From NCBI GenBank assembly GCA_016208585.1, contig JACQXR010000084.1:1-40256 (forward strand): DNA of 40,256 nucleotides, in the 5' to 3' direction. The stretch is from a candidate division TA06 bacterium (GTDB lineage: Bacteria > Edwardsbacteria > AC1 > EtOH8). Under the pieces are notes generated by a model that ran no database searches, had not been told where the DNA came from, and worked only from the letters and a program-made list of their open reading frames with translations. Of the stretch, positions 1-40,256 are shown one piece after another; position 1 is the stretch's first letter; every line of letters begins with the position of its first letter. Both the position numbers and the translations under genes were made by a program.

Positions 1-2235
1 AACCTGCTTGAAGTCGTTTGTGGATTGGTGATGCCTGGCCAACAAATTATATATTTGGAAAAATGTGCCGTCAGAACAGCCTCCGGAATTAGCGGTTTCC
101 AAAGCTCTATTCAAGATGTTCCCGCCCTCTTCTTGCTTCCCCTGCAGGCCCAGCGCCCAGCCTTTATAGGCCAGGTAAAGGCACTGCTGGTCAGCATTTT
201 TTACGGTCTTCGCTCCTTCTTCCAAGGCTTCCAGCGCCGGAACATAATCGCCCTTATTGGCGTATAGCTTGGCCAGTGTTTGATAATATTCCCATTCGCC
301 GGACAGTGATCCAGCCAGTCTTTCCCACAACTCTATGGCCGGGGCCCACCGGCTTACCCGCTGGTAAAGGGCTGCCAATTGCCTGGTCAACTGAATTTGT
401 TCTTTTATTTCCAGTTGGCCGGAATCAACCAGCTGGCGCCCGGCATAAAGCATCTTTTCCAGATCATTGTTCTGCCTGGCCCGGTCAAACAAGCTTTTGC
501 GTTCATTCAGCCACAAAAGTTTATCCTGCCTGCACGCCGCAGGAGTGAGCGGTGCCGAAGGGTCCCGGAACGCCCATCGGGCCATGGATGAATATTCACA
601 TTTTACATCGGAAACTGTCTGCGTTTTTATCCCGTCTTTTGCGGCGCTATCAATCTGCTTAAGAATAAAAGCCAGCAAAATATCCCCGTCTATCCGGCCG
701 CTTTCGTCAAGCCAATACTCCTGATCGGCAATTGCCGCCCTCTCTGTGTTTAGAGACACTGACCCGTCTGCCAGGCAAATCTTCTTCAATGTCTCCCAGT
801 CATTAGGGTCAAGGTTTTTCCAGTGTCGGCCAATGTCGGCGGCGATTTTATCCGGAATGGTCTGATCGGCAAATAATTTCTGCCAGTCGATCTGCCAATG
901 GCCGTGCCTTTGCCCAATGATGGCGTTATCCTGGCATTGTTCCAGATATAACCTGGCATAAGCTATATTACTGCCGGCTTTTTGCCATAGCCAATCGGAT
1001 AGATTATCTAGTTCCCATGTTCTTATCCCCGCAAAATAACTGGCCAGCACCGGGGAATATTCCTGCTTTTGGAATTTTACCAGAGCCACCGTCGTATCCG
1101 TTTTGGCCCGCGCTTGATTAGACGGGTTAAGCGCCGCTATGGATGGGCCCTTCCGGTTTTTCAGCCAGCCCAGGGTTTTTCCGTCCGTTAGGTCATCAAC
1201 CAGCAAAATGGCATCTGCAGGGATGTCTGGCAATATTTCTCTTACTCTCCCCGCTCCGGCATTGACATAGGCGGCGGAATAACCGGCTATCTGTGTGATA
1301 AAGTTCAATTCCTTCAAAAAAACCGTCTTACCTTTTCCTGGTCCGGCGGTAACATTTAGCAGACCGGTTTTTTTCAGACGCAAATGCTCCACGGCTTTGG
1401 CCAGGGCCCGGCTTTGACCGGAAAAACGAAAATCATCCGGCCTTTCCGAAGAATAGCCATAACCGGACTGACCCAATGCCTGTGTCAGTTGCAGAGCGGA
1501 ATGATATCTTTCCTGGGGCCAAAAGTTCAGAGTCCTTATCCCGATCTCGGATTGCTTATCATCCAATGTTTCCCTGAGCCTCAAGCTCCAGGACTGATTT
1601 TCCTCCAGCCGGTCTTTGGCTGCCGGGAGCTGCCCGGTCATCATCTGAAAAAGAAGCAGGCCCAGGCTGTAGACATCGGAACTTTGCGTCGGCCCGGTAT
1701 TCCCGCTTAAGACCTCGGGGGCCGCATATTCCGCCGTGCCGGAGAAACCGGAACTGGGAGCATCGCCGGTTTTTCCGGATAGTCCCAGGTCTATCAATTT
1801 TATCCTTCCTTCCAGGTCTATCAGAATGTTTTCCGGTTTTATGTCTCCGTGGATATATTCCCGCCCGTGGAGATAGGCTACGATGCCGGTCAATTTGATC
1901 CAGATCTCCCAAAGCTCTTTTTTACCTGGCTGGTTCTGCCGGACATAGCGGTCCAGAGTGACCCCGGGAAAATATTCAAAAGCGGCCAGGGCCTGCCCCG
2001 CCTGCCGGTAAAAATCGTAAGCTTTAAGCAGGCCGGGATGATTCAGCCGGTAAAGCCGGATGAATTCCCGTTTCAGATCATGTCCCGAGTTTTGGGCGGA
2101 TGACTTTAACACAACAGACTGGCCGGTCAGCCTGTCTTGGGCCAGGTATACTTCGGCCTCGCCGCCCTGCCCCAGTTTTTTGAGGACATGGTAACGCCAG
2201 TGCCGATCGGTTTTATTTTTTATTGCTTGGCTCAT
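1..2235 (-). CDS. Ser/Thr protein kinase fused to P-loop ATPase and TPR-like repeats (3' end off window)
   Basis: My own translation from the ATG at 2235 is open for 745 codons to the window edge, so the C-terminus is missing. An N-terminal protein kinase domain shows a glycine loop (GQGGEAEVY, about residue 21), a lysine in VVLK, the catalytic loop HGDIKPEN (about 129; Gly replaces the usual Arg of HRD), DLG in place of DFG, and an APE motif in AAPEV. A second domain has a Walker A motif GPGKGKT (about 297-303) and a Walker B-like ILLVDD (about 338). From about residue 520 on, helical pairs look like TPR repeats. No membrane segment was seen in the part available. This architecture resembles signalling kinases coupled to STAND-type ATPases. 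The kinase call is firm; the STAND assignment is inference and the substrate is unknown. Confidence 0.85.
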   Translation of the reverse strand, partial: MSQAIKNKTDRHWRYHVLKKLGQGGEAEVYLAQDRLTGQSVVLKSSAQNSGHDLKREFIRLYRLNHPGLLKAYDFYRQAGQALAAFEYFPGVTLDRYVRQNQPGKKELWEIWIKLTGIVAYLHGREYIHGDIKPENILIDLEGRIKLIDLGLSGKTGDAPSSGFSGTAEYAAPEVLSGNTGPTQSSDVYSLGLLLFQMMTGQLPAAKDRLEENQSWSLRLRETLDDKQSEIGIRTLNFWPQERYHSALQLTQALGQSGYGYSSERPDDFRFSGQSRALAKAVEHLRLKKTGLLNVTAGPGKGKTVFLKELNFITQIAGYSAAYVNAGAGRVREILPDIPADAILLVDDLTDGKTLGWLKNRKGPSIAALNPSNQARAKTDTTVALVKFQKQEYSPVLASYFAGIRTWELDNLSDWLWQKAGSNIAYARLYLEQCQDNAIIGQRHGHWQIDWQKLFADQTIPDKIAADIGRHWKNLDPNDWETLKKICLADGSVSLNTERAAIADQEYWLDESGRIDGDILLAFILKQIDSAAKDGIKTQTVSDVKCEYSSMARWAFRDPSAPLTPAACRQDKLLWLNERKSLFDRARQNNDLEKMLYAGRQLVDSGQLEIKEQIQLTRQLAALYQRVSRWAPAIELWERLAGSLSGEWEYYQTLAKLYANKGDYVPALEALEEGAKTVKNADQQCLYLAYKGWALGLQGKQEEGGNILNRALETANSGGCSDGTFFQIYNLLARHHQSTNDFKQV

Positions 2236-2242
2236 TGCCTGA

Positions 2243-2271
2243 AGTATACCCTCTAAGCTCTCCAAATTCAA
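2243..2271 (-). promoter_or_regulatory. Sigma-70-type promoter of the kinase gene, leaderless geometry
   Basis: On the minus strand TTGAAT (2271-2266), a 17-base spacer and TATACT (2248-2243) form a good -35/-10 pair. Only 7 bases separate the -10 box from the ATG at 2235, so transcription would start at or next to the start codon. A purine-rich AGAGGG lies inside the spacer and could only serve as a ribosome site on a longer transcript. Confidence 0.6.
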
Positions 2272-2294
2272 GGATAAATTGAAGGTTACTGCCC

Positions 2295-2332
2295 ATAAAA
2301 ACAAAACAAGACTCCGGATTGCTCCGGAGTCT
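2295..2332 (-). terminator. Rho-independent terminator, possibly bidirectional
   Basis: A perfect 10-bp stem (AGACTCCGGA / TCCGGAGTCT, 2309-2318 and 2323-2332) with a 4-base loop is followed on the minus strand by TGTTTTGTTTTT. It lies downstream of the acyl-CoA dehydrogenase operon and just before the kinase promoter, so it insulates the two units. Confidence 0.75.
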
Positions 2333-2379
2333 TTGGCGTTTTGATCTCCTTGATCCGTTCGCTGACCGACACCAGCACC

Positions 2380-2565
2380 TATTACTAATGGGAGTGAATA
2401 TTAGTAGACATTCCTATTTCTTTCCCATCCAATATATTTAGCGGATTTCGCAGCTTGCCCCGATGTAGCGGGGTGTTTTGGTGGGGGAAAAGTCTACTAT
2501 TGGTTCGGCTTACTTCGGCAAGCTCAGTACAAGTCACTCACCACAAGTATACGCTCTGAGTAATA
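2380..2565. repeat. MITE-like intergenic element, copy A
   Basis: This is about 186 bp bounded by imperfect terminal inverted repeats: left ATTACTAATGGGAGTGAATA (2381-2400), right TATACGCTCTGAGTAATA (2548-2565). An inner pair TAGTAGAC / GTCTACTA brackets the left half. The right half (2502-2546) is nearly identical to copies at 14049-14249 and 16163-16277. No open reading frame lies inside. Compared with copy B it lacks about 35 bases near the right end. Confidence 0.75.
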
Positions 2566-2569
2566 AAAC

Positions 2570-2628
2570 AGCCCAGGCCTTATTAATCCGACGAAGTAGT
2601 TATAAAACGTAGTCGGAAGGCCTGGGCT
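2570..2628 (-). terminator. Long hairpin after the acyl-CoA dehydrogenase gene
   Basis: A 12-bp perfect stem AGCCCAGGCCTT / AAGGCCTGGGCT (2570-2581 and 2617-2628) encloses an inner CCGAC/GTCGG stem. On the minus strand it is followed by GTTTTATTA. It begins 20 bases past the stop of the gene ending at 2648 and is probably its terminator, although the long loop is also compatible with a REP-like repeat. Confidence 0.6.
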
Positions 2629-2647
2629 ATTTATTAACAGTAGACAA

Positions 2648-3811
2648 CTATTCCTTCCCCCCGGCCGCCTCCTTGATCAGGTTGGAGGCGATCACCGTCC
2701 GCTGGATCTGGTTGGTGCCCTCGTAGATCTGGGTGATCTTGGCGTCGCGCATCATCTTTTCCACCGGGTATTCCTTCATATAGCCGTAGCCGCCCAGCAC
2801 CTGAACCGCGTTGGTGGTCACTTCCATGGCCACGTCGGAGGCGAAACACTTGCACATGGCGCTTTCCTTGGCGAACTTCTTTTCGCCGGAGTCGATCATC
2901 TTGGCCGTGGCGTAAACCAGCGACCGGGCGGCCTCCAGCTTCATGGCCATGTCGGCCAGCATGAACTGTACCCCCTGGAAGGCCGAGATCGGCTTGCCGA
3001 ACTGCACCCGTTCCCGGGAGTACTTCACCGCTTCGTCCAAAGCCCCCTGGGCGATCCCCAGGGCTTGGGCGGCCACGCCGGGCCGGGTCCGATCCAAGGT
3101 TCCCATGGCTACCAGGAAACCCATGCCTTCCTTGCCCAGGATCTGGCTCTTGTGGACGCGACAGTTGTCGAACACCAGTTCGCGGGTAACCGAGGCCCGG
3201 ATGCCCATCTTGTTCTCCTTCTTGCCGAAACTGAAACCGGGCGTCCCCTTTTCCACTATGAAGGCGGTGGCTCCGCGGCTGCCCTTGGATTTGTCGGTCA
3301 GGGCCACTACCGTGTAAACCTCGGCCTCTCCGCCATTGGTGATCCACTGCTTGGTGCCGTTCAAAACGAAATGGTCGTCGTCTTTGACTGCGGTAGTCTG
3401 GATCCCGCCGGCATCCGACCCGGCGTTGGCCTCGGTCAGGCCAAAGGCCGCCAGTTTCTTGCCGCTGGCGATGTCGGGCAGATATTTCTTTTTCTGTTCC
3501 TCGGCGCCGAACAGGATGATGGGGAAGGTTCCCAGCCCGGTGGCGGCAAAGGACAGGGAGATTCCGCCGCAATAGCGGGACAGCTCTTCGGTGGCGATCG
3601 CCATCTCCATCACCCCGCCGCCCAGGCCCCCGTAGGCTTCCGGGATATAGACCCCGCAGATATCGGCTTCGGCCAGCAGCTTGATTATGTCCCAGGGAAA
3701 CTCACCGGTTTCGTCGTAATGCTCGCGCACGGGCTTGATCTTCTCCACCCCTATCTTGTGGCAGAGGTCCTTGATCATCATCTGTTCTTCGGTCAGGTAA
3801 TAATTCATCAT
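2648..3811 (-). CDS. Acyl-CoA dehydrogenase (short-chain, butyryl-CoA type)
   Basis: This is a flavoprotein that oxidises acyl-CoA to trans-2-enoyl-CoA, passing electrons to electron-transfer flavoprotein. The 387 residues match the usual family length. The first family signature is present as LTEANAGSD, which contacts FAD and substrate. The C-terminal region has LGGYGYMKEYPVEKMMRDAK, and the catalytic base is the Glu of IYEGTNQIQ near residue 364. The start is ATGATG at 3811/3808 with AAGGA upstream. It is the last gene of the fab cluster, 46 bases after rnc, and a strong hairpin follows. Butyryl-CoA specificity is inferred from overall resemblance only. A degradative or fermentative enzyme sitting behind synthesis genes is mildly unexpected. 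Confidence 0.93.
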   Translation of the reverse strand: MMNYYLTEEQMMIKDLCHKIGVEKIKPVREHYDETGEFPWDIIKLLAEADICGVYIPEAYGGLGGGVMEMAIATEELSRYCGGISLSFAATGLGTFPIILFGAEEQKKKYLPDIASGKKLAAFGLTEANAGSDAGGIQTTAVKDDDHFVLNGTKQWITNGGEAEVYTVVALTDKSKGSRGATAFIVEKGTPGFSFGKKENKMGIRASVTRELVFDNCRVHKSQILGKEGMGFLVAMGTLDRTRPGVAAQALGIAQGALDEAVKYSRERVQFGKPISAFQGVQFMLADMAMKLEAARSLVYATAKMIDSGEKKFAKESAMCKCFASDVAMEVTTNAVQVLGGYGYMKEYPVEKMMRDAKITQIYEGTNQIQRTVIASNLIKEAAGGKE

Positions 3812-3857
3812 GATGCTTCTGGCTGTCCTTTTGATTTATTTGTGAAAGACAAAATGT

Positions 3858-4601
3858 TTATCCGATTTCGGTCTTGAGTTTTTCCAGGGTCTGCTGGGCC
3901 GCCAGTTGTTCGGCCTCCTTTTTGGTGCCGGCCCGGGCCAGCCCGTAGCGTTTACGGGCTATCTTCAACTCCACCTCAAAAGTGCGGTGATGCTCGGGGC
4001 CGGCGTCCGCCTTCACATTATAACGGACGCTGCGGGCATCCCGCCGGGACTGCATGTATTCCTGGAGCAGGCCCTTGAAATTCTTGTAGGCCTCGTGACT
4101 GGAAAGGTGGGTGATCTGCCAGAATAGGGTTTTTTGCAGGAATATCCTGACCGCTTTAAGCCCGGAGTCGAGATAATACGCCGCGATCAGCGATTCCATA
4201 GCGTCGCAGAGTATGGAGTCCTTGTACCGTCCTCCGGAGGCCACTTCCTCTCGCGACATCTCCAGCAATTCGCCTACTCCCAGCTCTTTGGCCAGCTTGG
4301 CCAGGATTTTCTTGCTGACCACTAAGGATCGGACCTCGGTCAGCTGGCCCTCGTCGTCCTTGGGCCTGGTAATATAAAGATATTCGCAGACCAAGAGCCC
4401 CAGCACCGAATCGCCCAGCAGCTCCAGCCGTTCGTTGGAGTCGATGTGGCGCCCGGCGACCGACCGGTGTTTAAGGGCCTGCAAAAAGTACTGCCGGTTC
4501 TTGATCTTCCATCCCAACCGCTCCCTGATCTTGCCCAGGGCTTGCTGGCGTTCCGGCAGTAGCGCTTTCTGTCCCGGTCTGAAAAATATTTTTTTTAACA
4601 A
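3858..4601 (-). CDS. rnc: Ribonuclease III
   Basis: This endonuclease cuts double-stranded RNA in rRNA and mRNA processing. The signature NERLELLGDS is at residues 56-65, and the second acidic cluster is in DAMESLIAAYYLD. A double-stranded RNA-binding domain fills the last 75 residues, with the family-typical KKEAEQLAAQQTLEKL helix. At 247 residues it is full length. The start must be TTG at 4601: an in-frame TGA lies 48 bases upstream and there is no ATG near the N-terminus. It follows fabF by 105 bases, the classic acpP-fabF-rnc order. Confidence 0.95.
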   Translation of the reverse strand: MLKKIFFRPGQKALLPERQQALGKIRERLGWKIKNRQYFLQALKHRSVAGRHIDSNERLELLGDSVLGLLVCEYLYITRPKDDEGQLTEVRSLVVSKKILAKLAKELGVGELLEMSREEVASGGRYKDSILCDAMESLIAAYYLDSGLKAVRIFLQKTLFWQITHLSSHEAYKNFKGLLQEYMQSRRDARSVRYNVKADAGPEHHRTFEVELKIARKRYGLARAGTKKEAEQLAAQQTLEKLKTEIG

Positions 4602-4706
4602 ATGGCTTACCGGATAAGATTTACTGGGTTGAAATTGGGACTTTTGGCGTCATATCATACATACTGCGATGCTTCACTTTACATCAGCGACACATTATAC
4701 ATGACC

Positions 4707-5948
4707 TTATGATATATATTGCTTAAAAGCCAGGGAAACGTTGTGTCCTCCGAATCCGAATGAATTAGATATTGCAGCCCTTACTTTGGACCGACGGGCC
4801 TTATTGGGCACATAATCCAGATCGCATTCCGGATCGGGAGTGGTATAGTTGATGGTGGGATGGATGACGCCGTTCTTGATGGTCAGCACCGTGGCAATGG
4901 CCTCCACCCCTCCGGCCGCGCCCAACAAATGGCCGGTCATGGATTTGGTGGACGAAACGGCCAGTTTTTTGGCATGCTCCCCAAAAATCGTTTTGATGGC
5001 TGCGGTTTCATATTTATCATTCAGGTCGGTGGAAGTGCCGTGGGCGTTGATGTAATCCACCTCCTCCGGCTTCAGGTCGCCTGTCCGGAGGGCCATCTTT
5101 ATGGCCCGGGCCGCTCCCTCGCCGCCCGGAGCCGGAGCCGTGATGTGGTGGGCGTCGGCCGTGGCGCCGTAGCCGCAAAGCTCGGCATAGATCTTGGCTC
5201 CCCGGGACCTGGCATGCTCCAGTTCTTCCAATATCAATATCCCGGCGCCCTCGCCCATCACAAAACCGTCGCGGTCCTTGTCAAAGGGCCTTGAGGCATG
5301 TTCCGGGTCGTCGTTGCGGAGGGAAAGGGCCCTCATGGCGCAGAAGCCTGCCAGGGCCAGTGGGGTTATCGGGGCTTCGGTTCCGCCGCAGATCATAGCC
5401 TCGCTGTCGCCGGACTGGATGTTGCAGAAGGCTTCGCCGATGGCATGGGATCCGGAAGCGCAGGCCGAGACGGTGGCAAAGTTCGGGCCCTTGGCCCCGA
5501 AGGCTATGGAAACGTACCCGGCCGCAATGTCGATGATCATCATGGGCACGAAGAACGGCGAGACCTTGTCCGGCCCGGCTTCCAGCAGTTTCTGGTGCTG
5601 GGCCTCCCATGTCTCGGTGCCCCCGATGCCGGAGGCGATGATCACTCCGGTCCGTTCGGCCAGCTCGCCTTCGATCTTAAGCCCGGAATCCTCGATAGCC
5701 ATCTTGGCGGCCGCCATGGCGTAATGGGTATAGCGGTCCATCCGGCGCAGTTCCTTGCGGTCGATGAACTGGACCGGGTCAAAATTCTTGACCTCGCCGG
5801 CGATCCGGGCGCTATATTTGGAAACGTCGAACCGGGTGATGGTGCCTATCCCTCCCCGGCCCTCGGTCAGGCTTTTCCAAAATTCGTCCTGGTTATTTCC
5901 TACGGGGGAAATGACCCCCAATCCCGTGATGACCACCCTTCGCTTCAT
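4707..5948 (-). CDS. fabF: 3-oxoacyl-[acyl-carrier-protein] synthase II
   Basis: This condensing enzyme elongates acyl-ACP with malonyl-ACP in type II fatty acid synthesis. The nucleophile is Cys163 in [10 protein letters not shown]. The two catalytic histidines lie in [11 protein letters not shown] and [14 protein letters not shown]. The C-terminal [12 protein letters not shown] is typical. It is 413 residues and starts with [11 protein letters not shown] at an ATG. It sits 87 bases downstream of acpP and ahead of rnc, so it is part of the fab operon. No unusual residues were seen. Confidence 0.97.
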
Positions 5949-6035
5949 AATCTTTTTTACCTGCTATTATTTTTGTATGGAGAGGCGCCTGGTTCAAAAA
6001 GCGCCTCCCCGGTTTATGCTTTGGATATAGGTGAT

Positions 6036-6284
6036 TTATTTGCCGGCCTTTTCCGCCAGCTTCTTTTCGATATATTCCACCGCCACGCCCACCTTGGTAA
6101 GCTTTTCGGCTTCGTCGTCCGGGATCTCCATCCCAAATTTTTCCTCCAGGGCCATCACCAGTTCCACGGTGTCCAATGAATCGGCGCCCAGATCCTCGAT
6201 AAACGAGGCCTCCATGGTAACCTGCGAAGCGTCCACGCCCAACCGGTCAATGACGATCTTCTTGACATCATCTATTACTGCCAT
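6036..6284 (-). CDS. acpP: Acyl carrier protein
   Basis: The 82-residue acidic protein carries the growing acyl chain on 4'-phosphopantetheine. The attachment site is Ser36 in [16 protein letters not shown]. An excellent ribosome site (AAAAGGAGGTG) lies 6 bases before the ATG, consistent with high expression. It lies between fabG (320 bases upstream) and fabF. Confidence 0.97.
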
Positions 6285-6603
6285 TTAATTCACCTCCTTT
6301 TCAAGTAGTTTGTTATATGTTGGTTGTATTTGATTTACTTAATTTCTTATCCTGCTGTCATAGTTGTCAGACTGAGTGTGGCATCCCGCCGCACAAGTTG
6401 AAGTATGCAGCGTACCACATTCTTCGGCTTGCCAAATTATATGTTTTTCTCAGAATGACAACTTTACCTGTCACCCTGAGACATGCACCGGGCCTTACAA
6501 ATCAAAGGGTAAACATGCCATCTCTCAAACAGTCTGGCAAGAAAGAAATCTCGGGATGACATTTTTTAAGTCAGTTCGTGCCTTTTCGTGGGGAATCGAG
6601 TGG
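6285..6603. other. Intergenic gap fabG-acpP with degenerate inverted repeats
   Basis: No gene is supported here. The stretch contains TCTCAGAATGACA (6452-6464) facing TGTCACCCTGAGA, an 11-of-13 inverted repeat, and scattered partial matches (TGTCAGACTGAG, GGGATGACA). These look like a decayed copy of a dispersed 'TGTCA..CTGAG' type repeat. A gap this long inside a fab operon suggests room for a separate acpP promoter, but I could not identify one. Confidence 0.4.
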
Positions 6604-7344
6604 TCACATCACCAGCCCGCCGTCCACGTGTAGCACCTGGCCGGTGATATAGGTTGACTGTTCGGAAACTAAGAACAGCACCGCGTTGGCCACGTCGTCC
6701 ACGCTGCCCATCCGGCCCAGCGGGATACCCTTCTTGTAGTTCTCCTTGACCTCGTCTGAAAGCTTGGCGGTCATGGCGGTTTCGATGAAGCCCGGGGCGA
6801 TGGCGTTGCAGGTGATGTTGCGCGAGGCGAATTCCTTGGCGGTGGACTTGGTGAAGGCGATCAGCCCGCCCTTGCTGGCCGCGTAGTTGGACTGCCCGGC
6901 GTTGCCCATCACGCCGATGACCGAGGACATGTTGACGATCCGTCCGCAGCGCTGTTTCATCATTATCCGGGTAACGGCCTTGGTTAAAAGAAATGCCCCT
7001 TTAAGGTTGATGTCCAGCACCAGGTCCCAGTCCTTCTCGTCCATCCGCATCATCAGGTTGTCGCGGGTGACGCCGGCATTGTTCACTAAAATGTCCAATG
7101 TCGAAAATGTCTCTTGCGACTTTTTGACTAGTTCTGTTACCTCAGCAGCATCGGCCACGTTGCACTTAAGCGCTATGGCTTTCCGGCCCAGGGCCTCGAT
7201 CTCCTTGGCGGTCTTCTCGGCCTCCTCCAGGTTGACGTCGCTGACCACGATGTTGGCCCCGGCCTGGGCCAGGGCCAAAGCTATTGCTTTTCCTATGCCC
7301 TGGGCCGAACCGGTAACGATGGCGGTTTTATCTGATAGTTGCAT
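6604..7344 (-). CDS. fabG: 3-oxoacyl-[acyl-carrier-protein] reductase
   Basis: This NADPH-dependent short-chain dehydrogenase reduces 3-ketoacyl-ACP. It has the nucleotide-binding TGSAQGIG (11-18), NNAG (88-91) and the catalytic residues Ser141, Tyr154 and Lys158 in NMSSVIG and YAASKGG. It is 246 residues with a typical C-terminal ITGQVLHVDGGLVM. It is separated from its expected upstream partner fabD by three inserted genes (7427-9212). Confidence 0.96.
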   Translation of the reverse strand: MQLSDKTAIVTGSAQGIGKAIALALAQAGANIVVSDVNLEEAEKTAKEIEALGRKAIALKCNVADAAEVTELVKKSQETFSTLDILVNNAGVTRDNLMMRMDEKDWDLVLDINLKGAFLLTKAVTRIMMKQRCGRIVNMSSVIGVMGNAGQSNYAASKGGLIAFTKSTAKEFASRNITCNAIAPGFIETAMTAKLSDEVKENYKKGIPLGRMGSVDDVANAVLFLVSEQSTYITGQVLHVDGGLVM

Positions 7345-7426
7345 GATTGTTCAGATCTTCGTTTTATTGATTAGACAAGTAAGGGCACCTAATCTTTGCC
7401 GCGTTTTTTTAAAGTGCAGTCGGCCT

Positions 7427-7777
7427 CTATGACGGTTGTTGCGATTTGTCTCGCAAAAGGGGTTCAATCTGGGCCAACAAAGCGACCACATCGCTGGTTG
7501 CCGTCTTCCATACTTCATCCCAGTCCACCAAGTCGTAACCATGAATGAGATTATCACGCATCCCGGCAATGAGAGCCCAAGGAGTTTCCGGATGCTGTTG
7601 GCGGAACTCGGCGGAAAGACGTTTTACCGCTTCGCCCATCACTATCAACTGGTACAATACGGCGGATTGCGTCTTGAGATCATCGAGAAAAGCCGCTTTC
7701 CCCAATCCCTGCACAAAGCCGGCCGCCAAGCGAGCGGCTTCTGCGATATCCTGCAAGGTGGTTTCATCCCGATACAT
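7427..7777 (-). CDS. hepT: HepT-like HEPN toxin (DUF86 RNase)
   Basis: This is a 116-residue all-helical HEPN-domain protein. The RX4HXY active site is intact as RDNLIHGY (Arg74, His79, Tyr81). In characterised HepT/MntA pairs this motif forms the RNase site, and the Tyr is modified with AMP by the partner to silence it. The start overlaps the end of the MntA gene by 14 bases, indicating translational coupling. The pair sits inside the fab operon between fabD and fabG. The family call is firm; toxicity is inferred from the family. Confidence 0.88.
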   Translation of the reverse strand: MYRDETTLQDIAEAARLAAGFVQGLGKAAFLDDLKTQSAVLYQLIVMGEAVKRLSAEFRQQHPETPWALIAGMRDNLIHGYDLVDWDEVWKTATSDVVALLAQIEPLLRDKSQQPS

Positions 7778-8102
7778 GCGCGGCCTTCCGCTGGGGGAAG
7801 AGGGTTTCCGCAGTGTTCAAGATTTCGTCGCGGAGCATCCAATTGCGACTGCGTTCAAGAGCGCGGGCGCTGATGAGATCTACATTGCGGCGCAAGATGG
7901 TCTGTAGCTCTTGCTGCATTTGGACATGGTCAAGCAAGCCCCAATCGGCTCCCGGGGAGAAAGCGACCAGTATGTCCACGTCGCTCTCGGGACCGAAGTC
8001 GTCGCGCAGGACAGAGCCGAATAGAGCCAGCTTGCTGATGAGCCAACGTTGGCAGAACTGGGCTATTTCAGCAACTGGAGCAGATGTAATAAAGTTATTC
8101 AT
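7764..8102 (-). CDS. mntA: MntA-like minimal nucleotidyltransferase (antitoxin)
   Basis: The 112-residue MNT-fold protein has the motif LFGSVLRDDFGPESDVDIL: G29-S30 and Asp41/Asp43 form the metal site, with a further Asp in NVDLISA. In known systems MntA neutralises HepT by transferring AMP groups to its conserved Tyr, and that Tyr is present next door. The start is the ATG at 8102. It is preceded by a lipoprotein gene whose stop lies 66 bases upstream. Confidence 0.88.
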   Translation of the reverse strand: MNNFITSAPVAEIAQFCQRWLISKLALFGSVLRDDFGPESDVDILVAFSPGADWGLLDHVQMQQELQTILRRNVDLISARALERSRNWMLRDEILNTAETLFPQRKAAHVSG

Positions 8103-8168
8103 GCTGCTGCAATTTTATCTTTTAACTGCATGGTTATTTTTGTCTATTCAATATTATTTTTTGCCTGT

Positions 8169-9212
8169 TTATCTTATGATGAAATTTATGGCGCTGGTGG
8201 TATTTTTGCCCAGCACAAATGTTACTTTATTTACAGCATATCCATTTTTTACGGCATAAACCGTAACACTGTCACAAACCTTGACATTGCCCAGATCGGT
8301 TCCCATAACATCCCGCATATTGAATACCGAATCAACCGGAATGTCACTTATAGTGAATGCGCCTTGTGCATCGGTGTAGGTATTGACGCGGGCGGTGGAA
8401 CTATCCACAATGTTTATAAAAACCGGCTTTGTATAACAGAATGTGGAATCGTGCCGGGAAATTGTTAATTCAGAAACAAAATATCCCGATGCCAAAAATA
8501 TGCTACCGTTATCCTTACCATCCCAAGTTACCAAATAAAACCCGGCCGCGCATGTTTGATTTATAAGAGTTCTAACTGCTTGGCCTTTTTGTTTTAGTGT
8601 AAGTGAAACCTGGCTGCTGCCTACCAGCGAATAACCGATAGTTGTGCTGCCACTAAACGGACAAGGGCTTGCGGCACTGAAGCCTTCATCAGGATATATC
8701 GGCGCTGGTCCCAGCCCAATCGGGCCAAAGTAGCTGACTGCCCCGTCAACATCAACCAAACATAACCTGTAATAATAGGTTTGCGTTGCAGATGCTGTTG
8801 TATCCGTATAGGTATAACTGATGACTGAAGAAGAGTTGCCGGCAGCAGGCAGGATGCCAATAACTACAAAATCCGTGTCGGCAACCAGGGATCTTTCAAT
8901 TTCCCATCGCAATGTATTGACTTCAGATTCTGTGACCCAGTTCAGTTGGACGCCATTTACAACCCTGACAGCAGTAAAGCTCTCTACACTGCAGGGCGAT
9001 GCTTTTGCGCTTTGTTTTGCGGCAACGGTAAAATAATATTTTATTTTTATGGCCGCGCTGTCAATGGGGTTACCGGAAGAGTCTTTTACAGTGCCCGTTA
9101 TAATTGTGCTTGTGCCAGGCGCCAAAGGCGTTTCGGTTGGACCGCTGTCTTTACTGCAGCCGGGAAATAACAATACTGCCAATATACAGCTTATGCAGGT
9201 AAATTTAACCAT
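8169..9212 (-). CDS. Secreted lipoprotein with FlgD-like and carboxypeptidase-regulatory-like domains
   Basis: A 347-residue protein of unknown function. The N-terminus is a lipoprotein signal peptide with Cys19 in LLFPGC, a slightly imperfect lipobox. A regulatory-like beta domain follows (GTVKDSSGNPIDSAAIKIKY) and reappears at the C-terminus (TYTDAQGAFTISDIP). The middle has a fibronectin/FlgD-like section (AGFYLVTWDGKDNGSIFLASGYFVSEL). This modular make-up is frequent in surface proteins of FCB-group bacteria. It starts 27 bases after fabD with a good GGAGG site, so it is probably cotranscribed with the fab genes though unrelated to them. Confidence 0.75.
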   Translation of the reverse strand: MVKFTCISCILAVLLFPGCSKDSGPTETPLAPGTSTIITGTVKDSSGNPIDSAAIKIKYYFTVAAKQSAKASPCSVESFTAVRVVNGVQLNWVTESEVNTLRWEIERSLVADTDFVVIGILPAAGNSSSVISYTYTDTTASATQTYYYRLCLVDVDGAVSYFGPIGLGPAPIYPDEGFSAASPCPFSGSTTIGYSLVGSSQVSLTLKQKGQAVRTLINQTCAAGFYLVTWDGKDNGSIFLASGYFVSELTISRHDSTFCYTKPVFINIVDSSTARVNTYTDAQGAFTISDIPVDSVFNMRDVMGTDLGNVKVCDSVTVYAVKNGYAVNKVTFVLGKNTTSAINFIIR

Positions 9213-9239
9213 ACGCCTCCATTCTTCTCGCTTGATGTT

Positions 9240-10178
9240 TCAAACCTTTTTCAGTGCTTCCAGCGTCTCCGCCAGCGTCTTGCTATCCTCCACGTTCAGC
9301 ACGTTGATCTCGGGCGCGATCCGCTTGATCAGCCCTTTCAGCACCCGGCCCGGGCCGCATTCCACCATGGTGGTCACGCCCAACGAGGCCATTTTTTTCA
9401 CCGACTCGTCCCAGCGCACCGGCTTCTTCACCTGTTCTATCAGCAGTTCCTTGATGGTGTCCGGGCTGTGCACTGGTTCGGCCGAGACGTTGGCGATCAC
9501 CGGACAGGCCGGTTCCTTGAAAACCACCTGGTTCAGGGCCCGCCGCATACCGTATTGGGCGATATCCATCAGTTCCGAGTGGAAGGCGCCAGACACCTCA
9601 AGCTGCACCGCCCGCTTGGCCCCCTTGGCCTTGGCCAGCTCCATAGCCTTCTCCACCGCCTTGACCTCGCCCGAGATCACTGTCTGCTCGGCCGAGTTGA
9701 AGTTGGCGGCCTCGACGATGCCCGCTTCCCGGGCCTCATAGCATAACTGCTCCACCACCTTGGGTTCCAGCCCCAGGATAGCCGCCATGGTGCCGGGCTG
9801 AATCTCGCCGGCGATGGACATCAATGACCCGCGGATCCGCACCAATCTGACGGCGTCCTCAAAGGCCAAAGCCCCGGCCGCCACTAAGGCCGAACACTCG
9901 CCCAGGCTGTGCCCGGCGGTGTAATCAAACTTGATGCCCTCTTTTTCAAGGAGCCTGAAAGCGGCTATGGAGTGTATCAAAATGGCCGGCTGGGCATTGT
10001 GGGTCATCCGCAATTCGCCGGGCGTGCTCTTGAAGCAGATCTTGGCGATGTCAAATTTCAGGGCCTGGTTGGCCTTTTCGTAAGCCTCCTTGGCCAGCGG
10101 ATGGTTTTCGTAAAGGTCCTTACCCATGCCCACGTACTGGGCGCCCTGGCCGGGAAATATGAATGCTGTCTTGGACAT
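9240..10178 (-). CDS. fabD: Malonyl CoA-acyl carrier protein transacylase
   Basis: It loads malonyl groups from CoA onto ACP. The active-site Ser91 is in AGHSLGE, the catalytic His is in SGAFHSELM, and the N-terminus has FPGQGAQ. I chose the ATG at 10178, giving 312 residues, over an in-frame start 27 bases upstream. This ATG has AAAGAGGT six bases before it and the protein then begins MSKTAFIFPGQG, as is usual. It follows fabH by about 180 bases. Confidence 0.96.
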   Translation of the reverse strand: MSKTAFIFPGQGAQYVGMGKDLYENHPLAKEAYEKANQALKFDIAKICFKSTPGELRMTHNAQPAILIHSIAAFRLLEKEGIKFDYTAGHSLGECSALVAAGALAFEDAVRLVRIRGSLMSIAGEIQPGTMAAILGLEPKVVEQLCYEAREAGIVEAANFNSAEQTVISGEVKAVEKAMELAKAKGAKRAVQLEVSGAFHSELMDIAQYGMRRALNQVVFKEPACPVIANVSAEPVHSPDTIKELLIEQVKKPVRWDESVKKMASLGVTTMVECGPGRVLKGLIKRIAPEINVLNVEDSKTLAETLEALKKV

Positions 10179-10357
10179 GTTTACCTCTTTAAATTTATGG
10201 GACACTGATGAACACGGATTTTCTATTGTCTACGTTGAAAATAAATACACTTGGATTGCTTCTTCTGCCCAGCATAGATGCCACCTGGCAATGACCAGTA
10301 ACCCTTTTCTGCCTTCAATTTATTTTGCTTTCTGATTTTGTTTTCTGACTTCAACAG

Positions 10358-11338
10358 TTACCAGCGTATCAGTGCCGCGCCCCAGGTGAACCCGGCGCCG
10401 AAAGCCACCAGCATTATCAGGTCGCCTTTCTTTATCTTTCCGTTCCGCACCGCTTCGTCCATGGCGATGGGTATGGAAGCCGCAGAAGTATTGCCGTATT
10501 TCTGGATGTTGATGTATATCTTTTCGTTCCCGGCCCCCAGCCGCTCGGCGATGGCTTTGATGATGCGGATATTGGCCTGGTGGGGAATTAAAAGATTCAG
10601 CTGTTCTTTGCCAATCCCGGCGCTTTCCAACGCCTTGGTCGAGGCATCCAGCATGTTCCTCACGGCATGGGGAAATACCTTGTTGCCGGCCATCTTCACA
10701 CAGTGCATCTTCTCATCCACGGTTTTATGGCTGGCGGGATTCAGCGAGCCACCTCCGGGCATGAAAAGCAGGTCGCCCAGGTTGCCGTCGGCGCCCAGAT
10801 AGGTGGAAAGTATCCCCCGGTCATCGTCCGCCATCCCCAGCACCGCCGCCCCGGCTCCGTCCCCAAACAACACGCAGGTGCCGCGGTCGGTCCAGTCGGT
10901 GATCTTGGTCAGTTCCTCCGCCCCGATTACCAGCACCTTGCGCTTGGGGTCGGCTACTATCAGCGAGCGGGCCAGTTCCAGGCCGTATATAAAACCGGTG
11001 CAGCCGGCCGAAAGATCAAAAGCCGCGGCATTCTTGGCTCCCAATGCGGCTTGCACTATGCAAGCGGTGGAGGGAAACATCATGTCCGGGGTGACCGTAC
11101 CAATCAGGATGAAATCCAGCTCCTCGGGTTTTATTCCGGCAGATTCCAACGCCCTTTTGGCGGCTTCCAAAGACAGTTTGGAGGTCGGGGTTTTTTTGTC
11201 GGAGACATGCCGCTCCTTGATGCCGCTGCGCTGGGTGATCCACTCGTTAGTGGTCTCTACGATCTTTTCCAGATCGGCGTTGGTCAGTATTTTTTCAGGG
11301 ACAAAAGATCCGGTTCCCAGTATGGCTATCCGTTTCAT
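10358..11338 (-). CDS. fabH: 3-oxoacyl-[acyl-carrier-protein] synthase III
   Basis: This enzyme starts fatty acid synthesis by condensing acetyl-CoA (or a branched acyl-CoA) with malonyl-ACP. The catalytic triad is complete: Cys113 in SAGCTGF, His253 in IPHQANIR, Asn283 in YGNTSAAS. It is 326 residues, normal for the family. Its ATG overlaps the plsX stop by 4 bases (ATGA), so the two are translationally coupled. Confidence 0.97.
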   Translation of the reverse strand: MKRIAILGTGSFVPEKILTNADLEKIVETTNEWITQRSGIKERHVSDKKTPTSKLSLEAAKRALESAGIKPEELDFILIGTVTPDMMFPSTACIVQAALGAKNAAAFDLSAGCTGFIYGLELARSLIVADPKRKVLVIGAEELTKITDWTDRGTCVLFGDGAGAAVLGMADDDRGILSTYLGADGNLGDLLFMPGGGSLNPASHKTVDEKMHCVKMAGNKVFPHAVRNMLDASTKALESAGIGKEQLNLLIPHQANIRIIKAIAERLGAGNEKIYINIQKYGNTSAASIPIAMDEAVRNGKIKKGDLIMLVAFGAGFTWGAALIRW

Positions 11339-12471
11339 TTTTCAAATTCCTCTGTGTTAAGGGATTCCAACTGTTCTTGGATATGGCCGTTTACCCGGTG
11401 GGAAACGCAACGGCTGGCTACCAGCACTGCGTTTTTGATGGCCTTGGCGCTGGAACGCCCGTGACAGATAATGCAGACCCCGTTGACACCCAGCAATGGA
11501 GCCCCGCCGTATTCTTCGTAATCAAGATCCTGGGCGAATTTCTTCAAAGCCGGCTTTAATAATAAAGCCCCCAATTGGGCAAAGATACTGGTGTAAATAT
11601 AACGTTTGATGGAGCCGTAGAACATTCGCACCACGCTCTCGGCGAATTTCAGGATGATGTTGCCGATGAACCCGTCGCAGACCACCACGTCGGCCGTGCC
11701 CTTCAGGATATCCTTGCCCTCGATGTTGCCGATGAAATTGAGCGTGCTGGCGGACAGAAGTTCGTGGGCCTTCAGGATGATCTCGCTGCCCTTGGATTTT
11801 TCCTCGCCCACCGACAACAGCCCCACCTTGGGATTGCTGCGGTCAAACACATATTGGGCGTAGGATGATCCCATCAGGGCGAACTGCAATAGATGGTGGG
11901 GCTTGCAGTCCAGGTTGGCCCCCACGTCTATCATGATGCAACCGCCGTGCTCGGTGGGCATGAAACTGGCGATGGCCGGCCGGGTCACGCCCTTTAGCCT
12001 TCCCAGCTCAAACAGTGCCGCCGCCATCACCGCCCCGGTGTTGCCGGTGGAAATGAAGGCCTGGGCTTTATTCTCTTTCTGCAGCCTTAAGCCCACCAGA
12101 ATGGAGGAATCTCGTTTGCGCCGTAAAGCGTCGGTGGGCGACTCGTGCATCTCCACGGTCTGGGAGGCATGGACCACCTCCACCCCGTATTTTTTCAGGT
12201 CATCCTCTTCATACTTCTCTTCGCCAACCCCCTGGGCCAATTCGGTCTTGATGGCCACTTCATCGCCCACCAGCATCACCTTATAACGGCCCTTGGAAAG
12301 TTTGGCTGCCTGGATGGCGCCTTCGATGATGGGAGCCGGGCCGTGGTCACCGCCCATGGCATCAACCACCACGGTAACTGTCTCAGTACCTTTGGGTATC
12401 TGAGACAGTCCTGCTCCGTTGGTCAACTCCTGATTTTTAGCAGACCTTTTTTTATGGGATTTAGGGCCCAT
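11335..12471 (-). CDS. plsX: Phosphate acyltransferase PlsX
   Basis: It makes acyl-phosphate from acyl-ACP for phosphatidic acid synthesis. The diagnostic VVDAMGGDHGP is near residue 37, followed by STGNTGAVMAAALFELGRLKG and IGNIEGKDI. The ATG at 12471 gives 378 residues with a 30-residue lysine/serine-rich extension before the usual N-terminus. No clear ribosome site precedes that ATG. A GTG inside TVTVVVDAMGG (about residue 32) is a possible alternative start, so the first 30 residues are uncertain. It is cotranscribed with rpmF and fabH. Confidence 0.95.
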   Translation of the reverse strand: MGPKSHKKRSAKNQELTNGAGLSQIPKGTETVTVVVDAMGGDHGPAPIIEGAIQAAKLSKGRYKVMLVGDEVAIKTELAQGVGEEKYEEDDLKKYGVEVVHASQTVEMHESPTDALRRKRDSSILVGLRLQKENKAQAFISTGNTGAVMAAALFELGRLKGVTRPAIASFMPTEHGGCIMIDVGANLDCKPHHLLQFALMGSSYAQYVFDRSNPKVGLLSVGEEKSKGSEIILKAHELLSASTLNFIGNIEGKDILKGTADVVVCDGFIGNIILKFAESVVRMFYGSIKRYIYTSIFAQLGALLLKPALKKFAQDLDYEEYGGAPLLGVNGVCIICHGRSSAKAIKNAVLVASRCVSHRVNGHIQEQLESLNTEEFEK

Positions 12472-12501
12472 TTTTATAAAAGTAACGGTTTAAATTATAA
12501 C

Positions 12502-12684
12502 TTATACTTCTTTAATGGCAACGATTTCCCGCCCACCGTAATAACCACAATTAGAGCAGGCCCGGTGCGGCAAACGAGGCTGATGGCAGTGGAAACAATT
12601 TACCAGATTCGGCTGTACCAACTTCCAGTTGGCCCGGCGCTTGTTGGTGCGGGAATTCGAGTGTCTTCTCTTCGGGACTGGCAT
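12502..12684 (-). CDS. rpmF: 50S ribosomal protein L32
   Basis: The 60-residue basic protein starts MPVPKRRHSNSRTNKRRANW, which is diagnostic of L32. It keeps all four zinc cysteines (Cys30, Cys33, Cys43, Cys46), so it is the zinc-binding form. It has a strong AAGGAGATATAAA ribosome site. The rpmF-plsX-fabH order is the common bacterial arrangement; the DUF177/YceD gene usually ahead of rpmF is absent here and ddl takes that place. Confidence 0.97.
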   Translation of the reverse strand: MPVPKRRHSNSRTNKRRANWKLVQPNLVNCFHCHQPRLPHRACSNCGYYGGREIVAIKEV

Positions 12685-12721
12685 TTTATATCTCCTTTGT
12701 TAAAATAAATGGCTGTGATCG

Positions 12722-13684
12722 CTATAACCGTTTTCTGGCGCTGTCAAGTATCTCCAAAACCACCTGGTCGTACTCCATCCCTTCGGCCTTGGCCTCGGCC
12801 GGCAGGTCGGAAAGATCTGTCATTCCCGGAGTGGTGTTTACCTCAAGAACATATACTGTGCCCGAACGGTCGACTATGGCGTCCACCCGGGACCAGCCAT
12901 GACAACCCAGGGCCTGGTGAGCCTGAAGGGTGACCTGCTGAACCTTGGCGTAAATGCTTCCCGGCAGCCGGGCCGGGACATGAAACTCCGTCATGCCGCC
13001 AGTGTATTTGGCCTGATAATCGTAGAATTCGTTTTTAGGCATTAATTCCAGCACCGGCAAAGCCCTGGCCTTTACGCCGCAGCCTAAGATCCCCACTGTA
13101 ACGTTCATTCCCTGAATGAAGCGCTCGGCCATCGCCTGCCCGTATTTTTTATGAACCTGAATAAATGATTTTACCGCCTGTTCCTGGTTTTTGGCAATGG
13201 AAACCCCCAATGAGGAACCTTCATCCACCGGTTTGATTACCAGCGGCAGTCCCAGTCCATCTACCGCTTCATGGGCCGCCGTTTTGGGATCCTGATGCGG
13301 TCCGGCCCAGCAGTATTCCGGGGTGGGTATTTTTTGTCCGGTGAATATCTTCTTGGAAAAAATCTTGTTCATGGCCAGGGCCGAAGACAGTACCCCCGAA
13401 CCGGTATACGGGATGTCCATCATCTCCAGCAGGCCCTGAACCGTGCCGTCCTCGCCATATTTCCCGTGTAGGATCACAAAAGCCGCATCGATTTTCTTGT
13501 GTCTCAACTCGGTTCCCAGATCCAGTCCGACATTTACAGCCACCGCTTGCAATTCCTGGCGCTTAAGCGCCTTCAGTACATTTTGGCCGGAACGCAATGA
13601 GACCTCACGTTCTCCCGACCTGCCTCCCATCAGAACGGCAATCCTCTTGCCGCTGAAATATTTTATGATCTGTCGGCTGTTCAA
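12722..13684 (-). CDS. ddl: D-alanine--D-alanine ligase
   Basis: This ATP-grasp enzyme makes the D-Ala-D-Ala dipeptide for peptidoglycan. The N-terminal VLMGGRSGEREVSLRSG loop, the VKPVDEGSSLGVS ATP-binding segment and the C-terminal EVNTTPGMTDLS (metal- and substrate-binding Glu and Asn) are all present. It is 320 residues. The first usable start is TTG at 13684, with GGACAGGG upstream. It ends 37 bases before rpmF. No ftsQ/murC neighbours are present, so it is outside the usual division cluster. Confidence 0.94.
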   Translation of the reverse strand: MNSRQIIKYFSGKRIAVLMGGRSGEREVSLRSGQNVLKALKRQELQAVAVNVGLDLGTELRHKKIDAAFVILHGKYGEDGTVQGLLEMMDIPYTGSGVLSSALAMNKIFSKKIFTGQKIPTPEYCWAGPHQDPKTAAHEAVDGLGLPLVIKPVDEGSSLGVSIAKNQEQAVKSFIQVHKKYGQAMAERFIQGMNVTVGILGCGVKARALPVLELMPKNEFYDYQAKYTGGMTEFHVPARLPGSIYAKVQQVTLQAHQALGCHGWSRVDAIVDRSGTVYVLEVNTTPGMTDLSDLPAEAKAEGMEYDQVVLEILDSARKRL

Positions 13685-14048
13685 GCTTTGCCCTGTCCAG
13701 AAAAAATTTAAGTGTTGAACTTTGGCAAATTCGAAATTCTAATACCGAATCCGCCGCAGGCGGACTAAACAAATTCAAATTAATAAATTTCAAAAAATTT
13801 CAATTATTTGGAGATTCAGACATTGGATCATTTATCCGCCTTCGCAGAAGACCACGGGCTATGCCCGTGGATGAATGCGCATCAGGCAGGTAGATGCTAC
13901 GGCGGATGTCGCTGATTACTCAAGGCGGATAACCCCGCCACTGGCGGGGTAACCTAGGGAAAGGAACCACGGGCTTTGCCCGTGGGGCTCCATATTTGCG
14001 GCATTTAGGTATTACTGAATTTGGGCTTTTTACCAAAGTTCAGTATAT
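13685..14048. repeat. Gene-free stretch with REP-like hairpins
   Basis: No gene is supported. Three compact palindromes are visible: CCACGGGC/GCCCGTGG at 13852-13870 and again at 13967-13985, and ACCCCGCC/GGCGGGGT around 13931-13949. ATCCGCC (about 13836) and GGCGGAT (about 13903) flank the first. The same CCAC..GTGG design recurs at 26593-26612. These look like small dispersed extragenic palindromes, not terminators, because none is followed by a T run. Confidence 0.6.
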
Positions 14049-14249
14049 TATTACTCGGAGCATATATTAGTGGACATTCCCGATTCTATCAACCCAATAT
14101 TATTTGCGTATTTCGGGTATTTTGGTGGAAAAAAGTCTACTATTGGTTCGGCTTACTTCGGCAAGCTCAGTACAAGTCACTCACCACAGAGCTTGCCCTG
14201 AATATGACCGATATTTAGGCCGGTGAAGGGTATCCGCTTTGAGTAGTAT
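14049..14249. repeat. MITE-like intergenic element, copy B (longest)
   Basis: This is about 201 bp with imperfect terminal inverted repeats TATTACTCGGAGCATATA (14049-14066) and TATCCGCTTTGAGTAGTA (14231-14248). The inner TAGTGGAC...GTCTACTA pair matches copy A. A block of more than 60 bases from about 14134 to 14198 is almost identical to copy A, and the right half matches copy C. Its right end is 2 bases from the pdxJ stop codon, so it may supply the 3' end of that transcript. Confidence 0.8.
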
Positions 14250-14251
14250 CT

Positions 14252-14995
14252 TCAGCGTTTTAACAGTTTGACCATGCCTCGGACGGCCTTGGTTAGGCCG
14301 ACCAGCACTGCTTCGGCAATTATCGAATGCCCGATGTTAAGCTCGGTTATCTGGGGTATTTTTGTCACCGGCCTGACGTTTAAATAATTAAGCCCATGCC
14401 CGGCGTGAACCTCCAGTCCCAATCCTTCGGCCAACCGGGCGGCCTTGGCCAGCCGGTCAAGCTGAAAAGCCACCCTGCGGCTGTTCCCGGGCACCGCTTT
14501 CCAGGCCAGGGCATAGGCGTTGGTATTCAATTCCACCGCCCTGGCTCCCAGTTTTTCGGCCGTCCTTATCTGGACTTCATCCGGCTCGATGAACAGGGTT
14601 GATTTGATCCCGGCCTGGTTCAGCGTTTTGACCGCCACGGCCACCCGGCTTTTGGCTTTGATTAAATCCAGGCCGCCCTCGGTGGTTATTTCATCGGGAT
14701 TTTCCGGGACCAGACAGACGGCATCAGGCTTTATCTTCAGGGCAGTGGCCATCATCGGGCCGGTAGCCGCCATCTCGATATTGAGATGAGTCTTCACAGT
14801 TTTAGACAGTCTCAATAAATCCCGGTCCTGAATATGCCTCCGGTCGGAACGCAGATGCACAGTGATGCCGGCTGCCCCGGCCTTTTCGGCCAGGCCGGCC
14901 GCGGCCACCGGATCAGGCAATATGGCCTGTCTGGCTTGCCTTAGGGTGGCCACATGGTCTATGTTGACGCCCAGGCGTACTTTTTTCAGTTTCAA
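14252..14995 (-). CDS. pdxJ: Pyridoxine 5'-phosphate synthase
   Basis: It condenses 1-deoxy-xylulose 5-phosphate with 3-amino-2-oxopropyl phosphate in vitamin B6 synthesis. It shows the family's LGVNIDHVATLRQAR start, GITVHLRSDRRHIQDRD, the NIEMAAT strand, VELNTNAYA and VHAGHGLNY. It is 247 residues. The start is TTG at 14995, supported by GAGG seven bases upstream. It stands alone, with a gap of 268 bases upstream. Confidence 0.95.
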   Translation of the reverse strand: MKLKKVRLGVNIDHVATLRQARQAILPDPVAAAGLAEKAGAAGITVHLRSDRRHIQDRDLLRLSKTVKTHLNIEMAATGPMMATALKIKPDAVCLVPENPDEITTEGGLDLIKAKSRVAVAVKTLNQAGIKSTLFIEPDEVQIRTAEKLGARAVELNTNAYALAWKAVPGNSRRVAFQLDRLAKAARLAEGLGLEVHAGHGLNYLNVRPVTKIPQITELNIGHSIIAEAVLVGLTKAVRGMVKLLKR

Positions 14996-15065
14996 TTGGT
15001 ATCCTCGACCCCTGATAAACCAGAACTATAAGGAATCCCTGAAAGACAGGAAAATATTTCTCGGT

Positions 15066-15103
15066 TTCCTGCCTGCCTGCCGTAGCCCCGGCGAAGGCAG
15101 GAA
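15066..15103. repeat. Short palindromic repeat
   Basis: Arms TTCCTGCC and GGCAGGAA bracket a loop holding CCGTAGCCCCGGCGAA. The motif family (GCCTGCC...GAAGGCAGG) recurs in degenerate form near 16120-16150. It is in the non-coding gap between pdxJ and the DUF3098-like gene; nothing else is recognisable there except the hairpin at 15188-15242. Confidence 0.5.
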
Positions 15104-15187
15104 TTCCTGATAAAAACTTATTGGTTATTATTTCCCTTAAGTAATTATCAAAGCTTTGCTTTACGGGTCAATCTTCGGGGCAACAAT

Positions 15188-15242
15188 AAACCACGGACAG
15201 TAGCCTTGCAGATTTTTACTGCATCCGCTTAGACCGTGGTTT
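15188..15242 (-). terminator. Possible terminator of the DUF3098-like gene
   Basis: A 9-bp stem AAACCACGG/CCGTGGTTT encloses an inner TGCAG/CTGCA stem, starting 22 bases past the stop at 15264. The T run after it on the minus strand is weak (TATTGTTG), so termination is only plausible. Confidence 0.4.
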
Positions 15243-15263
15243 AAAATATTTAAGCCCGCCCGG

Positions 15264-15554
15264 TTACTTGACGATGATGGCCGCCGGTATTACCACGCAA
15301 TAGCCCAGCACCAGCATTATCGGGGCCAGGTTCATGGTCAGCCAGCCATCCACCCCGCCCTTAAAAGGATGAACAAAGGGAAATCCGCCCCCGAAAACCG
15401 GGCTGGTCAGGAACAAAAAACCCAATACGATCAGAGCCAAAGCCGCCCCGAACAAAATATAATTCTTGCGGGTAAAACCCAAGGGAGTCTCTACCACTTG
15501 GACCTGTTTATCCGGGGTTGCCTTACTTTTGTTTTTTAATTCTTTTTTTGACAT
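15264..15554 (-). CDS. Small two-helix membrane protein, DUF3098-like
   Basis: The 96-residue protein has a lysine-rich cytoplasmic start, a first hydrophobic helix (about 31-50) introduced by GFTRKNYILFG, a glycine-rich connector and a second helix (about 75-95) with LAPIMLVLGYCVVIPAAI. This pattern resembles the DUF3098 family known mostly from Bacteroidetes and relatives. The function is unknown. It is monocistronic, with its own strong promoter 25 bases upstream and an AAGGAA ribosome site. Confidence 0.75.
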   Translation of the reverse strand: MSKKELKNKSKATPDKQVQVVETPLGFTRKNYILFGAALALIVLGFLFLTSPVFGGGFPFVHPFKGGVDGWLTMNLAPIMLVLGYCVVIPAAIIVK

Positions 15555-15579
15555 ATTATTTCCTTACATCTAAATTTTA

Positions 15580-15608
15580 AGTATACTATTTTAATGGCCT
15601 TTTGTCAA
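15580..15608 (-). promoter_or_regulatory. Near-consensus sigma-70 promoter of the DUF3098-like gene
   Basis: On the minus strand TTGACA (15608-15603), a 17-base spacer and TATACT (15585-15580) are followed by the ATG 25 bases further on. The -35 box is perfect and the -10 box differs at one position. Confidence 0.75.
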
Positions 15609-16162
15609 GATGAAACCTAACAGATGAAACCTATCATTTTGAATCAAAAGCCGTAAACGGCCTAAGAGTTTATCCTTAAATAAGCTTTGGGTCAGCATAA
15701 ACGAGCGAAAAGGCATGTGGTGAGCCTGTCGAACCATGCCAGACAAGGAACGCGAGTGAAGCGTATCCACAGCGATACGGTGAATGAGCGTGACGCAGTA
15801 TGGCGAATGAGCGTGACGCAGTATGGCGGTTTTGCAGCCGTTTATGCCCAAATTGTTATTTGAGGATAAGCTCTAAGACAGGGAAACAGTATTGGCTCTT
15901 AACCCAGCCTTTCCTCCTACGTCAAGACTTCCACCTTCGCTTACGCGGGGCCTGCCCCGTTGACGTGAACGGGGGCGGACCACCGCCTATAGCCACCGCC
16001 GTTGGGCGGGGCAAACGGGGCAAGCAGGTTGGCGGATAAATAAGGGCTGGGTTAAGGATGCCCAGCGAAGGTCGTCGCGGCCATTCAGGGCCTTACCCGT
16101 GGTAAGCTTGCCTGCACGCCTGCCTATGCCGAAGCGGCTACGCGCAGGCTTGTCAAACCAGG
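15609..16162. other. Gene-free repeat-rich stretch
   Basis: No convincing gene. It contains a perfect tandem duplication of a 23-base unit (GAATGAGCGTGACGCAGTAT + GGC, 15782-15827), one copy of the dispersed GAGCCTGTCGAACC motif (15717-15735), and GC-rich palindromic patches around 15940-16030 (for example CGGGGCCTGCCCCG). Any ORF here is built from these repeats. It joins directly onto MITE copy C. Confidence 0.55.
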
Positions 16163-16277
16163 TTCACTATTAGTTCGGCTTACTTCGGAAAGCTCAGTAC
16201 AAGTTGCTCACCACAGAGCTTGCCCTGAATATGACCGATATTTAGGTCGGTGAAGGGTATCCGCTCCCATTAGTAAA
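16163..16277. repeat. MITE-like element, copy C (left end missing)
   Basis: This corresponds to the right-hand 110 bases of copy B with few mismatches, ending in TATCCGCTCCCATTAGTAA. That right end is closer to the inverse of copy A's left end (ATTACTAATGGGAGTGAATA) than to B's own right end, which supports real terminal inverted repeats. It stops 16 bases before the M6 peptidase gene's stop codon. Confidence 0.75.
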
Positions 16278-16292
16278 GCCCCCGGAATCGTG

Positions 16293-18137
16293 CTATTTTA
16301 CCAGCATCATCTTTTTGGTGCTGCTGTAGTCTCCGGCCTGGAGGCGGTAGAAATACACCCCCTGGACTGCCTGGGATGAATTCCAGCTCAGGCTGTGGGT
16401 CCCGGCCGGCTGGTGGCCCAGGTCAAACTTCTGCACCCTCTGGCCCAGCATGTTGTAGATCTCCAAAGTGGCCTGGCTGGCCTTAGGCAGCTGATAACTG
16501 AAGGTGATTTGCCCCTTGGCCGGGTTGGGATATGAGTTGCTGAGAGCGAAGGCCTCCGGTATCAGGCCGGCCTGGGGCTGGCCCTCCACTCCGGTGAGAA
16601 CTTCTACGAACATGCTGCAAGTCATGGCGGCCGAGGCGGCCGGGATGGCCCGGACCGCCACCAGAGTGTGAGAGCCTCCGGTGGTGGGCGTGGCGCCGTT
16701 GAGGTAGGTGACCGGATAGTCCGTGCCGGAGCTGTCGAAACTAGCCTGGGTTAAGGATGTCCAAATATCGGCGGTATCCCCGCCGTTGGTCCCATACCAC
16801 AGTTCTGACAGGTAGCCGGCCGTGGTATCATCTGTTTCCTCTAGGCAGACGCCATACGGGCGGTTACGGGATGTTCCGTTGGTGCTGTTGACATTAACGG
16901 TATTATTGGCAAAATAGGTTCCGCTGGTGTAGGTGGTGTCTATATGGTATATGGCCAGCCCTCCGGGAGAAGCAGAGGGGAGAAGCGAATCCCAACGGAC
17001 GCTGCTGACGGGCCCCATTCCGAGTTCATGCCGGTTTTCCACCAGCCAGTACTGCTTGGTCGTGTCGGAACCCAGTCTGGCCAGCTTATAACTGCTGCCG
17101 CTGTCCGCAGCCATGATGCTGTTGACGGTGTATTGATTGTTGGTGGTGACCAGGGCCGGATGTGACCATCCCAAAAAACTGCGACACCAGACATCCAGGG
17201 CCACCGGGCGGGCATTGGTGGCGCCGTTGCCGCCCCAGGAACCGCCGGCCATCAATGACCACTTGCCTATCCCCTCGCCAGAGATGGAATCCACCCCCCC
17301 GGTGTCATAAAGATCCGGCAGGCCCAGGGCGTGGCCGAACTCGTGGCAGAAAACGCCGCAGCCGATCAGGTCCACATCGGCAACGCCGTTGGCATACAGG
17401 GTTTTTTCGGGCATGATGATGTACTTATCTATCTTCATATACTGCCCGGCATAGCCCGGCCTAGGATCGTTGGTGGTGAATACTTTGCCGGTGCCACTTT
17501 TCCAGTAGATTAACTGCCAGCTGTGTGACCAAATCCAATTACCCAAGGTATCGGGTTCTTCCTCACCCCCCCGGCCGGCATGGACCACCCACAGAACATC
17601 CACATACCCGTCTCCGTTCTGGTCGTATGCCGGAACTGAGAAATCTACCGCCGCATCACAGGCCACCAGCGTATGTTTGATGAAGCCATAGGCGCTCTGG
17701 ATAGTGTCGGCAGTATTTAGCCCGTTAGATCCATTCCCAAAATAATTCATGGTATGACCGCTGTTAACCCAGGCGGCTACGCTACCGGAACAGCTCATGG
17801 CGTTATAGGACATATCCCGGTAATAGTTGTTCACCGACATCACATTAGTTCCGGTATTGAACAACCTTAGCTGGATGGTATCCCTGGTGTAGGTGCTGGC
17901 GGTGTCGGTGAAATAACCGATAACCACCGGATAAGAGCGGCTGCCGCTGATCTTGGTGCTGGCATCCTTGGATTGCAGCTGCTGGATCAGGCCGTCCTTG
18001 GGACTGTCCATGCCGGCTTTTCTGGCGTTAGTGATCCAGACAGGTTCCTTGACCCTCTCCCGGGGCGGCATGGCAATGCTAAGTGATGCCGCCAGCAACA
18101 CCAGGAATACGGCCAGAATTACCTTTTTTGCGTTCAT
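16293..18137 (-). CDS. Secreted M6-family metallopeptidase with C-terminal sorting domain
   Basis: A 614-residue exported zinc protease. The signal peptide covers about residues 1-22. The peptidase domain has YDQNGDGYVDVLWVVHAG before the zinc site HEFGHALGLPDLYD (HExxHxxGxxD, about 263), and KWSLMAGGSWGG after it, the pattern of immune-inhibitor-A-like M6 enzymes. The last 85 residues (NSYPNPAKGQITFSYQLP ... GVYFYRL ... KKMMLVK) are a type IX-secretion-like / FlgD-like sorting domain. GGAGGT precedes the ATG by 7 bases, and a consensus promoter lies 64 bases upstream, so it is its own unit. Secretion by a type IX-like route is inference, since no por genes are in the window. Confidence 0.92.
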   Translation of the reverse strand: MNAKKVILAVFLVLLAASLSIAMPPRERVKEPVWITNARKAGMDSPKDGLIQQLQSKDASTKISGSRSYPVVIGYFTDTASTYTRDTIQLRLFNTGTNVMSVNNYYRDMSYNAMSCSGSVAAWVNSGHTMNYFGNGSNGLNTADTIQSAYGFIKHTLVACDAAVDFSVPAYDQNGDGYVDVLWVVHAGRGGEEEPDTLGNWIWSHSWQLIYWKSGTGKVFTTNDPRPGYAGQYMKIDKYIIMPEKTLYANGVADVDLIGCGVFCHEFGHALGLPDLYDTGGVDSISGEGIGKWSLMAGGSWGGNGATNARPVALDVWCRSFLGWSHPALVTTNNQYTVNSIMAADSGSSYKLARLGSDTTKQYWLVENRHELGMGPVSSVRWDSLLPSASPGGLAIYHIDTTYTSGTYFANNTVNVNSTNGTSRNRPYGVCLEETDDTTAGYLSELWYGTNGGDTADIWTSLTQASFDSSGTDYPVTYLNGATPTTGGSHTLVAVRAIPAASAAMTCSMFVEVLTGVEGQPQAGLIPEAFALSNSYPNPAKGQITFSYQLPKASQATLEIYNMLGQRVQKFDLGHQPAGTHSLSWNSSQAVQGVYFYRLQAGDYSSTKKMMLVK

Positions 18138-18200
18138 TGTATGGACCTCCGAATTTATGTTTTAATAAAGACCTTGAATGCTATCGAAGATAACATTTTT

Positions 18201-18229
18201 ATTATAAATACAAAAAGCAACAAAGTCAA
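18201..18229 (-). promoter_or_regulatory. Consensus sigma-70 promoter of the M6 peptidase gene
   Basis: On the minus strand TTGACT (18229-18224), a 17-base spacer and a perfect TATAAT (18206-18201). It leaves a leader of about 55-60 bases containing the GGAGGT ribosome site. The surroundings are AT-rich, unlike the neighbouring genes. Confidence 0.8.
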
Positions 18230-18256
18230 GTGTTTTCGGAATAAATCGGAAACCGT

Positions 18257-19573
18257 TTATTTGCCTTCCCTTTCCTTCTGCTTCTTCCCTTCCCAGCCCC
18301 TGTCAGTGGACCGGTAGAATTTCCGGTTCTTGATCTCGTCCGGTAGGTGTTGCTGGTCCACCTTGGCGTCCGGTTCGTCGTGGGCGTAACGGTAACCGGC
18401 TCCATAGCCCACCTCCTTCAGCAGCTTGGTGACGGCGTTGCGGATCACCAGCGGCACCGGCAAAGCCCCGCTGCTTTTTATCTCCCGCTGCACCGCTCCG
18501 TAGGCCTTGTAAACCGAGTTGCTTTTGGGCGCCAGGGCCAGATACAGACAGGCCTGGGCCAAAGCCAGCTCGCCCTCGGGGCTTCCCAGAAAGTGGTAGG
18601 CCTCCTTGGTCTGGTTAGCTATCAGCAACGCGTTGGGATCTGCCAGACCGATGTCCTCGGCGGCAAAGCGGATCATCCGGCGGGCCACATATAAGGGATC
18701 CTCGCCCGAGGCCAGCATCCGGGCCAGCCAGTACAGGGAGCCGTCGGGGTCGGAATCGCGCAGGGACTTGTGCAAGGCCGAGATCAGATTATAATGCTCC
18801 TCTCCGGCCTTGTCGTATAATAAGGATTTTTTCTGCATAGCCTCTTCGGCCAGGCCCAGAGTGACTGCCAGACCGCCTGATCCGTCCGGCGTGGCCATGG
18901 AGACCGCGATCTCCAGCGCATTGAGCGCGGTCCGGGCATCGCCCTGGCAGGCCTGGGCAATGAACAACAGAGCCTCCGGCTCGGCGGAAACTTTAAGCGG
19001 TTTCAGACCCCGTTCATCCTCCAGCGCCCGTTGCAAGATGGCCTGGATATGTCCGGACTCCAGCCCTTTCAGTATCAGCACTTTGGAGCGCGACAACAGG
19101 GCCGAGATGACCTCGAACGAAGGGTTTTCGGTGGTGGCCCCGATCAGAATAACCGTGCCCTTTTCCACGTGGGGCAGAAAAGCGTCCTGCTGGGCTTTGT
19201 TGAAGCGGTGAATCTCGTCCACAAACAGTATGGTGGAGACGCCCCTGACGGCCCGCTTCTGTTCGGCCTCCTTGATGACCTCCTTGATCTCCTTGATGCC
19301 CGAGGTTACTGCCGAGAACTCCACGAAATTGGCCTTGACGGTGTTGGCCACCACCCGGGCCAGGGTAGTCTTTCCCGAGCCGGGCGGCCCCCAAAAGATC
19401 AGCGAGGGGATCTGGCTGGACTCGATCAGGTTCCTTAAGACCTTGCCCGGCCCGATCAGGTGCTCCTGTCCCACCACTTCGTCCAATGCGCGGGGCCGCA
19501 TCCGGTCGGCCAGAGGGACATTGGCCGGGGAAACATCAGCCTGGGGAAATATGTCGGTCTGTTTGCTTTTCAT
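18257..19573 (-). CDS. rarA: Replication-associated recombination protein A (AAA+ ATPase)
   Basis: RarA/MgsA is related to clamp-loader and RuvB ATPases and acts at stalled replication forks. It has RPRALDEVVGQEHL, Walker A WGPPGSGKTT (61-70), Walker B TILFVDEIHRFNKAQQD, and sensor 1 in IGATTENPSFE. The C-terminal MgsA-type domain has DPLYVARRMIRFAAEDIGLADP. At 438 residues it is full length. The ATG at 19573 is only 10 bases from a terminator hairpin, so no separate ribosome site is obvious. Confidence 0.95.
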   Translation of the reverse strand: MKSKQTDIFPQADVSPANVPLADRMRPRALDEVVGQEHLIGPGKVLRNLIESSQIPSLIFWGPPGSGKTTLARVVANTVKANFVEFSAVTSGIKEIKEVIKEAEQKRAVRGVSTILFVDEIHRFNKAQQDAFLPHVEKGTVILIGATTENPSFEVISALLSRSKVLILKGLESGHIQAILQRALEDERGLKPLKVSAEPEALLFIAQACQGDARTALNALEIAVSMATPDGSGGLAVTLGLAEEAMQKKSLLYDKAGEEHYNLISALHKSLRDSDPDGSLYWLARMLASGEDPLYVARRMIRFAAEDIGLADPNALLIANQTKEAYHFLGSPEGELALAQACLYLALAPKSNSVYKAYGAVQREIKSSGALPVPLVIRNAVTKLLKEVGYGAGYRYAHDEPDAKVDQQHLPDEIKNRKFYRSTDRGWEGKKQKEREGK

Positions 19574-19607
19574 AGAAAAATGGCAGACCCGCCGAAGGCG
19601 GTTCTGC
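19574..19607 (-). terminator. Hairpin with T run abutting the rarA start codon
   Basis: Arms GCAGAACCGCC and GGCGGGTCTGC (one mismatch, 19583-19607) with a 3-base loop are followed on the minus strand by ATTTTTCT and then rarA's ATG. It ends the TPR/DegT transcript. Its placement leaves rarA with no leader, unless rarA transcription starts within or next to the hairpin. Confidence 0.65.
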
Positions 19608-19618
19608 CCATTGTCACT

Positions 19619-20471
19619 TCACCTGTAGAATCCAGTTATTGTTTCAATTACCGCCTCCTGCTGCTCCCTGCTCATCTCGGGGTAGATCGGCAGCGACAGC
19701 ACTTCCTTAGCCGCCCGCTCGGCCTCCGGCAGACATCCTTCCTTTAATCCCAGGAAACCGAAGGCCGGCTGCAGGTGCAGGGGAATGGAGTAGTGAATGG
19801 CAAAGGGAATGCCCTGTTTGGTAAGATGGTCGCCCAAAGCATCGCGCCTTTGGCTGCGGATGGTATACTGGTGGTAAATATGATTGTTGTGACTTTGGGA
19901 GATCTGGGCCTTGATGTCAGCGAGGCTGGAAAATGCCTCAGTAGAGCGGGCCGCCAGATCTCTTCGTCTTTGGTTCCATTTGTTTTGATGACTGAGCTTG
20001 ACCGCCAGCACCGCAGCCTGCATTTTGGGACAAAGCCATGATCTCGTTCATGGCCGCGGCCTGGCCGTATAAGTGGACCGGAATGATAGCCTTGGTGCGC
20101 GGGGTAATGGCGGCCTCGAGCTTTTTGGGATCGAGGTTAAAAGTATCCGGGCAAATGTCGGCGAACACCGGCACAGCGTTCAGCCAGCAGACTGCCTCGG
20201 CGGTGGCGATGAACGTGAAGGGCGTGGTGATGACCTCGTCCCCGGCTTTGACCCCGGCGGCTTTCAGGGCCAGGTACAGGGCGTCGGTGCCGGAGTTCAC
20301 CCCGATGCCGTATTTGGCGCCAACGAATGAAGCAACCGATTGTTCAAAATCGGCCACGGTCTTGCCCAGCACAAAGCCGCCGCTCGAGACCACGGCGGCC
20401 ATGGCGGCGTCTATCTCGGGCTTGATGGTTTGGTACTGGGCCGGCAGGTCCAGGAATTCAACTTTGGTCAT
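19619..20471 (-). pseudogene. Broken DegT/DnrJ/EryC1-type aminotransferase
   Basis: Two out-of-frame pieces of one PLP-dependent sugar aminotransferase. The N-terminal part (from 20471) reads well from MTKVEFLDLPAQYQ through IIPVHLYGQAAAMNEIMALSQ. The C-terminal part resumes at MQAAVLAVKL (20023) in another frame and ends at GITGFYR-like helices. By comparison with the family about 85 residues are missing at the join (20023-20030), including the PSKN-type PLP lysine region. The join is a deletion plus frame change, so the product cannot be active. A read or assembly error at this spot is the alternative. Intact relatives make 3- or 4-amino sugars for surface polysaccharides. Confidence 0.85.
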
Positions 20472-20485
20472 AATTTTGGATCCCG

Positions 20486-21991
20486 TTAGTTTTCCAGTTC
20501 TTCTATACGCATCTTGTATTTATGCTTTTGCGTTGATTCATATAGCTCTTTATAAAGCTCAAGGGCCTTTAATTTATGGTCCGGATTATGGCCTATTTTG
20601 AATTGCGCAAAATATATACTGGCTAGTTCGTTGCCGGAATCACACTCTGCGGCCATCTGGCCAAGCTTTGCCATTGCTTCTTTGGGGCTGCTTTCAGCCT
20701 GTATTTGCACCAAAATCAAGAGGTCTTTCACCTCAAGTATTTTATTATTGATTTCAAGAGCCATCGCCAATGATTCGCGGGACAATCTCTCGGCCAGTTC
20801 TGTCTTTCCCAGTAAAAGGTATGTTTTCGCCTGATAATATATAAGTTCGCACAACTGATGCTTTGGAAGTTTAAATTCAAAATCGTCCAGAGCTTTCTGG
20901 TAATATTCGCAGGCCCGCTTGTAATCTTTGAGATATCTGTACGTGTGACCCAGGTTGATGACAGCATATCTTTGGTTGTGCATATCTCCCAGGCTTTTTG
21001 CCTCTTTTTCCAGTTGGTCAAAGTTCTCCCGGGCCTGCTGGTGCTGGCCGGTATGGTTAAAAATATTCGCCATATTGCTTATTGTGTGCAACGCTATATT
21101 ACGTTCTCCGATCTCAAGGGCCGTCTCCATGGCACTACGGCAACTCGTTAAAGCCTGTGGGTATTCCCCCAATTCCATTTGGGCCGCTCCGATATTGCTC
21201 AAGGCCCGGGCTATGCCATGGCGGTCCCCCATTTCCCGGGAAAGTTTAAGCTGTTGCATATAACGGTCAAGGGCCTGCCGATATTCCTGCCTCTCGTAAT
21301 GAATGTTTGCCATATTACCTATCGCCAGGGCTATGCTTAGCTTTTCCCCTGTTTCTTGGGCAATGGAAAGAGTTTGCTTAAAGCAATTCATGGCTTCTTC
21401 AAATTCACCAAGGTTCCAGTGAACCAGGCCCAGATTTCCCAGGGTGTAGCTGATATTTTGCTTTTGCCCGGCATCGCGGGCAAGGGAAAGCCTTTTTAAC
21501 TGAAATTCTTTTGCTTTTTCCAGGTTCCCCTGGCGCCGGTAGATGTTGCCGATCCCGCCGAAAGCATAGCCCAGGCTGTTTTTATCGCCGATCTTTTCCG
21601 ATAGAACAGCCAGCTCCTGAAAATATCCCTGCGCCTTGGAGCATTCGCTGGAATTTAAACATGCGGCGCCGATGCTTCCCAGCACTCCGGCAGCACTGAA
21701 CTCATCTCCCAATTCCAAATAAAGATGGTATGAATCAGCCAAGAGTTCCTGGGCCTCGGGATATGAACCCTGATGCAAATGGCTCTTGCCAAGTATTTTT
21801 TTGCTCTCAGCCAGCATCTTTTTGTTGCCGCTTTCACAGGATATTTCATGCAGCGCGCGGCCAATGTCCCGGGCCGTGTCCCATTGCCCTACGAGTTCCA
21901 GTACTTCGGTCTTTTTAACCAAGACATAATATGGATAATACTGCCCGTTTATTCGGGTTATCCAATATTTCAAAGTATGAGACCTATTCAT
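20486..21991 (-). CDS. TPR-repeat protein (about ten TPR units)
   Basis: A 501-residue protein made almost wholly of TPR motifs in the 40-residue spacing of the LGN/Rapsyn type, for instance LGNLGLVHWNLGEFEEAMNCF and LSNIGAAQMELGEYPQALTS. It has no signal peptide or membrane segment. It starts MNRSHTLKYWITRINGQYYPYY, a short non-TPR segment of unknown role. Such proteins act as protein-binding scaffolds and are often the C-terminal half of kinase or ATPase regulators; here no catalytic domain is present. It lies 14 bases ahead of the broken aminotransferase gene. The function is unknown. Confidence 0.85.
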   Translation of the reverse strand: MNRSHTLKYWITRINGQYYPYYVLVKKTEVLELVGQWDTARDIGRALHEISCESGNKKMLAESKKILGKSHLHQGSYPEAQELLADSYHLYLELGDEFSAAGVLGSIGAACLNSSECSKAQGYFQELAVLSEKIGDKNSLGYAFGGIGNIYRRQGNLEKAKEFQLKRLSLARDAGQKQNISYTLGNLGLVHWNLGEFEEAMNCFKQTLSIAQETGEKLSIALAIGNMANIHYERQEYRQALDRYMQQLKLSREMGDRHGIARALSNIGAAQMELGEYPQALTSCRSAMETALEIGERNIALHTISNMANIFNHTGQHQQARENFDQLEKEAKSLGDMHNQRYAVINLGHTYRYLKDYKRACEYYQKALDDFEFKLPKHQLCELIYYQAKTYLLLGKTELAERLSRESLAMALEINNKILEVKDLLILVQIQAESSPKEAMAKLGQMAAECDSGNELASIYFAQFKIGHNPDHKLKALELYKELYESTQKHKYKMRIEELEN

Positions 21992-22066
21992 AAATTTACC
22001 AAAAATCTCGCGTAAATCGTTCGACTGAGCCTGTCAAAATCCGTGCCCGAATATGGTTTTAGTAAC

Positions 22067-23842
22067 TCAGTTGGGCTCCAGCGAGCAGATCTGCCCGGCC
22101 AGTTTCAGGTCCGGCAGTATCTGGACCACGAAATCAAACAGCATCCTGCGGATGACCGCCGGGTCCGATTCTTCCATTACATTGGCCGCCACCTTGCGGC
22201 ATTCGTCCACGCTTAAATGCATGATCATTCTTTTTATCTCCGGCACCGAGGCCGGGTTCATGCTGAACTCGTCCAGGCCCAGGCCCAGCAACAGCGGCAT
22301 AGCCAAAGGATCGGCGCACATCTCCCCGCACATTCCCACCCAGATCCCGGCCCGGTGGCCCTGTTCCGAGACCTCCCTTATCAGCCTTAAAACCGCCGGG
22401 TTGAAGGGATCATAGAGCTTGGCCACCTTCTGGTTGCTGCGGTCCACTGCCAGGGTGTACTGGGTCAGGTCGTTGGAGCCGATGCTGAAAAAGTCTACCT
22501 CCTTTGCCAGCTGGGCCGAGGTCAAAGCGGCCGAAGGTGTCTCCACCATTATCCCCATCTGGCATTCCGGGTCGAACTTCAGCCCCTGGCTTGAAAGCTC
22601 CTGCTTGACCCCGGCGATCAGCTGCTTGGCACTTATCACTTCGGACAGGCAGCAGATCATGGGCAGCATGATCTTGACCTTGCCGAAAGCCGAAGCCCTT
22701 AAGATGGCCCGGAGCTGGGTCTTGAGAACCTCGGGACGGTCCAGGCAAAACCTGATGGCCCGCCAGCCCATAAAAGGGTTGGCTTCGCTTAAGGGCCCTG
22801 TCTTATTGTCTAACTTGTCGCCGCCCAGGTCAAAGGTGCGGAAGATCACGGGGTCGGGGGCCAGCTTTTCCGCCACCTGGCGGTAGACCTCAAACTGCTC
22901 TTCCTCGGTGGGCAGATGGTCGGAGGTCAGGTACAGAAATTCTGTGCGGTAAAGACCCACTCCCTTGGCCCCGTGGGAAAGCACCGAGGCGGTCTCCTCC
23001 GGCATCTCGATATTGGCCGAAAGCTCCACCTGATGGCCGTCCTTGGTCACCGCCTTCTGGCGGCGCAGCCGTTTGAGGTTGGCCAGGTGCTTTAAGAAGA
23101 CTTTCTGTTCCTCGCGATAGGTCTCCAGGGTTTGGGGACTGGGATTGAAGATGGCCAGGCCCCTGGCCCCGTCCACAATCAGTTCCTGGCCTGAGGAGAC
23201 CTTCAGCAACAGGTTCTGGGCCCCCACCACCGCCGGGATCTCCAGGCTGCGGGCTACGATGGCGGTGTGGGAGGTCTTGCCTCCGGTTTCGGTAACGAAG
23301 CCCAGGATTTTTTTATGGAACATCAAGGCGGTATCGGCCGGGGAAAGCTCGGCGGCCAGCACGATGGCGTCCTTCGGCAGGTCCTGCATCGGCAGGGTGC
23401 TTTGGGCCTCGATGTGCTTGATCACCTGCCAGACCATGTCCCTGATATCGGCCGCCCGTTCCCTCAGATAGGCATTGCTGGAATTCTGCATGTTTTGGGC
23501 CACCTCTTCCATGACCTCCTTGAAGGACGAGGCCGCGTCCTGGCGCAGCTCTTTGATCCGGCGGGCGGTGCCGTCGAAGGTCTCGGGATCATCCAGCATC
23601 AATAGCTGGGCGTCCCAGATGGCGGCCGCCTCTTCGCCCATCCGCTGGGCGATCTGGTGTTTCAGGTCGGTGAATTCGGACTTGGCCCGGTTCAACCCGG
23701 ACTTGAATTTCTCCATCTCCCGCCCGGTGTCCGCCACCCGGTATTTGACGGCCGAGACGGTCGGCTTGCGGTAGACGAAAGCCCTTCCGATGGCTATGCC
23801 CGGAGAGGCCGCCAGGCCGCTGATCCTGTATTCGGCGTTCAC
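22067..23842 (-). CDS. ptsI: Phosphoenolpyruvate-protein phosphotransferase (PTS enzyme I)
   Basis: It transfers phosphate from PEP to HPr. The phospho-accepting His is in GGKTSHTAIVARS (about 191). The PEP-binding barrel has GVGLYRTEFLYL, VKIMLPMI, GIMVETPSA, SIGSNDLTQYTLAVDR and the C-terminal catalytic Cys in GMCGEMCADP. It is 591 residues, close to the usual 570-590. The start is GTG at 23842, with GAGG from the end of ptsH nine bases upstream. The operon is GH57-ptsH-ptsI. No EII sugar permease is encoded in the window. Confidence 0.96.
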   Translation of the reverse strand: MNAEYRISGLAASPGIAIGRAFVYRKPTVSAVKYRVADTGREMEKFKSGLNRAKSEFTDLKHQIAQRMGEEAAAIWDAQLLMLDDPETFDGTARRIKELRQDAASSFKEVMEEVAQNMQNSSNAYLRERAADIRDMVWQVIKHIEAQSTLPMQDLPKDAIVLAAELSPADTALMFHKKILGFVTETGGKTSHTAIVARSLEIPAVVGAQNLLLKVSSGQELIVDGARGLAIFNPSPQTLETYREEQKVFLKHLANLKRLRRQKAVTKDGHQVELSANIEMPEETASVLSHGAKGVGLYRTEFLYLTSDHLPTEEEQFEVYRQVAEKLAPDPVIFRTFDLGGDKLDNKTGPLSEANPFMGWRAIRFCLDRPEVLKTQLRAILRASAFGKVKIMLPMICCLSEVISAKQLIAGVKQELSSQGLKFDPECQMGIMVETPSAALTSAQLAKEVDFFSIGSNDLTQYTLAVDRSNQKVAKLYDPFNPAVLRLIREVSEQGHRAGIWVGMCGEMCADPLAMPLLLGLGLDEFSMNPASVPEIKRMIMHLSVDECRKVAANVMEESDPAVIRRMLFDFVVQILPDLKLAGQICSLEPN

Positions 23843-23846
23843 TTTA

Positions 23847-24113
23847 TTAATCCTCGTTGAATTTATCGGATATCAGCCGGCCCAGGGCTTCCAGCGCCAG
23901 GGCTTCGTCCTCGCCCTCGGCCCGGACGGCGAGGATGGAACCGGGTTCGGCCGCCAGCATCATCACCCCCATAATGCTTTTGCCGTTGACCTCCACTTGG
24001 TCCTTGCGGACCCAGATCCTGGATTTGAATTTTCCGGCGGTTTTGACGAACAGGGCGGCCGGCCGGGCGTGCATTCCCAACCGGTTGACGATGGTAAAAG
24101 CTTTTTCCTGCAT
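23847..24113 (-). CDS. ptsH: Phosphocarrier protein HPr
   Basis: The 88-residue carrier has His15 in RLGMHARPA, the site phosphorylated by enzyme I, and Ser46 in GKSIMGVMML, the regulatory site for HPr kinase. I chose the ATG at 24113 rather than an in-frame TTG one codon earlier; this gives the classical residue numbering and a TGATG junction with the upstream gene. The HPr kinase that would act on Ser46 is at 33521-34489. Confidence 0.96.
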   Translation of the reverse strand: MQEKAFTIVNRLGMHARPAALFVKTAGKFKSRIWVRKDQVEVNGKSIMGVMMLAAEPGSILAVRAEGEDEALALEALGRLISDKFNED

Positions 24114-26194
24114 CAAACGGGCTTGTGCTCCAATGTAATATTCAAGGTTTGCGGCCGGCCCGGAGAAAGTCTTATTCTTTTATGCCATAAAAAACAGGAG
24201 CACTGGTAGTTCCGCTCCAGCCCCGATTCCGACTGGGAGACGGTCTCTACCGGAAAACGCCAGAGATCCCAGGCCTGGGACAGATCAAAGTCTATGGTAA
24301 GGCCCCGGTGATCATCAATTACCGAAAGCTGGGAAATTTCCTGATCCTGAACCCGGACATTAAGGGCTTCGGTGGACAGTATCTGGCTCAAGCTCCGGCA
24401 ATGCCGGCCGAAGCCTGATGACAACAGGCCGAAATTGAATTCTATCCCCGGCCAGATATCCATTTCGCTTGGACCTCTGTTGACCCAGTTGTACTCAACC
24501 GCAAATAACCGTCCGACGCCGAATATGATCTTTTTGGTGATGGTCAAATCTTTTATTGGTTTTGTTAGTTCTACCGTGACCTGTTCTGCTTCCCTGTATG
24601 TTTTATGGAACCAGGCCCCGACGAGACCGGTTTCCTGCTCCTGGTGGCAGTTGCGGAAAAAAGATTCCAAATCCGTCTCCGGCCCCAGCAGGTGGTCCAC
24701 CAGCCCCACCCGGCGGAAGGAATCGTAGAAAAGGATGTCCTGCAGGCCGTCTTCCTTGGAGACCACCATCTCGTGAATGCTCTTGCCCTGGGCCTGGCCC
24801 TGACCGGCCGATTGGGAAATATTGCGGTGATAACTTTCGGGCCGGCGGGCCAGGGTGTCGAACAGGTTTATTTCTTTTTCTTTGACGTCCCACTCCAACA
24901 GGCTTCCTCCCGCAGCCGGAGAAAGATATAACCGGTTATAGCGGTTGGAAAGCTCCACTTCGTTTTGGCCGTTGCCGTCAAAATCAAATTCCCTGATCTC
25001 AAAGACAGGAACGACAGTCTGGGAATTAGCTTCCATCAGGTTTTCGGCCCGGATCAGGTGTCTATACAAGGACTCGCGCAGATGCGGCAGGTATAGGCCG
25101 CCGAAAACGCCGTGCCAGTAACCGCAGTTGCACTGACCCCGGTACAGTTCCCGCAGGACCTCGGGACCCTGGCCGGCTGCCTTGGCCGAGACCGAGAGCA
25201 TCTTGCGATAGATATTATTGGACTCGGGATATTTGGTCAGAAAATCCCGCCAGGTTCCGCCTTTGACAAACGGGCTGTAGCGCGGATAACTGCCTTCGGC
25301 TTTCAGCCTCTGGGCCAGTTCCGAATAGACGGCTTCGGCTTTCGGCTCCAGCGCCCATTCCCCCATCTCGGCGTAGGAGGCGGTGGGCAGGTAGATCCGG
25401 CCCTTGGCGGGAATCGTTTCCAGGGCCTGGCTGAAAGTGACCAGTTCCAGCCATTCCCGGTTCTTATCCAGTTCGTTCAGAAAGTTTTTCAGCCAGCCCT
25501 TTTCATAGGCCAGTTCGTGGGTGCCGGGCCAGACCCCGAACTTCTCCCCGTCGTCGGCCAGTATGGCCAGCGCATCCCGGTCCGGCTGGCGCAGGCTTTT
25601 CAGATGGGAGATGACCTCGTCCACATTATGAAATGGCGCCAGATAGCGGAGCTTTTGGCTGATGGGAAATACCGCCAGCGGTTTGCCCTGGTCTTCGGTG
25701 ATGTAATGGCCGTTCAGGTCTTCGTCGGTCTTGCCGGAGCACTTGAAATGATAATCGTCCAGCACCGTATATTTTATTCCAGCGTCCGCCAGCACCGAGG
25801 CCAGCCCCGGCTCCCAGACCCGCTCGGCCAGCCAGGCCCCGGCCGGGGCCCGCCCGAATCTGTTCTTCAGAAATTCCGACATCATATTCAGCTGGCCCTG
25901 CTTGTCACGGTCGGGAATGGCCGGCATGATGGGCTCGTAAAAGCCCCCGCCCAGCAACTCCATCTGCCCGGCCCGGACCATTTGGCCCAGCTGGTCCAGG
26001 TATTCCGGATGATGCTGTTCCAGCCACTCCCACAAGCAGCCGCTGTTGTGCAGGGTAAACCTGAACCAGGGATGGCCGGCCACCAAATCCAGAAAAGGCT
26101 TATAGGCCTTCTGGTAGGCGTCCTCAAACACGAAATCAAAATTGCCCACCGGCTGGTGGTTGTGAACCCCGAATATGAATTTTAGTTTGGACAT
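24113..26194 (-). CDS. Glycoside hydrolase family 57 (alpha-amylase / 4-alpha-glucanotransferase type)
   Basis: A 693-residue glucan-processing enzyme. The GH57 barrel shows the opening FIFGVHNHQPVGNF, the GGGFYEPIMP strand, the probable nucleophile Glu in WLAERVWEP (about 124) and the probable acid/base Asp in ILADDGEKFGVWPGTHE (about 213). The C-terminal 280 residues form a beta-rich DUF1925/1926-type domain, as in the Thermococcus glucanotransferase. No signal peptide, so it is probably cytoplasmic, acting on glycogen or maltodextrin. It overlaps ptsH by one base (TGATG), linking storage-glucan metabolism to PTS signalling. Hydrolase versus transferase cannot be told from sequence alone. 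Confidence 0.92.
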   Translation of the reverse strand: MSKLKFIFGVHNHQPVGNFDFVFEDAYQKAYKPFLDLVAGHPWFRFTLHNSGCLWEWLEQHHPEYLDQLGQMVRAGQMELLGGGFYEPIMPAIPDRDKQGQLNMMSEFLKNRFGRAPAGAWLAERVWEPGLASVLADAGIKYTVLDDYHFKCSGKTDEDLNGHYITEDQGKPLAVFPISQKLRYLAPFHNVDEVISHLKSLRQPDRDALAILADDGEKFGVWPGTHELAYEKGWLKNFLNELDKNREWLELVTFSQALETIPAKGRIYLPTASYAEMGEWALEPKAEAVYSELAQRLKAEGSYPRYSPFVKGGTWRDFLTKYPESNNIYRKMLSVSAKAAGQGPEVLRELYRGQCNCGYWHGVFGGLYLPHLRESLYRHLIRAENLMEANSQTVVPVFEIREFDFDGNGQNEVELSNRYNRLYLSPAAGGSLLEWDVKEKEINLFDTLARRPESYHRNISQSAGQGQAQGKSIHEMVVSKEDGLQDILFYDSFRRVGLVDHLLGPETDLESFFRNCHQEQETGLVGAWFHKTYREAEQVTVELTKPIKDLTITKKIIFGVGRLFAVEYNWVNRGPSEMDIWPGIEFNFGLLSSGFGRHCRSLSQILSTEALNVRVQDQEISQLSVIDDHRGLTIDFDLSQAWDLWRFPVETVSQSESGLERNYQCSCFLWHKRIRLSPGRPQTLNITLEHKPV

Positions 26195-26391
26195 CAGTAG
26201 CGTCCGGTTGTTTTTACAAGAAAATTGTAGAATGCAGATGGGGCAATGGTCTTAGAGGTTTCATCATGTAATCGATTTGAATTCAGGCTCAAAAATCACC
26301 TATTGATTCGCAAGGACTTATACCACGAAAAACGCCATTTCCCATAATAACCGGACAGTAGTGTTTGGGCATAGATGATTGATTTATTTTG

Positions 26392-26490
26392 AACTCATCC
26401 CCTTGCCATTAACAGGCAGCCCATATAGGCGGGCAGGCCGTCCCCTTCTCTTATTTATTTTTCAAGAGAAGGGGTGCAAGGGGTTGAGTT
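26392..26490. repeat. Nested inverted repeat upstream of the GH57 gene
   Basis: Outer arms AACTCATCCCCTTGC and GCAAGGGGTTGAGTT (14 of 15 paired) enclose inner perfect arms CCCCTTCTCTT / AAGAGAAGGGG. It is non-coding. The gap from 26195 to 26656 has no gene: it holds this element, the small palindrome at 26593 and otherwise unremarkable AT-rich sequence in which I found no convincing promoter. Confidence 0.6.
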
Positions 26491-26592
26491 GGTATTCTCA
26501 TAACTAACAATGTAAGCAATCTAATGAAACCCGATCCCTCCTGCGGCGGACAAGCGGGGTTTAAACCCCAAGAGATTATTTTTATCATTCAA

Positions 26593-26612
26593 CCACGAGC
26601 TAAAGCTCGTGG
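26593..26612. repeat. REP-like small palindrome
   Basis: CCACGAGC - TAAA - GCTCGTGG, the same design as the two CCACGGGC/GCCCGTGG hairpins at 13852 and 13967. It is intergenic and 45 bases from the stop of the CsgG-like lipoprotein gene, and has no T run. Confidence 0.55.
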
Positions 26613-26656
26613 CAATGGAAATAGAATAATTAGCGTTGGGGTTGAGTTCCCTCGTC

Positions 26657-27295
26657 CTATTTTCTTCTATTCTGCGGTTGGACAGTTGGGCCGGCGGGAT
26701 TGACGGTTGCCGGGGTCACTATACCTCCCGAGAACACTACCGCCGCCTCGCGCATGGCGTCCAAGAGATTGGACACGTCGCCGGCGTATTTCCGGGAAAA
26801 GGCCTGGTCTATCTCCCCGGTCTTTACGTCCATTACCCGCAGTTCCACCACATACATCATGCCCAGTTTGCCAATGGTGCCGCCCACCATCTTCTGCACG
26901 CCCAATAGCTGGCCGGCCTCCACCAGGCAGGCCCCCTGGTCGCAGGCCCCGCTCTGCTGGAAGCCCTGTTCCTTGAGGATTTCGTCGCGCTTGGAGCGTT
27001 CTACTACCTTGTAGAACTTGGTGTTCACGAACTCGTTCAGCAGTTTGTCGGTCAGCATGGACACTTCCTGGGGAGACAGACCCGAGGTAACGTTCAGGTC
27101 CATCACCGAGATGGTGAGCTTGGGTCCCTGGGGCGCCGGGACCGAAGAATAGCCGGGTTGAGTCTGATCGGGCGGGGTCCCGGCCGGTTTGCCCAGCCTG
27201 GAGCCGGTAGTGGTGCGTACCATTGTGGCCGCGCAGCCTGCCAGAAGGAGGGCCGGTAACAGGCCGATGATGCCCGATGCCAATTTTCTCTTCAT
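26657..27295 (-). CDS. CsgG-like lipoprotein
   Basis: A 212-residue outer-envelope lipoprotein. The signal peptide ends in LLLAGC (Cys21). A proline- and glycine-rich linker follows, then a domain beginning LTISVMDLNV with LTDKLLNEFVNTKFYKVVERSKRDEILKEQGF and GVQKMVGGTIGKLGMMYVVELRVMDVKTGEI, which resembles the CsgG / penicillin-binding-activator fold. Two cysteines (GACDQGACL) may pair. GGAG lies seven bases before the ATG. The role is unknown; the position after the DUF5131 gene is probably coincidental. Confidence 0.75.
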   Translation of the reverse strand: MKRKLASGIIGLLPALLLAGCAATMVRTTTGSRLGKPAGTPPDQTQPGYSSVPAPQGPKLTISVMDLNVTSGLSPQEVSMLTDKLLNEFVNTKFYKVVERSKRDEILKEQGFQQSGACDQGACLVEAGQLLGVQKMVGGTIGKLGMMYVVELRVMDVKTGEIDQAFSRKYAGDVSNLLDAMREAAVVFSGGIVTPATVNPAGPTVQPQNRRK

Positions 27296-27403
27296 TTTAT
27301 TCTCCGTTTTCTATTTGGATTTTATTTTTCGTTCACCAGAAACATGCATTTATCCATCAATGCTTATTAAGCGTCAGGCCGATATTTGGTTTGGCGGTCA
27401 TTG

Positions 27404-28144
27404 TTATCTTGCAATATTTGTTGGCGAAGTTATATCCGTTTCAGGCATCCTCATCCATATCTTGCCGTCAAGTATTTTGCCCGCTTTCTTCTTGTTGAAT
27501 CCGCCCCATTGTTTAAAGAAAAACGGCACTTTAGCTTTTATACATTGATCTCTCAATTCCCTGGCCCATTCGGGTTGCATGGGGCGCGCGCCCGGGCCGG
27601 ACTCGCCGCCTACTATCGCCCAATCTATACCGGTTAAATCAACCTTGCCAATCTGCTCCAGCAGGGGTTCAAAAGAAATGAACTTAACCTTGGCTTTGGT
27701 GGCGCGCAAGCTGTCTATCCTGTATAGATGCTCTTTATCTTCTACCGTTACCCCCATCCATACATTATCAGGCCAGGGCAATTCAGGAGCAATATCGAAC
27801 AACCGCTCGGCCCGCTTGGTTAGCGCTTGGTAAGTATGCCAATGGGCGCTCTCCATTACATTAAACACCCGTTGGATGAATGATACCGGCACGTTTTCGT
27901 GGAATAGATCGCCCATTGAATTAACGAAGATCATCCTGGGCTTGCGCCAGCCTAAAGGATAATCCAACATAGCCGGATGCGTCGTGACCTTAAACCCTTT
28001 CCTGTAATTATGCGAGCCCATAGCTTTCAGCCGTCTGGTCATTCGCTCGGCATAGCAATTGGCGCAACCCGGGCTGGTTTTGGTGCAACCTGTAACAGGG
28101 TTCCAAGTTGCCTCCGTCCATTCTATATGCGTATTAGTTGCCAT
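27404..28144 (-). CDS. Three-Cys DUF5131 protein (phage Gp37/Gp68 family)
   Basis: A 246-residue protein with the family's N-terminal signature EWTEATWNPVTGC and the cysteine triad Cys20, Cys27, Cys30 (CxxxxxxCxxC). These could hold an iron-sulfur cluster as in radical-SAM-like proteins; that chemistry is inference. Further conserved stretches are FVNSMGDLFHENVP, VWMGVTVEDKEHLYRI and WAIVGGESGPGARPM. It lies 5 bases after the TcmP gene, its usual neighbour. The family is found in phages and mobile or defence contexts; the biochemical role is not established to my knowledge. Confidence 0.9.
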   Translation of the reverse strand: MATNTHIEWTEATWNPVTGCTKTSPGCANCYAERMTRRLKAMGSHNYRKGFKVTTHPAMLDYPLGWRKPRMIFVNSMGDLFHENVPVSFIQRVFNVMESAHWHTYQALTKRAERLFDIAPELPWPDNVWMGVTVEDKEHLYRIDSLRATKAKVKFISFEPLLEQIGKVDLTGIDWAIVGGESGPGARPMQPEWARELRDQCIKAKVPFFFKQWGGFNKKKAGKILDGKIWMRMPETDITSPTNIAR

Positions 28145-28149
28145 AAGGT

Positions 28150-28983
28150 TTAACCGAACATGTTAGTTTGCGGGTTACCGTATTTTTTTGTTTCTTTCCA
28201 AAATGTTTTACCTAAATCATGTTTACTGAAGAAGGCCAACCTATATAAAGGCGCTTTCCTTTGTTGGTTTCTTACTAAAACTGATTCATGGTCTTCATTT
28301 TGCTTGTAACCCAAGTCCCCCATATGTTTGGAAAACTCACCGAGTACAAATAGACCAAAATTGGCGTTGGGTACTTTAAATTTTTCCCATCTATCTCTCC
28401 AATCAGAGTAGCCAATAAATTTTTCTACATTATTATTGCTTGGTCCTTTATAAGTATCTGCATTTCTTTTTGCATCCATATCTGTGGGTATCAATACTAA
28501 AAAATCTGTCCGCCGTGCTTTGGCTATTGCTTCGATAGTATTAAATGATAGATTGTCTAATTTATATGGGTCTGTAAAACAAAATGTCAAGACCTTGTTG
28601 TCTTTCCCTGGCACAGGGATATTGTCAATTATCGCCTCTGTAGACATATTTACATCGCCCACGATATAGCTTGCATCAATGTTGTGCTCGCCATTCTCAA
28701 CCCTTTTTTGCAGCGCCTTGAGCTTGGCTTCATCACTATCGCAAAATAGGTATTTGCTAAATTTATTTGAAAGTTTTATTGCTAATATCGGGGTGGATTC
28801 AACGATTTCACCTGTAGATTTGATTTTTGATCTACCAGCACCAGCAAATAGGTCAATATAAACAAGTGTATCCCATTTGTCCTTCATACTTCTGGTAAAT
28901 ATATCTGCATAATTTTGCATCAATAGATATTTACCTTTTGCCCAAATTCCTACTTCAGGTGTAATCAATCCATCGTCTTCCAT
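28150..28983 (-). CDS. tcmP: Three-Cys-motif partner protein TcmP
   Basis: The 277-residue protein matches the TcmP family: a start like GIWAKGKYLLMQNYADIF, a Rossmann-type VYIDLFAGAGRSKI loop (about 40-53), FCDSDEAKL, and FTDPYKLDNLS, which recalls the DPPY-type motif of N6 methyltransferases. I infer a possible nucleic-acid methyltransferase; this is not proven for the family. It is named for its frequent pairing with three-Cys proteins such as the next gene. The coding sequence is clearly richer in A+T than DUF5131 or the housekeeping genes, a sign of transfer. The gap to the R-M gene is 15 bases. Confidence 0.88.
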   Translation of the reverse strand: MEDDGLITPEVGIWAKGKYLLMQNYADIFTRSMKDKWDTLVYIDLFAGAGRSKIKSTGEIVESTPILAIKLSNKFSKYLFCDSDEAKLKALQKRVENGEHNIDASYIVGDVNMSTEAIIDNIPVPGKDNKVLTFCFTDPYKLDNLSFNTIEAIAKARRTDFLVLIPTDMDAKRNADTYKGPSNNNVEKFIGYSDWRDRWEKFKVPNANFGLFVLGEFSKHMGDLGYKQNEDHESVLVRNQQRKAPLYRLAFFSKHDLGKTFWKETKKYGNPQTNMFG

Positions 28984-28998
28984 AATAACTCCAATAAT

Positions 28999-31908
28999 TT
29001 AATTCCCCTCAATAACCTTCTTCTCCGCTTCATTCAGCCCATACAACCTATACACTAGTTCATCAATTTTACGGTCTATGGCGGCAATGTCGTGCTTATT
29101 GCGCTGGCGTAGTTCCGGGGTTTTGTTTTGCTTAAGCATTTCTTTTACTAAAACAACAAGCTGGTCGTGCATTGCTTTGTCTTTTTTGTTTTTAAAATCT
29201 ATTTTACGTATTGGCAACTGCAATACTGTTGTTTGCCTTAAATGCGGAAAAGCTATTTTCTTTTCTTCACCGTATTTTGCAAAATAATACTTAGACATAA
29301 GTTTAGAATTTAAAATACCCAGGTAATACTTCAAGTCATATATTGCTTGTTTATTTTTAAAGATGTAGATGACCTGTATAACATAGCTGTCCTTGTCTAA
29401 TGTTGCATTTATGCCTGTACCCGTTTTTCTTATAATAATTTTTTCGCCAACATATGATTCTGGTTGTTTATAATCAATATTTCTTGAACCTAATTTTAGG
29501 TAATGACAGCTATCGGTATAGTATCTACCCATGTCACCGCCGACTAAAAATTTAACATACCCTTCTTTTTTCTCTGTAAAAACAATACTGCTTTTTTTGC
29601 CTATTTCTACACCTCTTGCATTAGTTACAAAATCACCGTAATTTAAAGACGCTTCTTCTATTTTAGTAAAAATACTTGAAAGTTTATTGTTTTGGGTTAT
29701 TGAAAACAAATACTGCCCATCTTTAGCTATATTGCCTTGTAAGAGTTTGTTTGTTTTAAATATGCTAATTTTGTTTTCAATTTCGTACTTTACTTTGAAA
29801 GTATTTTTAATATTGTTTTTTTCATCGATTGACTTATCAAAAAATAACAACAGAGACGGCATTTTTACACCCTCAAATATTTTTTCACCCACATCAACGA
29901 TTTCAGTAATCCTTACTTTATGGGCCAAATATTTACGCAACATAATATAATCTGGATTCATTATCCACCTGCTGGGAACAATAAAACCAAATTTTCCGTG
30001 TTCTTTCATTACTTCATTGGATTTTTCAACAAAACAACTAAAGATGTCATATTGTTTTCTTGCCGTGCTGTATCTATGTTCGTAATATTTCTTGTTTGGC
30101 ATATCCATGAATTTTGACTGTATCCACGGCGGATTTCCAATCACTGCATCAAAGCCTTGCCCTGAGCGTGCCGAAGGGCCGCCCCCCACAAACACCTCTG
30201 GGAAAGCTACCTGATAATTGAACGGTTTCTGGTCTTTAACATCCTTGAAATAACCCCTCAGATTCTCATTCAAATCCCTGTTAAGCCCGCTTTCAAAAAC
30301 CTTTATGTTTTCCAACAGGTTTTCCTTGTCTTCTTCATCCTTGGCCCTGTGAAATTCATTCCGCAACTTGATAAGCTTGGGTATCTCCGGCTCGGCGTCA
30401 TACCAGGGAAACAACTCGCCCTCATGCTTCTTCTCGAACATCTGTCCCGATATCAGCGAATTGCCCTCCCTTATGTTAAGGCTTAAATTGGGCAGAAGTT
30501 TGTCGCCGGGCAGATCCCTCCAATTCAAGCCCTCCAATGCCTTGAGCATTAAATTAAGCTTGGTTATCTCCACCGCCCGCTCGTCAAGGTCAACGCCAAA
30601 CAGGTTGTTTTGCAGGATGGCTTTGGTTATGTCAAAATCCCGCATGGCCGCTGTCTGGCCTTTGTTCTTGGCCAGCTCGTAAGCCTTGTAAAAACAATCG
30701 AAAGCGCAGATCAGGAAAGACCCCGAACCGCAGGCCGGGTCCAGCACTTTAATTTTCTTGATTTCTTCGGTGGTCCGGACTTTAGCCAGTAACTCGCCCA
30801 CCGTATTTTTTACGATATAGTCAACTATATAATCCGGGGTGTAGTAAATGCCCTGGCTTTTGCGGTTTGTTTTAACCTGTACGTTTAAATCATCGCTCTT
30901 TCGGGCTTTGCGTAAAAGCTCGCCCAGATAGTTCTCGTAAACCTCGCCGATGATATGCACCGAGATGTCTTTGAAATCAAAATCGGTCACCTGCCTGACT
31001 ATGGGAGCTATGACCTCGTTGTCCAAAGCAAAATCGTCTATCGGCTGATGGGTGAACAGCTCGGTGTTGAACTTCTGCTCCATCTGCTTAAAGACGTTCT
31101 TAAGCTCTTTATAGGTGTTATCCTTGGTTTCCAGCACCGCCCTTAAATGATCCTCGTTTATTATGCCCTTGTCGTGGCAAACGTCCATAAAGATCAGGCG
31201 GTCCAATATCCGCTGGGTATAAAGGTCTATTTCGTCGGTATTATATTTGTCTTTATATTTGTGGTTGACATGGTTTCTTAAAGTTTCCCGCCAGCCCGTT
31301 AGTTTATTGAAGAATTTTGCCTTGGTATCGGCCAGTATAATTTCCTTGGGATAATACAGCGGATTGGGGTCTATCTTGCCTTTGTTGTGGCAAACATATT
31401 CCCGGCTGATCAGCTTTAAAAAAGCCAGGCCTTCGTCCGAAAGCAGATCAGTATAAAACCGCTTGTCGGCCTTGGGCCACAACAGAGAGTGAAAGGCATA
31501 CCTTTTGCCGTAAATATCTTTATGGACCACATTATATAGCCGCCATTCCACGAAGTTGGTCAGCACGCCCCAGTAAACCCCTTCGGCCCGGCAATAGCCG
31601 TAAAGCTGCTCTTCGAAGGTTTTTCTCTTTTTGCCTGAGCCGTAATAACCGTCAAGCTTATCAAGCTTCCTGGCATCCTTGCACTCCACCACCAGCATGT
31701 TGTCCTTGCTTTTGTCGTGCAAAACTATATCCGGGAAATTGCCGGTGTTCACGCCCTGGCTGGCGCCCTGCTGCCAGTCGCCATCCCGCCAGCCCAGCAG
31801 TTCCAAAACCTTGACCACATAACTTGACTGCACCTGCATCTCGGCCATGTGATGGATGTTGTTGGCCTGGGCCTGGGCCACTAATTTTTCAAGTTCTGCT
31901 TTTAGCAT
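28999..31908 (-). CDS. Single-chain restriction-modification enzyme (type IIG / Eco57I-like)
   Basis: A 969-residue fusion of nuclease, methyltransferase and specificity parts. A PD-(D/E)xK-like nuclease site is at about 57-78 (FPDIVLHD...VVECKDA). The N6-adenine methyltransferase has SAM motif I LDPACGSGSFL (about 387) and catalytic motif IV GNPPW (about 589). The remaining 380 residues are the target-recognition region and helical end. The first 600 codons have composition like the neighbours; the recognition part (below about 30110) is strongly A+T-rich. Just before motif IV, at 30156-30178, a dispersed intergenic repeat is translated as GPSARSGQG. The promoter region upstream holds the 21-bp array. 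The recognition sequence cannot be predicted. Confidence 0.93.
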   Translation of the reverse strand: MLKAELEKLVAQAQANNIHHMAEMQVQSSYVVKVLELLGWRDGDWQQGASQGVNTGNFPDIVLHDKSKDNMLVVECKDARKLDKLDGYYGSGKKRKTFEEQLYGYCRAEGVYWGVLTNFVEWRLYNVVHKDIYGKRYAFHSLLWPKADKRFYTDLLSDEGLAFLKLISREYVCHNKGKIDPNPLYYPKEIILADTKAKFFNKLTGWRETLRNHVNHKYKDKYNTDEIDLYTQRILDRLIFMDVCHDKGIINEDHLRAVLETKDNTYKELKNVFKQMEQKFNTELFTHQPIDDFALDNEVIAPIVRQVTDFDFKDISVHIIGEVYENYLGELLRKARKSDDLNVQVKTNRKSQGIYYTPDYIVDYIVKNTVGELLAKVRTTEEIKKIKVLDPACGSGSFLICAFDCFYKAYELAKNKGQTAAMRDFDITKAILQNNLFGVDLDERAVEITKLNLMLKALEGLNWRDLPGDKLLPNLSLNIREGNSLISGQMFEKKHEGELFPWYDAEPEIPKLIKLRNEFHRAKDEEDKENLLENIKVFESGLNRDLNENLRGYFKDVKDQKPFNYQVAFPEVFVGGGPSARSGQGFDAVIGNPPWIQSKFMDMPNKKYYEHRYSTARKQYDIFSCFVEKSNEVMKEHGKFGFIVPSRWIMNPDYIMLRKYLAHKVRITEIVDVGEKIFEGVKMPSLLLFFDKSIDEKNNIKNTFKVKYEIENKISIFKTNKLLQGNIAKDGQYLFSITQNNKLSSIFTKIEEASLNYGDFVTNARGVEIGKKSSIVFTEKKEGYVKFLVGGDMGRYYTDSCHYLKLGSRNIDYKQPESYVGEKIIIRKTGTGINATLDKDSYVIQVIYIFKNKQAIYDLKYYLGILNSKLMSKYYFAKYGEEKKIAFPHLRQTTVLQLPIRKIDFKNKKDKAMHDQLVVLVKEMLKQNKTPELRQRNKHDIAAIDRKIDELVYRLYGLNEAEKKVIEGN

Positions 31909-31980
31909 TTAAGGCCGTTTTTAGGTTAATTTACCCAACTTGTTGCTATTTTTAGTCTTATTACTACCATCCAAGGCTAA

Positions 31981-32280
31981 ATACTATGCACTTTGACCCA
32001 AATACCATATAAAATGTCCTAAATTACCCGGTAAACACCCTTAATACCATAGAATACGACCTCAATACCATGTCGGACGCCTCATATTCCGTGTATTATG
32101 ACCTTAATACCATGTAATATGCCCCATATTCCGTGGAATACGACCTCAATACCATGTAATACACCCCATATTCCGTGGAATACGACCCAAATACCATGTA
32201 ATATGCCCCATATTCCATAGAATACAACCTCAATACCATGTCATACGCCTATTATTCCATGTAATATGACCCTGATTCCG
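31981..32280. repeat. 21-bp tandem array of dyad sites upstream of the R-M operon
   Basis: Fourteen consecutive units of exactly 21 bases run from 31981 to 32274, with a partial unit to 32280. Two unit types tend to alternate: ATACCATGTAAT-type and ATTCCGTGGAAT-type, each followed by a 9-base tail like ACGACCTCA or ATGCCCCAT. The second type is a perfect dyad (ATTCC-GT-GGAAT); others are imperfect (for example TTAC-CCG-GTAA at the third unit). The period equals two turns of B-DNA, so sites would face one side of the helix. Units are best conserved in the middle and decay toward the R-M side. This looks like a multi-site binding region (operator or iteron), not coding sequence. Confidence 0.85.
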
Positions 32281-32281
32281 T

Positions 32282-32884
32282 CTACTTTGCATCTTTGTAC
32301 CCCCGTTTTAACGCCGCTTTATAGCGCAGATTTAAACTCCGGCCCAAGCCTTTTATTTTCATGGAATCGTAGGTGCATTGGCGGCAGAGCCGGGTGCCAG
32401 TCCGGCCGCCGGCGTCTAACTTCATATGTCCCACTCTTACGCTATTATTCAGCATCCACAGGACCAGGCCTATCTTCATGGTTCTGGCGTTGCCGCAACT
32501 GCGGCAGGTTATGACGACCGACTGGCGGTAAAGCACCTGGCGGCATTTGCCGCACAACTCGTTGCGGGGATCAACGGTATTGGGCCGGCGGGACCCGTCG
32601 GCCTCGTGTTTTTTCAAGAGCGTACGGCAGCGCGGACACCAGCCGTATTTCCCCGAACCCCGGTAGACTCGGGAGCCGGCTTGGGGAATCATGTCCTGGG
32701 CTATCTGGCGCACCCGTTCGCGGGTCAGGCCGTAATCGGCTCCGATCTTTTTGTATGTTTCGATCCCCCGGCTGACCCTGGCGGCAATGGCGGCGTTTCG
32801 TTTGGCCAGCCCTTTGACCTTTACCCCCTTTGGCCTCCCCCGGCCTTTGGACTCAGTCTGTTTTTTGCTTTTAAGTTTCGTCAT
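32282..32884 (-). CDS. Putative DNA-binding protein: AT-hook-like, sigma-4-type HTH and two zinc knuckle pairs
   Basis: A 200-residue basic protein that I do not recognise as a named family. It has GRGRPKG (14-20, AT-hook-like), then ETYKKIGADYGLTRERVRQI (42-61), the helix-turn-helix of sigma region 4.2. Four CxxC pairs follow (Cys83/86, Cys111/114, Cys127/130, Cys167/170), enough for two zinc sites. The stop codon is 2 bases from the 21-bp array, so the protein is an obvious candidate to bind it and control itself or the R-M operon; that is inference. There is no clear ribosome site before the ATG; a strong hairpin ends 20 bases upstream. Confidence 0.75.
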   Translation of the reverse strand: MTKLKSKKQTESKGRGRPKGVKVKGLAKRNAAIAARVSRGIETYKKIGADYGLTRERVRQIAQDMIPQAGSRVYRGSGKYGWCPRCRTLLKKHEADGSRRPNTVDPRNELCGKCRQVLYRQSVVITCRSCGNARTMKIGLVLWMLNNSVRVGHMKLDAGGRTGTRLCRQCTYDSMKIKGLGRSLNLRYKAALKRGYKDAK

Positions 32885-32903
32885 GCTGCAAAGTATTTCG
32901 GTT

Positions 32904-32930
32904 GGCGGCGCATGACAGCCATGCGCCGCC
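32904..32930. terminator. Strong hairpin between the 116-residue protein gene and the HTH/zinc gene
   Basis: A perfect 11-bp stem GGCGGCGCATG / CATGCGCCGCC with a 5-base loop. The T run (TTTT) lies on the plus-strand side, so on the minus strand it lacks a proper tail. It may act as an attenuator or mRNA-stabilising hairpin for the gene starting at 32884. Confidence 0.5.
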
Positions 32931-32950
32931 TTTTGCCTGTTATCCTGTTT

Positions 32951-33301
32951 CTATTTCTTAACCCTCGGCCCCTTGTGCGGCCTTAACATCCTGGGCGCGA
33001 TCCCGAACTCGCCCAGCTTCTCGCCGGTCTTGCCGTAGTTAGTCTCCAGGGTACTGACCCACTTGGCGATCTCGGTGGCCAGACCCTTCTTGGCCGCGAC
33101 GAAATCCACGGTGGACTGCTGGGCCGCAGCCTTGGCCTTTTCCTGGGTCGCGTCGGCGTTGTTGAAAGCATCCAACGCCTTCTGCAGGGAGACCGGGTCC
33201 AGCCCCCACTTGGCAACCTTGGCCTTGTTGCCCGTGCCGCCCTTGACAAGGTTGATGCCGCAGTCCTTGTAGTCGACGGTTGAGGAAAGTTTTTTCCGCA
33301 T
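32951..33301 (-). CDS. Small helical protein of unknown function
   Basis: A 116-residue protein, unrecognised. The middle (about 35-90) is an alanine- and lysine-rich helical or coiled-coil stretch (KALDAFNNADATQEKAKAAA), ending with LETNYGKTGEKLGEFGIAPR and a basic proline-containing tail (RPHKGPRVKK). Similar small proteins with a proline/lysine tail occur widely in FCB-type genomes, but I can name no family with confidence. A very strong ribosome site AAGGAGGAAGG precedes the ATG, suggesting high expression. The palindrome at 33331-33351 lies upstream. Confidence 0.65.
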   Translation of the reverse strand: MRKKLSSTVDYKDCGINLVKGGTGNKAKVAKWGLDPVSLQKALDAFNNADATQEKAKAAAQQSTVDFVAAKKGLATEIAKWVSTLETNYGKTGEKLGEFGIAPRMLRPHKGPRVKK

Positions 33302-33330
33302 GCCTTCCTCCTTGTGCGGTGTTAATGTTT

Positions 33331-33351
33331 GGGTATACCCTAATTTAGGGT
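33331..33351 (-). promoter_or_regulatory. Palindromic operator-like site upstream of the 116-residue protein
   Basis: Two overlapping palindromes: GGGTATACCC (33331-33340) and ACCCTAATTTAGGGT (33337-33351). On the minus strand TATACC could be a -10 box with TTCAGT 17 bases upstream, so a repressor bound here would cover the promoter. From 33352 to 33520 there is no gene, only CT/AG-rich imperfect inverted repeats (CCCCTCCC-type, about 33425-33490) around another GAGCCTGTC motif. Confidence 0.45.
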
Positions 33352-33520
33352 TTAACTGAACACATCAATTTTAACATTGAGCGCGGACAGTATCTATGCG
33401 TAAAGTTTATGACCTCCCCCATATCCCCCTCCCTTGGAGCCTGTCCTGAGTTATGCTTGCATAAGACTGGCGAAAGGAGGGGAGGGATAAAGGGTGGGGT
33501 CAACCGTTGCTCTGGCAAGG

Positions 33521-34489
33521 TTACTCCAGATCGTCCTCCTCAAACTTGGCGGCCTCGAACTTCTTCTGCATGGACTCTAAAAGCCGGTTGTTGAACTCCT
33601 CCGGGGTGCGGTATCCGCAGACCTTTAAAAGCTGGTTCATGGCTATCACCTCGGAGATGACGCTGATGTTCTTGCCCGGCACCACCGGCACCGTTACCAG
33701 CGGGATCTCCACCCCCAGGATGGTGGTCGGTTTTTCGTCCAGGCCCACTCGCTCGTAATCCTCGTCGTCGCTCCAGCGCTTGAGGCGCACTTCCACCTCG
33801 ATCCTTTTGCGCATCCGCACCGCCCGGATGCCGAAGATGGTGGCCAGGTCTATGATCCCGATCCCCCGGATCTCCATGTGGTGCCGCAGCAGCTTGTTGC
33901 CGAAGCCTATCAGAACGCTTTGCCCCCGCTTCTTGATCTCCACCACGTCGTCGGCCACCAGCCGGTGCCCCCGCTCCACCAGGTCCAGGGCGCATTCGCT
34001 CTTGCCGATGCCGGAATCGCCGGTGTAAAGAAGCCCCAAGCCGTAGACGTCCACCAGGGTGCCGTGGACGGTGGTGGTAGGAGCCAGCCTGTTGTCGATG
34101 TAAGAGGAAAGCTTGTGGATGAAATCGGTGGTGTCCAGGCCGGTGCGCAGCAGCGGTATCCGCCGCTCCAGGCAGATGGCGACCAGCTCGGGATGGGCGG
34201 CCAGCCCCTTGGAGATTATGATGCAGGGTAGTTCGAAGGCCGTGATCCTCTTCAGCGACTCCACCCTTTTATCCGGGCTTAGGGTCTCCAGGTAACCGGT
34301 CTCGGTGATCCCGATGATCTGGATCCGCTCCCACAGAAAATAGCCCATGTAACCGGAAAGGGCCAGCCCCGGGCGGTTGGCGTCGGCGATTATTATCTTG
34401 CGCTCTAGCCCGGTCTTGCCGGTCAGCAGTTCCAAATGCAGAAACTCCTGCCTATCATCCAATAGCTCCTGAACCGATATCTCTTTCAT
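33521..34489 (-). CDS. hprK: HPr kinase/phosphorylase
   Basis: It phosphorylates Ser46 of HPr and removes that phosphate, linking carbon state to regulation. Landmarks: VHGTLVDVYG with the catalytic His, Walker A GDSGIGKSE (about 155), VADDVV, and the family signature EIRGIGIIDL. I start it at the ATG at 34489 (322 residues, MKEISVQELL) because GGGGGAGACC immediately precedes it; an upstream in-frame extension to 34546 is repeat-derived. It is last in the rpoN-lipA-hpf-hprK run. Its substrate ptsH is about 9.4 kb away, beyond the accessory region. Confidence 0.96.
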   Translation of the reverse strand: MKEISVQELLDDRQEFLHLELLTGKTGLERKIIIADANRPGLALSGYMGYFLWERIQIIGITETGYLETLSPDKRVESLKRITAFELPCIIISKGLAAHPELVAICLERRIPLLRTGLDTTDFIHKLSSYIDNRLAPTTTVHGTLVDVYGLGLLYTGDSGIGKSECALDLVERGHRLVADDVVEIKKRGQSVLIGFGNKLLRHHMEIRGIGIIDLATIFGIRAVRMRKRIEVEVRLKRWSDDEDYERVGLDEKPTTILGVEIPLVTVPVVPGKNISVISEVIAMNQLLKVCGYRTPEEFNNRLLESMQKKFEAAKFEEDDLE

Positions 34490-34527
34490 GGTCTCCCCCT
34501 GTTCCTGTTTACCATCTAGTGTTTGGT

Positions 34528-34615
34528 GTTTACTTGCCCTGAGCATGTCGAAGGGCTGTTTGATGTTTGACGTTTACTTGCCCCAAGTATGTCGAAGGGC
34601 TGTTTAGTGTTTGCC
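34528..34615. repeat. Two tandem 44-bp repeats with the CTTGCCCTGAGC core
   Basis: GTTTACTTGCC recurs at 34528 and 34572, each followed by a core such as CTTGCCCTGAGCATGTCGAA + GGGCTGTTT. The cores (34533-34555 and 34577-34599) match the stretch at 30156-30178 inside the R-M gene with 2 and a few mismatches. The spacer between hpf and hprK (34490-34707) holds nothing else recognisable. Confidence 0.7.
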
Positions 34616-34707
34616 GGTTACCGTTTACTAATGTAGATTCAATTTGCAATTTACGAATCATGGCAGTTGGCAACCCCAATTATCTGTTCCCTATTATCCG
34701 TTTCCGG

Positions 34708-35022
34708 TTACTGCCCCTTCAGCCCCCGGCCTTTGTGTTCCTTGCGTTCCTTTACTTTCTTGACCTGGGTCTCGATCTTTTTCACCGCCAGATCCAGGGC
34801 CTGGCGCATGTCCATGCCCTGCTCCTTAGCCGCCAAACGTTTTCCGGCCGGCAGATGAATGGTAACCTCGGCGGTCATCCTCTTTTTTTCTTCGGTCAGA
34901 ATAGCCCGGGCTTCCAGTATCCGGGGAAAGAAATGCTCCAAATGTTCCAGACGGGACTGGACGTCTTTTTTTAGGCCTTCGGTCAGGCCTTCAAAATGGC
35001 GGGCGGTGATATTGATTCTCAT
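34708..35022 (-). CDS. hpf: Ribosome hibernation-promoting factor, short form
   Basis: The 104-residue protein binds the 30S decoding region in slow growth. It has the family start MRINITARHFEGLTEGLKKDV, the strand MTAEVTIHLPAGKRLAAKE, and DMRQALDLAVKKIETQVKKVKERK. It lacks the C-terminal dimerisation domain of the long form. It overlaps lipA by 4 bases (ATGA). Neighbours rpoN and hprK are the normal company of this gene. Confidence 0.95.
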   Translation of the reverse strand: MRINITARHFEGLTEGLKKDVQSRLEHLEHFFPRILEARAILTEEKKRMTAEVTIHLPAGKRLAAKEQGMDMRQALDLAVKKIETQVKKVKERKEHKGRGLKGQ

Positions 35023-35912
35023 GCCAGTGCCTCCTGTTTGATGTTGGTTATTGACTGATAAGTTTGATAGGCCAGATAGGAACTGCGCACGGCGGGGCCG
35101 GCCACCACCGCGTCAAGTCCTAGCGTTTTTTCTCCGTATGTCTTAAGTTCCTGATATTCTGCTTCATCCCAGAATCTTCTTACCGGCAGATGATCCGGGG
35201 ACGGGGCCAGATACTGGCCCACAGTCAGGATCCGGCAGCCGGCTTCTTTGAGATCGGCCATCACCTGTTTGATCTCACCCGCTTCTTCGCCCAGCCCCAC
35301 CATCAATCCTGACTTGGTTGCCAGCCCGGCCCGGGAGGCATAGTTTATCAGGCTTAAGGACCGGCGGTAATCGGCCTGGGGCCGGACTTGGGAATAGAGC
35401 CGGGGCACGGTTTCCAGATTATGGTTAAAAACCTCGGGCCGTATCTCCGCCGCCTGCCGCCAGGATTCTTCCCGGCCATTGAAGTCGGAAGTCAGTATTT
35501 CCGTCAATATCCCGGGGTTCTCCCGGCGCAAAGCCCGGACCGTTTCGGCGAAATGCCCGGCCCCGCCGTCGGCCAGATCGTCCCGGGTAACCGAGGTGAT
35601 CACAGCATACTTCAGTCCCAACTGCTTGACGGCCCGGGCCAGCCTTTGAGGCTCCTGGCCGTCCAGCGGTCCGGGACGGCCCTTGGCCACCGCGCAGAAC
35701 CGGCAGTTCCGGGTGCAGATCCCTCCCATTATCAGAAAGGTGGCCGTGCCCGAAGCAAAACACTGGTTGCGGTTGGGACAGCGGGCTTGGCGGCAGACGG
35801 TCTCCAGCCGGTTTTCCGAAAGCGCCCGGCTGACTATGGCCTGGGCCGGGTTTCGCACCAGGCTCTGCTTGAAGGCCCGGGGCAGTCTTTGGTGGTTTTG
35901 ATTTTCCGGCAT
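35019..35912 (-). CDS. lipA: Lipoyl synthase
   Basis: This radical-SAM enzyme inserts two sulfurs into octanoyl-lipoyl domains. The auxiliary cluster cysteines are Cys40, Cys45 and Cys51 (CRQARCPNRNQC), and the radical-SAM triad is Cys66, Cys70 and Cys73 (CTRNCRFC). The C-terminal RSSY motif (AVRSSYLA) that ligates the auxiliary cluster is present. I start at the ATG at 35912 (297 residues, MPENQNHQRLP); an in-frame extension to 36011 looks unrelated to the family. Placement between rpoN and hpf is unusual; no lipB is adjacent. Confidence 0.96.
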   Translation of the reverse strand: MPENQNHQRLPRAFKQSLVRNPAQAIVSRALSENRLETVCRQARCPNRNQCFASGTATFLIMGGICTRNCRFCAVAKGRPGPLDGQEPQRLARAVKQLGLKYAVITSVTRDDLADGGAGHFAETVRALRRENPGILTEILTSDFNGREESWRQAAEIRPEVFNHNLETVPRLYSQVRPQADYRRSLSLINYASRAGLATKSGLMVGLGEEAGEIKQVMADLKEAGCRILTVGQYLAPSPDHLPVRRFWDEAEYQELKTYGEKTLGLDAVVAGPAVRSSYLAYQTYQSITNIKQEALA

Positions 35913-36077
35913 GGTATTGTTTAATCTTCTTGGAACATTTTTATCCGCAGACGTTGTAGTGAGTGTTGGTCGAACTATTAACACAGATTTTAACAATTTT
36001 TTATACAGCATGACTTTAATTCGTTAAAATAAATCTGCGAAATCTGTGGATGGGAAAAGGCAGCTTGGTTTCTGCTG

Positions 36078-37508
36078 CTATGGGTTCTTCCTAAGACTGG
36101 CCGGCTGTATATTACCCTCCTGGCGGTACTTGGCGATGGTGCGCCGGGCGATCTTCAGGCCCGCCTTGGCCAGGGCGTCGGCTATGTCCTGGTCGGTCAG
36201 GGGGGTTTTGTGATTCTCGTTTTTGATCATCTCCAGCACCTTGTCCTTGATGGCTTTCAACGAGTCCTGGCCCTGGCTGGTGCTTATCCCGCCGCCGAAA
36301 AAGTACCTGACCGCCACCAGGCCGTGGGGGGTCAGGGCGTATTTGTTGTGAACCGCCCGGCTGACCGTGGACTCGTGCATCCCGATGTCATCGGCCACCT
36401 GTTTCATGGTCAGGGGCTTGAACTGGCGCAGGCCGTGGTCCAAAAAATCCCGCTGGCGGTCGACTATGGCCAGCATTATCTTCTGAACGGTGCGGCGCCG
36501 CTGTTCTATCATCCGGACGATGAACCGGGCGGCCTCCAGCCGTTTGACCACGTAGTCCCGCTCCTCGGGCTTGGCTTTTTTTGATTGCAAAAGTATCTTT
36601 TTGTAATCCGGGGTCACCCGCACCCGGGGCACCACCCGGTCGTTGATGATGATCGCATATTCTCCGTCCTGTTTTTCGATCAGGATATCGGGGAAAATAT
36701 AGCGGGTTTCATCGCTGCCCAGCCCGGCCCCGGGCTTGGGGGAAAGGGCCGAGATGATCTCCCGGGCCACCACCACCTCTTCCTCCGTTACTTTCAGGGC
36801 CTTGGCGATGGCCGGATAGCGGCGGCGCTCCAGATCATCAAGATGCTGGTCCACCATCTTCCAGGCCAGGCTGTCCCGGTAACCCAGGTGATTGAGCTGG
36901 ATCAGCAGACATTCCTTCAGATTCCGGGCGGCCACGCCGGGCGGGTCAAAATTTTGAACCAGCTCCAGCACCCTTCCCACCTCGGCCAGCGGCTGGTGAA
37001 GCGCCGCGGCGGCTTCGGACAACTCCATGGTCAGGTAGCCGTCGTCGTTGAGGTTCCCGATCAGATAATTTCCGATCTCCAAATCCCTGGGGCTTTGGCA
37101 GGAGATCCGGAGCTGAGACAGTATATAATCCTGGAAACTCTGCTGGGTGACCACATAGGGCTGGGAGTCTTCCTCCGACTTATCCTTGTTGGCCGGATAA
37201 TAACCACTGTCCAGGCCATCCTGCAGGTAATTCTCCCAATCCAGCTGATCCGGGCGGTCCGGCTGTTCCGGTTCTTCTTCGTTCGAGGTCTTCTGGAAGG
37301 AATCCAGCGAGTTTAAACCTTCGGCCTCCTGGATTTCTTCCTTGGTCTCCTCCAACACCTCTTCCAGCATAGGATTGATCTCCAGCTCCTGGCGCACCAG
37401 CTGCTGAAGTTCCAAAGTGGGGAGCTGCAGCAGTTTTAACAACTGCAGCATCTCCGGGGCCAGTATCTGGCGGAGTTCCTGCCTTAAGCCCGGACCCATA
37501 GCGCTCAT
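36078..37508 (-). CDS. rpoN: RNA polymerase sigma-54 factor
   Basis: It directs polymerase to -24/-12 promoters and needs an AAA+ activator. Region I is Gln/Leu-rich (ELRQILAPEMLQLLKLLQLPTLELQQLV shortened: LLKLLQLPTLELQQLV), followed by an acidic region II. The core-binding and HTH parts have IGMHESTVSRAV, and the RpoN box is RRTIAKYRQE (about 456). At 476 residues it is full length. It overlaps the preceding lptA-like gene by 4 bases. No enhancer-binding activator is in the window. Confidence 0.97.
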   Translation of the reverse strand: MSAMGPGLRQELRQILAPEMLQLLKLLQLPTLELQQLVRQELEINPMLEEVLEETKEEIQEAEGLNSLDSFQKTSNEEEPEQPDRPDQLDWENYLQDGLDSGYYPANKDKSEEDSQPYVVTQQSFQDYILSQLRISCQSPRDLEIGNYLIGNLNDDGYLTMELSEAAAALHQPLAEVGRVLELVQNFDPPGVAARNLKECLLIQLNHLGYRDSLAWKMVDQHLDDLERRRYPAIAKALKVTEEEVVVAREIISALSPKPGAGLGSDETRYIFPDILIEKQDGEYAIIINDRVVPRVRVTPDYKKILLQSKKAKPEERDYVVKRLEAARFIVRMIEQRRRTVQKIMLAIVDRQRDFLDHGLRQFKPLTMKQVADDIGMHESTVSRAVHNKYALTPHGLVAVRYFFGGGISTSQGQDSLKAIKDKVLEMIKNENHKTPLTDQDIADALAKAGLKIARRTIAKYRQEGNIQPASLRKNP

Positions 37509-38572
37509 TTTACATCCTCCCGGGAGAAGTAGGCGCCTTTGGCTTTTTTGTTCATCAGTATCCTCTGGGTCTTTCCCTGGCTTAAGAAAAATTCCATCTC
37601 CTGCCCCTGGGCCAGATTTTTCCCGGTATTATTTTCCTTCTGCCGCCGGTGATATTGGCACCACACCCGGCCCCAGGCATGAACGTAAGACAGCTGGCCC
37701 TGAATGAAATCGGCCTTCAGGCTGTCGCAGACGATGATGTCGGTATCGGGATCGGCTTCCGCAAACTGGCGGACCACGGCCGAGTCCCGCACCCAAGCCC
37801 GGCGCAAAGTGTCGCCCTTCAGGTCCAGCTCCATCAGCCGGCCGCTGATGATGGCGTCCCGGCGCCAGACTAAAGGGTCCTGTTCCAGCATCATCCGTCC
37901 CGCAGTCTTGAAGTAGGTCATCTTGCCGCAGGCTGCCCACAGGCTGTCCTGGGCGAATCTGACCTCTCCCGTGGCCACCGCCAGACTGCCGGTCTGGAAG
38001 ACCTCCATTTTTTTAGAGGTAATCACGCTTTTTTTATCGCGGTTCTTTTTATCATAGGATTCCATTCTGGCCTGGCCGGTAACGAACCCGTAGCCCTGGT
38101 CGTGCCAGTATTCCCCGTATTTGCCGTACAGCTTGTTGTTTTGAGAGGAATCTATCATCTCCACGTTTCCGTAGGCGTAGCTTTTGGCCAGGGGCCGGGA
38201 ATAAGCCAGGGAGTCGGCCGTCAGGTCCCAGCCGACGTCGTTGAGCCGGGGCCGCCCGAAGATGCTGGCCCGGCCGGTGGGCTTGATATAATCGGCCCTG
38301 TGGCCGGTGATCTTGACCGTCCTATCGTAGATGGTGACCTTCCCCCAGACCGAGGCCTTTTGGGTCAGGGTGGAGATGCGGGCGGTGTCTCCTTTAAGCA
38401 CCGTGGAACCGTGGATGATCTCCACCTGCCCGTAGAGCCAGGTGATCTTGTCCTTGCCCGACTGCTGGATCTTCATGTTGTCGGCCGAAAGGACGTAGGG
38501 CTGGGTGGCGTCGGCCACGGGCTTGGGGGCCGCCCCCAGTCCGGCCCAAAGCAGCAGCGCCCAGAAACTCAT
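37505..38572 (-). CDS. lptA: LptA/OstA-like LPS transport protein
   Basis: A 355-residue periplasmic protein of the OstA beta-jellyroll type. After a short signal-like start (MSFWALLLWAGLGAA) come repeated OstA strands: YVLSADNMKIQQSG, YGQVEIIHGSTVLKGDTARI, WGKVTIYDRTVKITGHRADY, SYAYGNVEMID. It is about twice the length of E. coli LptA, as in many FCB-type genomes where an extended OstA protein bridges the periplasm. ATGA overlaps tie it to lptC before and rpoN after. The lptB ATPase gene usually in this position is absent. Confidence 0.85.
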   Translation of the reverse strand: MSFWALLLWAGLGAAPKPVADATQPYVLSADNMKIQQSGKDKITWLYGQVEIIHGSTVLKGDTARISTLTQKASVWGKVTIYDRTVKITGHRADYIKPTGRASIFGRPRLNDVGWDLTADSLAYSRPLAKSYAYGNVEMIDSSQNNKLYGKYGEYWHDQGYGFVTGQARMESYDKKNRDKKSVITSKKMEVFQTGSLAVATGEVRFAQDSLWAACGKMTYFKTAGRMMLEQDPLVWRRDAIISGRLMELDLKGDTLRRAWVRDSAVVRQFAEADPDTDIIVCDSLKADFIQGQLSYVHAWGRVWCQYHRRQKENNTGKNLAQGQEMEFFLSQGKTQRILMNKKAKGAYFSREDVK

Positions 38573-39123
38573 CGGATCCCCTCCAGACCGGTCAAAAGTT
38601 CTTTCTTGCCCCGGACGTTGCGCTTAATCTCGATCTCCTTCAGGTCGGGGCTGGCCGTCATGCCCTCGCCCTCCAGCCAATCGCCGTCCTTCTCCAGCCG
38701 GACCTTGGACTCGGTGGTGAAGCGCCGGTCTTTGTTGCTCCAGTCCAGAGAGTTCGTCAAAAGTCTCAGGCCGTCGTTGGTGGTCAACACGACATTCTGG
38801 CGGGTCTCCATGTTCCGGGTCTCGGTATTGATCTTCCCGGAATCGGCGGTCATGGTGGCGCTGATGGAATCGCCAGCCTTGCGGTAAAAATCAATTTTGA
38901 GCTTGAACATCTCCACCAGATGCTGGTCGTTGAAGGTATTGGCCTGTTCGGCCACCAGCACCCAGGACCGCTTTCCGGCCTGGGTCTCGGTCAGCTTAAA
39001 GCCCTGAATGGTCTGGGAGGGCGGAAAGTCCGGCTCAACGGCCGGCTGGGAGGCCTGCTCCTTCTTGCACCCGGTCAAGAGCATCAGGATGATGGCAATA
39101 TATACGTATGTTCTTTTCATCAT
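38569..39123 (-). CDS. lptC: LptC-like lipoprotein
   Basis: A 184-residue protein, starting at the ATG at 39123 (an upstream TTG is less likely). It has a lipobox LLTGC instead of LptC's usual single membrane anchor. The body shows typical LptC strands: GFKLTETQAGKRSWVLVAEQA, ISATMTADSGKINTETRNMETRQNVVLTT shortened as TADSGKINTETRNMETRQNV, and LDWSNKDRRFTTESKVRL. It passes LPS from the inner membrane to LptA. A lipid anchor would place it differently from proteobacterial LptC, though lipoprotein LptC is common in FCB relatives. Confidence 0.85.
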   Translation of the reverse strand: MMKRTYVYIAIILMLLTGCKKEQASQPAVEPDFPPSQTIQGFKLTETQAGKRSWVLVAEQANTFNDQHLVEMFKLKIDFYRKAGDSISATMTADSGKINTETRNMETRQNVVLTTNDGLRLLTNSLDWSNKDRRFTTESKVRLEKDGDWLEGEGMTASPDLKEIEIKRNVRGKKELLTGLEGIR

Positions 39124-39160
39124 TTTAAAGTCCAAAGCTTACAGCTTAAAGCTGATAGCT

Positions 39161-40045
39161 TTAAGCTTGTGGTTTCTCTATCCAGCGCAGGTGCATCCAG
39201 ACCCACTGGCTTACGTCCTGCTTGATCAGTTCTTCGATGGCCGTGGTCTGTCTCTGGACGTCTTCCCTGAGCCGGGCTTCCTTGTCGGTTAACTCGGACT
39301 GGGGCAGGGGCGGTTTGATATACAGGTGATGGATGCCGTCTTTGTCTCGCTGAATGGCCATCGGAATCACCGCCGAGCCGGCCCGGGCCGCCAGGGCCGC
39401 CGCCCCGGTGGGGGTTTTGGCCTGGTGCTCGAAAAATTCAACATTGACGCTGGAGACCCGGGTGTCCTGGTCTATCAGGATCCCCAGGGCATGGCCGGAA
39501 TGCAGGGCCTTTAAGGCCTCCTTGGCCCCGGTGTCCCGGTCTATCGCCTGGATCCCCTGTCCGCTGCGCATATTCAGCACGATGCCGTCCATCCGGGGAT
39601 CATACATCCGCTTGCCGATCACGCTGATCTTGTACCCGTGCCGGGAGAACCAGACCGGCATAAGCTCCCAGCAGCCGATGTGCCCGGTGACGGCCACCAG
39701 GCCCTTGCCCGACTGGTAGACCCGGTCGAAATGTTCCAGCCCGTGGAGCGCCACCAACCGGTCAAGTTCCTCCAGCGGAAGCCCGGAAATTTTTATGGCA
39801 TCAACCGCGTTCAAGGCCAGGTTCCGGTAGATCTCCAGGCCCAGGGCTTTATGATCCTTTTGCTCCGGAAAGATCAGCCTTAAGTTGAACAGAACCTTGT
39901 CCCGTTCCCTGGGCATCAAATGCCAGGCCGCAGGGGCCAAAGCCCTGGCCAGCCACAGGCAAAACGACCGGGGCAGGACCAAAAAGGTCTTTAATAAAAG
40001 TCTGACTAGCAGATATTTTAACTGCCGGCGGATTGTTTTATTCAC
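39161..40045 (-). CDS. Lipid A late acyltransferase (LpxL/HtrB family)
   Basis: A 294-residue inner-membrane protein that adds secondary acyl chains to lipid A or a related lipid. The N-terminal hydrophobic segment (about 10-40) anchors it. The HX4E catalytic motif is GHIGCWE (His122, Glu127), and DQDTRVSSVNVEFF and QWVWMHLRW are typical. The start is GTG at 40045; a promoter-like sequence lies immediately upstream. It leads the operon to lptC/lptA. Whether it is LpxL or LpxM cannot be decided. Confidence 0.93.
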   Translation of the reverse strand: MNKTIRRQLKYLLVRLLLKTFLVLPRSFCLWLARALAPAAWHLMPRERDKVLFNLRLIFPEQKDHKALGLEIYRNLALNAVDAIKISGLPLEELDRLVALHGLEHFDRVYQSGKGLVAVTGHIGCWELMPVWFSRHGYKISVIGKRMYDPRMDGIVLNMRSGQGIQAIDRDTGAKEALKALHSGHALGILIDQDTRVSSVNVEFFEHQAKTPTGAAALAARAGSAVIPMAIQRDKDGIHHLYIKPPLPQSELTDKEARLREDVQRQTTAIEELIKQDVSQWVWMHLRWIEKPQA

Positions 40046-40051
40046 TTACAT

Positions 40052-40080
40052 AATTTACCATACAAAGGCTATCTTTGCAA
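40052..40080 (-). promoter_or_regulatory. Possible promoter of the lpxL-like operon, leaderless geometry
   Basis: TTGCAA (40080-40075), a 17-base spacer and TAAATT (40057-40052) on the minus strand, with only 6 bases to the GTG start. The -10 box is weak, but the geometry repeats that of the kinase gene at 2243-2271. Confidence 0.4.
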
Positions 40081-40088
40081 GACTAAAA

Positions 40089-40116
40089 ATGCCCCCCGCC
40101 TGTTAGCGGGGGGCAT
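40089..40116. terminator. Strong bidirectional terminator
   Basis: A perfect 11-bp stem ATGCCCCCCGC / GCGGGGGGCAT with a 6-base loop, followed by TTTT on the plus strand and TTTTTA on the minus strand. It separates the lpxL-like operon from whatever lies to the right. Confidence 0.8.
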
Positions 40117-40131
40117 TTTGATGTGCCGGGT

Positions 40132-40192
40132 AGGGGCAATTCACGCGTCCTGCGTAGCCGTTAAAAGTGGCAAAGTAGGATGAATTGCCCCT
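40132..40192. repeat. Inverted repeat AGGGGCAATTCA / TGAATTGCCCCT
   Basis: A perfect 12-bp pair separated by 37 bases (40132-40143 and 40181-40192). It is non-coding and looks like another small dispersed palindrome. No gene is recognisable from here to the window end. Confidence 0.6.
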
Positions 40193-40256
40193 GCATTGAA
40201 TTTATTGGCTCGTAACCGCTTTCCAATATTTATTCATTCGTTCCCGGCGGCTGGGT

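Follow-up and report, generated by a model that had tools for sequence, protein, structure and literature searches.

The 21-bp array described here belongs to a family of modules not described before, in Candidatus Edwardsbacteria, that consist of a gene for a small basic protein and its own array of 21-base units. The array lies in a window of 40,256 nt (contig JACQXR010000084.1; the window is the whole stretch of DNA that was analysed), close to the gene for a 116-aa protein and upstream of an operon that begins with a type IIG restriction-modification (R-M) gene. As judged from sequence comparisons, the best explanation, at a probability of roughly 0.45, is a two-part module: the array would be its DNA half, and the 116-aa protein would bind this cognate phased array and control the adjoining operon.

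Structure of the array and of the surrounding locus

The array is intergenic, between the type IIG gene and a gene for an HTH/zinc protein (Table 1). Tandem Repeats Finder detects a period of 21 with 13.6 copies (31995-32279), the autocorrelation peaks at multiples of 21 only, and the segment score at lag 21 reaches 51.7, whereas 500 shuffled versions of this intergenic region never gave more than 12.5 at any lag from 10 to 45. The exact 21-base register given in the preliminary description is confirmed by these results, and a phased array does lie upstream of the type IIG R-M operon on the same strand. Higher-order periods of 42 bp (score 279) and 84 bp (score 340) are both stronger than 21, because two unit subtypes, ATTCC-GT-GGAAT and ATACC-AT-GTAAT, alternate. 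The 5'-most units (31976-32038) are degenerate. Internal dyads had also been proposed, and this was correct in part: four of the 14 units pair at least four of five arm positions (chance about 1.4% each), with perfect 5+5 dyads in two and one mismatch in two more, but symmetry across the whole window array is not significant (p = 0.09). It is significant at many sister arrays, and the dyad character is of a DNA-level kind, with no RNA-type G-U bias across the class.

Three familiar kinds of repeat were ruled out. A coding (heptapeptide) repeat would have to accommodate three to five stops per frame in all six frames, a CRISPR array does not fit units that run head-to-tail without spacers, and a type III toxin-antitoxin system (ToxIN) does not fit a next gene that encodes a type IIG R-M enzyme, nor the absence of an RNA-pairing signature.

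Table 1. Features of the window locus (window positions).
Feature	Position	Strand	Remarks
Island	27311-33490		116-aa gene, HTH/zinc gene, array and defence operon
DUF5131 / rSAM-like partner	27404-28144	-	PADLOC candidate defence gene PDC-M41B
TcmP (three-Cys-motif partner)	28150-28983	-	PADLOC candidate defence gene PDC-M41A
Type IIG R-M enzyme	28999-31908	-	Eco57I MTase + TaqI_C specificity; first gene past the array
21-bp-period array	31977-32289	-	about 14-15 units; cleanest at 31997-32290
HTH/zinc orphan protein, 200 aa	32282-32884	-	sigma-70 region-4-like HTH (residues 43-61), zinc-ribbon-like cysteines
116-aa basic protein, predicted helical	32951-33301	-	pI 9.9; in array-associated family A2; probably the array's cognate partner
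Possible promoter of the 116-aa gene	33368-33396	-	TAGATA-17-TAAAAT, extended -10; consensus match alone, near chance level

Two genomes of the same genus are syntenic with the window on both sides, but where the window has 27311-33490 they carry about 95-103 bp, and the segment is therefore regarded as one island. The TcmP and DUF5131 genes (27404-28983), next in line after the type IIG gene, are listed by PADLOC as candidate defence genes (PDC-M41).

The preliminary description put forward the HTH/zinc protein as the candidate for binding to the array and for control of the R-M operon. Its gene ends 3 bp from the array, and it has a sigma-70 region-4-like HTH; a different Zn-finger-like ORF also adjoins the array at the Hachiman locus of genome G001. 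This assignment now appears improbable, since searches of 60 other genomes and of viral contigs gave no relative of the HTH/zinc protein, and its gene is lacking at every one of the dozens of sister arrays. Only at the window locus does an HTH/zinc gene stand between the 116-aa gene and the array. Whether the array always accompanies it had been named as a check; in the relatives compared, the recurrent partner is instead the neighbouring 116-aa gene, which had not been singled out. Control of the R-M system by a C protein was also rejected, as neither small ORF matches a controller family in Pfam, NCBIfam or PADLOC. The 116-aa protein has no Pfam or NCBIfam match of any kind.

Period-21 arrays as a genomic class

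In 750 kb sampled from the same genome, 17 arrays were counted at period 21 and 19 at period 42, against 5-8 at 14, 28 and 35 (7-bp arrays) and 0-2 at the remaining lags; in these counts one match per lag is a run of N, and the 17 include some 7-bp arrays and some arrays within open frames, few in all. The counts given here draw on about 750 kb of such stretches and on targeted loci. The 21-bp arrays of L028 (C3) and L033 are in open frames, probably coding, and were excluded from the argument, with L028 still among the 17. No period-21 array was found in 341 kb from other phyla. Unit sequences vary between loci, and the non-coding arrays show uneven conservation along the unit, mostly without a three-base rhythm. 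In 12 of 22 arrays the dyads are stronger than in column-permuted controls (p up to 0.05). Their absence from several (C22, C89a and G002_C203) and the weak symmetry of the window array count against the two-part module.

The same genome carries another type IIG gene, a paralogue at C22. About 68 bp upstream of it lies a 21-bp array built from a different unit, and no HTH/zinc gene is present there. This paralogue gave rise to the idea that the units are recognition sites of the type IIG enzyme itself, which was dropped because many array loci have no IIG gene.

Some other insertions and repeats in this genome deserve mention. A glycosyltransferase gene and a 365-bp array (G000:C89:18909-20318; L040/L041) are inserted between mreD and the PBP2 gene of the cell-shape operon, and are missing from genomes of the same genus. 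Intergenic 7-bp arrays form a separate class (CTGTTTA, TGTTCAT, AGCAATG and AACAATG; L040:15663-15799, L049:7984-8253, L051:3567-3735 and L144:13987-14207), with a related sequence at 34520-34621 of the window, and resemble the heptamer repeats of Cyanobacteria and Beggiatoaceae.

Small basic proteins associated with the arrays

The 116-aa protein has paralogues in the same genome and homologues in genomes G001, G003, G005 and G009, and an array occurs within 1.5 kb at 12 of the 16 loci of this family. The four others comprise one with sub-threshold in-register dyads, one at a contig end, one with a partial gene and one without any array. In the second family, the C9/C31 type, all nine loci have arrays, in one case next to a disrupted copy of the gene; a further gene remnant, at C36, has none. 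The third, PQLLE (NCBIfam NF052641, a model with no functional description attached), has arrays at four of eight loci, and the 247-aa and 248-aa array neighbours of C2 and G002 are clear members. At control loci the figure is one of 23, that one being a 7-bp array, and lags of 18-20 and 22-24 give almost no arrays at the family loci. The three protein profiles cross-match weakly, and from this the families probably form one superfamily; the 116-aa family does not match the PQLLE model and its relation to PQLLE is only weak, and the 116-aa protein of the window gives no match above the curated cut-off of NF052641.

All array-associated family proteins are basic (pI 9.6-10.8). Counted from the stop codon of the family gene, the array on its 3' side normally starts after -1 to 186 nt, and one c9 ORF reads into its array. 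In the window the distance is 662 nt because the HTH/zinc gene intervenes. Unlike those of the other families, PQLLE arrays are 5' of the gene. At three loci of the window's clade, clade 1 (L196:13493-13903, L198:9624-9971 and L197:5702-6055), the 116-aa-family gene is preceded by a gene for a short secreted protein that contains Cys.

The family searches span 386 genomes, with ten in the phylum sample and mostly drafts among those compared; genes at array loci are our own ORF calls. When profile searches were extended beyond the phylum, neither the 116-aa family nor the C9/C31 family turned up outside this family of genomes, and PQLLE had one member outside it, without an array. The type IIG alignment, searched against genome contigs, matched only Edwardsbacteria and one MAG. 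A PDB search with the family profiles gave no relative and no recognised DNA-binding fold, which weighs against the two-part module. AlphaFold single-sequence models of the two small proteins reached pLDDT values of 50 and 54, and were left out of fold searches because of this low confidence.

Locus-specific units and conservation of the arrays

The units follow the proteins. Proteins that are at least 70% identical have units with a mean similarity of 0.61; all other pairs are at the background level of 0.35-0.37. The unit CTAACC-TWGG-TTAG is common to C31, C163 and G001:C11, and also to arrays on C8 and C34 that have no family gene alongside, while C140 and C9b have the common unit AAGGCAWATGCCTT. 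The existence of some arrays without an adjoining family gene counts against the two-part module; those that share the motif of a module with a gene (C8, C34 and C9b) look like sites acting in trans. One array with the C31 motif, 746 bp long with 35 units and no family gene alongside, is found in a proton-antiporter/hydrogenase-like operon (G000:C8:51338-52083; L145:11338-12083). If each paralogue recognises its own units, the G005:C4 protein set against AACGGGACCGTT units would be expected to prefer its own array.

Between two species, the C31 array is much better conserved than the adjoining coding sequence, and gains and losses within it mostly involve complete 21-bp units. The small gene at this locus (L065:4696-5130) seems frameshifted relative to G001, with the array intact. 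Arrays without function might also grow in the vicinity of these genes by slippage or unequal crossing over, and the whole-unit gains and losses, the higher-order repeats of 42, 63, 84 and 105 bp and the 7-bp arrays of the same genome are all in keeping with such a neutral satellite. Such an origin is nevertheless unlikely, given the single period, the tight pairing with one gene superfamily, the uneven conservation along the unit and an array at C31 that is better conserved than the coding sequence beside it.

The C31 array is situated after the stop codon and before a terminator-like hairpin and the promoter-like TTGACA/TATAAT of the next gene. This position, and the closeness of most arrays to the 3' side of a stop codon, would also suit tandem hairpins in the 3' UTR of the small-gene transcript, binding the basic protein or tuning the mRNA. 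This is a rather poor prospect: G-U mismatches are not enriched over A-C mismatches across the arrays (54:53), which favours a double-stranded DNA site over an RNA hairpin, RNA hairpins need no exact 21-nt register, and loops of 2-4 nt would be strained.

Genes downstream of the modules

Five of the six clade-1 modules precede defence systems, all different. Besides the type IIG and TcmP/DUF5131 genes of the window, these are a GajB-like helicase with NACHT-SduA (Gabija/Shedu-like, G009), Cas3-Cas5-Cas8c of CRISPR-Cas type I-C (G005), HamA and HamB (Hachiman, G001:C1), and HsdR and HsdS (type I R-M, G003); the sixth (G001:C14) precedes secreted proteins of no known kind. Members of the other families are followed by MTase and STAND-like genes (G001:C8), an MTase-Mrr gene (G005:C5), or IIG loci (G008, G002, G009 and C22). 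Deeper clades in the same genome precede genes for secreted proteins, MCP, integrase or FGE-type proteins, so the link to defence is strong in the window's clade but not universal, and with several modules ahead of non-defence genes the regulated target is not uniform. A role specific to R-M control, as first proposed, is too narrow for an array class that also precedes CRISPR-Cas, Hachiman, Gabija/Shedu-like and non-defence genes. In a separate observation, tblastn matches to the Sua5-LMWPc fusion cross TGA and TAG in both L128 and L129 (the Sua5/LMWPc fusion homologues of G002 and G001), which could be gene separation or an alignment effect.

That several modules head different defence systems suggests a possible shared control or docking element. 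In the sister species G005 and G009, synteny covers over 5 kb of upstream sequence, the small gene (96% aa identity) and the array. It ends at the far side of the array, where the cargo begins: CRISPR-Cas I-C in G005 and Gabija/Shedu-like genes in G009. Because of this boundary the main rival to the two-part module is a cargo-docking anchor, with gene and array together marking a recombination or integration boundary at which defence cassettes are exchanged, and regulation secondary or absent. The window module is part of an island that relatives do not have. On the other side, the loci showed no target-site duplication, recombinase or shared core site, units differ at nearly every locus, and many arrays adjoin ordinary genes. 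At C31, gene and array are present or absent between genomes as a unit by themselves, with no cargo. Docking is a serious alternative, with perhaps one chance in a handful.

Comparison with known systems

RptR, an R-M-proximal regulator of E. coli, is a small alpha-helical protein of 79 aa encoded first in a defence island, and binds three 9-bp direct repeats with a conserved palindromic TAGCTA core at its own promoter, mainly with type I R-M systems; multiple sites give stronger repression (PMC12255303). The modules described here share a predicted small helical protein (from a low-confidence single-sequence model) that heads defence genes at five of six clade-1 loci, and direct repeats with a palindromic core in many units. 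They differ in having up to 35 units of 21 bp, mostly 3' of the gene, with locus-specific cores and many types of defence system, and the arrays are not own-promoter repeats with a TAGCTA-like core. PDB matches of the family profiles included no RptR-labelled chain, in a library that may be without 9R2Z. In BrxR/WYL, one regulator family heads many defence systems and binds inverted repeats; BrxR is a multi-domain WYL protein with two operator sites and no arrays in the studied island (PMC9122601). The 116-aa protein, by contrast, has no Pfam match, and its family no WYL match. On the most economical reading, a small sequence-specific protein would cover its own phased array and in this way govern the operon past it, in parallel with RptR, which acts on the smaller scale of three palindromic direct repeats, and with BrxR in its range of defence types.

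The omega protein has a ribbon-helix-helix fold. In the Omega2-parS system of pSM19035, a small protein and arrays of 7-bp heptads have a partition role (PMC9499535). Small protein and short iterated sites are points of likeness, but no ParA-type context was seen at the array loci. Descent from a plasmid iteron origin or a ParB/omega-type centromere would account for the iteron-like two-turn spacing and the small basic partner. It is nonetheless very unlikely: no Rep, ParA or relaxase gene was seen beside the examined loci, where the neighbours of scanned arrays are defence, transport, secreted or unknown genes, and the dozens of chromosomal copies are unlike in sequence. The array DNA has no match in the phages, plasmids and viral contigs searched. 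TAACTGA heptamer arrays of Beggiatoaceae and Cyanobacteria are abundant intergenic tandem repeats of one period, and differ from the 21-bp arrays in being one fixed heptamer near start codons with no cognate gene (PMC4679880). No description of gene-array modules such as these was found in open-access papers.

Proposed mechanism and significance

In the two-part module, the 116-aa protein would be the protein half, and each paralogue would recognise its own unit sequence. With units at exactly two helical turns, bound dimers would align on one face of the DNA, and by cooperative spreading could cover the DNA that separates the small gene from the following operon with a nucleoprotein complex. 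This complex would then set transcription of that operon, most likely by repressing or gating it; in the window, the type IIG R-M/TcmP/DUF5131 genes.

The control of bacterial defence arsenals is poorly known, and few regulators common to unrelated systems have been described (BrxR and RptR). In the present case, type I, type IIG, CRISPR-Cas I-C, Hachiman and Gabija/Shedu-like systems all stand behind members of a single small protein family and their arrays. As the paralogues apparently have their own units, they provide a natural library of protein-DNA pairs at a fixed helical spacing, in which a recognition code and cooperative spreading are directly testable. Gene and array together may also serve as a marker for defence genes in uncultured bacteria. 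Slightly more tentatively than the two-part module itself, they may represent a new class of module in a candidate phylum, in which fast-diversifying small basic proteins with private arrays of two-turn pitch would form an interchangeable head piece, by which attached, unrelated defence systems are controlled or exchanged.
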